Below, in pieces: positions 1-64,000 of a stretch of 64,000 bases of DNA. The DNA is from Artemia franciscana. Lineage: Eukaryota; Arthropoda; Branchiopoda; Anostraca; Artemiidae. Under the pieces are notes generated by a model. The model had not been told where the DNA came from. It ran no database searches and saw only the letters and a list, made by a program, of their open reading frames with translations. The DNA is taken from positions 806,001 through 870,000 of the forward strand of contig NC_088872.1 of the NCBI RefSeq assembly GCF_032884065.1, read 5' to 3'. The position numbers were made by a program, and so were the translations under genes. Numbering within the stretch: the first letter of the stretch is position 1; each line of letters opens with the position of its first letter.

Positions 1-1519
1 CCCTATAAAACTTCTGTCACTTACTATAATATCCACCCATTCCTCCCTTGTATATCCCCCTAGAAAAATTTTCTCCCTCAGACTATTCAAGTCCTTACAA
101 TTTCCCCTCCCAAACGATGTAATCCTTCCTCTCCGATTCCGCGCATTGGGAAAAAGTAAGGATCTATCTGCAAATATCCTTAGTGCTGCAGCAGCAACAG
201 AGTACAAGATGCTTCCCAAACTAGGGAACGTTTTTGAGACATTCATTCTTTAGTTAGATACTAATTACCCTGCCTTAAATATAAGTCGAGTATTTTTTTC
301 TCTAATGTTTCTCAGGCTCACCCTCCGGTACCTTATATCCTTCTGTGAAGAGGTTCTCTCACTAGACCAAAGGATTGGTATGACCGATTTCTCTATATAT
401 TTTTGATGGGCATTTTTCGTTAAAGGATCATATTGGACTAATTAAAATGAAGATCTCAAGGAGCCTTGGAATTTGAGGAAGCTAAAACACATTTTTCTTG
501 GATAAATTTCTAAAATTATATTCCATTGCTTACTTCAGTTCTATGTTTCTTATTGCCCTACTATATGGATGCCAACTTTCAACCCTCTATTGAAACCACT
601 GTCTAAGTTATCAGAGGAAAAGCTCTAGTTTTGCCTATAGTAAAGAGCCAGAATACATAAATGCATTATTATTTTCCCAGAGGCATTTTATATGGAAGGG
701 ATGGTCAAATAAACTTCAGAGGGGGCTCATTCGATTGGAAATTGAAAGTTTGGTTCCTTTCTTAGGAATCAAAAGTGATTGAAGGGTAGCAAGTCCCCCT
801 CCTGTGCCCTTTTCCCCCCAAATGCAACAGAATTTTGAGATAGCAATATTGTTCAAAATACTCCAGAGGTCAATAAACTTTGCCACTGGGGTTATAATTT
901 ATTAACTGTGACGTGAGTATTCATCTGAAATTCTACCCGCTTTAGAATTTATTTGTTCATCTTAGCTTCTGTCCTTTTTGGATTTATTTGTTTTTTTTTA
1001 GTGATTTCTGGTTATTTAAAGTTGGAAACAGTATAGTAAATTACTTCTTTTTAACTTTAGGAGTAACAAAAAGTCATATTAATTTAGTTCAAAATCAACA
1101 CGGCTCCTTACCAGAGGTGCCATTTGGGCCAAATCTTGGGGTGGGCATGAACTCCATCTTGGCCCTCCCCCTGACTCACTTCATGTCGCTTAAGAAAAAA
1201 TAGGGGTTTTGGCAGCACACCGATCAAATATTCTAAGTAAAAACGCATTTTCAGCACCTGTATGTTGCTTGGAAATGTCCTGCAACTGAATGTGGACCTC
1301 AGTCACACTGACCTCTTCCTCAACAAGAAACTTCCTTGTTTAAGTAAGCAATACGTCGTTGAAAGTAATCTTCATTAACATGCTGAGGGTTGTAACCAAA
1401 ATTTTGGTTTTCCTTCGGCAGAAATCTTTCAGATCAAATATATTTACAAAAAGGAAAAATATAACCAGAGAAAAAAATATTACAACACTCAAGGTAACAA
1501 AAGATGAAACACTGACGTT

Positions 1520-2085
1520 TCATCTTTGCAAAATCGTCAACAAGCTGGTCGTAGTCCAATTTCCTGCTAAATCTTTCTCTGCAAACATCAAAAGGAGGTG
1601 ACTGAGACAATCGTCTCCTATTGTAGACTGCAGGTAGTTTTTCAATATTTCTAGGCTAGAAAACAAACGCTCATTGCTTGCTGTTATCAAAGGAAGTGTG
1701 GCAGCAATACAAAGTACTTTAAATACTTCTGAGTAAGCCACTGGTAATGCCTGAAGATGGTCGACAATGTCTAGAAAGTTTTCCGGCTTTTTCTCCTCAT
1801 CAAGTAAGAAATGCTTGGCAATACCAGCTTGAGATTCGAGAAGAATGTCGTTGATATCCAGCTCGCCGTAAAGAGCAGAGAAATGCTTGAGCATCTCCGT
1901 GTCCATAAACTTGGATCCAAGGCTTCAAGTCTGCTCAGCACTGGCAAATTATCTGTGAACCTTCTGTAAAATTCGGCTAGTAGATGGTCGATAGTCTTGG
2001 AGTACTCTCGCTTCATTTCATCCGCCAAAGTAGTAGTCCGATTTCCAGATTGGATGAAGTTCTTTCCTAGCGTCAAAGCTGTCAC
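1520..2085 (-). pseudogene. hAT-family transposase C-terminal remnant (copy A)
   Basis: Minus-strand translation gives a hAT C-terminal dimerisation region: a run containing ATLPLITASNERLFSSLE followed by a leucine-rich stretch (LSHLLLMFAEKDL), the family's conserved block. The upstream part, from MTALTLGKNF to RLEALDP, lies in another frame; a frameshift near 1905-1925 separates the two. The N-terminal zinc finger and most of the catalytic DDE region are absent, so it cannot be active. The same frameshift is present in the copy at 9829-10394, so the break predates the segmental duplication. Confidence 0.8.
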
Positions 2086-3252
2086 AAACTGTTTCAGGTG
2101 CTTTGTTATCTTTTGAGTTCTGATGCTATTGGCTATTAATACCTTTATATTTACCTAACTAAAAAGTTAATAGGCTTAATGATGTAAAGTCTTCTACTTC
2201 TCTCTGTGCTCTTGTCTTTAGAGTCTTAAGGTAGTGTTGGCCTACAATCTGGGGTTTGGCCGGTAGAGGATGTCAAGTGTCTCTAACTTTCATATGGTTT
2301 ATGTGTTGAGCACAAAAATGTTTACTTAAACATATGATATAGTAAATGTACATAAGACAAGGACAGAAACAGAATAAGAACTGACTCGAATAATCTAAAA
2401 CGGTGGCTTATATTCACTAAAACAAAGAAATAAACATCGGAAAATTTGACAGGAACTGACCTATTTCAATCTGTCAACTTAGAGGAATTACTGCAAATAT
2501 TCAGGATTTATAATATTAATATAATCATCTAGGAAATGGGCATTCGACAGAACTTGAGAATTTATTATGTATCTAACCTACTTTCAAAGTTTACAATGAT
2601 TAATAGCAAATAGCATAATTACCCCAAGGGTCGTCAGGTAATAATACTCTTTGGTTAATAGGCACGCAGTAATTTCAAATCAATTGGACGTAATGGATTA
2701 TTATGGCCGGCAAAGGGTCCTTTGTGGTGGAAGCTTGGGCCCCCCTGGAAAATCTGAGGTGGGCATTTGCCCACCCCTGACCCCACCCAAATGGCGCCTC
2801 TGCTCTTTACTCGTTTTTGAAAAAAAAATTTCGTTGGGAGTTTTTTAAATTAATTTCTGTGGGTTTTTGATTGCCAACGTCTTATCATTGTTTAATATTA
2901 CGAAAATATGTCGAATTTTTCTACTTCAGGATTAAAATTTTGGATTCTGTTTAACTTGTTAACTTGCATAAGGTAGTTTGAGTGGTAGCTTTAAATGTAT
3001 TCAATGTATCAGTGACTGTAGCCTAGGAGTATACTTGGTGTGGTGTCAAAAAGATTTTAAAGCCAGGGATCATTTTGACAATCAGAATGGAGAAAATATG
3101 TTTTGATCCAGTTCAACATTCCCCAAAAATATTGGTCTAAGACCCTTACCTTCCCAAGATACTGCAGATGCCATTTAGCAGCCTTGTTACACACAATGCT
3201 TTTCATCAATATTCGTCACCTTCCCTAAAGATTCCCTGAAAATTTCAATTGA

Positions 3253-3450
3253 AGTAGTAGTAGCAGTAACAGGCAAGAGTAGCAGTAGTAGTTGCAACTG
3301 GTAAGTAGTAAGTGGTCGCAAGTGGTGGTGGTAATCCCAATTAGTAGAAGTAGTCACAAGTAGCAGTGATAGCTGCAGGTAGTAGAAGTGTCGTAAATAA
3401 TAGAAGTAGTTCGCAAGTAGTGAGAGTAGTCAGAAGTAAAAGTAGTAGTA
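3253..3450. repeat. Degenerate AGT-rich microsatellite
   Basis: About 200 bases of imperfect AGT/AGC/AAG triplets (agtagtagtagcagtaac and similar). It lies inside duplication copy A, recurs at 11562-11758 in copy B and, more diverged, at about 26860-27035 in copy D, so it is an old part of the unit. Confidence 0.8.
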
Positions 3451-4472
3451 CTAGGCGCTAAGTGTCTTTTGGTCAGTTTAACATCCTCTAAAGTTTCAAC
3501 TTAATAGACATAGCAGTTTCTGAGGCATTACTGATATGCACTTTAGATAAGCTGCACACACAGTATAAAGTTTTATTTTTTTTTCAAGATCCCACTCATC
3601 ATTTCCTGAAAGTTTCACTTTTATGCTCTAAATCTTTTTGGACACCTGGGATCAAACACGCCCCCCTTTCCGAATAATAAGCCCTATATGAAAAAATGGA
3701 CAGCTTTCACAGCTTATAGCCCTTGCGCTAAGAGTTGTTGGGGGTTCACGTCATCTCAGGAGGCCCAGTCTTTGACCTCTTGACTATCTTGAAAAAATGA
3801 CTATCTTTAAATTTTCTCTGTGTGTCTTTGATCGGAAGGAAGCTAAAAAGGGCGCGGAAGTGTGACTGGTTGCCTTTCGGTCACTTCTGACTCTTAAAAA
3901 AGCGCACTAAAACTTTAAATTTCAAATCAAATGGCAATTAGAGCGTTGCCCTTCCAAATTTGTTTACTTATCAAAATCCTTGCCAAGTAAGAATCCTCTT
4001 CACATTTATCAACAGTTCTATAATTTGAATGTTCAGTAATGTGCAGTGTAATTTACGACCTGGCTAAACAACTACCTTTAATTTTAAGATGGCAGGTACC
4101 GCAGCTATATTAACTAATAATAATCTTGGATCATCTGGATACAATCTAAATTTAATACCATACTATAAATCATATCGTTTCACAAAAAAATGACCACAAC
4201 GATTTCAAAGGAAACAAAGGTCATTCACAAAAATACCAGCGTAAATGCAAAAATATCCCAGAAAAAAAAAACATAGAAAAATAATCAGGAAATCTTATTA
4301 TGACTAGGATCATACACCAGAATAAGGGTTGCCATTACACGCTGTGATATCATTCTCAACTACTAAAAAGTACAGCAAGACAACAATTAGTACTGTATTC
4401 AGAAATTTTGCTTTAACTGAAGGAGGAGCACAAAATTTTGAATTTATGAACATTGCATTTTCATTAAAGTTA

Positions 4473-4607
4473 TAGAACCTTGCGACGGCGTACTGGATAA
4501 GTCCTCTGCTTCTAAGTCAAGGTTCGTAGGTTCGATTCGACGCGTCGCAAGGAAATTCTTAATCTTGGAGATAAGGCTTCAAAGAGCTCACGATTAATAT
4601 TAATTAA
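4473..4607 (+). mobile_element. tRNA-Arg-derived SINE-like insertion (copy A)
   Basis: A 135-base insertion flanked by the 9-base direct repeat TTAAAGTTA (4464-4472 and 4608-4616). Copy D has a single, slightly changed site at 28185-28194 and no insert, so this is a true insertion with a target-site duplication. Bases 4480-4550 resemble tRNA-Arg(TCT): perfectly paired 7-base ends TTGCGAC/GTCGCAA, a GGATAAG D-loop motif, anticodon-loop sequence CTTCTAA and a B-box-like GGTTCGATTCG. The anticodon stem does not pair, so it is not a working tRNA. The 3' tail is AT-rich (attaatattaatt). I infer a short tRNA-derived retroposon. Confidence 0.75.
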
Positions 4608-5379
4608 TTAAAGTTACAGACTTAAATGGAGAGTACTAAAAGCCATGAAACTGCCTCCAGGAATTAAAAAAGCCTTTTTTTTATTTGCCAAACACTTTAC
4701 GGGATACAAAAACTGCAAAATAAAATGCATGTTTTCACACTCTTTTTGGCATTCAATAGCTTGCAGGGAGAAAGTTTTTCTTAGCTATCAAGATACTACA
4801 GAAACTACGCAAACAAATTCCGAGAATACTAACGTCATAAAACAAAATCTCAACAGTAGAAAAAAACTGTACGACCACTGAGCCAACAAAATGGCTTATG
4901 GCTAAAAATGGCAAAATGGCTACAAAATTGCCACTAACTTTACAGGAAAAAAAATATATTTGGACCTTAGAGGTTTTCTGACTGTTATTGGTGATCAGTT
5001 GCTTGCAGAGCAAGCTTTTTTCAAAACTGGAACAGAGACCACTGGTAATTTACAGGAGCGAAAATGCAAGTGTCGAAAAAAATTCACCTGTGCCATCTAA
5101 TGTTTATTGGCATTTTTTCAGTGTAATAATGCTGCAAATATAGTGTATTTGCATAACTAATGTAGTGATAAATGTTCGATCCAAGATTCTGAAAAAAAAA
5201 ATACAAAGTTTGAGAAAATGCAAAGAAACGGTAAGTGTTAGATGGTGTTTTTTTTTTTACTCTAGCACCAGTTCTCACTCTTATAATTTGCCATTTCCCT
5301 TTGGCTTTGGAACAAGATTTAAGGTGGCGTTTGTTTTTCTTTATTTTTTTATTGGTTTAAAATTTTATGTAGAAGGTAA

Positions 5380-5885
5380 AAAGGAAGAAACATATTTTAA
5401 AACCTAATAAAGTTTTACGCATGCTTAGAGACTATTAAGATAGAAGAAAACAGACTAAACTGATAAATTAGGCATGATGAATTTATGAGGATGACTTTAC
5501 GAATATCAAACTGACAGAAGATTTGACAATGATGTCTTCAGAATTACAAAAGCTAGAATAAATCCAAACATGATAAAAATTCAGAGTTATTGCCAAGGAA
5601 CTTCAAGCCTGAAGAAAAGTGGATATTTGACAAAAAGAGAGTAGATAAAAAAAGAGTAGTAGGAAAAAAGGAAGAAACATATTTTAAAAACTAATAAAGT
5701 TTTACGCATGGTTAGAGACTAATAAGATAGAAGAAAACAGACTAAACTGATAAATTAGGCATGTTGAATTTATGAGGATGACTTTACGAATGTCAAACTG
5801 ACAGAAGATTTGACAATGATGTCTTCAGAATTACACAAGCCAGAATAAATTCAAACCCCATATAAATTCAGAGTTGACCATGGAT
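5380..5885. repeat. Internal ~287 bp tandem repeat at the 3' end of copy A
   Basis: The segment starting ggaagaaacatattttaaaa near 5383 recurs near 5669, including a run from tttacgcatg through gatttgacaatgatgtcttc. The second unit ends with a different tail (gagttgaccatgga). In copy C the same array has a third, partial unit up to about 15770. Confidence 0.85.
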
Positions 5886-8050
5886 TGGTGAATTTTATAA
5901 TTTATTTACACTACTTTGTCAATTTTCTATTGAAATAAAGAACGTCACTGTTAGCGACACAGAGCTAAAAAAGAGTAGAGAACCAAGTCGCCAAAATTAG
6001 CGGAAACAAGCTTGAATTGGGCCTCAATTCTTCCTCCCTCCACGGTTGACATACTAATGCGATAAAGATTTTCCTTAGGTTCTCAAGAGCATGGAGATAA
6101 GAAAAAATTTTTGGGTTTGAATCCTATTAACTTTGTTATTGATATCGTTCTAAAAATTGAAATGACTATGCAGACCAGCACTTTGTCACAACACAACTTT
6201 CCATAAATCGAATTTGGCTGTTCCTTCCATCCAAAAAAGGTAAGACGCACACTTAAAATGCTGACTACCTGTTGACAAGTATCTTGGCTGCCTTCATAAT
6301 TCAGTTACACGATTCTACACAGGTAAATGAAGTAATCTCGAAGTTGCTCCTTTTATTTCAAGCTACAATGAAATACCATGACTTATATTTAAACATTTCC
6401 AGGCTTTTTGTCTATCGTCGTCAGTTTAAATGGTCTCAAGTTCTTTCAAATGCTATTAAAAAGAAAGAATATGCTCACTTTCACTTCTAGCTATTTTCTG
6501 CCTAAAGATGTTTCTAGAACACAACGATTTCAGATTTAATTGAAAAGTGTATAGCTTGGCACTATAATTTTGCGAAAAATTATTTTTATTGTTCTTGCTG
6601 CTTGTATGGTCTTGAATTAAATATAATATCTTAGAATATTTGTCCAAATATATTTAATGATATAGTCCGAGAAGCCATTAGTCAACCTTTTAGTTCCTTT
6701 TTAACCTGACATTCTTCACAAAGAAATAATTTTCTTCAGAACTATGATTCCCATTTCGAGAACTATAAGATAGACCATACAACAAAACGATAATAGAAGG
6801 TCACACAGTCTTTGAAAAAGAAAACACATCACACATAGAGGGGAATTTATTAAGGGTGGAGGCAGAGTTTCAATACACGCAAACTAGATTTAATATTCTT
6901 AAAATTTCAGAGTTTGCTCCGAGAAGAGAGATAAAGCAAGTCCAAAAGCTCACCAGCTATTTGTGTGCCTAAGCCTTGTATTCTACACCCTGTGCAGTAA
7001 AAAACAATCAAATGTACCTTTTATTTATTTTAGTGTTCACTAGCTTTTTCGACCACAAACGTTTGACAGAAATAGAAAGGAACTTTAATAGATTAATTAT
7101 TTACTATTAATAAGTGGTAAAGTACTGATATTCTTCTTCTCTCTATGGTAGGAGGTGCACAAGGACAATAATCGAGTTCTTTCCTCTTTTTCACAATCTG
7201 AAAAAGACAATGGTTCATATCTATAGTTAGGACTCTTGGAGGAATTTAATCAATTAGTCTCAGTTTTAATATTTCGATCTTCACCTTAAAAACTACTTTT
7301 TAAAACTGGGGAAGAACACAACCTTTTAAAGCTTCATTGAACGGTTCAGGGCTTTTTCACTGGGAACAAAAATTCTTGAGAACTAGTTTTCTCGTACTGG
7401 GGCTGGTAATGAAACACAGCATACTGGAAGTTTTTATCTGCTGATTCTCCCAATTACTCTTTCTGTAAATTATTTGTTTGATGGCTTTTCGATAATCATA
7501 GCTAGTTTTTGGTAAAACATCAGAATTTGTGTTTAGCTAAGTTGTGACGGTGGTCACTTTTATCAAGCGTAAACAACCAGGCAACGGTAATATATAACTA
7601 ATTATGTGTTATATCTCCGAGCAACATTCCATTGGATTCTAAATTTTGTTTCATTTCGTTAGTTTTTAGAGCTGTGTAGCCTTATTTTTTCTATATGCTC
7701 GCCATCTGTAGGAATGACATAACATTTTTGACCAGGGAACACTTGTGCCAAATTGGTTTTTAAGAACTGGTACAGACGTTACGACAAGGGACAGACAACT
7801 TTTCTGCGATTTTGAAGGCGTGGCAAATTTTCTCACAATAAATGTCTAAAGTGTAATCTTTAAAATCAAGTAAAATCTTGAACATCATGCACTTGTAACT
7901 GATAGGGCACTTTAACTTATCTCAGGAAATTTTCATAATTATGTTGATATAACACCGTGTCAATTTTTACCACTCAGTTTTGATAAAGTGTTTTTTGGTT
8001 GCACAGTTGGTAGTAGATTAAAAGGGGACACTAAAAGATAGACCAAAATT
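5886..8050. other. Single-copy spacer between duplication copies A and B
   Basis: About 2.1 kb of AT-rich sequence that I cannot match elsewhere in the window. Short ORFs (for example 6272-6490) show no recognisable domain and are probably chance. I see no RNA gene or splice-flanked exon that I can support. Confidence 0.6.
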
Positions 8051-8060
8051 CTTGCTACAT

Positions 8061-8070
8061 GTATATATAT

Positions 8071-8161
<91 letters not shown>
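8061..8161. repeat. (CA)n/(TA)n microsatellite
   Basis: A short ACACAC run leads into about 75 bases of uninterrupted TA dinucleotides. It sits about 150 bases before duplication copy B starts. Confidence 0.95.
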
Positions 8162-8162
<1 letters not shown>

Positions 8163-8249
8163 GCTATGACATTCATTAACCTCAAAATACACTACAATAC
8201 TAAGATTATAACACAAGGACAAACTCATAAATTCAAATTAAATTATAAA

Positions 8250-8555
8250 TTACCAAGAATGGTCTCTCTGTGTCATATCTGTACCAACAAACTTTTCCAA
8301 CTCCTTAATCCCTATAAAACTTCTGTCACTTACTATAATATCCACCCATTCCTCCCTTGTATATCCCCCTAGAAAAATTTTCTCCCTCAGACTATTCAAG
8401 TCCTTACAATTTCCCCTCCCAAACGATGTAATCCTTCCTCTCCGATTCCGCGCATTGGGAAAAAGTAAGGATCTATCTGCAAATATCCTTAGTGCTGCAG
8501 CAGCAACAGAGTACAAGATGCTTCCCAAACTAGGGAACGTTTTTGAGACATTCAT
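8250..8555 (-). other. Unrecognised 101-codon ORF at the start of copy B
   Basis: The frame contains an Arg/Gly-rich stretch (NARNRRGRITSFGRG) followed by [18 protein letters not shown]. It has no family signature I recognise and no splice context. The same sequence is partly present at the window start (1-246). It straddles the duplication boundary at 8310. It could be a fragment of a repeat-encoded protein or a chance ORF. Confidence 0.25.
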
Positions 8556-9828
8556 TCTTTAGTTAGATACTAATTACCCTGCCTTAAATATAAGTCGAGT
8601 ATTTTTTTCTCTAATGTTTCTCAGGCTCACCCTCCGGTACCTTATATCCTTCTGTGAAGAGGTTCTCTCACTAGACCAAAGGATTGGTATGACCGATTTC
8701 TCTATATATTTTTGATGGGCATTTTTCGTTAAAGGATCATATTGGACTAATTAAAATGAAGATCTCAAGGAGCCTTGGAATTTGAGGAAGCTAAAACACA
8801 TTTTTCTTGGATAAATTTCTAAAATTATATTCCATTGCTTACTTCAGTTCTATGTTTCTTATTGCCCTACTATATGGATGCCAACTTTCAACCCTCTATT
8901 GAAACCACTGTCTAAGTTATCAGAGGAAAAGCTCTAGTTTTGCCTATAGTAAAGAGCCAGAATACATAAATGCATTATTATTTTCCCAGAGACATTTTAT
9001 ATGGAAGGGATGGTCAAATAAACTTCAGAGGGGGCTCATTCGATTGGAAATTGAAAGTTTGGTTCCTTTCTTAGGAATCAAAAGTGATTGAAGGGTAGCA
9101 AGTCCCCCTCCTGTGCCCTTTTCCCCCCAAATGCAACAGAATTTTGAGATAGCAATATTGTTCAAAATACTCCAGAGGTCAATAAACTTTGCCACTGGGG
9201 TTATAATTTATTAACTGTGACGTGAGTATTCATCTGAAATTCTACCCGCTTTAGAATTTATTTGTTCATCTTAGCTTCTGTCCTTTTTGGGTTTATTTGT
9301 TTTTTTTTAGTGATTTCTGGTTATTTAAAGTTGGAAACAGTATAGTAAATTACTTCTTTTTAACTTTAGGAGTAACAAAAAGTCATATTAATTTAGTTCA
9401 AAATCAACACGGCTCTTTACCAGAGGTGCCATTTGGGCCAAATCTTGGGGTGGGCATGAACTCCATCTTGGCCCTCCCCCTGACTCACTTCATGTCGCTT
9501 AAGAAAAAATGCGGGTTTTGGCAGCACACCGATCAAATATTCTAAGTAAAAACGCATTTTCAGCACCTGTATGTTGCTTGGAAATGTCCTGCAACTGAAT
9601 GTGGACCTCAGCCACACTGACCTCTTCCTCAACAAGAAACTTCCTTGTTTAAGTCAGCAATACGTCGTTGAAAGTAATCTTCATTAACATGCTGAGGGTT
9701 GTAACCAAAATTTTGGTTTTCCTTCAGCAGAAATCTTTCAGATCAAATATATTTACAAAAAGGAAAAATATAACCAGAGAAAAAAATATTACAACACTCA
9801 AGGTAACAAAAGATGAAACACTGACGTT

Positions 9829-10394
9829 TCATCTTTGCAAAATCGTCAACAAGCTGGTCGTAGTCCAATTTCCTGCTAAATCTTTCTCTGCAAACATCAA
9901 AAGGAGGTGACTGAGACAATCGTCTCCTATTGTAGACTGCAGGTAGTTTTTCAATATTTCTAGGCTAGAAAACAAACGCTCATTGCTTGCTGTTATCAAA
10001 GGAAGTGTGGCAGCAATACAAAGTACTTTAAATACTTCTGAGTAAGCCACTGGTAATGCCTGAAGATGGTCGACAATGTCTAGAAAGTTTTCCGGCTTTT
10101 TCTCCTCATCAAGTAAGAAATGCTTGGCAATACCAGCTTGAGATTCGAGAAGAATGTCGTTGATATCCAGCTCGCCGTAAAGAGCAGAGAAATGCTTGAG
10201 CATCTCCGTGTCCATAAACTTGGATCCAAGGCTTCAAGTCTGCTCAGCACTGGCAAATTATCTGTGAACCTTCTGTAAAATTCGGCTAGTAGATGGTCGA
10301 TAGTCTTGGAGTACTCTCGCTTCATTTCATCCGCCAAAGTAGTAGTCCGATTTCCAGATTGGATGAAGTTCTTTCCTAGCGTCAAAGCTGTCAC
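9829..10394 (-). pseudogene. hAT-family transposase C-terminal remnant (copy B)
   Basis: Same content as 1520-2085: hAT dimerisation block with NERLFSS, and the same frameshift separating it from the upstream part. The two copies translate identically in both recognised frames, so the pair is a passenger of the segmental duplication and not two independent transpositions. Confidence 0.8.
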
Positions 10395-11561
10395 AAACTG
10401 TTTCAGGTCCTTTGTTATCTTTTGAGTTCTGATGCTATTGGCTATTAATACCTTTATATTTACCTAACTAAAAAGTTAATAGGCTTAATGATGTAAAGTC
10501 TTCTACTTCTCTCTGTGCTCTTGTCTTTAGAGTCTTAAGGTAGTGTTGGCCTACAATCTGGGGTTTGGCCGGTAGAGGATGTCAAGTGTCTCTAACTTTC
10601 ATATGGTTTATGTGTTGAGCACAAAAATGTTTACTTAAACATATGATATAGAAAATGTACATAAGACAAGGACAGAAACAGAATAAGAACTGACTCGAAT
10701 AATCTAAAACGGTGGCTTATATTCACTAAAACAAAGAAATAAACATCGGAAAATTTGACAGGAACTGACCTATTTCAATCTGTCAACTTAGAGGAATTAC
10801 TGCAAATATTCAGGATTTATAATATTAATATAATCATCTAGGAAATGGGCATTCGACAGAACTTGAGAATTTATTATGTATCTAACCTACTTTCAAAGTT
10901 TAAAATGATTAATAGCAAATAGCATAATTACCCCAAGGGTCGTCAGGTAATAATACTCTTTGGTTAATAGGCACGCAGTAATTTCAAATCAATTGGACGT
11001 AATGGATTATTATGGCCGGCAAAGGGTCCTTTGTGGTGGAAGCTTGGGCCCCCCTGGAAAATCTGAGGTGGGCATTTGCCCACCCCTGACCCCGCCCAAA
11101 TGGCGCCTCTGCTCTTTACTCGTTTTTGAAAAAAAAATTTCGTTGGGAGTTTTTTAAATTAATTTCTGTGGGTTTTTGATTGCCAACGTCTTATCATTGT
11201 TTAATATTACGAAAATATGTCGAGTTTTTCTACTTCAGGATTAAAATTTTGGATTCTGTTTAACTTGTTAACTTGCATAAGGTAGTTTGAGTGGTAGCTT
11301 TAAATGTATTCAATGTATCAGTGACTGTAGCCTAGGAGTATACTTGGTGTGGTGTCAAAAAGATTTTAAAGCCAGGGATCATTTTGACAATCAGAATGGA
11401 GAAAATATGTTTTGATCCAGTTCAACATTCCCCAAAAATATTGGTCTAAGACCCTTACCTTCCCAAGATACTGCAGATGCCATTTAGCAGCCTTGTTACA
11501 CACAATGCTTTTCATCAATATTCGTCACCTTCCCTAAAGATTCCCTGAAAATTTCAATTGA

Positions 11562-11758
11562 AGTAGTAGTAGCAGTAACAGGCAAGAGTAGCAGTAGTAG
11601 TTGCAACTGGCAAGTAGTAAGTGGTCGCAAGTGGTGGTGGTAATCCCAATTAGTAGAAGTAGTCTCAAGTAGCAGTGATAGCTGCAGGTAGTAGAAGTGT
11701 CGTAAATAATAGAAGTAGTTCGCAAGTAGTGAGAGTAGTCAGAAGTAAAAGTAGCAGT
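11562..11758. repeat. Degenerate AGT-rich microsatellite (copy B)
   Basis: Counterpart of 3253-3450, with a few substitutions (for example agtctcaagt for agtcacaagt). Confidence 0.8.
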
Positions 11759-12771
11759 ACTAGGCGCTAAGTGTCTTTTGGTCAGTTTAACATCCTCTAA
11801 AGTTTCAACTTAATAGACATAGCAGTTTCTGAGGCATTACTGATATGCACTTTAGATAAGCTGCACACACAGTATAAAGTTTTATTTTTTTTTCAAGATC
11901 CCACTCATCATTTCCTGAAAGTTTCACTTTTATGCTCTAAATCTTTTTGGACACCTGGGATCAAACACGCCCCCCTTTCCGAATAATAAGCCCTATATGA
12001 AAAAATGGACAGCTTATAGCCCTTGCGCTAAGAGTTGTTGGGGGTTCACGTCATCTCAGGAGGCCCAGTCTTTGACCTCTTGACTATCTTGAAAAAATGA
12101 CTATCTTTAAATTTTCTCTGATGTCTTTGATCGGAAGGAAGCTAAAAAGGGCGCGGAAGTGTGACTGGTTGCCTTTCGGTCACTTCTGACTCTTAAAAAA
12201 GCGCACTAAAACTTTAAATTTCAAATCAAATGGCAATTAGAGCGTTGCCCTTCCAAATTTGTTTACTTATCAAAATCCTTGCCAAGTAAGAATCCTCTTC
12301 ACATTTATCAACAGTTCTATAATTTGAATGTTCAGTAATGTGCAGTGTAATTTACGACCTGGCTAAACAACTACCTTTAATTTTAAGATGGCAGGTACCG
12401 CAGCTATATTAACTAATAATAATCTTGGATCATCTGGATACAATCTAAATTTAATACCATACTATAAATCATATCGTTTCACAAAAAAATGACCACAACG
12501 ATTTCAAAGGAAACAAAGGTCATTCACAAAAATACCAGCGTAAATACAAAAATATCCCAGAAAAAAAAAACATAGAAAAATAATCAGGAAATCTTATTAT
12601 GACTAGGATCATACACCAGAAAAAGGGTTGCCATTACACGCTGTGATATCATTCTCAACTACTAAAAAGTACAGCAAGACAACAATTAGTACTGTATTCA
12701 GAATTTTTGCTTTAACTGAAGGAGGAGCACAAAATTTTGAATTTATGAACATTGCATTTTCATTAAAGTTA

Positions 12772-12906
12772 TAGAACCTTGCGACGGCGTACTGGATAAG
12801 TCCTCTGCTTCTAAGTCAAGGTTCGTAGGTTCGATTCGACGCGTCGCAAGGAAATTCTTAATCTTGGAGATAAGGCTTCAAAGAGCTCACGATTAATATT
12901 AATTAA
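12772..12906 (+). mobile_element. tRNA-Arg-derived SINE-like insertion (copy B)
   Basis: Identical in layout to 4473-4607, with target-site duplications at 12763-12771 and 12907-12915. It was carried by the segmental duplication. Confidence 0.75.
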
Positions 12907-14183
12907 TTAAAGTTACAGACTTAAATGGAGAGTACTAAAAGCCATGAAACTGCCTCCAGGAATTAAAAAAGCCTTTTTTTTATTTGCCAAACACTTTACG
13001 GGATACAAAAACTGGAAAATAAAATACATGTTTTCGCACTCTTTTTGGCATTCAATAGCTTGCAGGGAGAAAGTTTTTCTTAGCTATCAAGATACTACAG
13101 AAACTACGCAAACAAATTCCGAGAATACTAACGTCATAAAACAAAATCTCAACAGTAGAAAAAAACTGTACGACCACTGAGCCAACAAAATGGCTTATGG
13201 CTAAAAATGGCAAAATGGCTACAAAATTGCCACTAACTTTACAGGAAAAAAAATATATTTGGACCTTAGAGGTTTTCTGACTGTTATTGGTGATCAGTTG
13301 CTTGCAGAGCAAGCTTTTTTCAAAACTGGAACAGAGACCACTGGTAATTTACAGGAGCGAAAATGCAAGTGTCGAAAAAAATTCACCTGTGCCATTTAAT
13401 GTTTATTGGCATTTTTTCAGTGTAATAATGCTGCAAATATAGTGTATTTGCATAACTAATGTAGTGATAAATGTTCGATCCAAGATTCTGAAAAAAAAAT
13501 ACAAAGTTTGAGAAAATGCAAAGAAACGGTAAGTGTTAGATGGTGTTTTTTTTTTTTACTCTAGCACCAGTTCTCACTCTTATAATTTGCCATTTCCCTT
13601 TGGCTTTGGAACAAGATTTAAGGTGGCGTTTGTTTTTCTTTATTTTTTTATTGGTTTAAAATTTTATGTAGAAGGTAAAAGGAAGAAACATATTTTAAAA
13701 ACTAATAAAGTTTTACGCATGCTTAGAGACTAATAAGATAGAAGAAAACAGACTAAACTGATAAATTAAGCATGATGAATTTATGAGGATGACTTTACGA
13801 ATATCAAACTGACAGAAGATTTGACAATGATGTCTTCAGAATTACAAAAGCTAGAATAAATCCAAACATGATAAAAATTCAGAGTTATTGCCAAGGAACT
13901 TCAAGCCTGGAGAAAAGTGGATATTTGACAAAAAGAGAGTAGATAAAAAAAGAGTAGTAGGAAAAAAGGAAGAAACATATTTTAAAAACTAATAAAGTTT
14001 TACGCATGGTTAGAGACTAATAAGATAGAAGAAAACAGACTAAACTGATAAATTAGGCATGTTGAATTTATGAGGATGACTTTACGAATGTCAAACTGAC
14101 AGAAGATTTGACAATGATGTCTTCAGAATTACACAAGCCAGAATAAATTCAAACCCCATATAAATTCAGAGTTGACCATGGAT

Positions 14184-15704
14184 AAAAGTACAGCAAGACA
14201 ACAATTAGTACTGTATTCAGAATTTTTGCTTTAACTGAAGGAGGAGCACAAAATTTTGAATTTATGAACATTGCATTTTCATTAAAGTTATAGAACCTTG
14301 CGACGGCGTACTGGATAAGTCCTCTGCTTCTAAGTCAAGGTTCGTAGGTTCGACTCGACGCGTCGCAAGGAAATTCTTAATCTTGGAGATAAGGATTCAA
14401 AGAGCTCACGATTAATATTAATTAATTAAAGTTACAGACTTAAATGGAGAGTACTAAAAGCCATGAAACTGCCTCCAGGAATTAAAAAAGCCTTTTTTTT
14501 ATTTGCCAAACACTTTACGGGATACAAAAACTGCAAAATAAAATACATGTTTTCGCACTCTTTTTGGCATTCAATAGCTTGCAGGGAGAAAGTTTTTCTT
14601 AGCTATCAAGATACTACAGAAACTACGCAAACAAATTCCGAGAATACTAACGTCATAAAACAAAATCTCAACAGTAGAAAAAAACTGTACGACCACTGAG
14701 CCAACAAAATGGCTTATGGCTAAAAATGGCAAAATGGCTACAAAATTGCCACTAACTTTACAGGAAAAAAAATATATTTGGACCTTAGAGGTTTTCTGAC
14801 TGTTATTGGTGATCAGTTGCTTGCAGAGCAAGCTTTTTTCAAAACTGGAACAGAGACCACTGGTAATTTACAGGAGCGAAAATGCAAGTGTCGAAAAAAA
14901 TTCACCTGTGCCATCTAATGTTTATTGGCATTTTTTCAGTGTAATAATGCTGCAAATATAGTGTATTTGCATAACTAATGTAGTGATAAATGTTCGATCC
15001 AAGATTCTGAAAAAAAAATACAAAGTTTGAGAAAATGCAAAGAAACGGTAAGTGTTAGATGGTGTTTTTTTTTTTTACTCTAGCACCAGTTCTCACTCTT
15101 ATAATTTGCCATTTCCCTTTGGCTTTGGAACAAGATTTAAGGTGGCGTTTGTTTTTCTTTATTTTTTTATTGGTTTAAAATTTTATGTAGAAGGTAAAAA
15201 GGAAGAAACATATTTTAAAAACTAATAAAGTTTTACGCATGCTTAGAGACTAATAAGATAGAAGAAAACAGACTAAACTGATAAATTAGGCATGATGAAT
15301 TTATGAGGATGACTTTACGAATATCAAACTGACAGAAGATTTGACAATGATGTCTTCAGAATTACAAAAGCTAGAATAAATCCAAACATGATAAAAATTC
15401 AGAGTTATTGCCAAGGAACTTCAAGCCTGAAGAAAAGTGGATATTTGACAAAAAGAGAGTAGATAAAAAAAGAGTAGTAGGAAAAAAGGAAGAAACATAT
15501 TTTAAAAACTAATAAAGTTTTACGCATGGTTAGAGACTAATAAGATAGAAGAAAACAGACTAAACTGATAAATTAGGCATGTTGAATTTATGAGGATGAC
15601 TTTACGAATGTCAAACTGACAGAAGATTTGACAATGATGTCTTCAGAATTACAAAAGCTAGAATAAATCCAAACATGATAAAATTCAGAGTGATTGCCAA
15701 GGAA
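14184..15704. repeat. Partial tandem copy C of the duplication unit
   Basis: 14184 onward repeats 12665 onward at offset 1519, including the tRNA-derived insertion and the ~287 bp internal repeats. From about 15655 it passes into a further partial 287 bp unit and then into 15705-16365, which also follows the unit in diverged copy D. That places the true right end of the ancestral unit near 16365. Confidence 0.9.
14291..14425 (+). mobile_element. tRNA-Arg-derived SINE-like insertion (copy C)
   Basis: Third copy, carried by the 1519-base tandem duplication. It has one change in the B-box-like region (GGTTCGACTCG). Confidence 0.75.
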
Positions 15705-16025
15705 CTTCAAGACTGAAGAAAAGTGGATATTTGACAAAAAGAGAGTAGATAAAGAAAAGAAGCGGTATGATTGATAGCAAATTCGAAAATTAAAAACTAC
15801 CATCCTTCCTACCTTCCAGCGATCTGCTAGAAAGAGGCAAAAGCGAATGTTCCAGTGAAACTGAACAACCATTAGTAATATTTTTAATTTTAAGGGATTA
15901 ATGTCAGTATAGAATTTTTGCAATATTTATTGTTTTCTACATAAAGCTTTTCTGTGATGTAGTCTATAGATATGATTCTAGGCTTAAAAATGAACTTGTT
16001 ACATATGAGACTTGTATTGAATAGG

Positions 16026-16488
16026 TTTTTATGTCAATTTTTTGGTTTATCTTTTTGCAAGAATATTCTTGGAACTTTTACTCTTTATATGTGTTTCGAG
16101 GTTCAAAGGTAAAAATAGCAATGCAGGATACCTTGGAAAGAAAAGAAAACTTAAAGAGAAAATCTATTTAAAAACTGTGACATTAGTAAATGTTCGGAAA
16201 AAAATGTAAAATTTAGATACAAATTATGCAGGTTTGCAGTTTTAAGAGATTTTTGTTGTTTTCAAAAGTCAAGGGATTTTTCGACCATTCGTCGGATATG
16301 TTTTCTTCTTAAACCAGTGAAAAATCTGAACTTAAAAGAGTCTTTAGAACAGGCAACGCTGAAATATTAATTTTCTTTTCAAGGTATCCTGCATTGCTAT
16401 TTTTACCTCTGAACCTAAAAACATATATAAAGAGTAAAAGTTCCAAAAATATTCTTGCGAGAAGATAAACAAAAAAACTGACATAAAA
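16026..16488. repeat. Inverted-repeat (foldback) element with ~120 bp arms
   Basis: Left arm 16026-16150 and right arm 16371-16488 are reverse complements with a few mismatches; both contain gcaatgcaggataccttg and ttggaacttttactctttat or close variants. The ~220-base centre is also found in copy D (about 29750-29955). There the right arm is missing and the left arm is cut down to the palindrome cctgcaatgcagg. Confidence 0.85.
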
Positions 16489-16894
16489 TTAATTCGCTAA
16501 ATATCCCAAAACAATAAAGCTTTCTACTGTTTCTGCTCCTGCAGGCGGCTTTTAATTCGTTGTTTGAAATAAAACTATCTGGTACAAATTTTATAAATAT
16601 ATATTGATCGGCGAGCAAAGTTTCTTTATCCGGGTTTGCTGAACATCCATAGTGATCCAAAATAGGGTCAACTATAAGAAGCAAAAAATAAATTTTAGCA
16701 ATATCTAGTATAAAAAAGGACCAAGTTAACCAGTAGCCCTCTTCTAAAACTTCCAAGACGTCTCGGGCGTTTTCATCTCTCTCATTTTTTTATTTTTTTA
16801 GATTTGCAACATCAAGTTTCAGAATCCAATCATTCAGGATTGTGATTAAAATTGAACAGGTGTAAAACAGAAAGAGGGATAATGGATATAGCCA

Positions 16895-16953
16895 CAAAAG
16901 TTTTGGGGCTATATAAAGAATGATAGTGGAAAGGGAAATGTTAATACCCATGT
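16895..16953 (+). pseudogene. Short duplicate of LINE coding sequence
   Basis: Bases 16895-16953 repeat 17103-17160 almost exactly (agttttggggctatataaag and onward), about 207 bases upstream of the main LINE fragment. The flanks differ, so it is a small local duplication or a second truncated insertion. Confidence 0.7.
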
Positions 16954-17044
16954 TGTCCTTTCGTCCAGGTAATTTGCTCTGTGTCTTGGCCATTTATTGA
17001 AGCTGCATATACTTGGTGCAGTAATAAAAAGAAAGTAATAAAAA

Positions 17045-18142
17045 GAGTACGAGAATAAGAAGAAACTGGACATTGCTGATGATTTTAGAAATAAAGATTT
17101 TAAAAAGTTTTGGGGCTATATAAAGAATGATAGTGGAAAGGGAAATGTTAATACCCAGGTTGTTCCGGAAGTTGATTCATGGCCTGATTACCTACAAAAT
17201 TTGGAAGGTGATTGTGTAGATCTTCAGGAGGTAGCGCATAACCCAAAGGAGTTTATTTATCCTATGAGGGAACATGATTACGATTTAGTGGGTTATGTGA
17301 ATGGCCAAGAGATTAAGTCGATATTTAAGAATTTAAAAGGTGGTATTGCTGCGGGTGTTGATGGTATAAATAAAATTATTTAAGAATTTTCTTTCCATTT
17401 TAATGCCGATAATTGTTCTTCTTTGTAATAAGGTGTTAAGGTCAGGGCAATGGCCAATCGCTTGGAAGACATCATTGTTTATACCACTTTTTAAGAGAGG
17501 AAACCCGAAGGCTCATGAAAATTGTCGTTTAATTGTGCTTGTCCCTGCCTTAAGTAAGGTTTTGGAGAAAATATTAGATACTAGGCTTTCCAATTGGTTA
17601 AATAAAAATAATTTAATACATGAGGAACAAGGAGGTTTCAGGATAGGGCATGGGAAGACAGATAGTGCGTTTATTTTAAAGGCATTAATAGATAAATATG
17701 GAAAGGGTAAAATTTGTCTTTATGCGGGATATCTGGATCTCCATAAGGCTTTTGATAGTGTCGACAGAGTTATTGAATGATGTCCTGCTAAATATTGGCC
17801 TTCCCCATTCATTTTTTAGATTGATAGTGAGCATGTATACTTGTGAGTGGAATTATACAAGTTGGTAATAGGTTCTTGAAGCTTTTTGATATGAAGCGGG
17901 GAGTAAAACAAGGCAGCACCCTTTCACCTAAGTTGTAAATATTCTTATTAGTGATGTTATTAACTTTCTAGAGAATAGATGGGCTCCGAAAATTAGCCTA
18001 GGGACTCAAAAACTATCTCTCTTATTATTTGCAGATGATATTGCTTTGGTGGCTAATAAACCGCAAGATCTACAGACACTTTTGAATCTCATAGAAGAAT
18101 ATTCGCAGATTATCCAGCTTTGTCGCAATGACCTTGAGTAGT
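17045..18142 (+). pseudogene. Non-LTR retrotransposon (LINE) reverse transcriptase, broken
   Basis: Pieces of one reverse transcriptase in successive frames. The lead-in contains KKFWGYIKND and AAGVDGINK. The palm region has LFKRGNPKAHENCR, ALSKVLEKILDTRL and GFRIGHGKTDSAF, then the first catalytic block YLDLHKAFDSVDR (the usual F/Y-x-D-x-x-KAFD). A weak RGVKQGSTLSP follows in another frame, then LLFADDIALVANK, the [YF]ADD motif, near 18030. Frameshifts and stops near 17380 and 17780-17940 make it inactive. The endonuclease domain and the 3' end are missing. The family is jockey/CR1-like in style; I cannot place it more exactly. Confidence 0.85.
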
Positions 18143-18163
18143 TTTTCCACACGATTAAGCGAA

Positions 18164-18410
18164 GCCTAGAGTAACACACAGCAGACACTTGATAACATAA
18201 ATCGGAGTCGATACGTCTTCAGGGTCCAGTTTTTTAATAAGGTCGAGAATATCGTTTATATTATTTGTAGAGGCTTTCGCGCGAATGCACCGGGGGCAAT
18301 TATCAATAGGCGCAATCTTTGCCCAAAAATCATTTCTTGTATGAGCAATAACGTCGCATTCAAAAAAGTCTATTGTGCGTTGAATAATACTATCGTCTTG
18401 AATTCCCTTA
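18164..18410 (-). other. Coding-like open frame of unknown origin
   Basis: The minus strand stays open for about 80 codons without a start codon. It has a balanced composition and a CPRC cysteine pair (DNCPRCIRAK), followed by an acidic/hydrophobic stretch (DILDLIKKLDPEDV). One stop codon (TAG near 18415) separates it from a further open stretch up to about 18460. It looks like a fragment of a repeat-encoded protein. I do not recognise the family. Confidence 0.35.
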
Positions 18411-19040
18411 TCCTAGTTATTTTTCAGAAAATTCATTACAGGGCAGTGCATATATTCGCAATTATCCTTAGCTTTTTTTTAGTGGCGTAAAAATGATCCA
18501 ATATGCTTATATAGGCGTGAATTATATAGTTGCAGTTGGAAGTAGGGCTGCCAACCTGCAAACTATGATTAGGCTTAGAATTAACACTTACTTGAAACCA
18601 GTTTTAACTGTAATGAAATCCAGAGACGGTCACCACTTTGATGCTACCAATTGAAGACTGAGCTGAAACTATCACAGGATATAATTTGGACTGAAAACTT
18701 AAATAAAATAAATTATGAGTTTATTTTAAATTTGAGGCATTTTTGTCATTCCACTGATCATAGAGGACTGTCGGTCAGTGAAACAACTTTAGAAGATTTG
18801 CTTTCGTCAGGATTATTCATTTGCTTACGGGGAAGAATGATTGCTTTTATTGGCAAATAAATAACAAAAAAAGAACATAGATCGCTAACAGCATATATAA
18901 AATTCCCTCTAATGGTACGAAGAATATTAAAATACTCAATAAAGCAAAAGCAACACACCCCGCAACATACCGTATAATGGCTAAACAGAAAAAATCTAAA
19001 GTCATTTCGTTATCACAATTATTTCTAATAAGTTTTCTGT

Positions 19041-19118
19041 ATCTACAATTATGAGTCTAAAAAACAATCGTATTTTATACGTATTTTTGAACTTTCAGGT
19101 ACTGTTCTAGATTGAATT
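19041..19118 (+). repeat. Extra partial copy of the compartment inverted repeat
   Basis: atctacaattatgagtct and the following ~75 bases match 24883-24958 in the same orientation and 20430-20500 in reverse. It is cut off on its right by the CT/GA microsatellite. It suggests a second, decayed element of the same family just to the left. Confidence 0.8.
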
Positions 19119-19125
19119 AATCTCT

Positions 19126-19220
19126 CTTTTCTACTCTCTCTCTTTCTCCCTCTCTCTTTTTTTCTCTCACTCTTCCTCTTCCTCTCTCTCTACAAGAGAG
19201 AGAGAGAGAGGGGGGAGAGG

Positions 19221-19306
<86 letters not shown>
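19126..19306. repeat. (CT)n then (GA)n microsatellite
   Basis: A CT-rich tract to about 19193 is followed by a GA tract to 19306, so the two halves can pair with each other. Long low-complexity Ser/Leu frames here are artefacts of the repeat. Confidence 0.9.
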
Positions 19307-19389
19307 AAAAGAAATACATACAAACCCACCGAGTCAGAAACACAAAGACTGAAAAAACATTGTAGGAAAAACAAATACTATACATGCAG

Positions 19390-19438
19390 AATATCGTGGT
19401 TGCAGCCACTTTTGTTGAGTTTTTGCAACCACGATATT
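19390..19438. repeat. Perfect 15-bp hairpin palindrome
   Basis: AATATCGTGGTTGCA (19390-19404) and its exact reverse complement (19424-19438) are separated by 19 bases. No T-run follows that would make it a terminator. It may be the remnant of a small foldback element. Confidence 0.8.
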
Positions 19439-19744
19439 AGACAACCCAGCTTTTTCTTTCCATTTTTTCTCCTCAGCTGGCTAGGCACAGGAAAACCATA
19501 GAGAGCTGTTTAATGGCTCATTTTAAGTGAAATTGCTAAATCTAGTGTTTTTTATAATTAGAAATCAAATAGTTTTAAAAAGAGAATCAATTTGAACAAA
19601 ACAAAATAGATTTTCATGCACAATCTTGATAAATGATGTTATAATCATATGGGCTATAACCATATATGATGTCATAAGTGAATGTCGAAAGTAAAACAGT
19701 TCAAAATAGGGATGATACCTTTTTATTGACAGTGAAATATAAAA

Positions 19745-20320
19745 TTATTTAACTGGATATTTCGAACACATATATACAGTGTTCATCATCAGCAGTAAAA
19801 CTAAAAGACATGAATAAAAATAAACAAAATTTATACCTAATAAACTAATTACTCTTATTTTTTTCAATGCAACAGCCGAGGCAAATCTCTTTGACCTTTT
19901 TGGTTCCGGTTCATCAGAATTAACTGACATATTACGTGGACAGAGGTCATAGCTCTTAGGTGAGGTGATATTTACTTTATTTGACCTCAGTAAATTATCA
20001 TAAATTGAGTTCAATCCAAATTCACCTGTATCTAAGTTTATGGAATTATTCTTGAAAAGAATTTTTTTAATTTCGATTGTTTCCCTGAAAGTTTGCTTTA
20101 AACCTTGGTCCCTAGAAATCAAAGAAACATTTTTTAACAAAATGAAATGATTTGGAAAATTAAAGATATGCTCCGAGAGGGCCGACGTGAAATCTTCAGG
20201 TTTGGTATTTTGCTTTAAAGACGATGAAATGAAATTATAATGTTGTAGCAATCTCGTTTTTAAATTCTGGTTAGTACGTCCCACATAAGAGCTTCCACAA
20301 GTACATGGAATTTACGTAAT
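19745..20320 (-). pseudogene. Penelope-like element fragment, GIY-YIG endonuclease end
   Basis: The minus strand reads IPCTCGSSYVGRTNQNLKTR, the cysteine-containing start of a GIY-YIG nuclease as found at the C-terminus of Penelope-like retroelements. It continues through LLQHYNF, ALSEHIFNFPNHF and FRETIEIKK, the conserved downstream segments. An in-frame TAA precedes IPCTCG at about 20308. The reverse transcriptase is missing, so this is a 5'-truncated copy, as expected for this class. It interrupts the left inverted repeat (insertion about 19602-20374). Confidence 0.75.
19760..19792 (-). other. Hammerhead-like hairpin at the Penelope-like 3' end
   Basis: Minus strand: CTGATGA (19792-19786), one T, GAACAC (19784-19779), a 9-base loop, GTGTTC (19769-19764), then GAAATATCC. 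CUGANGA and GAAA flanking a stem resemble stem II of the hammerhead ribozymes known from Penelope-like elements. I could not find matching stems I and III, and the extra base before the stem is not canonical, so catalysis is unproven. A similar arrangement occurs at 59598-59633. Confidence 0.35.
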
Positions 20321-20543
20321 ATTATACGTTTTTATCTTTTAGTTTTCAGTCAAGAAATGCTGAAGTTAAAATATAAACAGCAAAAATATTTATTGTGTTT
20401 AACCAATAACAATATTTTTTTTATTGAATCTAGAACAATACCTGAAAATTCTAAAATACGTATAAAATACGATTATTTTTTAGACTCATAATTGTAGATA
20501 CAGAACAACTTAGGTAACATATAAGGCAAACTATTGAAAAAAT

Positions 20544-22445
20544 ATGATGTTTTATAAAATTTACCAACAAAATAAAGATAACGATGTCAAATTAGCATTT
20601 GCTGATGGAAAGGACAGAAGAAAAATATACAGTTTTAATGACTATTTTGATATTGTGGCAATCGTTGCAAAGGCCTTTTTAAGATTAGGATTGAAAGCGG
20701 GTGACAGTGTATGTATTGTTGCAACCAATCGTCCAGAATGGTGTTTTTCACACTTTGGTGCCATTGAAGCAGGAGGGATAGCCGTAGGAATTTACCCAAA
20801 ACACAAAAAAGAAACAATAATATATTGTTTGAAAAAGTGTTCGGCGAAAATACTCATATCAGATAGTAGAAAGCTTATTGATGACATCCATAAAACTGAA
20901 ATCCCGCAATTAAAGGCCATAATTTTTTGCTGTGGCAAGGATAAAATCATAGCAGAGGAGAAATATTATTCCTGGGCTAGGCTTTTAGAAATCGGTAAAG
21001 CTGAAAGCCAGGAATGTTTGATGGAAGCTAAAAGAGGAATAAAATCCGATTCATGCTGTTTGATTCATTTCGAGGAAGAATCCAAAGGTATTCCACCCAA
21101 AGGTGTTAAGTTAAGTCATCAGAATATCTTGGAAAGTATTACCGCAATTCAGGATAAAATGGGTTTGGAAGAAGAATTAGCCAACAAAGGCAAACCAAAC
21201 AGGATCTTAAGTGTGATGCCAATTAGCCATGTAAATGCCCTAATGACGGATATCTATATCCCTTTATTAAAGGGTTGGTCCGTCTACTTTGAAGACATAA
21301 CAGAAAAGGACTTCCATTTAATAAAATCCTTAAAACTGGTCAGGCCCTTATATTTTTTTGCAAGTCCGGTCTTGTTAGAAATAATTAACGATTTTATTTC
21401 TGACGCTCGCATTGTGAGGTACAAAAACATATCGACGAAACTGTTCTTCGGGACTTTTTCTTCTGAAAGAAAACATCGCCTAAGAAAATTAGCTGGTATG
21501 GATAAATGCAAAAAAATATTTTGTATTGGAGGTCAGAATTCCAAAATTTCTGACCATGTTTTTAATAGCTTATTGCGCTTGGGTTTTCACATACAAGAAG
21601 TCTTTGGATGTAGTGAGACTTGCGGGCCCCATTTGTGGGCTGAGTTCAAAGCCAAAGAAGGTTGGGTCTTCACTAGCCATAGTGATCAAAAGGCTTCTAT
21701 TCTGGAAAAAAGTGAGCTTGTATTGAGTGGAAAAAATATATTTTTAGGTTATCTTGGGGATGAAGAAGCTACAAATAAAGCTATTAAAGATGATGGGTAC
21801 CACACGGGACACATTATCAAAAGTATGAAGACAAGAGATTTCTATGATTTCGAAGCCAAAATTGAAAACGAAATCAAGAAATCTCTGCCATTTGTTCATT
21901 ATACACTTATAATTAAGGACGAAGAAGAAAAATGTATTGACATTATTCTTTACCTGAAAACCTTAAGAGAAGAAAATGAACGCCGTTTCCACCAAGACGT
22001 TCGCAACTTAATTAATAGCTCCTTTTCGACAGAAGAAGTAGATGCAATAATGAAAATGTATTCTTCATTTTTTGAAGAAGAAAATATGCAATTCAAAATA
22101 AAAAAAAGACTTACACTAACAGCAAAACATTGGTTCAAAAATCACGCTTCAGTGGAAGTTTATGAAGTATCAGACATACAAAAGCTTTGGAATGGTGATG
22201 TTACAAGTAAAGTTAAAAACGTAATTATAGACCTATTGCGTCCAATAGGTATTAACTGCAATATCAACATCCGGAATGTTGGAATTGAGCCGGAAAATAC
22301 TTCGTTTGCTGAAATGGGAGCCCAATTGAAACCTAAATGTGATCTTTTGCATGAAAAGTATGAAAAAGAGAAGTTGGATGGGCAAAAAAAAAATTTAATT
22401 TGCTTGACAAATAATCATCCTAGACCTTCTGCTTCCAATAGATAA
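20544..22445 (+). CDS. Bubblegum-type acyl-CoA synthetase relative, probably catalytically dead
   Basis: A 633-codon single-exon ORF without stops. Residues 1-450 follow the long-chain/bubblegum acyl-CoA synthetase (AMP-forming, ANL superfamily) layout: TNRPEWCFSHFGAIEAGG (61-78), KGVKLSHQNI (186-195), a PISHV segment (226-230) and FGCSETCGPH (354-363). Such enzymes make acyl-CoA from fatty acid, ATP and CoA. Key parts look lost: the YTSGTTG-type nucleotide loop reads IHFEEESKG (174-182) with an extra proline before KGV; the Asp of the HTGD motif is His (YHTGH, 419-423); the GRxKE hinge region is missing; and no clear C-terminal catalytic Lys is visible. Residues about 553-597 (KVKNVIIDLL to SFAEMGAQL) faintly resemble an acyl-carrier domain lacking its phosphopantetheine Ser. 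ATG-ATG at 20544 is the first start. No intron or poly(A) tract is evident. An intact frame with dead motifs suggests either a non-enzymatic role or recent origin. Confidence 0.75.
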   Translation: MMFYKIYQQNKDNDVKLAFADGKDRRKIYSFNDYFDIVAIVAKAFLRLGLKAGDSVCIVATNRPEWCFSHFGAIEAGGIAVGIYPKHKKETIIYCLKKCSAKILISDSRKLIDDIHKTEIPQLKAIIFCCGKDKIIAEEKYYSWARLLEIGKAESQECLMEAKRGIKSDSCCLIHFEEESKGIPPKGVKLSHQNILESITAIQDKMGLEEELANKGKPNRILSVMPISHVNALMTDIYIPLLKGWSVYFEDITEKDFHLIKSLKLVRPLYFFASPVLLEIINDFISDARIVRYKNISTKLFFGTFSSERKHRLRKLAGMDKCKKIFCIGGQNSKISDHVFNSLLRLGFHIQEVFGCSETCGPHLWAEFKAKEGWVFTSHSDQKASILEKSELVLSGKNIFLGYLGDEEATNKAIKDDGYHTGHIIKSMKTRDFYDFEAKIENEIKKSLPFVHYTLIIKDEEEKCIDIILYLKTLREENERRFHQDVRNLINSSFSTEEVDAIMKMYSSFFEEENMQFKIKKRLTLTAKHWFKNHASVEVYEVSDIQKLWNGDVTSKVKNVIIDLLRPIGINCNINIRNVGIEPENTSFAEMGAQLKPKCDLLHEKYEKEKLDGQKKNLICLTNNHPRPSASNR

Positions 22446-23045
22446 AAAGCACAATGCCAATATCCGGAATGTTGGATTTTAGCCAGATTTTAGTCGCTTA
22501 AAATACCCGAGTTAAGCCGTGTTTGTTTTGTTTGATAAGTTAGTTTGTTCAAACCATTATAATGTTCTTTCTCCATTTCACAGCCGTTAGCTTTCATTTG
22601 AAACGGAAAAATTATATGAAGTGGCGAAGTAGTTTTGTATATATTTAGAGATCGTTTTGTCTCCTTTTTTTAAAAGGATTAAAGGGAATGGCAAGTCTGG
22701 ACCCAGTCTATACATTTCCATCATCCCCAAAGAAGCAAATATTTACAGTGATGGTAATTACAATGGTGGAATAGAATAGAATAGTACTTTATTAACAAGC
22801 AAACTTTCACAACATAAAAACTTCCGATTAAGTAAAATTAACGCAGTAAACCAAAGAAAAGTTAGTTGTTTTTTTTTTACACGCCTTCAAACAAAACTTA
22901 AGCTAGGACTATCCAAAAAATTCACCAATTAGTGAGACACAATTTTTATCAGCCGGGGGAATGACGAGTTCGGACCCGGTCTATGCATTTCCATCATCCT
23001 CAAAGAAGCAAATATTTTCAGCGATGGCAATTACAATGGTACAAC
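22446..23045. repeat. Gene-tail duplicate and a ~280 bp tandem duplication
   Basis: 22463-22476 repeats a piece of the gene's own 3' coding region (tccggaatgttgga, also at 22270-22283). Then 22690-22760 and 22970-23045 are related copies (both with tttccatcatcc and aaagaagcaaatatt), about 280 bases apart. No gene is seen. Confidence 0.7.
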
Positions 23046-23084
23046 CATGGTGTGAACTCAAGTAAAATTAAAGCAGTAAAAGAG

Positions 23085-23376
23085 TCTATGTCAAAAGGCT
23101 TGCGACTAATAGAGAAACTATGAAAAGAAAGCGTGCCCAGGAATCACATCAACAGCGTGAAAACAGGCTTGCGTCTCAAAGAGAAAGCGCCAAAAGAAAG
23201 CGTGCCGAGGAATCATAAGAGCAACCTGAAAATTTTCACCTGGCATTCAGGTACAGCCCAGTCGATGATTATAGCTTGAGTAGATGTGTTCAAATCTAAT
23301 GGTGAAACAATGGGAATGTGTTGAACCTCAGGAAAAGTTAAACTTCGTCAACTGGATACACCAGAGGAATCCTAAA
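23085..23376 (+). pseudogene. Helitron replication/helicase protein, N-terminal remnant
   Basis: The frame reads two tandem copies of an R-L-A-x-x-R-E-x-x-K-R-K-R-A-x-E-S unit, a stop, then ENFHLAFRYSPVDDYSLSRC. After a further stop and a short deletion comes GETMGMC-stop-TSGKVKLRQL. The order (basic repeats, a YSPxDDY-type segment, a GExxGMCC-type segment, SGKVKL) matches the N-terminal region of the Helitron-like proteins that precede the HUH replication initiator and PIF1-type helicase. The stop replaces the second Cys of the GMCC motif. No HUH or helicase domain remains. Confidence 0.65.
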
Positions 23377-23377
23377 T

Positions 23378-23851
23378 GTGATCAAGGAGGCACACTCGTG
23401 CCTCTTTAAAGAGGTGAACCACGACAATGTTAAGCGATCTTCGGTTCCACTGGTAGCAGAGGGATATGGAGGGATGCATTTCGTAGCCCGAGCTCCAACT
23501 AAGAAACCTGCCAAATTTCATTCCCCTCCGACTTTTCCTTCATGGGGAAAATCTGGCCGAAAGTTTCGACCACCCAACCCCAGCCCCCCTTTAACGTTGT
23601 CCGATCGGGCTGAAATTCACAAATTAAGGTCCCCTAGGGCCCAGGAGCTTATCCGCGAAATTTCAGCTCCATCCGATAACTCCTTCCCTGTTTTCCAGAA
23701 ACCACGCATAGCCACTTTTTGTTCATGTTCTCCTTTTTTTTTCCTCGACGCCTACAGGTCACAGCCGAGACCGGCTCTGGGTGTACGAAGACTCATTCGA
23801 CGCGGAATTCTCCGAGTAAGTGCCCTGGAAAGTTTCGTCGGAAAATCTTAA
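23378..23851 (+). other. Low-confidence 157-codon ORF in repeat-like DNA
   Basis: Open for 157 codons, Pro/Ser/Arg-rich in the middle, with no recognisable domain. The sequence has the C-run style (ccccagccccccttt) seen in intergenic repeats of this window. Its start abuts the Helitron remnant. I regard it as probably non-coding. Confidence 0.2.
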
Positions 23852-23948
23852 CCCCCCGATTTTCTAGCTTAGAAAAACCCATTTCCCCATTGAAGGTAAA
23901 ATTTTCTCTTGTAATAACATCACTTGTTTGAAAAATTCTTATACTAAC

Positions 23949-24020
23949 AGCGGCTTGGCGCAGTGGAAGCGTGCTGGGCCCATAACCCAGAGGTCGGTGA
24001 ATCGAAACCACTAGTTGCTA
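23949..24020 (+). tRNA. Initiator tRNA-Met (CAT)
   Basis: 72 bases, the length of eukaryotic tRNA-iMet. Hallmarks: A1:U72 end pair, acceptor AGCGGCT paired with AGTTGCT (two G-U pairs), anticodon stem CTGGG/CCCAG with three G-C pairs, anticodon CAT at 23981-23983, and T-loop ATCGAAA in place of TTCGAAA. The A box (TGGCGCAGTGG) is intact. The T-stem has one mismatch (A53 x C61). A TTTTT run at 24023-24027 can end polymerase III transcription. It may be functional or slightly decayed. Confidence 0.75.
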
Positions 24021-24262
24021 ACTTTTTAAAATTTTTAAAATTAGGTAATTTTGTCAGTTTGAATTTATTGATACAGAAAGGAAGAAAATAAACATGGAAA
24101 CATGTGATCAGAATTACATACTGGAATGTTCACAAGAATTTATACTGAAGCGGGGATAAGGCTTGATGGAAGCAAGTTAAAAGAACCATTTAAATTGATT
24201 TCCTAATTGAAGCCGTTGGTGAAATTTTCTATTGTAATAACTTGTTTGATAACAAGCATAAC

Positions 24263-24334
24263 AGCAGCTTGGCGCAGCGGAAGCGCGCTGGGCCCATAAA
24301 CCGGAGGCGGGTGGGTAAAACCCACTAGCTGCAA
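24263..24334 (+). pseudogene. Second tRNA-iMet copy, decayed
   Basis: Tandem partner of 23949-24020, with 314-base spacing and shared flanks (taattttgtcagtttgaatt downstream of both). Anticodon CAT and the body are kept. The end pair is A x A, the anticodon stem has an A mismatch, and the initiator T-loop has changed to GTAAAAC, destroying the B box. Probably not transcribed well, although a T-run follows (24337-24341). Confidence 0.7.
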
Positions 24335-24481
24335 AATTTTTATTTAAGCTGCTAAACTATTAAAATTATCAAAATTAGATAATTTTGTCAGTTTGAATTT
24401 ATTGATACAGAAAGCGAGAAAATAAACATGGAAAATTATTATTAAATTACATCCACCATGGATTGCAGAAAAACGTACAGA

Positions 24482-24884
24482 AATAATATGAAAAAAACTT
24501 CGTTTTCTTAAAGAGTTAAAGAGGCTGCGTCCCAAAGTCGAACCTTAAAACGTACACGAATTAGGAGAGGCAGTTTTTTACTGTTTTAAAAAGAAGAATT
24601 GAGAGACAGAGTCAAACTTTATCGTAAAGAGCGGGGCGTTGATGAGGAAGCAGCCTCTTTCATTTACGAATTAAAAGAGGGCCTTTCCGAAGCCAAGAGC
24701 GGTGAGGTTAGGGGGGCGGCAGCCCCCCACAACAAAAAACCTGTACAAAAGAGTCTTTAAAAGCGGGGGGTCTGGGGGGCGGCAGCCCCCCAACTGCCTC
24801 TCCTAATTCCTGTACGTTTTAAGGTTCGACTTTGGGACGCAGCCTCTTTAACTCTTTAAGAAAACGAAGTTTTTTTCATATTAT
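24482..24884. mobile_element. Foldback (MITE-like) element
   Basis: The arms begin ATAATATGAAAAAAACTTCG and end with the reverse complement at 24884. They are about 90 bases each, nearly perfect (through gaggctgcgtcccaaagtcg and aattaggagaggcagtt). The centre carries a taaagagcggggcgttgatg segment shared with the 47.1/58.6/60.1 kb repeat family, and two copies of gggggcggcagcccccca. It abuts the right inverted repeat of the compartment. Confidence 0.9.
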
Positions 24885-25077
24885 CTACAATTATGAGTCT
24901 AAAAAATAATCGTATTTTATACGTATTTTAGAACTTTCAGGTATTGTTCTAGATTGAATGAAAAATTTTTTATTATTGGTTAAACACAATAAATATTTTT
25001 GCTGTTTTTGTTAAAATTGATTCTCTTTAAAAAAAATTTTTGATTTCTAATTATAAAAAGCACTAGATGTAGCAATT
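24882..25077. repeat. Right inverted repeat of the compartment
   Basis: Reverse complement of 19531-19601 plus 20375-20500, about 200 bases, with a few mismatches. Just outside it lies TGTTGCgacaGCAACA (25079-25094), a small hairpin. Confidence 0.85.
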
Positions 25078-25094
25078 GTGTTGCGACAGCAACA

Positions 25095-26342
25095 CTTTGG
25101 TTTTGCCCCGGTCTTTTTCCCTGTGCCGCCGATCTCTGCTTATTCCTAGAAACTGGTAAGGGTCTAACCAGTGCGGTTTTTACGGAAAGTGTGGACCTCA
25201 GGCCGGATTGATGAATGTGACATTACATTTTGGAAAGCTCCGCATAACTCTTGCCTGGGGCCAAAAAGGCTGGTTTTTGCATGTCCACGAGCCAGAGCCT
25301 ATGATGTGCGAAGTGAAGTGGAGTTATGTAGCCTATGTCAGAGAGGAGTATCTGAAGTTGCGCAGCCAAGCTTTCGTTTCATCAAACCATGTTTCTGCTT
25401 TCGAGTGGGAAGCTCCGTTCTAGCAGGCAAGCAGGCAGGCACTACTTTCAAATTGAAAATGGACTAAAATCTGTAAGTGATTTTACCCGGCAGTGATTTA
25501 AAGTGATTTTAACATGCGGCAGTTACCCGGCCCCAAAGCCAATATATCTTCTTTGAGTGATTAATAGAAAAATTTACAGAAGCAAAAAAGCGGAATTTTT
25601 CCACGGATCCGAAAGTGCTGCCGTGATTTTGGCTGGGTTTATCATTTGTTTTTTTCAGACTTGGGATTGAGGTAGAGAAATATTATCAGATGTACCTCTT
25701 AAACTTTGAAAGTTCTGTCATTGCTAAAGAAATTGGAGCTTATCCTTTGCTCCTTTCTAAGTGGTGACGTTAGAAAGTTGGCCTACGCCAAAAAAAATCA
25801 ACTTTTGAACTAAGAAAGATATAATTTTTTTTCAATGGCAATCGATAATTCTTGATGAGCCGATCAAAGTGTATGTCATCCATTTTTTGCTACAAAAATT
25901 CCTTCATGAGATATACTAGTTTACAAGTTTCAAGGGGTTGACAACTTCAGTAGTAGGGTACACACTGAAACCAAAAATAAGCCGATTCCAATTATGAGAC
26001 GTGTAGGGGACTTGTAAGCAAAGGTCGGCTGTTAGCTCATAATCATCTTTGGCAGTGAGGGGTTTGCAAATTTTGCTATTTGGTGTACCTATTATTTGTT
26101 TCCAGTGTATTTGATGATAATACCGAGTTGGTTCCAGTGGTAAGACATGTAGGGGACTTGTAAGTAATAATCGTCTGTTAGGTTACAATCATCTTTAGTG
26201 AAGAGGGGCTTGTAACTTTTGCTAGTTGGTGTAGCCTACCGATACTCACTGTAGCCTAGAATTAAGTGTTTACGCAACGACTACAAACGATAACGTAAAA
26301 CAACGAGGCAGTTTCATAATGATTAATAGAGTGTCATCTATG
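25095..26342. other. Intergenic stretch without a supported gene
   Basis: Two overlapping ORFs (25171-25467 and 25208-25423) carry no domain I recognise. A ~140-base tandem duplication lies at 25973-26090 and 26115-26240 (tgtaggggacttgtaag in both). The stretch ends at the assembly gap. Confidence 0.5.
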
Positions 26343-26393
26343 NNNNNNNNNNNNNNNNNNNNNNNNNNNNNNNNNNNNNNNNNNNNNNNNNNN
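26343..26393. other. Assembly gap (51 N)
   Basis: A run of 51 N. It falls exactly at the left edge of diverged copy D, so the true end of that copy cannot be seen. Confidence 0.99.
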
Positions 26394-29300
26394 AATTAAA
26401 ATGGCTCTACTCGTTTTTGAAAAAAAATATCTTGTTTGGAGGTTTTTAAATTAATTTCTGTTGGTTTTGATTGCCAAGGTCTTATCATTGTTTAATATTA
26501 CGAAAATATTTCCGGTTTTTCTATTTCAGGATTAAAATTTTGGATAACTTGTTAACTTGCATAAGGTAGTCTGAGTGGTAGCTTTAAATGTATTCAATTT
26601 ATTTGTAACTGTAACGTAGGAGTATAATTGGTGTTATGTCAAAAAGATTTTGAAGCCAGCAATCATTTTGACAATCAGGATGGAGAAAATATGTTTTGAT
26701 CCAGCTCAACATTCTCCTCTTCATTCCTCGAAAATATTAGAATAAGACCCTTACCTTCCTAAGATACTGCAGATACGCCATTTAGGAACCTTGATACACA
26801 TAGTGTTTTTTATCTAGTTCAATACCTCTCCTCCAATGATTCCCTGAAAATTTCAACTGAAGTAGTAGTAACAGTAACAATCAGTAGTAGCAGTTACAAG
26901 TAGTAGTAGTTGTAGCATCTCACAAGTAGTAATAGTGGTCGCAAGTGGTAGCAGTAATCGCAATAGAAGCAGTCGCAAATAATTGAAGTAGTTTGCATTT
27001 AGTTACAGTAGTCACAAGTAAAAGTAGTAGTACTATGCACTAAGTGTCTTTTGGTTAGTTTAACATCCCCTAAAAGTTTCAACTTAATAGGTGCAGCAGT
27101 TTCTGAGGCATTACTGATATGCACTTTAGATAAGATGCACGCACAGTGTATATTTTAATTTTTTTTTTTTCAAGATCCCACTCATCATATCCTAAAAATT
27201 TCACGTTAATGCTCTAAAGCTTTTTGGACACCTGGGATCAAACACGTCCCCCTTTCTCAACAACAAACTCTATATGAAAAAATGGACAACTTTAATAGCT
27301 TAAAGCCCTTGCGCTAAGGGGTGTTGGGGGTCATTTCATCTCAGGAAGCCCAGTGTTTGACCTCTCGATTATTTTGAAAAAATGACTATCTTTAAATTTG
27401 TTCTGATGTCTTTGATCGGAGGGTAGCTAAAAGGGCATGGAAGCGTGGCTAGTTGCCTTTCGATTACTTTTGACTCTTAAAAAAGGACACTGAAAATTTA
27501 AATTTCCAATTAAATGACAACCCCCTCCTCCCCCAGAGGTTCTACGACCACCCCTTCCAAATTGTATATTTTTGAAAAAAAAAGAATAAACAAATAAATA
27601 ATATATTGAAGGCTTATGGCTTTTTACTGCAGACAACGTTGGAGCGTTTCCCTTCCACATTTGTTTACGTATCAAAATCCTTGCCAAATAAGAATCATTT
27701 TCGTATTTATCAACAGCTCTATAAGTTTAATGTTCTGTAATGTGCAGATCAAATTACGACATGACTAGGCGACTATCTTTAATTCTAAGATGGCAGATAT
27801 ATCAGCTATTTTAACTAACAATAATCTTAGGTAGTCTGTATACAATCTAAATTTTAATACCATACTATAAATCATACCGTTTCATAAAAAAAAACTGACC
27901 AAAAACGATTTCAAAGGAAACAAAGGTCATTCACAAAAATACCAGCATAAATACGAAAAATATCCCAGAAAAAAAAAACATAGAAAAATAATCAGGATAT
28001 CTGATTATGACGAGCATCATACGCCAGAATCAGGGTTGCCATTACACGCTGCGACATCATTCTCAACTATAAAAAAAAATTCAGCAAGACAACAAACAGT
28101 ACTGTATTCAGGATTTTTGTTTTAACTGAAGGAGGAGCACAAAGTAATTGTACAAAAATTTAAATTTATGAACATTATATTTTCTTCAAAGTTACTGACT
28201 TAAAGGGAAAGTACTAAAAAGTAATATTTTCTTTAAATGTGCTGATAAGACACTGTTTTGGAAATAATTTATTGCTCAAATGCAGATAGACTGTCAGTGG
28301 CAACTTTGAGCAAGATATCAAAACATTAAAAACTACATGACCGTTGAAAGCCATAAAACTACTACCAGGAATTAAAAAAGCCTTATGTTATTTACCATAA
28401 ACTTTACGGGAAATAAAAACTGCAAAATACAATACATGTTTTCGTACTGTTTTTGGCGTTCAATTGCTTGTAGAGAGGAAGTTTTTTTTACCTATCGAGA
28501 TACTTCAGAAACTGCACAAACAAATTCCGAGAATGCTAACGCCATAAAACAAAATCTCAACACTAAAAAAAACTGTAAGATCACTGAGCCAACAAAATGG
28601 CTTATGATATTTGCCATTAACTTTATAGGGAAAAAACTTTTGGGACCTTACAAGGTTTTCTCACTGTTATTGGTGATCAGTTGCTTCCAGAGCGAGTTTT
28701 TTCAAGGCTGGAACAGAGACCACTGGTAATTTACAAGAGCGAAAATTGCAAGTGTTTAAAAAGAAAATCACCGGTGCCACATAACGTTTCTTGGCATTTT
28801 TCAGTGTAATAATGAGGCAAAATTATTGTATTTGCAAAACTAATGTAGTGACAAGTGTTCCATCGAATTTTCTGCAAAAAAAAATACGAAGTTTGAGAAA
28901 ATGCAAAGAAACGGAAAGTGTTAGATGGCGTTGTTTTTTGTTTTTTTTTTTAGGCTAGCACCAGTTCTCACTCTTATAATTTGCCAATTCCCTTTGGCTT
29001 TGGAACAAGATTTAAGGTGGCGTTTGCTTTTTCTATTTTTTTTAATTGGTTTAAAATTTTATTTAGAAGGAAAAAAGGATAAAACTCATTTTGAAACTAA
29101 GCAAGTTTTACACATATTTAGAGACTAACAAGATAGAAGAAAACAGACTAAACTGATCAATTAGGCATGTTGAATTTATGAGGATGACTTTACGAATGTC
29201 AAACTGACAGAAGATTTGACAATGATGTCTTCAGAATTACACAAGCCAGAATAAATTCAAACCCCATATAAATTCAGAGTTGACCATGGAACATACAAGA

Positions 29301-29965
29301 CTGAAGAAAAGTGGATATTTGACAAAGAAGAGAGCAGATAAAGAAAAGAAGCAGTATGATTGATCGTAAATTCAAAAATTATAAACTATCAACCTTCCTA
29401 CCATCCAGCGATCTGCTAGAAAGAGGCAAAAGGGAATGTTCCAGTGAAACTGAACAACAATTAGTAACATTTTTAATTTTAAGGGATTAATGTCAGTAGA
29501 GAATTTTTTATATTACATACAGCTTAAAAGACTATCGAAAATTGTCTTTTAGGAGTATTTAGCGAATCTTGGAAATATTTGTTGTTTTCTACTTAGAATT
29601 TTTCTGGGATGTAGTCTATAGTTATGATTCTAGGCTTAAAAATGAACTTGCTACATATGAGACTTGCATTGAAAAAATCTTTATGTCAATATTTTGACTT
29701 ATCCTGCAATGCAGGATACCTTGAAAAGAAAAGAAAACTTAGAGAAAAAATCTATTTAAAAACTGTGACACTAGTAAATGTTCAGAAAGAAGTGTAAAAT
29801 TTAGATACAAATTTTGCATGTTTGCAGTTTTAAACGATTTTTGTTGTTTCCACTAGTCAACGGATTTTTCGACTATTCGTCGGACAAGTTTCCTTCTTAA
29901 ATCAGAGACAAATCTGAACTTAAAAGAGTCTGTAGAACAGGTAACGCTGAAATAGTTGTGGATTC
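26394..29965. repeat. Diverged copy D of the duplication unit
   Basis: Aligns with about 2800-5885 and then 15705-16365, with many substitutions and small indels. It lacks the tRNA-Arg-like insertion (clean site at 28185-28194) and lacks the second 287 bp unit, so it represents the older state. It has its own ~130-base segment at 28219-28345. Frames open in copies A to C are broken here, which argues that the unit is non-coding. Confidence 0.9.
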
Positions 29966-30255
29966 TTCATTAACATGGTACTGAAGAAGAATGGTATTAA
30001 AGAAGAAGACATACAGCATTTCAGAGGTCTTCGCAGGGGGAAAGAAGAAAGATATCGGCCAGATTCAGCCTAGTCAATAGTGTGAAAATCCTATCGCAGA
30101 TGGAAAGACAAGTTCTAACGATCAGAAAAATACTACTTAGACAGCACTAACAGCCAAGCACACTGAACAATAAATGATTTCAAATCTTCACAAATTTGCT
30201 GATACAAATCTAATTCAACATAAGCAATAAAGGAATGGAATTAAACATTTTCTTT

Positions 30256-30450
30256 TCATACAGCAACGACATTCTGCTCGTTTTCTTCTGCTATAGCATC
30301 TATTTTCTGGTCTTCATCTTTCTTTACAGCATCCATTCTCTGGTAATAGGGAAGTCTTTTCCTGACAGCAGGTTTGAGAAGTTGCAATACCCAGAAATGG
30401 TTGAGTATACCTTCCAAAGACAGACGTTCTGAGGGACTTCGACGAAGCAG
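30256..30450 (-). CDS. Aurora kinase, last exon (C-terminus)
   Basis: The minus-strand exon starts after the acceptor tttttaattttcag and runs to TGA (30258-30256). It encodes the end of the kinase domain, LLRRSPSERLSLEGILNHFW, equivalent to the Aurora LLxxxPxxRLxLxxILxHPW block, with Phe where Pro is usual. A ~43-residue tail follows that is charged and Glu/Asp-rich (KKDEDQKIDAIAEENEQ). Joining to the exon ending at 41418 is in phase 0. The intron is about 11 kb. No AATAAA is obvious just downstream. Confidence 0.85.
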   Translation of the reverse strand: MLRRSPSERLSLEGILNHFWVLQLLKPAVRKRLPYYQRMDAVKKDEDQKIDAIAEENEQNVVAV

Positions 30451-30469
30451 CTGAAAATTAAAAACCAAA

Positions 30470-31250
30470 TTCAGTTTCTGCTTTTTTCCCCCTATTGTTT
30501 GTTAGAAAATGGTGTAAATACACATAAACTTACGATCCAAGAATCAAAAAACAATTTTATTGAGCTTTTTTGGCATAATGAACGGGACAGCCTTTTTAGA
30601 CTATACTTTGGCCTTTATAGTCGATTCCATGTCATATGTAACTAAATCCCTGAACTTTTCTATTATTTAACTAAGAGATCAAAAGGCCTAGAATGCATAG
30701 CCCTAAATGGCTCTGAATCTAAATAGCCGAAGAACCAGATTTACTGAAGAAAATACATGTCTATAAGTCTATAAGGACTTATAACAATGACAAGAATTCT
30801 AAAAGCGAGTGGTATCCACGGACAAAAATGGCTCTGAATCTAAATAGCTGAAGAACCGGATTTACTGAATAAAATACACGTATATAAGAATGCAAACACA
30901 TTGTCCAAGTGTGCTCTAGCAGAAAAAAGCTCCTTGTCTTGTTTTCTCTCTTTGGTTCCAAATGAAATTACAGATATTTATAGTAGACACGCAAGGCTAA
31001 ACGATAACAAATATAAATTAAAGAAATAATAAAGGACAAAAGGGATGACCCAAGGGATGAACAGAGAGAAAGGAGTCCATTTTTACCCATATAAAATCAA
31101 TATCAACAAATTTAGGATAGACCAGAGAGGAGAGGACATATACTACTGGTGAAGGAGGTTGGTGACAGAGCGGAATAGCCTTTCAATAAAGGAGGTTGGA
31201 GATAGACCCTACGCACCATTATCCGAAGGGGGTAACAAAAAAAGTGCTAT
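30470..31250. other. Start of the large Aurora intron, no gene seen
   Basis: AT-rich, with one local duplication (aatggctctgaatctaaata at about 30707 and 30827). No supported coding or RNA gene. Confidence 0.5.
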
Positions 31251-31253
31251 TAT

Positions 31254-31672
31254 TTAGACCAAGAGGGTTTGGAAACGGAATGTTGGCATTGTTGTCCAAG
31301 AGGGGTTGAAACGGAGCATGTGCACAGTCTGACAACGGGAGTCCGAGACGAAGCACACATAGGGCTGACCAAAGTAGGCTTGCAATTGGGTACACAGAAG
31401 ACAGGGCTTTCCATTAAATCTTGCTAATTGGAACCCACTGTGTGAATCCGATTTTATCAAAGTATAACGTAACCAACATTCTATGAGAATTTATCTATTA
31501 GGCGGACTAGCTTCTCAAGGATATTGTGGAATTGCAACGTTCTCCACAGGGTTCGACAGTCAGATGCTTTTTCGAAGTCCAGTAAGAGTATGTACACTCG
31601 TTGTCTATATTCATTAGATTTCTCCAACGTCGTGCATGGAGTAATGATCTGGTTGCCGTAGGAGTTCTTCAC
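31254..31672 (-). pseudogene. LINE reverse transcriptase scrap
   Basis: The minus strand reads QRVYILLLDFEKASDCRTLW, a decayed form of the first catalytic block of a non-LTR reverse transcriptase (xDFxKAFDxxxRxxLW), preceded by KNSYGNQIITPCTTLE. The rest is unrecognisable. It lies inside Aurora intron 4, on the same strand as the gene. Confidence 0.45.
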
Positions 31673-32139
31673 GCAAGCAGAGATTAAGCACAGTTGAGAA
31701 CCTAAGCCTTATTTTTCAATTGGTACTTAACTGGAAACGGATTGTATTACAAGTATTTTCATTTGTACTTATTCTAGCATTGAAAATAAAAATTATAGAG
31801 AAATAAAATCTTCAAATGATTATTTTTCAGCAATTATTACCATTATATATCAAATATTCAATTAAATTTTATTAGTTCTTTCCGAGACTGTTCAAGACAC
31901 ATAGCCTATAGTTTTGAATAAAGCGCACACGATGTGGTAGGTTTTATACTTTTACGGTTGGGGAAGGGGACAGTGGTTAAACACTTATTTATAGCTATTT
32001 TGTTTGTTTTAAGCTTGATTTGCATACTCAATTTCTGTTTTATTCGTGTTAAGATTTATTTATTTATAAATAAATAAAACTTAGTTGCATGTAAGTATCT
32101 GTTGTATGTTTGTTGTGCAGTACCTGTAACTGTTGTGGA

Positions 32140-32640
32140 GGATAGTTGCCCGCCGATCACTTTTGACTCTTCAAAGGGCATTAGAATTTCTGTTTTCCAA
32201 TCGAATTAGCCCCTTCCAAAGTTTATACAATCCCTTCTTCCACCTGAATGTGAGTGAGCGTGAGCGAGAGTGAGCCCCCCCCCCTCGTGAGTTTAAAAAT
32301 TTATACTACTCCTTCCATAAGACCTATATGCCCCAGCGGCATAGCTTACAACACTTGCCCCTGGGCTCTGTGCTTATTTCGACCCAACACTTATTTTTAT
32401 CTGATCTTCGGACAACCTTTAAAAAAAATGGCTAACTCAAAATTTCGATCGGATGCATTAGGGGAAAATAGGGCGTGGTGGGGGCTAGTGGCTCTCCGGC
32501 CACTTTTGACGCTTAAACAGGGTACTAGAACTTTCAGTTTGCATTCGAATCTGCCCTCTTCCAAGTTTATACAACCACTCCATCCATAAGAAGTGCCTCT
32601 GAAAAAAAGAAAAATGAGGCCTCATGGCCTTTACGCTATA
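32140..32640. repeat. Two copies of a dispersed repeat module
   Basis: ccgatcacttttgactctt with the following cggcac-type segment near 32155 recurs near 32500. The same phrase (ttgcc..tcacttttgactcttaaaaa) appears in the duplication unit (3870, 12170), in copy D (27460) and in the 47.5 kb repeat. It is a genome-wide motif and not a gene. Confidence 0.6.
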
Positions 32641-32939
32641 GCGTTGCCTCTGCTATGTGTTGACGCACTTAATTTTTCCGCTAGTTTTTTTTTGCCATAC
32701 AGCTTTTATTGTATTTTGTAAATATATAGGGTTAGAACAAGTTATAATTATTACATGTACATGGACAAAAAAGAGACAAGATTAAATTAAGAAAGTGAAA
32801 TCAATACAAACATAAACAAGTCTCAACAATAGACCAATCTAAACCAATCAGACACTTACAATAGCTCAATCTGGTCGCCAGCTTAAATAGTAGCTTTTTC
32901 ATTTGAAGTACAGAGGATATCAAAATGAAAAAAGAAGAA

Positions 32940-35900
32940 TGAAAAAGAAGTTTTTGCTTGTAAGTCATTAAATTAATAATTTGAAGTTTTTAATCCTGAA
33001 TAATGTTAAAAATATTCATATTGATGTATAGCTTAGATTTATATAAGTGTTCGTCTTTTGCTAAAACAATCACGAATGTGGCATTTCCAGAGCTCCATGA
33101 CGGTTTTTATTTCTAAACTTGTCACTGGCAAGCGAAAACAAGAGCTAAGAGCTCATATGGCACTTGTGACGAGGCGAGAAGAGCTAAGAGCCTAGAGATC
33201 ATATGGTATGAGCTCTAACAAAATTCTATGAATCAATAGGTTGATTTAAAAAGGAAAATAAGAGGCTTAATGCCAGTCAGGATTTAAAATAAGAGCTCTG
33301 AGTCACGATGTCCTTCTAAATATCAAAATTCATTAAGATCCGATTACCCACTCGTAAGTTAAAAATACCTAATTTTTTCTAAGTTTTCTTCTTCCTTTAG
33401 CCCCCCAGATGGTCGAATCTGGGAAAACGACTTTATCAAGTCAAATTGTGCAGCTCCCTAACACGCCTATCAATTTTCATCGTCCTAGCACGTCCAGAAG
33501 CACCAAACTCGCCAAATCACTGAACCCTCCCCCCAACTCCCCCAAAGAGAGCAAATCCAGTACGATTCTGTCAATCACGTATCAAGGACATTTGTTTATT
33601 CTATCCACCTAGCTTCATCCCGATTCCTACACTCCAAGCGTTTTTCCAAGATTTCCCCCTCCAACTCCCCCCAATGTCAAACGATCTGGTCAGGATTTGA
33701 AATAAAAGCTCTGAGACATGAATTCTTTCTAAAAATCAAATTTCATTAAGATCCGATCATCTATTCGTAAGATAAAAATACCCCAATTTTCACGTTTTCC
33801 AAGAATTCCGGTTTCCCCCTCCAACTCCCCCCAACGTCACAGGATTTTGTCGGAATTTAAAATAAGAACTTTAAAGCACAAGATCCTTCTAAATATCAAA
33901 TTTCATTAAGATCTGGTCACCCCTTCGTAAGTTACAAATACCTCAATTTTCAAAATTACCCCCCCCCCCTCCAATTCGACCAAAGAGAGCAGATCCAGTC
34001 CGATTATGTCAGTCACGTATCTTAGACAGGTTTTTATTCTTCCTATCCAGTTTCATCCTGATCTCACCGCTTTAAGTATTTTCTAAGATTTCCGGCCCCC
34101 CCCCCAACTGCCCCCCCCCCAATTACGCTTGATCCGGTTAAGATTTAAAATAAGAGATCTGAGTTACGAGGTCCTTCTTAATATGAAGTTTCATGAAGAT
34201 CCGATCACTCCTTCGTAAGTTAAAAAAACGTCATTTTTTCTTATTTTTCAGAGTTAACCCCCCCCCCCCCAATAGATCGGATCCGTTCTAATTATGTAAA
34301 TCACGTATGTAAGACTTCTGCTTATTTTTCCCACCAAGTTTCATCCCGATCCTTCCAATCTAAGCGTTTTCCATGATTTTAGGTTCCCCCACCCCAAACT
34401 TCCCCAACGTCACCAGATCCAGTCACGATTTAAGATAAGAGCTTTGAGACACGATATCCTTCTAAATATCAAATTTCATTGAGATCCGATAACCCGTCCG
34501 TAAGTTAAAAATACCTCATTTTTTCTAATTTTTCAGAATTAACCCCTCCCCCAACTACCCTAAAGAGAGCGAAACCGTTCCGGTTATGTCAATCATGTAT
34601 CTAGGACTCGTGATTATTTTTTCCACCAAGTTTCATCCCGATCCCTCCACTCTAAGTGTTATTCAAGTTTTAGGTTTCCCCCTCCCAACTCCCCCCCAAT
34701 GTCACCAGATCCGGTCGGGTTTAAAATAAGAGCTCTGAGCCACGATATCCTTCTAAATATCAAATTTCATTGAGATCCGATAACCCGTTCGTAAGTTAAA
34801 AATACCTCATTTTTTCTAATTTTTCAGAATTAACCCCTCCCCAAACTACCCTAAAGAGAGCGAAACCGTTCCGGTTATGTCAATCATGTATCTAGGACTC
34901 GTGATTATTTTTTCCACCAAGTTTCATCCCGATCCCTCCACTCTTAAGTGTTATTCAAGTTTTAGGTTTCCCCCTCCCAACTCCCCCCCAATGTCACCAG
35001 ATCCGGTCGGGTTTAAAATAAGAGCTCTGAGCCACGATATCCTTCTAAATATCAAATTTCATTGAGATCCGATCACCTGTTCGTAAGTTAAAAATACCTC
35101 ATTTTTTCTAATTTTTCAGAAATAACCCCCCCCCCCAACTATCCCAAAGAGAGCGGATCCGTTCCGTTTATGTCAATCATGTATCTAGCACTTGTGTTTA
35201 TTTTTCCCACCAAGTTTCATCCTGATCCCTCCACTCTAAGCGTTTTCCAAGTTTTAGGTTTCCCCTCCCAAATCTCCCCCCCCCCAAAGTCACCAGATCC
35301 GATCGGGATTTCAAATAAGAGCTCTAAGACACAATATCCTTCTAAATATCAAATTTCATTGAGATCCGATCACCCGTTCGTAAGTTAAAAATACCTCATT
35401 TTATTCTAATTTTTCAGAATTACCCCCCCCCCCCCCCTCAACAACTCCAAAGAGAGCGGATTCGTTCCGATTATGTCAATCATGTATCTGGGACTTGTGA
35501 TTATTTTTCCCACCAAGTTTCATCCCGATCCCTCCACTCTAAGTGTTTTCCAAGATTTTAGGTTTCCCCCCCTCCAACTCCCCCCAATGTCATCAGATCC
35601 GGTTGGGATTTAAAATAAGAGCTCTGAGACACAATATCTTTCCAAACATCAAATTTCATTAAGATCCCATCACCCATTCATAAGTTAAAAATACTTCATT
35701 TTTTCTATTTTTTCTGAATTAACCGGCCCCCACTCCCCCCAGATGGTCAAATTGGGAAAACGACTATTTCTAATTTAAGCTGGTCCCGTTCCTGATACGC
35801 CTGCCAAATTTCATCGTCCTAGCTTACCTGGAAGTGCCTAAAGTAGCAAAACCGGGACCGACAGACAGACAGACAGACCGACAGAATTGGCGATTGCTAT

Positions 35901-36040
35901 GTCACTTGGTTAATACCAAGTGCCATAAAAACTAAATTGCCAGTTTTTCTTAATTCAAGACGTATTAGGTTGTATAAGTTTTCACTTAAACAATTCAAAA
36001 ATTTAGATTTCATTTTTAGTGTCCTTGGTATTGAAATACA
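32940..36040. mobile_element. Repeat element with an internal ~293 bp tandem array
   Basis: The ends (about 32940-33130 and 35930-36040) match a short version at 49800-50230 that has no array. In this copy the interior, about 33300-35740, holds around eight units of ~293 bases, each with ctaaatatcaaatttcatt, cgttcgtaagttaaaaatac, a C-run, tcatcccgatccctccac and gagctctgag. Near the right end is a gacagacagacagac run and then ttaccaagtgccat. No long ORF is present, so it is non-autonomous. The array lies inside Aurora intron 4. Confidence 0.8.
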
Positions 36041-36109
36041 AGTTTATCATAAAATTATCATATTAACTATTCTAGTAATTATGATTTTGATAACCAAATT
36101 CCAAACTTT

Positions 36110-37680
36110 AATTCTAATTACTACTACCACTAACAACTCACCGCAGCACCAAGCAGCCAAAGGCCAACACAGCTACGCACGCCCCTCCTGCATCCCAATC
36201 TGTTCAAAGCCTCCCTCTTTACACCCTCCCAGGAAGTTCCCGTTTCCTTTAAGTATTTCTTTATGACATCCTCCAGACAAGGACGACCTGTTTTCCGTTT
36301 AGCCTTAGACGGTTGGCCAAAAAGGACAATCTTCGGGAAACTGTCATCGTTCATCCGCAGAACGTGCCCTAGCCATTTTAACCTCTCTTTCATTATAGCC
36401 CAAGAAAGCGGGACTACATTTTTCGTACAGCCCACTGTTTGAAATAAAGTCAGCCAGTCGGGTACCCAGAAAAATCCGCACGCAATTTTTAATATGATTT
36501 TAATAACCGAATTCCAAACTTAAATTCTAATTACTACTACTAACAACTCACCACAGCACAAAGCAGCCTAAGGCCAACACAGCTACGCACGCCCCTCCTT
36601 CATCACAATCTATTCAAAGCCTCTCTCTTTACACCCTCCCAGGAAGTTCCCGTTTCCTTTAAATCTTTCTTTATGACATCCTCCAGACAAGGACGACCTG
36701 CTTTCCGTTTAGCCTTAAGACGGTTGGCCGAAAAGGTCAATCTTCGGCAATCTGTCCTCTTTCGTCCGCAGAACGTGCCTCAGCCATTTCTACCTTTCTT
36801 TCATTATAGCCCCAGAAAGCGGGACTACATTTTTCGTGCAGCCCACTGTTTGAAATACGGTCAGTCAGTCGGGTACCCAGAACAACCCGTAGGCAATTTT
36901 TCTGGAAAACATCTAGCAAATCTTCATCCAGTTTTCGGAGCACCCATAATTCAGAGCCATATTTGACCACTATCATCATTGTAGCTTTCAATACTCTAAT
37001 CTTGGTTTCCAGACTTATCTTCCTATTCTTCTTTCTTTTTTTTAACTGTTTTTTAAACTTTTTTTTAACTGTGAAGAAAAACACCCTGAGTCTTGGCTAT
37101 ACTACTTTAAACATCTTCACTGCTGCCACCGTCTTCACTAATAATACAACCAATGTAAGTGAAGCTGCCCACCTGGTCAATCTTTTCGTTGCCCAGCATT
37201 AACTTTTTATCTTCACTTATTCCTGACCTTAGTGACTTAGTCTTCTTAACATTAATTTTCAAACCTATTCTACCACCATAAACTCACAAAACCTCTAAAA
37301 GTTCATTTATTTTGCTCACACTTTCATCAAGAATGCTTAAATCATCAGCATAATCTAAGTCCAAGAGAGTTTTTCGTCCCCATTTTATTCCGTGGTCTCC
37401 CATTGCCTTTCGTGTGATCCTTAAGACTAAGTCCATCAAAATGATCCATATAAAGCGGGGTAGAGCACAACCCTGCTTAACTCCTGATTTAATAAAAATA
37501 TAGCTGCTAAACTCATTTCGTACCTTAACCGCAGCAGTGTTATTCTCGTACATACCACAAATTACTTTAAAGTATTTGTCTAGTATACCATACAAGGATA
37601 AGACCTTTGCTAAAGCTCTTCTATCAACAGAATCGAATGGTTGCTCATAATCTATAAAACTGAGGAACAAAGGTGTTTGA
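36110..37680 (-). pseudogene. LINE (non-LTR retrotransposon) 3' half
   Basis: Minus strand, 5' to 3': reverse transcriptase at 37670-37284 with FIDYEQPFDSVDRRAL, SGVKQGCALP and the active-site block DLDYADDLSILDE. In another frame at 37084-36737 come KISLETKIRVLKATMM, YGSELWVLRK and CLRVVLGTRLTDRISNS. The final RLKWLGHVLRMNDDSFPKIV segment lies at 36435-36130. Frameshifts break it. The last ~370 bases are present twice, at offset about 410 (36110-36484 and 36520-36890). It lies on the same strand as Aurora, within intron 4. Confidence 0.85.
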
Positions 37681-37737
37681 CAACTCAGACACTTCTCAAT
37701 TATTAATTACGATACTCAATTCTAATTACATTTTTTT

Positions 37738-38640
37738 ACAAAATTATGTACTAGGATTATAGTGAAAAAGAGGTTGAGGTGGGTAGACTCCGTTTTAGAG
37801 TGAGGGATAACAGATTGCCATAAATTGTTCCTTTTTGCCGTCCATCTGGGACTAAATGAAAAACAGTTCGACCCCGAACGGGGTAGGAAAATATTACAGG
37901 AAAATGTGTAAAGGAAATTCAAAATGCATGGGAGGCGGGATAAGGGGAAGGAGCGTGCAGTTGTGTCGGTCGCATATGGCTTGGCGTTGCAATGAATTCT
38001 AATGGTAGTATTTACTCTTAAAAATTGTGTCATAAAAGGAAGTTTAAAAAATAAATGGAAAAAATTATCATAAAAAATAGCGATCCAATAGACGAGGAGC
38101 ATAAATTATCATAAATTAAAATGCATGGGAGGCGGGATAAATTGAAGCATTGGATAGATTGATAAGGGGAAGGAGCGTGCAGTTGTGTCGGTCGCATATG
38201 GCTTGGCGTTGCAATGAATTCCAATGGTAGTATTTACTCTTAAAAATTGTGTCATAAAAGGAAGTTTAAAAAATAAATGGAAAAAATTATCATAAAAAAT
38301 AGCGATCCAATAGACGAGGAGTATAAATTATCAAGGCAATGGGAGAACATGGAATGAAATTGGGAGTTAAAACTCTCCGGTACGTAGATTATGCTGAGGA
38401 TTTCGATATTCCTCGATGAAAAGCATTAGAAAAATGAATGAACTTTTGGAGGTTTTGCTAGTTCAGGGTGCTAGTTCAGGGGGTTAGGTTAGAAAATTAA
38501 TGTTAAGAAGACAAGTCATTAAGGTTTGAAATAGGTTTAAAAAGGTTTGAAAGTGCGTAGCTGTGTTCCCGTCAGGCAGATGGGTGCTGCAGTGAGTCGT
38601 TGTTAGTAGTAGAAGGAATAAGATAAATTATTTTAGAACA
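37738..38640 (+). pseudogene. LINE remnants on the plus strand, with a 222 bp tandem duplication
   Basis: The plus strand carries decayed pieces of the same LINE family: the tail near 37760-37920, then 37934-38110 repeated at offset 222 (both with gagcgtgcagttgtgtcggt and ggcttggcgttgcaatgaat), then a reverse transcriptase scrap at 38334-38460 (AMGEHGMKLG, then VDYAEDFDI, a decayed YADD). Confidence 0.7.
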
Positions 38641-38989
38641 TTGGGAAACACGTATCTCAACTATAAGTTACGAACTACGAACTATAAAACTGGAAATGGA
38701 AGCCTACGAACTATAAAACTCTTTCACAGAAACTGAAAATACTGGTTTAAAAATACGTATTTCTTTACCTTCTCCTCGTGAGAACTTTTCTGGCAAAAGC
38801 TTCTCTGATAGATGATTTGGCAAGCAAAATAAAACCATCGCATTTCCGTTGTGTCTTCAGTAAATTAATTATAACTAATGAATTAATTAATTATATGACT
38901 TAAATAATTATAATATTTAATATAATATTAATAACTTTTTTTGTCCTCTTTCCTCCTTAGTTCCAAATTCTAAGTTTATCACTTAGAAA

Positions 38990-39420
38990 TCGGAAGATTG
39001 GAAATTGAGATCGTTAGGGCACATTCTGCGAATGAAGGATGACAGATTGTCAAAGATCGTCTTCGGTGAATTAATTATAACGGAATATAATATTAATCAC
39101 TTTTTTTGTTCTCTTTTCCTCCTTAGTTCCAATTTCTAAGTCTATTACTTAAAAATTGGGAGATTGGAAATTAAGATCGTTGGGGTACATTCTGCGGATA
39201 AATGATAACGGAGTGTCCTTTTCGGCCGACCATCTAGAATTAAACGAAAAGCAGGTCATCTGCGGTTGGGGTGGGAAGATGTCGTAAAGGGAGAATTATG
39301 AGAACTAAGAATTTCCTGGGAAGGTGTAAATAGGGAGGCTTTGAAGAGATTAGGATGGAAGAAGTGTGCGTTGCTGTGTTGGCCTCAGGTGGCTTGGTGC
39401 TGCAGTGAGTTGCTAGTAGT
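38990..39420 (+). pseudogene. Further LINE tail remnants
   Basis: Two overlapping tails: gattggaaattgagatcgtt at 38998, and a related piece at 39170 that continues to the 3' end (ggcctcaggtggcttggtgctgcagtgag). They are frame-broken, of the same family as 36110-37680, in the opposite orientation. Confidence 0.6.
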
Positions 39421-41396
39421 GGTTAATATTGTCGGTTCTGAATGAAAACAAATTAGTTTGCTGATTTTTATATTTTTCAAACATCTTCTTCGTATTCTGG
39501 TGACCCAAGTTAGATACATACCAAGATATTTAGAAGTTTGCGATTTATGAGAAAATATTATTAAATAATATTATTTAATATTAATATTATTAAAGTATAT
39601 ATTAAAATATTGGGAAACGTATATATAAATATTTTAAAATATTCAAAATATGTAAGCATGTGTTAAAATATTAAATATTAAATATATTAAAATATTATGA
39701 AACGGAGCAGTGAAGGGATTTTAAAGTTTAAATTGTGTCGCCATTTTTAAAAGCCGAATTCAACAGTATAGTATAATAACATCAAACTGGCAAAATATGC
39801 ATGATTTTGAACTATAAACCGTGTAAGGTGACGAAATACATTATTTTAACGACAGTTAAATAATTTAATGACAATAATTTAATAACGACAATTTAATGAC
39901 AGTTATTTTAACTGTTGTAAATGCAATTGTGCATCTGGTGTCAATTGTTATTAGCTTAATATTAGTTCACACAGGTGTTCACAGGTGAACAATATTTGTT
40001 TATCATGGCAATCTTGTCACCTACTTGGGTAATTTAGTTGCTATGTCAAGCAATTTATTGAATTAAAAAAAGAAAAATAAATATTTTTGGTTGGTTAAAA
40101 AAAGGAAAATTATTTACAAACAAGAGCAACAGTCATAGAAGAGACAATTTTCATGAAAACATATTAGAATTAGTCACTCTTCGACAAACACTACTTATCA
40201 CAATTTTTTTCTGTATGAACTTAGAGCTGCATATTTTTATTACATATGAGTAAAACATTGGAACTGTCCTCTGCCGTTATGCTGAAGTTGAAATAGATGA
40301 ATTAAGTGCCTCTCGTGATTTCGCATTCACAAATGTGAAAAAAACGTTAGTTCTAGAAATCACAACTTTTTTAGAACGTTCTTAGTGACGGAACGATTGA
40401 ATATATAAATTCTATAAAGTTTGATATAGCTCACTTTTCTTCCCGAGCGGTTTATCTGGCACATGGTCTATTAATACAAAAATTAATATAGATAAATTTT
40501 TTAGTAGGTTTATGTGAAGAAATTCAAACACGATAAGATTATAGATTATAATTTACTACCACTGGTCCAAAAATCCGAGTTTTGGTTTGACCCAGATTAA
40601 ATTTAGCGTCAATTTCAAATCAATAGGAAGGAGGGTGCCCGACATGGAAAAATTGGGGTTGCCTAGTAGCAATGCTACTTGGAAGTTTTCATGGCCTAGT
40701 GAAATTTGTTGGCAGATTTGGCAGCTTTTGGAATTCTATCAAATTCAGCTACTGACAGCTTCGGAAACTTTTCCATACCTGTAGGGGGCAGACTGTGAAA
40801 TTTAAAGATCAAGTGACGATGAGTCTTTCTTCCAATAGTTAATAGAAAAATATTTAAAAAGGGTTTAATATAGAGGGAAAATCTTAGTCAAAAAAGTACT
40901 AATTAAAGTAGATACGAATATGTTGTTCAAGGACCTCGTCCTAACGGATATTCAAAATTATCTAGAATTTACAAATTAAGAAGAAACTACAATTTTTCTT
41001 TTCCATTTTGAGCCCCGTCTTTAACTAATGCAGTTTTATCTATTGATCGGCGAATAGCAATACTAAAGTAAAATCCATTTAGTTTAGTAAATTAGTTTAG
41101 TTTAGTAAAAATTCATTTAGTTTAGTAAAAATTCATTTAGTAAAATTCATCATTTAGTTTTCTTACTCGCCTTGAAGCTATATAGTCTTAGAGATTGGGA
41201 AAAGAGGAATGCATTAGGATGCATAATAAAAGGGGTGAAGGTGTAGTAAAAGGGATGAAGTCATAATAAATGGTCTTTCGGTAAACTGATTCATGAATTA
41301 AGACAAGCTAAAAACACTCTGAATAGTTTGTGTATAAGATTCTCAAGGTGTATGACCCTTATTACACAAACTAAGACGGGGCTTTAGTAAGGGATG
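39421..41396. other. AT-rich intron sequence
   Basis: About 2 kb of Aurora intron 4, with AT-rich near-repeats (taaatattaaatatattaaaa near 39670; tttagtttagtaaa near 41090). No supported gene or recognisable element. Confidence 0.5.
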
Positions 41397-41417
41397 TCAA
41401 ATAAAACAAACTCTCAC

Positions 41418-41649
41418 CTTGCCAATCAAATCACGAGCTCCTTCAGGTACATGATCTGGGAAGTCAAATGAAACGGCCTTGATTTTTCTATATGTATTCT
41501 GTTGGTCGGCAGTTTCAAAAGGGGGTTGTCCAACAAGGAACTCGAAACAAAGTACACCTAAGCTCCATAAATCAACTTTTTCATCATGCTCTTTTCCTTC
41601 GACCATTTCAGGTGGCAGATAATCTAGTGTGCCACACAATGTTTTCCTC
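41418..41649 (-). CDS. Aurora kinase exon: activation segment to alpha-H
   Basis: A 232-base exon between an acceptor (ttttttttaag) and a donor (gtgagagt). It encodes 77 residues from [15 protein letters not shown] to EGARDLIGK. This covers the activation-loop Thr, the PPEM anchor (APE-equivalent), [19 protein letters not shown] (helix F) and the PPFE segment. It joins upstream in phase 2 (AG|G) to the exon at 46697-46855 and downstream in phase 0. WSLGVLC.EFLVG and FPDxVxEGARDL are shared with Aurora A; RRKT is shared with Aurora B. Confidence 0.95.
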
Positions 41650-42449
41650 CTTAAAAAAAATATGTAATATTGAAAATTCACAAGATTTGAACTAGTTTTA
41701 AGAATGTATTTTTACTTTTAAAATTAGCATTCTCTAACATAACTTATATTAGAAAATGTTAGGGTTTGGAACCTAATGAGTGGAAATCATATTACACAAA
41801 AATAAATCAAAATCAGTAAAACAAAATAAATTATAAGACAATAAATTGCTAATAATTTTGATCGAGCAGAAAGGAGTAAATCTTACAAGAAATACAAGGA
41901 AAAAAATATCTTCTAGGCAAAAAATGAAAAAAAGTATTTGAATAGACTTATGATCAAAGACATAACAGCCATTTATATAATTTATGCCTTTTCAGTGGCA
42001 ATTTCAGGTACAAAGTGATTACACCCACTGGATGTGGTGCAACCTAATTTTTTTTTCATTTTTACTGACATGTATATGAAACTCCACCCTCTGGTTTTGG
42101 CAGTTTGATATTGTGCAGATTTTATTTAAATTTGTACGAATGACCCCCCCCCCCCCCATTCAATACAAAAAACATCATAACTCGGAAGTATTTTAGTCTG
42201 AAATCATGGGGCGTAATGGCAAATCGTATTTTGCCCTATTTTGGATAATATAAAAACCATAAAAATAGCTTGTTCTGTGAATACTGTTGTTATTAAACAT
42301 GAGATAAACTTTTATTATAAAAACGACTTTCATAGCGTGTGGCACCGAATTAGCGCTTCACGTCAGGTATTACAGTGATATAAAAAACTTGTCAAATACA
42401 AAAAAGAAAAAACACAAGACACAGACAAAAAGTGTCAGATTAAGAAAAA
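41650..42449. other. Aurora intron 3, proximal part
   Basis: AT-rich, with a poly-C run at 42145-42159. No gene is seen. Confidence 0.5.
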
Positions 42450-44969
42450 AGGATCATCAACTAAAAAACGGAGTCAATACAACAAATTAATAATGTTTAC
42501 AAATGCAGGAATGAAACTCTTCCTGTATCTGTCGTGGTGTATCTCTTGGTGGGGAAGGTTGAAGGGTGGGGACTTTCTGGAAGTTGGGTCTTTGAGGTCG
42601 GGATCTTAAAGGTTGATCCCGGTTTGTTTGGAGTTTGTCATGGCTTTATTGCCAAATTGAGTACACAGTAGGGCTCTTCTCTCTGATAAGAGAGTGAGCT
42701 GGAAATGCAAGAAGAAAGTGATATGGGAGTTTACCTTGGCCATAGGTATTCTTTAATTCTCGCTTCTGGACTGACTCAATTGAATAAGATTGGGAAGTAG
42801 TTCAGCCAAAATGCCAAACCGAACAAGAATATTCAAGACAAAGGCAGATAAAGCTTAAATTCTTAAAAGGTGGATTGCAGGGCAAGAAAACTTGAAGAAA
42901 AATTTAAGCGTAGGAAGTACCAAATTAGCTTGCTTTGTGATGTTAATAACATGGACCGTCCACTTCAGACCGCTCGAGATAGTGATACCGAGGAGTTTGC
43001 ACTACTGGACGGACATCTCCGGAGGGGTTGGTTGCTTGAAACTGATAGTCATGATATTTGACTTTTTGGCATTCACAGTCATATCAGCCTATGCGGCGTC
43101 ACTGGAAACATCTCCCATGATTTCCATGGCTGAGCTTTTCAAATTTTCCCGGCATTTTTCCAGTAAGGACATGTCGTCGACAAACTTCCAGCGTTCAGGG
43201 TGTTCAGTAGCAAGTCCATTTATCATAATCAGGAGTTCTACTGAACAGGAAAGACTATTATTCTAACAAGGTTTGGGTTAACATGGAAATCTTTTAGGAG
43301 TTTTTCAAGTAAAACATTGTGGTCAATCAGATCAAAAGCTTTTTGGAGGTCTATTAGAAGTAGATTTAGCCAAACATCAGCCCTTTCTAAATTTTTATAT
43401 ATTTTACCCAGTAAGATTACAAGATAATGAGTAGTTGAAGGGCCACGTTGATTACCAAATTTCTTTAGGTCAATAAGTTGTTCAATTTTTGATTTGATCC
43501 AATCAGTCAGAAAGCTTTCATAAAATTTCAAAAAAACTGAGGTGAGCGTAGTTGGTTGAACTCCTTGAAGCACTCCTCAGCGTCCTTCTTCTGAGTCGGC
43601 GTCACGAATCCCTGGTTCCAGGTGTCAAGGTAGCACCCACTTTCGGTGATCGTGCAGAAAATATCTGCCAGTGGTAAGGACAACTTATCAGTGAAGGCTT
43701 TGACAAGTATGACCGGAATATCTGCTGGCTTTCATCCTGACATAGTCAGATTTTCATCCTGACTATGGGGAATAGAATCAAGAGTCTCTGCGGAAAGTGG
43801 AGGTAATGCCTGGTCAATCTTAGCAAGGTGTTTGTTGAGATCATTAGCAGTTTTAATACTAGGCTCATTAAGCTGGAAATCAATATTACTAATTTGCTTG
43901 CCAGAAAGTTTTTTAACTAGATCATCGCACTTCTTGGGGTTATAATGAAAAGTAGTCTTCATAGTATTTTTATAGTACATGGCAGCTGCTTTTCGAATTT
44001 GTTTTTATCATCATTTTACTCATATGGTTGGCTTCGTCTTTTTTATCATTACGAAGTAAACGAATTTTTTCTTTGATCTTGACTTTTAGAGATTCACTAA
44101 CGCAGGGTTTATCATATGAAACTCTTTTCAGTTTTCTTTTCGGGAAAATATTTTTCATAATTATCAGATAGCTTCATTTGAAAAATTTGAACTTTAGAAT
44201 TGACATAAGGAGTAGCTAAGACCTCAGACCAGCTCTCTTCAGAAATCCAGAAACCTAAATTGAAAATACCTCCGTCGGTTAGTGGGCGACGCAGCGTTTC
44301 AATGACTTTGTATTCGACCTTGATTTGATCCAGTGGTTGCATTTTGAGAATATAATAGTAGCTCCCTCCTGAAGGTGGTAAGGCTTCTGATTGACTGTAG
44401 AACTTATGGAAGTTAGAACAGATGACATCTAAAGAGGACCCTCCTTTGGTTGTGGGTATATTTACTACTTGTTTTAGGTGTAGACCTCTGCATAGGTATT
44501 CAACTTTCAGTTCATTGGCGTTACCAAGGAGTAAAATCCGAGCGTTTGGCTTGAATTTTTTCAACGAACTTTCGTCAAATCCCCGCATGCTGACTTGGGG
44601 AGTAATAGAAATTACATACTAGGATATTACACAGTGGACGAGGGAGTACTTTTGGTTTAATACTTATCCACATGATTCCACAATAATCATCAATACCGGG
44701 GATTTTGATCACTTTTGGACTAAATTCCTAACGGCACAGCAAGAGAAGTTCCCACTAAGCTTACCAAGTGGGTGATCGGTTGGCCTCAGTTTCAAAAAAA
44801 AATTATAGCCTGAAGCTTTCAGGAAGTCAGTGTGTTGCACTTGGACTCCAGTTACAGCAACAAGGTGGGAATTAGTGAGATTCGGCATAATAGCCAGTTC
44901 TGTCATTTTCTCGGTTGAGACTCTCAGCATTACAGAGCAAGAAATTTGGAAAATGGTATCTTGAACCAA
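42450..44969 (-). pseudogene. Near-complete but broken LINE in Aurora intron 3
   Basis: Minus strand, 5' to 3': apurinic-type endonuclease remnants at 44969-44112 (STEKMTELAIMPN; ARILLLGNANELKVEYL; TTKGGSSLDVICSN), a linker at 44158-43732, then reverse transcriptase at 43573-43238 (FGNQRGPSTTHYLV and LLIDLQKAFDLIDHNVL). After a frameshift comes a FVDDMS version of the YADD motif near 43160, then KCNxMTISF-like and LLGITISRGLKWTVHV segments down to about 42890. Frameshifts and stops throughout make it inactive. The layout suits the CR1/jockey group. It is sense to the host gene. Confidence 0.8.
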
Positions 44970-46690
44970 ACGAAGAAGAAACTTTTATTTTTTATTTTCG
45001 GGGCTCTAGGGGAAATCGAAGAAAGATCGGGGGAGACTGTGGCGTCACAAATAAGGGTAAGACTGGAAGAAGTTTTAGAGTGGAGGCGGGGGAGGGGTCT
45101 AAAGGGCTGTTTGGATTATTATTTGGAGAACTAGACAGGAAAAGGTCCCTGCCAAAATCAGATAACCTATCCTACGCATTCGAGGGGAAAGTCAGGGAGA
45201 ATTGCAAAAGAGGCCGGTTCTTAGGTAGGGGGGCTATGCTGTTTCGAAGGAGGAATGGGTCCTTTGCGATCCGAGAAAACCGACTAGGGGGCCAGTCATT
45301 GCACACCACCTTGCGAAACGCTAAAAAAAAGAACTCATACCAAGTCTCAGCCTTATTGCTGACCCCCCCCCCCCCCCGGCAGCCCAAGGGAGCCGTAATT
45401 TTATATATATATATATATATATAGAATGATAGAGAGGGGGGAGAGAGAGGGGATTTTATTTTATTGAAATTTTACTGCAGTACAAATAAAAGATCCAAGT
45501 TCATAATTTATTAAGCCCATGCCCATTCTGTTTATATTACAACATTTGACGTTAGGCTCCCAGCATCTGCCACGACAACAGCATACGGAGGAAGAAAAGC
45601 TAAATCTAGTACGGATAAAAGAGGAGTTTGGCAAAGTAAGTCATTAGATAGGTCATCTTTATTTACTAAAGTATTTCATTGGGCAAAGTAGTTCATATTC
45701 ATTTACCAAAGTGAATAGCATTGGTTATAACTAGACATAGAAATATATTTATTAGTGAGGCTGGTTAGCTATGCAGTAAGTAGGCTACATACACGGTATA
45801 AATTGAGCTATATACATAGTGTAAGAACTGAGACTGTCGACGCGAAAAGAATAATAGTCCAAAGATTATGAGTCAACCCAGTCTAAAGAGCACGACCAGT
45901 AGAGTGACGACTCCACCCCTTTCTTTACTTAGACAAAGTATAAGGTCACTGAGGTCATATAAAGTCGTGTATGATTTTAAAAAAGCATAATTTAAAGTAG
46001 GAGATTGCTTTAGATTATGTATAAATTTTACCTAGTTATCTTCAAGGATAACTTAAAGCAAAGAATCCAGTTTTCGAACGTTGAATTGAGGAGCATTCGA
46101 CTTGAGCGATTTTCTTTTTTATACTCGACACAATTGAACGCATTACTCCTCAACTTTTTCAGCAAATCAAAAAGATATTAACTAGATAACGTTAAATCCC
46201 ACTGTGGAAAGTAAAATTTGCCTCATTCTTTACGCCAAAGTCTTAAAGTTGTTTAAAAATACTTCTCATTCAAAACCAAAGACCCTTGTGTTTGAGAAGA
46301 CTTTCCTAAGGAATCAAGACACAAAGTCTAACCTTATCGACAAGATTGAGGGCTGTGGAGGGGGCAGCCCCCATCATACAGATCATAATTTATGTTTGTT
46401 TTAATTTTTAATGTTCCTCCTTACTTTCAGTTGAAAAAACTTTTAACTTGATTTCTGACCATCGTTCAAATCATGCGAGGAAATCCCCCCCCCCTTGTAA
46501 CATTTCTCCTGGAAAATTTCCCACAGAAAATCCTCCCTGTGGAAGATTAGTCACACAATATCAGCAGCATACCATCAAGTATAAATGCAGGATTTCATCA
46601 GCGACCCTCCCCCCCAAAAAAAAAATGCCCTGAAAGAAAGGAAACTGGAGAAAAAGCAAAACTTGGAAAATAGAAAGAGTGACATTGTGT
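44970..46690. other. Aurora intron 3, distal part
   Basis: Contains a C-run and a (TA)n tract (45362-45421) and a GA-rich patch. The 169-codon plus-strand frame at 44915-45424 runs into the microsatellite and overlaps the LINE 5' end; I do not regard it as a gene. Confidence 0.5.
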
Positions 46691-46696
46691 TCTCAC

Positions 46697-46855
46697 CTGG
46701 AGGATGGAGCATGAACTGACCAGCCAAAATCTGCAATTTTCAACTCGCCATACAATCCAAGTAGAAGATTCTCAGGCTTTATATCACGATGAATGACTTT
46801 TTTAGAATGGCAGTATTTCAAGGCGTCTGATATCTGTGCCATGTAGCCAGCAGAC
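46697..46855 (-). CDS. Aurora kinase exon: catalytic loop and DFG
   Basis: A 159-base exon with acceptor gatatttatag and donor gtgagaac. It encodes [19 protein letters not shown], then [14 protein letters not shown] (catalytic loop, with the catalytic Asp and Asn) and [14 protein letters not shown], the DFG motif in the exact Aurora-type [10 protein letters not shown] form. All catalytic residues are present. Phases are 2 on both sides and match the neighbouring exons. Confidence 0.97.
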
Positions 46856-47117
46856 CTATAAATATCAATAACCGATGACGTTAGGAAAAAGCATATATTC
46901 TCCAGGATGATAAAATAAAAGTTAACACAAAAAGAACCAGAATTCTAGAACAAAAAAAGAGATGTTATTCCGGAATAAGGCGATTTGGAGCTGGCTGTGT
47001 TGTTTAATAAGCTGTGTACTCATGTACACAAGCAGATGGGGGGGGCTTCATATAACCTTCCCATAATCTGGATTCCTTCATATTCTCCTTCTAGTATAAT
47101 TAGATATAAAAAAACAA

Positions 47118-48752
47118 GTTTTTTTTTAAATGAAAGTAGGGAGCGACATTAAAACTTAAAACGAACAGAAATTACTCCGTATGTGAAAGGGGCTTTTCCT
47201 CCTCAACGCTCCGCTCTTTACGCTAAGTTTTACTCTTTCTCTTAACTCTACTTCTTAAAACAGTAAAAAACATTAGCGTAAAGAGCGGGGCGTTGAGGAG
47301 GAAAAGCCCCTTTCACACCCGGAGTAATTTCTGTTCGTTTTAAGTTTTAATGTCGCTCCTTTGTTTCATTTAAAAAAAAACTTTTTTTATTTAATTTCTG
47401 TACGTTTTTAATTACTGCATGTTTTGATCTTGGTTCTCCGCACATAAATAATTAAAACGAAATTTCCATACTAATTTTTTTTGGCTAAATGGCTTTCTCA
47501 TAGTTTTAATCGGAAGATTTTGAGAAAAAAGGAGAGAGGGAGGAAGCCTAGTTGCCCTCCCATTTTTTGATTACTTAAAAAGGCAACTGGAACTTTTAAT
47601 TTTTTAACGAACATTTTCATTAGTAAAAAATATACGTAATTTACGAATTGACTTACGTAACGAACTTCTATATTCGTATGTTTTTATTGCGTATATGAGG
47701 GAGTTCACCCCTCGTCGATACCTCGCTCTTTACACTAAAGCTTAAATTCTGTCCCAATTCCTTAAGAATGACCCTCGAGTCACAAAGGCCGTAGAATAAA
47801 TAGTTGAAAATACTAAAAATACTTTAGAGTAAAGAGCGAGATATTATGAGGAGGCAAACCCCTCATATGCGCAATAATTTCTGCTCGTTTTAAGTTTTAA
47901 TGCTGCTCCTCACTTTCAGTAGAAAAAAATTTCTCATATTTATTTTTTCATTGTTTTTTATATAATGCTAAAAAATCCTGCGCCCCCTTCATTGAATGTC
48001 TCTTCCCCCATGAGAAGTTTATCCATGGAAAGATCCTCCCACGTAACCCTCCCCACCTCAACTCTCCATCCCAAACCAAAACACAGGTCAGATTTTGTAA
48101 CTTGCAACCCCTCCCAGGGGGACTGCGGGGGAGTAAGTCGTCCCCAAAGACATAGTTGTTAGTTTTTCGACTATGGTGAATAAAATTGCTATCTCAGAAT
48201 TTTGATCCGGTGACTTTGGGGAAAAAATGAGCGTGGGAGGGGGCCTAGGTGCCCTCCAATTTTTTTGGTCACTTAGAAAGGGCACTAGAACTTTTAATTT
48301 TTCCGTTAGAATGAGCCCTCTTGCGACATTCTAGGACCATGGGTCGATACGATCACCCCTGGGAAAAAAACAACAACAAATAAACACGCATCCGTGATTT
48401 ATCTTCTGGCAAATCAAATGCGAAATTCCACATTTTTGTAGATTGGAACTTGAAACTTCTACAACAAGGTTCTTTGATATGTTGAATCTGATGGTGTGAT
48501 TTTCGTTAAGATTGTATGACTTTTAGGGGGTGTTTTCCCCTATTTTCTAAAATGAGGCAAATTTTCTCATGCTCGTAACTTTTGATAGGTAAAACTAATC
48601 TTGATGAAAGCTATATATTTAAAATCAACATTAAAATGCAATTTTTTATGTAACTATTGGTATCAAAATTCTATTTTTTTAGAGTTTCGGTTACTATTGA
48701 GCCGGGTCGCTCCTTACAAAAGTTCGTTACCGCGAACTGTTTGATTTGTTGG
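47118..48752. mobile_element. Foldback-type repeat family, longest copy
   Basis: Starts with inverted arms (gggagcgacattaaaactta / taagttttaatgtcgctcc) around a loop tctcttaactctacttctta. Both arms carry the agagcggggcgttgaggagg block or its reverse. A second, weaker hairpin unit lies at 47690-47930. It continues to a shared right end, gtcgctccttac..gttcgttaccgcgaactgt, near 48750. Relatives lie at 54330-55560, 58545-58985, 60080-61150 and 63785 to the window end. It has no ORF of note. It lies in Aurora intron 2. Confidence 0.85.
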
Positions 48753-48759
48753 TTTGTTC

Positions 48760-49799
48760 CTTTTTTTTCAAATTCTGTCCCCCTAGCCCCGAAAATATTA
48801 CGTTTCTTTTCGAAATAAGTTCAGAGACATATTCCTCGCCCCAACCAAAACTAGAGACACTAGATTGTCCCTATCACTAGGCACAATCTACATTGAGGTC
48901 ACATGAGGAATGGATTGTAATTACACCGAATTTATAAACAAATATTATGCTTCTCTTCAAACTAAATTCTTACGTGCATTTCTACCCCCCCAATCTAAGT
49001 TAGAAACACCTCTCTTGGTGTTTCATCATGGTGTTTCGCCTCTCTTGGTGGATCATCATGTTAATGATATTTTAAAACCCGCAAATGCCAAATTTTCCCC
49101 GACAGCATCCGCCAACAGCACCCGTCATAACCCCCCGACAAATTACCTATTCCGTAGTCGATTCTCCCTTAGACCTCACTGCCCTTATTCTGCTTAAGCA
49201 AAAAAAATCCCCCTTTTTACCCCGATAAAACTGTTTACCGAAAGATAAAGACGGGCTTTCGTCCCCTACATAATAAGCATGTTAAATAAATGACATCCAC
49301 AGCCCTCCCTTTTTACCTTGCATAATGTTAACCCTTACATGTTAAGTGTCTAACTTACGAATTAAGTTATTTTTTTTAATTAAATTGTGTTTTGTAGGTT
49401 TTAGTGTAAGACTAAATTACCCTTGAGTATTTTTTTAATCTAACTTATTTGTTTTTAATTCTGCATGTTTTTTACTATTTTGAGATTTTTTTTTTAATGT
49501 TTTGACTACTATTTTCTTTACAGCAGTTTTGAATTCCTGGGAAAAAATGATTGAACTGATTGTCCCACGACTCCATCTTCAGTCTGTTCGTACCTGAAAA
49601 CTGAAATTTTGTATGGTTTTTCTTTTGGTTGTTATACAGCAATAGAATGAAACACACATTCTGTCTAGTTGGCCTGTTGAACAAATATAGGCTAGTTGGA
49701 ACATGTAAAAATTAAGCAATAAAAGGACATTTTAGAAAAATGTGGATTCCATTTATATGTCAATAGTCAACTAAAGGGATAAATATAACAGAACAGAAT
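48760..49799. other. Aurora intron 2, unassigned
   Basis: AT-rich, with a tandem phrase near 49010-49060 (cctctcttggtg twice). The 95-codon plus frame at 48910-49197 has no domain I recognise. Confidence 0.45.
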
Positions 49800-50230
49800 A
49801 GCTTAAATGGTCTTTCTAAAAATATATTTTTTTAATAAGTCAATTAGCTAATAATTTGAAGTTCTTAATCTTGAATAATGTTAATTATATTTGTATTACT
49901 TTATAGCTTAAAATTATGGAGGTGTTTGTCTTTTGCTATAGCAATCATGAAATTTATACTTTTAGAGCTCCATCATATGATGGAAGCTTTCTCCTTATTT
50001 TCTGCTCATTTTTCATACACATCCTTAATTTTTAAACTTTTGCTACCCGCGAGTATAATAAAAACTGGTTTATTATTCGAAGATATTTCTTATAAAAATT
50101 CAATTCAAGTTTTTACTATTTTTTTTAAGACGTATATGGTTGTGCAAATTTCCACTTAATTAATTAAAAGAATTAAATTCCATTTTCAGTGTCTTTGGTA
50201 CTTCAAGATAGAAATAAAAAAAAAATATTT
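49800..50230. mobile_element. Short version of the array-bearing element
   Basis: Matches the two ends of 32940-36040 joined together: taataatttgaagttcttaat and gtttgtcttttgctatagca on the left, aagacgtatatggttgt and cagtgtctttggtactt on the right. The ~2.7 kb tandem array is missing. Flanks differ, so it is an independent insertion. Confidence 0.7.
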
Positions 50231-50775
50231 TGAGAGAGTGAGACGATTTAATAGTAGGGGGAAAATTTTAAAAAAAGCGAGAAACTGCTTCCTGGGCTGA
50301 GCAACAAAAACGTACAAGTAATATGTTCGTATATTACACCCAAAAAATTATATTATTTTACATCCCAAAAACTTATGGTTACGTTTGTATTTGTCGCTTA
50401 AAATTAATAACAAAATTAGACGTGAATAATACTACAACTACTATCTCGAATAGTACAATCTCTATAGCACTAAAAAAAAACTTGTGCATCACCTATGCTT
50501 TTTCTTCTTCATCAAACTGTTTATCTGACTGATCTTCTGTTGGTTTACCAAAATAACATATGAGTAATTAGCTCTATATGTGATTAAGTAGTCTAATAGT
50601 ATTTGAGTAAGTCGCATCTCTTATTTATGAGTAAGAGCTGAAGTACAATTCAGGAGGATGCTTCATTCCCCCATAAAAAAAAAGTCTTAGAGCAGTCAAA
50701 ACATACACGACAAAATGTTCTCCATTCGAGGGGGCACAATGTCAACAAATGAAGGCAGTAAGAAAATTGACTTAC

Positions 50776-50910
50776 GTAGCTTCGTCAAAGCGCTTGTCTG
50801 GCTGACTCTGCAGGCTTTTGTACATCTCTCCATTAGCAGCATATTCTAGTATTAAATAGACCCTCTTTGTGTCGTAAAAATAACCATACATCCGCAGTAC
50901 ATTGGGGTGC
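50776..50910 (-). CDS. Aurora kinase exon: beta-4 to hinge and alpha-D
   Basis: A 135-base exon with acceptor acgtgtctag and donor gtaagtca. It encodes [20 protein letters not shown], then [14 protein letters not shown] (hinge and alpha-D) and DKRFDEA. Gly in MYGYF occupies the position that is Gly in vertebrate Aurora A and Asn in Aurora B, so this gene leans to the A type. It joins upstream through AG|G CAC (Arg-His). Confidence 0.95.
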
Positions 50911-51400
50911 CTAGACACGTATTCGATAAACATCAAAAAATTTGTTGACATACGAAAACAAGAATAAAAAAATAAAAACAAGATAGATACAAAATCTAAC
51001 AAACAATCAATAACAACTATGATGACAATATTATATTAATCTAATACAGGTTTTCCAAGCAAAACAACTAATCCTAAAAGGTAATTTAAGACCCTCACAG
51101 AGAGCAAACAGTAACTTAAAGTGTTTTTTTTCCATGTTCCAGTTTAAAAAAAAAAACAGAAAAACGGAAAAAACTTCAAAATCTTCTTATGCAAAACAAT
51201 AGATGATAGAAAATAAAATAATAATAAATACGTTACATTTTTGAATCCAGGATTAAAAGCTTCAATTGAAATCTTCCCAAAGCAATAATAATAATAATAT
51301 ATTGCTTAAACACATTTGATCAGTTTTCAAACAATTTGCTTTTTCATTTGATACTTGCAACAGTTCTGACTAAATGGGCTTATAGGCCAGCTAGATATTC
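50911..51400. other. Aurora intron 1, proximal part
   Basis: AT-rich, with an (ATA)n patch near 51285. No gene is seen. Confidence 0.5.
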
Positions 51401-51404
51401 AATT

Positions 51405-51600
51405 GGATATTATTCCGTATATGAAGGGTTCCCCCTCCTCAATGCCTTGGTCTTTACGCTAAAGTTTGACTGTTTGTCCCAATTTTTAAAAACAGCTACT
51501 GAATAGTCCCTGAAGCCATGCCAAAAACCGGCAACGCGCCACCGCCGATACAGTCGGCGGCAGCGCGCCGCAGGAAATTTTAAGCGCCGAATCATTTTCT
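51405..51600. repeat. Repeat-family piece with a GC-rich hairpin
   Basis: A minus-oriented fragment of the 47.1 kb family is fused to a GC-rich stretch containing CCGCCGA tacag TCGGCGG (51542-51560) between GCGC blocks. The GC-rich part is related, in reverse orientation, to 54190-54320. Confidence 0.7.
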
Positions 51601-52499
51601 TAAATTTTTGAGAGGCAAATATAATGCAAAATCTACTATCTGACTATACATGCAAACATTTAGGATCCTCTCTAAATGTTTTTAATCTACTTGTCAACTT
51701 TGAACTTTAGATTATCATTCACTTATTTCTGTGCTCTTTGCTACAACATTATATTTTCTAATTAAAATGAGTTTTGACAAGCCATGATACTCCTCGAATA
51801 CCATTTTTATAAATGGTTTACACAAAATGCAATATTGAAGCTATTACGCAATACGCATAAAAATGCAGCTATTACGCAATACGCAAAATGCAGCTATTCT
51901 ACAAAGGCCTGAAAGAGAGGTAGAAAACTTTTATAAGTAACAGTTAAAAATGTTTTTATTCATATGTACATGGAAGCATGTACAAAGTGGAAGATCTAAA
52001 CTTATATACAAATTCTCTGTCTTCCTAACAGCCTTCTCGAAAAAATTCAAATTTAAAATAACAATGAATTCCTTAAAATGTTCTGTGATTTAGATGAGGT
52101 TCTTGTTGCTGTTGTCCAGTTACCCATTGCGCAGGTCTCTCATAATCTACCTTCATAGTTATCAAGATATAAACAATGCAGGTCCCTAGAGCAGGGTTCG
52201 CCCACAAGATAGAATACAACATTTAGTATGATGCAAAGGATTATTCAATACAAAGGCCCTCTGGCCAGTGTTTTGTATAAAACTGGGAAACCTCGCCATG
52301 TCTAGATGATGAGGAATATGAACTGATGCGTGACCTTTTTGCTCTCTACTACCCAATTTTTCTACTACAGTTGAGGCTATTGAGGGAGAATTCCTTCCCA
52401 CCCCAAATGTTGCTCTGCTCTGGCAGGTCCTCCTAAAAGGCCACCTTAAGGAGAAGCCTAATGGTAGCAACTGTATTTTGCTTTTGAAAGAAAATGTGA

Positions 52500-53272
52500 A
52501 AAACATGAGATCATCCCAAGGGATGATCTCATGGTGACAGCTGCATTTTTGGACTTCGAAACATTCAAGATAAATGAAATTGACGGGCATCTGAACCATG
52601 CTGATGGCTCACTGACAAGAAGGGAATTCTTGTTCAAAATGATTAAGCCTCTAGTGCTGGCGGCTGACATAAGGTACTTTATAACATCTCCTGTGAGCCG
52701 CATTTGTCCAATCAACCCTCCAGGTTCCTCCACTTAAACTTGTGGTGAGCATTTTGGTGCAGTAGAAATTCTTTGTACGAAGAGGAGAGGGCCCCCCAAA
52801 AGCCTGAATTGGAGGCTGTAATCTCCGGTGCTGTTTCAGTGGATCAGCTACCCCGATCAGTCGTAGATTTTCTCAGAAGAGCAGCAACTCTAAATCTCTT
52901 CATGATCATACATGAAAAAAAACGAGACTGCTCGATCAAATAATGCGTCAGAACGACAATGCAAAACACGGTGAAAATGATGAGGTTCAGCGTCAAGTAG
53001 ACTTATATGGGGGCTTGTCAGCCCATGCCGGGAGATCGAAAGATCCTGCCCTAGTTGATGCAATCAATAGAACCATTGTCTTCTGGAAAAGATACTTTAA
53101 TCTGCTGCCATGGATTGCATCTTTGGCAAGAAAAGTTTTATCGTCGGTGGCAACAATTGCTGCAGCAGAAAGGGTTTTCAGGGGTGCAGGACTGATTGTT
53201 GCTGCTAAGCTCTTCACTGCGAAGTTCTATGTTGGCCCAACACCGTGTAAAAAAGCTTATTTTTATAAATGA
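52500..53272 (+). pseudogene. hAT-family transposase C-terminal fossil
   Basis: In the frame at 52943-53272, SLARKVLSSVATIAAAERVF followed by RGAGLIVAAK is the hAT dimerisation block (usually LARKxLxxxATSxxSERVFSxAG), preceded by FWKRYFNLLPW. The upstream open stretch (52531-52737, with RREFLFKMIKPLVLAADIRY) may belong to the same protein but I cannot prove it. Stops lie between the two parts. This is a different hAT lineage from the one at 1520-2085. Confidence 0.7.
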
Positions 53273-53279
53273 AACCGAT

Positions 53280-54180
53280 AGAGTTTATTTCTACCTAAGT
53301 GTTCTGAATTTTTCATTCTGGCTCCTTACACTGCCAGAGAATTGACAAAATAGGTAATTCGAATTAAAATCTGAAATTTAAAGCCAGAATTGAAAATTCA
53401 ATAATATATGATACTTTTATTTATAAGATATTGCCTCTTTTTATATAAAACTTTTCTTCACAAAATGTTCACTCTACGAATTACACTTAAAGAACGACAT
53501 GCTAAGTCTTCCAAAAACGGGCTATGTAGTTAAAAAAAAATAAATAAATCCTGTACGCTTAAGTAAACCTTCGATCGTTTGATATGCTTACCCACCATGT
53601 TCAAGATACGTCCACAGCCACAGTACCTTAATTGCTGAGATGGGAAGGATAATAAATAAGCTCTTTCATTCTCAAAGGAGTTCACTGAAATGTTTAATTT
53701 TAAAACTTTTATTATATCGCTTCTAAGTGAGAGGATTCAACTTGAGGCAATGAGAAATAATAGCTTCTGTAGCATAGAGAGTGAGGGGCTGAGGGGTAGG
53801 GTAGTCAAAGAAGTGGAATGTAGGTTGAAAGACCAGGAAATTCAGACATGAAGTAAGATATAAACTTCAGATTCCATCAAGGATTCATTAGCCATGGATT
53901 TATGGTTCATTTTTTTAATTCGAGCTTTGGAGCTTAATTTGAATTACATTTTTAATTACCTATTTTGTCGGATTAATTCAAATATCAGACAGTTTAAGGT
54001 CTCACTAACGATCATTTGGGTTAAAAGTATGTTTGTGAGAAGTTAAGATTGATATCTCGTCCTTATTTTGTCCGAAGTTTGGTCATGGTAATAAAGCTAA
54101 AACGGAATTGTGTACCGAATTCTAATAAAAATAGATACCAATTTAGTTTTCAAAACCTTTTAAAAGTGGCCAAAAAAATT
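53280..54180. other. Aurora intron 1, central part
   Basis: No gene or clear repeat is recognised. Confidence 0.5.
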
Positions 54181-54189
54181 CTAAAAATA

Positions 54190-55560
54190 GAAGAAACACC
54201 GATAAATTGACGGTGCGCCGCCGATAATTTTTTGGCGGAGCGCCGCTTAAAATTGTTCGTTGCCGCCGCCGGCATAATTGTGTCCGCCACCGCTAAATTT
54301 TATTTTGGCGCGACTTCGGGGCCTACTACTGAAACGTAGGGCTGTTTAATTAAAATAGGAAGCTTTTTTTTAAAGTGTTAATAGATTTAGCGTAAAGAGC
54401 AAGGTATTGAGGAGGGGGAGCAAGGTATTGATGTTGCTCCTTACTTTCAGTTAAAAAAACTTGTTTTTTCTATTTAATTCTTATGATAATACGATATGCC
54501 CGGTCCCATTACAGTCAAACTTGTGAATAAAATAAAACCAAAGAAGACCACAGCGCCAACCAAGTATCCCGCTTGTAAATTATCGAATTGAATGTTTTTC
54601 AACTCAACCTCTTCTATTCGATATCTTATCAAGCAAAGTTGTATCTGGGACACTAAAGTTTGAATTTTGTTCCAATGCTGTAAGAATGACCCCTGAATCA
54701 CAAAGGCCATTTATATTAGAATAAATATCTCTTTTGAAAGTAATAAAAAACTTAAGCATAAAGAACAAGGTATTGATGAGGAGCAGAACCCCCTCATCAA
54801 TACGCAATAATTTCTGTTCGTTTTAGATTTTAATGTTACTCTTTACATTCAGTTGAAAAAACTTGTTTTTATTTAATTTCTGATCTTTTTTAAACAATAC
54901 TGAGTAATACGGCACCGCCTTTATGAAAAATTCCCTTCTCCCATAAACAATTCCTCCATGAACATATCCTCCTACATAACCCCTTCCCTCAAACCCCCAC
55001 CCAACAGAAAAAAAAACCCTGAAAACGTCTGTATACTTTCCAATAGCCATTACTGTATTTAAACAATGGGCAAAGTTCATAACTTGTAGCCCTTCCCCTG
55101 GGGACTGTGGGGGATTAAGTTATCCTCAATGATATAGTTATTAGATTTTTTGACTATGATGAACACAATGGCTATCTCAAAATTTTTACCATGTGAAAAT
55201 TAAGTGTGGGATGGGATCTAGTTTTTCCCTCAGATTTTTTGGCCGCTTACAAAAGACACTAGAAATTTTAATTTCCGTTCGAATGAGCCCTCTCGCGATA
55301 TTCTAGGACCACTGGATCGATAAGATCACCCCTTAAAAAAACAACAAACAAACACGCATCTGTGATCCTTCCTCTGCCATAAAATATAACATTCCGATGA
55401 GTAACACTAAATTTAATTAAACTTATATATTTGAAATAAGCATAAACATCCAATTCTTTGGGTGTATCTATTGGTGCTAAAACTCCGTTTTTTAGAGTTT
55501 TGGTTACTACTGAACTGGGTCACTCCTTACTTACAGTTCGTTACCACAAACTGTTTGAAC
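54190..55560. mobile_element. GC-rich patch and foldback-family copy
   Basis: 54190-54320 is a GC-rich stretch (ttggcggagcgccgc, gccgccgccggc) in otherwise AT-rich DNA. Then two hairpin units of the 47.1 kb family (taaagagcaaggtattgagg at about 54384, a second near 54770) continue to the family's right end near 55560 (cactccttacttacagttcg, ccacaaactgtttga). Confidence 0.75.
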
Positions 55561-56219
55561 ACAACTTTTTGCTAACATACACCCAAAGTAAGGTCAAACA
55601 ATCTGCTCCGTGCAAGAATTTGTCATCAAAACCAGCAAATAAAAACTACCTTGTATTTTTAAGCAATAGCAGCCCTAGTATCAGGTCTCAGAACAAACTC
55701 ACCAGAGACCCCCTAAAAAATGCATACCAGATTAAGTAATATACTTTTAAAATGATAAAACTTTCAGAGCTTAAAGATCAAGTGGTGAACCTGCAGGCTG
55801 TAGAGGTCAGCTCAATATGTAAAAATCACAAGGTGTTGACAAAAACGGTCAGTGATTAATAATTTTGGCAAAAATAAAGTTAAAAATGCATTAGGACCAA
55901 AAAGAAGGTCAATTTGGCTACCCCATAAGCTGGCAAAGATCCTTCTTATCTCACTAATGAAGTTACAGACACCAGTGAAGTCTAGGCAATTGGTCTTTAA
56001 GTCCACAGGATGTTCTTTTCAATCATACCAGTATGCTTAACCAAATAAAAATACATATTGTCTATTAAAGAGAGGTGATGCCTTCTACCAAATTGCAATT
56101 CCCTAAAGAAAACTTTGGCCTATATACTTATTTTAGTACTTTTAACCCTCATTGCCTTATCTATGGAGATACGTTTCCTTTATACACCAATGGATAAGTA
56201 TTATCAAGTAATCCAATAC

Positions 56220-56414
56220 CTGAGATGGCTTTGGATTTCGATTTCACGTCGCAGTTGATGTTCACAGCTAGCTTTCTGCAACTGGGATTTGAACAAAACT
56301 TTCAGTGCTACAATGAATTTTGACTTCTTTTCACGGGCAAGGTAAACATTCCCAAACTTGCCCTTGCCAAGAGGTTTTCCAATATCAAAATTTTCAAGTG
56401 ACCATTTGCATTTC
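56220..56414 (-). CDS. Aurora kinase exon: N-lobe
   Basis: A 195-base exon with acceptor aaattttttctag-type and donor gtattgga. It encodes [20 protein letters not shown] (glycine-rich loop [11 protein letters not shown]), the VALKVLFK beta-3 Lys, and [15 protein letters not shown] (alpha-C Glu). It starts at the usual kinase-domain boundary, so the missing upstream exon(s) should encode the short, poorly conserved N-terminus and the start codon. I could not find them in 56415-64000 and they may lie beyond the window. The five exons total 304 codons. Known role of the family: Ser/Thr kinase of centrosome and spindle assembly. Confidence 0.96.
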
Positions 56415-58540
56415 CTAGAAAAAAATAATAATAATAATAAAACAACTAAAGCATGGTACTTGTAGGAGAAATGGGTGTACTCTTCAAAATGTAGTTATCT
56501 CACTTTTAATAAGTTTTTAAATTATTGAACCTTAGCACCCCCTAATTTTTCTTTTGATACTTTCAAAGATGAGGAATCCAGGTCACTGCTAAGAGTCAGG
56601 GGTACAATAGTAATAAGATCACAACCCTACCCTCATTAGGATAGGAGGGCTGGAATTGTGAAACTTAGCATCAGTGTAGTTATCAGATTGGATAGTTATT
56701 CCTGGACAATGTTGGCTAATGCAAGGACATGAACAATGGTATTGTATATCGTATTACATTATGTTGAACTTCGGAGTGTTTCTTTTTTTTTTCATTTTTT
56801 TTTCTAAAGTTGTATTTTGTTCATGAGCTTTGTTTGCAGGCTGTGTTCTGTGTTGCTATGGCCTGCAGGCTTTCTGCAATAAATATTATTTTATCACAGA
56901 ATTGACTAAATATATAGAAGAGTTATGGGAGGACCACCCTCCTTCTCTCTTAATCTTAAAAATCGTGAGCAATGCACCTTTTTTCAGAGGTGGTTAGATC
57001 TGGTTATAACTCATCATACTGTGTATACACCATAAACCTACTGACAACATAAACTTGAAGGCCAGTGAACTGTTTTGATGAATCATTTATTTGATGAGCT
57101 TAGCTTTGATGGAATATGACGAATCCGAGCAGAGCCATTCCTAGGGTTGGTGGCGCCTGGTAAAAAATGAATTACAGCACACCCTCCCGACTCAAATATA
57201 AGCGAAAAACCCAAATTAAAAAGTGCAGACACCAGCCATGGCGCCTGGAGCAGCTTGTCCTGGTTTCCATGCCCCTTTTGGACAGCTCAAGATCCTAGCT
57301 CATCAAACTACAAAGAACTTATATCTTAGATGACTAGAAATCGACTTAAAGCTCTAAAGGGATTGGAATCCGACCTAGGAATTTACAATAGTTTTCAAGG
57401 GTATTTGTGTTTTCCAACCTTTTTCTGAGGCAAGGATCAGTTAATATTAAAGCTTTAACATATGCTAGGGTTTCCAAATATGAAATAGAGAGACAGAGCA
57501 AAAATAATTAAATTGTCCTAGTCGAAAAACTTATCTCTTTTTCCACGCTTTGAAGCATTAGCATCAAATTTCATTGCCTAAACCGACCCTGAAAGAACAA
57601 AATTTCATGTACGGAGACTATGAGCCGAGCACGGAGTATGAGAGCATGAACAGATAACATGGAGTAAAAAAAAAACATTATAAATACAAAAAGAAAAAAC
57701 TAAATAAAATTGCTAACTATAAATCAAATGCAATGTAGGACAAAGCTAAAATATCAGATAGTGTCAATATTTTTTTAAGGCTACATATTATGTTCTACAT
57801 TGTGTCCATAGAGAAAAAATAGAAAGTAGTTAAGCTTCTTCAGCAGCCACTAAGATACAGGAAGTATGGAATAATGAAGACAGAGTTGTGGCAGTCCATG
57901 AGTGCTATGAGGCGATGTACTTTCTAGAGGCACATCAACAAAATGTTTTAATTTAAGTAAATATAGGCTGTCCTACAGCAGGGTTTGGCAGCTTTCTTTG
58001 ACTACAAGTGAAAATTAGCCAAAATACAAGTATTAAAAAAATATATGAGTCAGTGACATTTCCATTTTAAACAGGTTCATTAACCACAATACCAATCACA
58101 TTAGCAGATGACAAACCATTTTTAAGCTGTTTGTCAATATTTTTGGCCATAGCTTCAATACAATGATGATCTGTTGTAGCTGATAAGAGCATTTTTTTTA
58201 ACTTTCTTATTTATTACTTTTTCTTTTTCAAAGTCATTAAATACATGTTGGAACAATTCATTAATTTTTTTTTTTTAAACTTGCTGTCAGTAAATAGCTT
58301 TCTTTAGGTACAAATGTCAAGAGCAGTAACGAAGCTGGCAGATATAGCATGATTGTTACTGGTAGTAATTCTACTTAAATTTACCTTCATTTGTCATTTC
58401 CTTTATTTTGAGCAAAGTATTGCTCAGTATTAAGTCCTGACTTTCGTCTATTAACCTTAGACTTTCGTCTCGGAGTCTCGGATGGCAAAAAAGGGCGTCA
58501 ACGACGCCTCTCCACTCGCCTTAAAGCGGCGCTGCATTGA
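56415..58540. other. 5' flank or first intron of Aurora, no exon identified
   Basis: AT-rich. A minus-strand open scrap at about 58080-58190 could be a decayed hAT piece but is too weak to call. There is no convincing start exon ending in the required phase. Confidence 0.45.
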
Positions 58541-58544
58541 TGAC

Positions 58545-58985
58545 GTCTCCCCATTCGGGAAGTTTATGACTCTTTCTCTTAACTCTACTTTTTAAAATAG
58601 TAAAAAACTCTTTCTCTTAACTCTACTTTTTAAAGCAGTAAAAAAGTTTAGCGTAAAGAGCGGGGCGTTGAGGAGGAAAAGCCCCTTTCATATACAGAGT
58701 AATTTCTGTTCGTTTTAAGTTTTAATGTTGCTCCTTACTTTCAGTTAAAAAAAAAACTTGTTTTTTTTATTTTATTTCTGAACGTTTTTGAATTATGCAT
58801 GTTTTGATTTTGGCTCTCTGCACATAAATAATGAAAGCGAAATTTGCATATTAATTTCGTTTGGCTAAATGGCTTTCTCATAGTTTTAATCAGAAGATTT
58901 TGAGAAAAATGAGCGGAGGAGGAGGCTAGTTGCCATCCAATTTTTTGATTACTTAAAAAGGCAACAAGAACTTTTAGAACTCCTC
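58545..58985. mobile_element. Foldback-family copy (partial)
   Basis: A loop sequence is duplicated (ctctttctcttaactctact twice, 58570 and 58610). The right arm follows (gcgtaaagagcggggcgttg, 58651) and then the shared body up to aacttttaga. The left arm is missing. Confidence 0.8.
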
Positions 58986-59597
58986 CCTCAAACAGTTCCA
59001 GTCGTTAATGAATCTTTGGCTAAAAAATTTAGCCTTTCTCTAGTTGAATCTGATTTGAAATAGCTCCTAAATTTGCCTTTCTTTAGGTAACCGATTAAAG
59101 AGCTTGTTTGTTATGGTCAACATATTTACCACTGTATGCCACTTTTGTAAGAAGCACCAACAAGGCAGGTTCTGAAGTCATGAACCAGTCTTATAATTGC
59201 ATTATACAGCTTCAATTGTGCTGCCACTCTGTTGGTAAGCAGACTTGGGTGGGTTGAGTAAACTCCACAATCTAAAATTTTACCGATTATCCATAGGAGC
59301 TTCTTCAGATATAGTTCTACAAAATTATGGATGAGAGACTTTTTGCTACCTTGGACAGTACCATAAATGGGTTAGGGGAATGATACTTTCTAACTGTTTC
59401 CGAAGCTTAAACTATGCCCTGGGAATTTCTTTTGAAATATCAGCCTCCCACCCCCACCAAAGGGTTAAATAAAATTCTGAAAGTTCTTAAGCCGAACTGG
59501 CCAGACATGACAATAAACTACAAAGAGAGATAAAACTCCACAAAAAAAAAACTCAAACGAGACTGCGGCCAGTAGAGAGGACAGACTAAAATAATGC

Positions 59598-60026
59598 GGA
59601 TATTTCGCCTGTATCCAAACTAGGCGTCTTCAGCACAAGATAAAAAGAAAAACATTAAACTAAAAACGAATAAAACCACCACCGATAATAATAAATACAA
59701 TTGTCGCTACTGATCCACGTAGGGAAAAGAAGCTATTAGAATTACTTCAATGAGAACATCAAAGCAACTGAGGAAAAATTATGAAAATTGAAACTTAGTT
59801 AACTATTCTGTTACGAAATAAGGGAATTAAAATTTTACACAATCACCATGGGACAAGATTACCTGCTAGACCAAAAAGAGTTGCTTCAATATTAGCTTAC
59901 AAGAGGATTATTTCGCAACAGAATAATTAACTAAGTTTCAATTTTCATAATTTTTCCTCAGTTGCTTTGATGTTCTCATTGAAGTAACTCTAATAGCTTC
60001 TTTTCCCTACGTGGATCAGTAGTGAC
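59598..60026 (-). repeat. Penelope-like end with a ~110 bp inverted repeat
   Basis: The minus strand reads CTGAAGA (59633-59627), then GCCT/AGGC (59625-59622 with 59610-59607), then GAAATATCC, the same arrangement as at 19760-19792 but with a different stem sequence. Adjacent arms 59703-59821 and 59908-60026 are reverse complements (gatccacgtagggaaaagaa and onward) with an ~86-base centre. No coding part is seen. Confidence 0.6.
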
Positions 60027-60079
60027 AATCAGGTGCATTAAATAAAATTTAATACACTATTTATGAAATAAGTAACAAT

Positions 60080-61150
60080 AAAACTTACACTAAACAGAAA
60101 TTATTCCGTGTATGAAAGGGGCTGTCCCCTTCTGAATACCCTGCTCTTTACACTAGAATTTGACTCTTTCTCACAACTACTTTTCAAAACATTAAAAAGT
60201 TTAGCGTAAAGAACACAGCGTTGAAGAGGGGACAATCCCTTTCATATACAGATTAAATTCTGTTCATTTTTAGTTTTGATGTTGCTCCTTACTTTTAGTT
60301 AAAAAAAACTTTTATTAATTTAATTTCTGAACGTTTTTGAATTAATGCAGGTTTTGAAGACTGCTCGCCATACATGAATAATTAAAATGAAATCTGCATA
60401 TTAATTAACTTTTTAAAAACAAATAATAGCCTTATAATAACCTAAGTTTGATTTTTATTCCAGTTATTAAAGAATGACTCCTGAATCACAAGGTTGTTTA
60501 ATTAGAATAATAACCTCTTTTAAAGTTAAACAAAACTTTAGGGTAAAAGCAAGCTACTAAGGAGAGGTAACCCTCTCATTTATGTAATCTTTTCTCTTTA
60601 CTTTAAGTTTTAATGTTGCTCCTTACTTTCAGTTGAAAAAACGTATTTTCCTTTTATTTGATTTCTGATCCTTTTTAAATAATGTTGGGAAATCCAGCAA
60701 ACTCTTCATGGAAAATTCCCTTCCCCCATAAAAAGATCATCCCACATAGCCTTCTCCCACCTACCCCCCCCCACCATAAAAATCCCTGCTGAAAACGTCT
60801 GTATCCTTCCCAATAACCAATACTATATGTAAACAATGCCTAAAGTTTACAATTTGCAGTCCCTCCTCTGGGATTATGGGGGATCCAGTCATCATCAAAG
60901 ACATAGTCATTACATTTTTTGACTATTCTAAACAAAATGGCTATCTAAAAATTTTGATTGGGTGACTTTGGGAAAACAGTGATCTTGGGAGGGGGTAAAA
61001 ACTTGATGAAACTTATATATTTGAAATCAGCATTAAAAATCTGATCCTTATGATGTATCTATTGGTATCAATATACCTTTTTTTAGAGTTTCAGTTACTA
61101 TTGAGCTGGGTTGCTCCTTACTTACAGTTTGTCACCACAAACTGTTTGAT
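60080..61150. mobile_element. Foldback-family copy
   Basis: A hairpin at its left (cagaaattattccgtgtatg against catatacagattaaattctg) around ctttctcacaactacttttc, a second weaker unit near 60540, and the shared right end (tgctccttacttacagtttg, ccacaaactgtttga) at 61150. Confidence 0.8.
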
Positions 61151-61291
61151 AAAACTCGTCTGTTTTGGTGGTTTGCATTATTTGTGCTTAGACCTATCTC
61201 ATATCAATAGTTAGTTTGAAATAATCCCAATTTTGAAGAGAGAGAGAGATTGTTATATTTAAAAACTATCACAGCATAGCTAAATTCAGTT

Positions 61292-61827
61292 GTTTTTTTT
61301 TTTTTTTTTTTTTTTACAAATCATACATTTAAACAAAAATCCAACACTGTAATTCAGCATTGAAAATTGATGTGAAGAAAGGCACAAATGAGTTGGCGTA
61401 ACAATTAGTTCGTACTTTAGGGGGTAGAAGTTTATTTTGTAACCGAGTTTGGCTATTGGGAGGGGCTGGTTTGGGTAGTAGTGATTGGTGGCTCTTATTA
61501 TCTAGGACGGATTTTCCAAATTGCTGAATAAGGTGTTCAAGCTGGACTTTAAGTGGAGATAAATTTAATTTAGAGAGGGCTTGATCATAGGGTATGTCGC
61601 AGTTTCGGAGTATAATCCTTGTTGCTCTTTTCAGGACGAACTTTATGTCGCGTAATAGGTATGCTATGCAGATAGCAGATGGACCCCATACTGGGCACGC
61701 GCACTCGAGCAACAGGCAAACATAACACATGTAGGGGTTGTTTTCCCCACATTTGTAATATTGTTGTAGTGATTAAGCCCCCTACAAGATCAGCTTTTGG
61801 GGCTGTAATATCCATCATATTTGTCAT
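61292..61827 (-). pseudogene. LINE C-terminal fragment
   Basis: The minus strand reads LLECACPVWGPSAICIAYLL, RATRIILRNCDIPYDQAL and LEHLIQQFGKSVL, the region downstream of the reverse transcriptase in CR1/jockey-type LINEs (xLEYACPVWxP, xxQKRALRII). It is short and 5' truncated, with one frame change near 61700. The T-run at 61292-61314 on the plus strand is its poly(A) tail. Confidence 0.75.
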
Positions 61828-62559
61828 TCTAAATTATCGTTTTTTTTTGTATGTCATTGCATTAAAGTTAGATTTTATAGTATTAAATAAATGAATTGAA
61901 TATGGTGTTATGAAACAACTGTTTATGTAAAACGAGCATAAAAAATAATGCAAACACATATGATCAGCAAAGTTTGTCTACAGGCTAGGGCTACACCTAA
62001 ACCCATTGAAGGAGGGGGTAATAATTATTATGTTTACTATAGTTTTGAACAGAGGATTTAATACCCTATTTCTCTTTTTCTAAGTTCTACTACCAAACAA
62101 ACATGAGCAACTATGCATTACCATGCTATTTGACACCCTTTTATGGTTTAAAATGGAATTTGCAGCAATAGAGATTAGTATTTTGGAAAGAGTGTTGCAA
62201 ATATCTAGGCAAGGTTTTTTTTTCCTATCTTGGAAAGTAGTTGAGTTAAGTAAATGAAACTTTCAGAAATACAATATTTTCCTAAGGCTTAGAAGATTGC
62301 ACAGAAGATAATTTGTTTTAGAAAGTTTTATCCTAGGGTTTTTAGTCTCTCTTCTATGTCTCTAGATTCAGGCAACTCTGATAAAATGTGGCACAACCAT
62401 AAAAATGTTGTAATTTTACAACAAACAACAGAAAAAATTGAGGAAATTGTAGTTTTCAAATATGAATTCCAGACCTGCCTGGGACAAAAAAAAAATCTGA
62501 TGTTCTTGGTACTTCAATTTTTTGTTTTAGCATGGGTAACAGATCCCCTCTTTTCTCAG

Positions 62560-63360
62560 ATGGTCCCAATATATTTGAGAACTGGTTGTGGCTATCCTAA
62601 CAAAAAAAAAACCTTAAAAAGGCTGTGGAGTCTGTGTTGGCAGAATGACAAATCTTTTGCAAAGCTATTGTAGAGTTTGGCTTAAGAAAGAACAGCATTT
62701 GATTCTGTAAAGTGTGTGAAAAAAAAAATCTCTGTGGTCAACACAGGAATTAGAAAACACCAATCAAGTAAGAGTGGCTGGATTTGAAACTGGACTTTCA
62801 ACTGTTGTACAAGCCTATGTTGTTGCCAAAAAAGGAACAAAACAGGTTCAACAAATGTGTCAGCTGAAAGAGAAATGTCACCTTACGGTTTTGTAAGTGC
62901 AAATGTACAGACAATTTCCCCACTGTTTGTCTTTCCTTGAGTTAGAACCTTGTGTCAAAGGAAAAATGGATCCACCTTCTAACATTCCCATCCCATTGTT
63001 CATACTGCCTCCAACCACTGGATGTGTCAACTTATAGTCCTTTGAAACAATATGTCAATAATTCTTGCCAAAGAATATATGTGCATGACTTTCAAAAGCA
63101 GCATTCAGAGGAACTGGAGGCTATAAGATCTGCATAAAAGGAAGTGGTTAAAATTCAGTCACCTGAAATGGTGAGACCATCCCCAAAATATATCATTGTA
63201 CAATAGTTGGGGGGTGGGAGCTAGAAACAGCAGCAGGACTAAAATCCTTATAGATTCTCCCAAAAAAAAAATAGCTTGAAGCAAAAAAATCAAAGGAAAA
63301 TTTTGAAGAAGCCAAAGCTCACATCAAATAACAAGAAAGCAAAGAAACTTCATAAACAAG
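62560..63360 (+). pseudogene. pogo/Tigger-type DDE transposase fossil
   Basis: Successive frames on the plus strand give a CENP-B-type helix segment (GYPNKKKTLKK), then ETGLSTVVQAYVVAKKGTKQ (the DETGLS block after the first Asp), LLTFPSHCSYCLQPLDVSTY (the LTFPxHxSHxLQPLD block), PEMVRPSP and RTKILIDSP, then a Lys-rich tail (63276-63360). Many stops and frameshifts. The DDE_1 family is certain from these blocks; the first Asp and the central catalytic part are lost or unreadable. Confidence 0.75.
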
Positions 63361-63784
63361 AAAAAGGACTAGTAGCAAGGATAAAGAGGAGCTTCTGGGG
63401 GGAATTGAAGACCGTAATGAGTCATTCAACACTGCTAACGAATACAGTTCTTGAGATTTTGTTTTGGTTAAGTTCTCTGTTTGAAAAAAAGGGGAAATCT
63501 GCTATTTTTTATGGAAGATAAATTAAACAAATTAAAATGAATATACTATTTTTCTAAATGCATAATGAATTTTTCTGGCCAGAGGTGGCGAAAAATTTAC
63601 TTTTCCAGAGCAAATTGATAAAGCCAAAGTAAATAAGACAGATATTGAACTCAGACTCCCAGTCCCTAACTTCACAGGTGGAATGGAAAGATCAGTGAAG
63701 GGCCTGGTGTTTGAATATGACCTTCCCACCTACAATGTCAAGCAAACGATGTATTTGTATTTATTGAATAGAACAAACAAGTTT

Positions 63785-64000
63785 TTTTTAACTGACAGTA
63801 AGGAGCCACATTACCATTTAAAATGAACAGAAATTATTCTGTATATGAAAGGGACTGTCCCCTCCTCAAAGCCCTGTTCTTTATGCTAAAGTTTTTTTTT
63901 TAAGTAGAGTTGTGAGAAAGTCAGACTTTAGTGTAAAGAGCAGGGTGTTAAGGAGGGAACTGCCCCTTTCATATATGGAATAATTTCTGTTCATTTTAAG
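63785..64000. mobile_element. Foldback-family copy, cut by the window end
   Basis: Left arm (gtaaggagccacattaccat, then cagaaattattctgtatatg), loop aagtagagttgtgagaaagt, right arm (gtgtaaagagcagggtgtta onward) ending at base 64000 in gttcattttaag. This is the same hairpin as at 60080 and 47118. Confidence 0.85.

Follow-up and report, generated by a model that had tools for sequence, protein, structure and literature searches.

The closest described relatives of the locus studied here are the bubblegum acyl-CoA synthetases (ACSBG). We refer to their motifs by the designations A3 to A10, which, like the roles of these motifs, are general knowledge for ANL enzymes. Pseudoenzymes are proteins that keep an enzyme fold without its chemistry. 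We analysed a stretch of 64,000 nucleotides of the Artemia franciscana genome (contig C10, positions 806001-870000; hereafter the window), which contains an open reading frame, P1, resembling ACSBG enzymes in its Pfam AMP-binding domain, its ANL fold, the order of its motifs and, probably, a C-terminal tail with an A10-type lysine. Unlike these enzymes, P1 is an intronless ORF and has lost the ATP loop, the A7 aspartate and the A8 hinge. The Pfam domain AMP-binding_C_3, found in the prawn ACSBG P0155, was undetected in P1.

20544..22445, + strand: intact ORF P1, ACSBG-derived as judged from the ORF, Pfam, alignment and a fold model

P1 runs from an ATG at 20544 to a stop codon at 22443-22445 and is preceded, just 5' of its start, by an in-frame TGA at 20535. 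As stated in the original prediction, it is an uninterrupted ORF of 633 codons, without internal stop or frameshift, and no intron lies within it. Pfam AMP-binding (PF00501) matched residues 15-403 (E 6.6e-36), and nothing else exceeded the cut-off when Pfam was run on the whole protein. The best match outside Artemia in protein searches was an ant bubblegum protein (E 9.7e-40); for the genus Artemia, A. franciscana alone was among the matches listed. Structure prediction, which had been suggested as a check, yielded an ANL fold with an N-terminal body and a C-terminal lid (pLDDT 83.6, pTM 0.85). Because it comprises 633 codons in DNA of 33% GC and matches a single family along most of its length, P1 is not a chance ORF. 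The earlier assignment to the acyl-CoA synthetases was thus confirmed, the nearest proteins being bubblegum proteins, and we conclude from sequence comparison that P1 is a descendant of ACSBG.

A submitted A. franciscana protein, P0002, matches the window at 96% overall and departs from it at the 3' end. This model is incomplete, and the 28 residues at its end correspond to a repeat-like stretch at window 29277-29360, 7 kb downstream; parts of them also match other stretches of the window. The spliced gene represented by P0002 was rejected, its 3' end being a misjoin to this repeat-like stretch. The repeated coding-like sequence concerned, TRLKKSGYLTKKRADKEKKQYD, which forms the last exon of the P0002 model, has weaker partial matches at window 15707, 5603, 15421 and 13901. 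Elsewhere in the window we noted part of a reverse transcriptase ORF, situated some 3 kb 5' of P1 (17403-17780, + strand; Pfam RVT_1, E 6.6e-08), and two ORFs on the minus strand without Pfam match at E up to 1, one of 179 aa adjoining P1 (19745-20284) and one of 158 aa (44112-44588). A repeat with a 69-nt period at 23079-23363 was also found near P1 relatives on C10 (in the array region described below), C4910 and C16; it occurs in loci L031, L033 and L035.

To describe the catalytic motifs, we aligned P1 with 55 relatives from outside Artemia.

21063..21104, + strand: degenerate A3 ATP loop, residues 174-187 (IHFEEESKGIPPKG), from the alignment with the 55 relatives
21603..21632, + strand: A5 motif FGCSETCGPH, residues 354-363, retained, with Glu358 (E in 55/55 relatives)
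21798..21812, + strand: A7 motif YHTGH, residues 419-423, with Asp replaced by His423
21816..21863, + strand: site at which the A8 hinge (GRxKE and the residues after it) has been lost, 425-440 in P1, with a 17-column gap

The nucleotide-binding loop had been described as lost or changed, with IHFEEESKG at residues 174-182, and this was indeed the case. At positions 177, 178, 179 and 180 the relatives have T (54/55), S (55/55), G (55/55) and T (55/55), while P1 has E, E, E and S; position 181, T in 49 of the 55 relatives, is K in P1. The resulting EEESKG, in place of the usual TSGTTG, does not fit the pattern [ST]SG[ST]TG. P1 retains the glycine at position 182 (54/55), Lys186 (55/55) and Gly187 in this loop, as well as the A4 histidine, His229 (H in 55/55). 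The A5 motif is kept as originally reported. The loss of the HTGD aspartate was likewise verified: the column holds D in all 55 relatives and in both paralogues on contig C16, and His423 in P1. As to the GRxKE hinge, also described as lost or changed, alignment with canonical ACSBG put AK (residues 438-439) opposite GR, and xKE and the next residues in the 17-column gap; pairwise alignments, for example with P0003, placed this gap slightly earlier, so that its exact place is unsure. Decayed P1-like copies covering the hinge site read as P1 does. The residue numbers given in the original prediction were all correct.

The last ~80 residues had been thought to resemble a carrier-protein domain weakly. 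Pfam at E up to 10, run on whole P1 and on two C-terminal pieces, gave no PP-binding match (the HMMER filters drop most matches above about 0.1), and a carrier-domain C-terminus was rejected. Instead, the tail aligned in order with the C-terminal end of ACSBG, with weak scores.

22290..22379, + strand: C-terminal tail, residues 583-612, probable ACSBG A10 end with Lys596, from HMM, hhalign and alignment

By HMM, the tail scored 8.8 bits (best domain 8.3), a weak score exceeded by 4 of 2000 shuffles. With a profile made of P1 and seven decayed copies, hhalign gave P 0.00048 for the lid and P 0.0082 for the tail, with low program probabilities (13.5% and 4.8%, respectively). P1 PENTSFAEMGAQLKPKCDLLHEKYEKEKLD was aligned opposite prawn ACSBG PKDFSIPGGECGPTMKMKRSFIAEKYSDVIEE at the C-terminal end, and the column of Lys596, in which the tail match depends on these weak scores, is K in 54 of the 55 relatives. 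A decayed relative on contig C19 reads NLSIEELRPTLKLKR (LRPTLKLKR) here, and this intermediate sequence strengthens the argument for an ACSBG A10 tail in P1. The tail of P1 probably is ACSBG's own A10 end, with Lys596 as the A10 lysine. The lysine of TAK528 was rejected for this role, the alignment setting A10 at Lys596. Read-through of a former 3' UTR, considered for residues 583-633 because P0003 ends there, was dropped since the tail can be aligned with the A10 end of ACSBG; the consensus of the decayed copies, which has no stop at resolved codons and ends where P1 ends, also counts against it. The genes on C16 look shortened; on inspection by eye, their stop codons may be followed by vestiges of the tail. 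Residues 583-633 taken alone showed 11, 6 and 10 fixed differences at codon positions 1, 2 and 3, hence no third-position excess. A direct repeat is present in this part of the ORF.

22228..22294, + strand: direct repeat of 67 nt, first copy, inside the ORF (78% identity, spacing 193)
22421..22487, + strand: direct repeat of 67 nt, second copy (78% identity), which supplies the last codons and the stop

The second copy of this repeat was also matched at the end of the copies of the C10 array.

We searched the whole genome (1.27 Gb, 6468 contigs) with P1 and found at least 90 matches at E 0.001 or better, a lower bound obtained with 70 of the 213 candidates scored. Decayed P1-like copies occur in tandem at C10:3.53-3.57 Mb and on C630 and C4910, and scattered pieces were found on C5987, on C58 and elsewhere on C4910. 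Because parts of the C10 array seem to recur almost unchanged in C630 and C4910 (equal scores), the copies are not all independent.

20536..22487, + strand: unit common to P1 and the decayed copies elsewhere in the genome, from genome comparison

The fuller decayed copies span 20536 to about 22487, and short matches extend upstream to 20504. Just 3' of P1, window 22477-22673 is 90-93% identical to two stretches of locus L037 (3928-4076 and 4830-5022). On C58 these lie on either side of a partial decayed copy, so that P1 and that copy both adjoin a repeat or insertion.

Contig C16 carries two open intronless paralogues, the L034 ORF and the L035 ORF (which is P0003). They share 88.7% identity, and their identity to P1 is 38.5-39%. 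This pair had dN 0.053, dS 0.089 and a dN/dS ratio (w) of 0.59 (kappa 1), which is relaxed, and a single one-codon indel in about 640 codons; both ORFs end short of the A10 tail. The C19 relative (L036), decayed and intronless, is 40.6% identical to P1. A genome search with bee ACSBG identified an intron-bearing ACSBG at C17:4052180-4116841. Nine exon pieces of this gene, spread over 64 kb, could be read; they have intact SGTTGNPKG, HSGDIG and GRIKE, and P1 was 32.6% identical to the gene over 457 positions. Its exon pieces are interrupted within the P-loop (YT / SGTTG) and within the hinge (GRIK / ELL), at 4068601-4073500 (L042/L043) and 4100541-4107050 (L046/L047), respectively; these are the two places most changed in the intronless family, and altered splicing was considered as a conceivable cause of the loop change. 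Contig C14 holds another intact intronless synthetase, of 710 aa (L039 347-2479, - strand), with canonical YTSGTTGNPKG and HTGD, which we take to be ACSL-like.

The damage to the ATP loop was common to the intronless relatives. Opposite TSGT of the C17 ACSBG, P1 reads EEES, the C16 genes EDGS and EDES, and the C19 relative TEGS. All four intronless members therefore have an acidic residue at position 178 and Ser at 180, and none of them retains the hinge arginine; the C16 and C19 members keep HSGD. Because P1, the C16 pair and the C19 relative have acidic 178 and Ser180 in common, the damage to the loop predates their split. In a tree of 28 rows, rooted at midpoint for drawing only, the four intronless members were on one side of a branch with 100/100 support, and the five Artemia rows were on one side of a branch with a support of only 79/82. 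P1 was grouped with the C19 relative (99/94). Its place is uncertain because of its long branch and unusual composition, and an extra loop proline found in P1 and the C16 genes, and not in the C19 relative, fits poorly with P1 and C19 being sisters.

The decayed copies allowed us to look for selection on P1. All 18 decayed-copy stretches aligned to P1 carry frameshifts (1-12 each) and 16 of them carry stops (1-9), while P1 has none of either; their nucleotide identity to P1 is 81-83% (17-19% differing). In an unrooted codon model of P1 and seven copy stretches out of the 18 (one nearly identical pair among them), w was 0.46 for the branch between P1 and the copies, which includes the copies' stem, and 0.80 in the copies. 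Imposing w = 1 on the P1-copies branch worsened the fit by 11.56 log units (LRT 23.1, p about 1.5e-6), a single w overall by 4.23, and w = 1 in the copies by 1.85. In a rooted model, with the C16 pair as outgroup to six copies and P1, w was 0.37 on P1's own branch (p = 0.04 versus 1), 0.60 on the stem (p = 0.45) and 0.79 in the copies (p = 0.035). When the domains were split, p was 0.051 for the N-terminal part alone and 0.61 for the lid alone, which showed no significant constraint. Pairwise w between P1 and the 18 stretches was 0.38-0.68, 0.49-0.86 and 0.55-0.98 with kappa 1, 2 and 3, respectively, the codon models fitting a kappa of 2.1-2.4; between copies it was 0.93-1.48 (nine pairs, kappa 2).

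Differences between P1 and a consensus of the copies were polarised with a C16 gene. The consensus was made from 14 of the 18 stretches (two from C630 and two from L033 were dropped), leaving out positions with less than 70% agreement or fewer than three copies. On the P1 side, 18, 21 and 39 differences fell at codon positions 1, 2 and 3; the corresponding numbers were 22, 17 and 19 on the copies' side, and 39, 30 and 50 were unresolved. Simulated neutral change of 0.05 per site introduced a mean of 4.95 stops and left the frame open in 0.55% of 2000 runs; with 0.08 per site every one of 2000 runs acquired a stop. Neither the stops and frameshifts nor the dN/dS near 1 of a dead pseudogene were found in P1. 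Together, the intact ORF, w below 1, the third-position excess and the neutral stop simulation indicate that P1 has been protected for most of its separate history, by selection that is moderate and borderline in one test; a recent release is compatible with these data.

We think it rather probable, on balance, that P1 is an old retrogene which has been maintained as a pseudo-synthetase devoid of catalysis and which perhaps binds an acyl ligand or a partner. Retroposition, of old date, is its likely ultimate origin, as judged from the absence of introns: P1 and the L034 and L035 ORFs are intronless, whereas the C17 ACSBG is in at least nine exon pieces. The same gene may represent the parental lineage, to which the 79/82 branch of the tree points; no poly-A tract or target-site duplication was recognised by eye in the flanks of P1. 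According to this scenario, an ACSBG mRNA would have been retroposed in an Artemia ancestor, and the intronless copy would have lost its ATP loop early, through changes of Ser to an acidic residue and of Thr to Ser. At least three loci still open today (the one in the window and two on C16), together with many dead ones, would then descend from the damaged copy. The window gene would still be read as a protein, its expression being presumed, and this protein is predicted to adopt the fold of an ANL synthetase, in which an N-terminal body is combined with a C-terminal lid of reduced size. Devoid of the phosphate loop, the ribose-binding aspartate and the hinge arginine, it should form no acyl-adenylates; adenylation appears unlikely because A3, A7 and A8 are gone, even though the scaffold, His229, Glu358 and probably Lys596 remain. 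Some property of the folded protein probably matters, since the gene has been kept. P1 might bind a fatty-acyl ligand, or pair with a partner, for instance the active ACSBG, without turnover. A ligand- or partner-binding pseudo-synthetase is the simplest and most likely reading, the specific ligand or partner being a guess. The part of the original prediction that saw in P1 a pseudo-enzyme is thus supported by its intactness next to decayed sisters, by dN/dS below 1 and by loop changes common to the intronless paralogues, while the non-catalytic role itself is only presumed. We also entertain, as a tentative idea of rather low probability, that the acidic loop (EEES, EDGS or TEGS) is more than damage and offers a novel surface to which a metal ion, a partner protein or an acyl ligand, for example, could bind. 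The intronless genes would then be an old family of retroposed ACSBG proteins without ATP loop that has acquired a new selected function, and among the members under selection P1 would have changed the most.

Other explanations were weighed against these data. P1 could be a dying gene, that is, a retrogene useful until recently and the last of its array lineage to become functionless, now neutral and still free of stops. The frameshifts in every one of the sister copies examined, the moderate w of P1, the want of a good gene model, the relaxed w of the C16 pair and the lack of significant constraint on the lid alone would all agree with this. However, neutral change of 0.05 substitutions per site would leave about five stops in a gene that differs from its copies by 17-19%, and the third-position excess lies on the P1 side; we therefore regard this explanation as unlikely. 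Still less probable, in our opinion, is a working enzyme with a rebuilt nucleotide site, in which the EEES loop and His423 would serve another cofactor or a slow adenylation relying on Glu358 and Lys596. Retention of these two residues, of His229 and of Lys186, and of the fold in the model, speaks for such an enzyme, but four loop positions, an aspartate found in 55/55 relatives and the hinge have all changed together, and an acidic loop would be expected to repel phosphates. The original prediction had also proposed a young inactivated retrocopy, whose parent would be an intact ACSBG of Artemia, a notion to which the intronless ORF and the presence of an intact, intron-bearing ACSBG in the genome lend some appeal. 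We consider it very improbable: P1 is far from the C17 ACSBG (32.6% identity), it has diverged by 17-19% even from its own copies, frameshifted in all 18 stretches examined, and the loop damage is common to its intronless relatives. Nor did we find, among the genome matches examined, the situation named as fatal to a pseudo-enzyme, a close and intact intron-bearing paralogue combined with dN/dS near 1, the C17 ACSBG being only 32.6% identical and w of P1 being 0.37-0.46.

A literature search with partial coverage listed neither an ACSBG pseudoenzyme nor an Artemia ACSBG among its matches. Pseudoenzymes and retrogenes are known kinds; a family of ACSBG pseudoenzymes is perhaps new, as this limited evidence hints. 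If our preferred reading, a retained pseudo-synthetase, is right, the locus would be a natural experiment in which an acyl-CoA synthetase has kept its fold and a cellular role after the loss of its ATP chemistry. Open and dead copies would then stand side by side in one genome, the dead ones offering a nearly neutral yardstick. The family also carries a warning for annotation, as the loop-less P0003 is already named long-chain-fatty-acid CoA ligase. Among the known systems close to P1 are the ACSBG2-like proteins of C16 (P0003 and the L034 ORF), which are intronless too, have an acidic residue and a Ser in the loop and have lost the hinge arginine; unlike P1, they keep HSGD, have about 70 more N-terminal residues and end before the A10 tail. 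The C17 ACSBG, possibly of the parental lineage (79/82), differs from P1 by its introns and intact motifs. With pseudoenzymes in general, P1 has in common a kept fold, lost catalytic residues and an ORF under selection.
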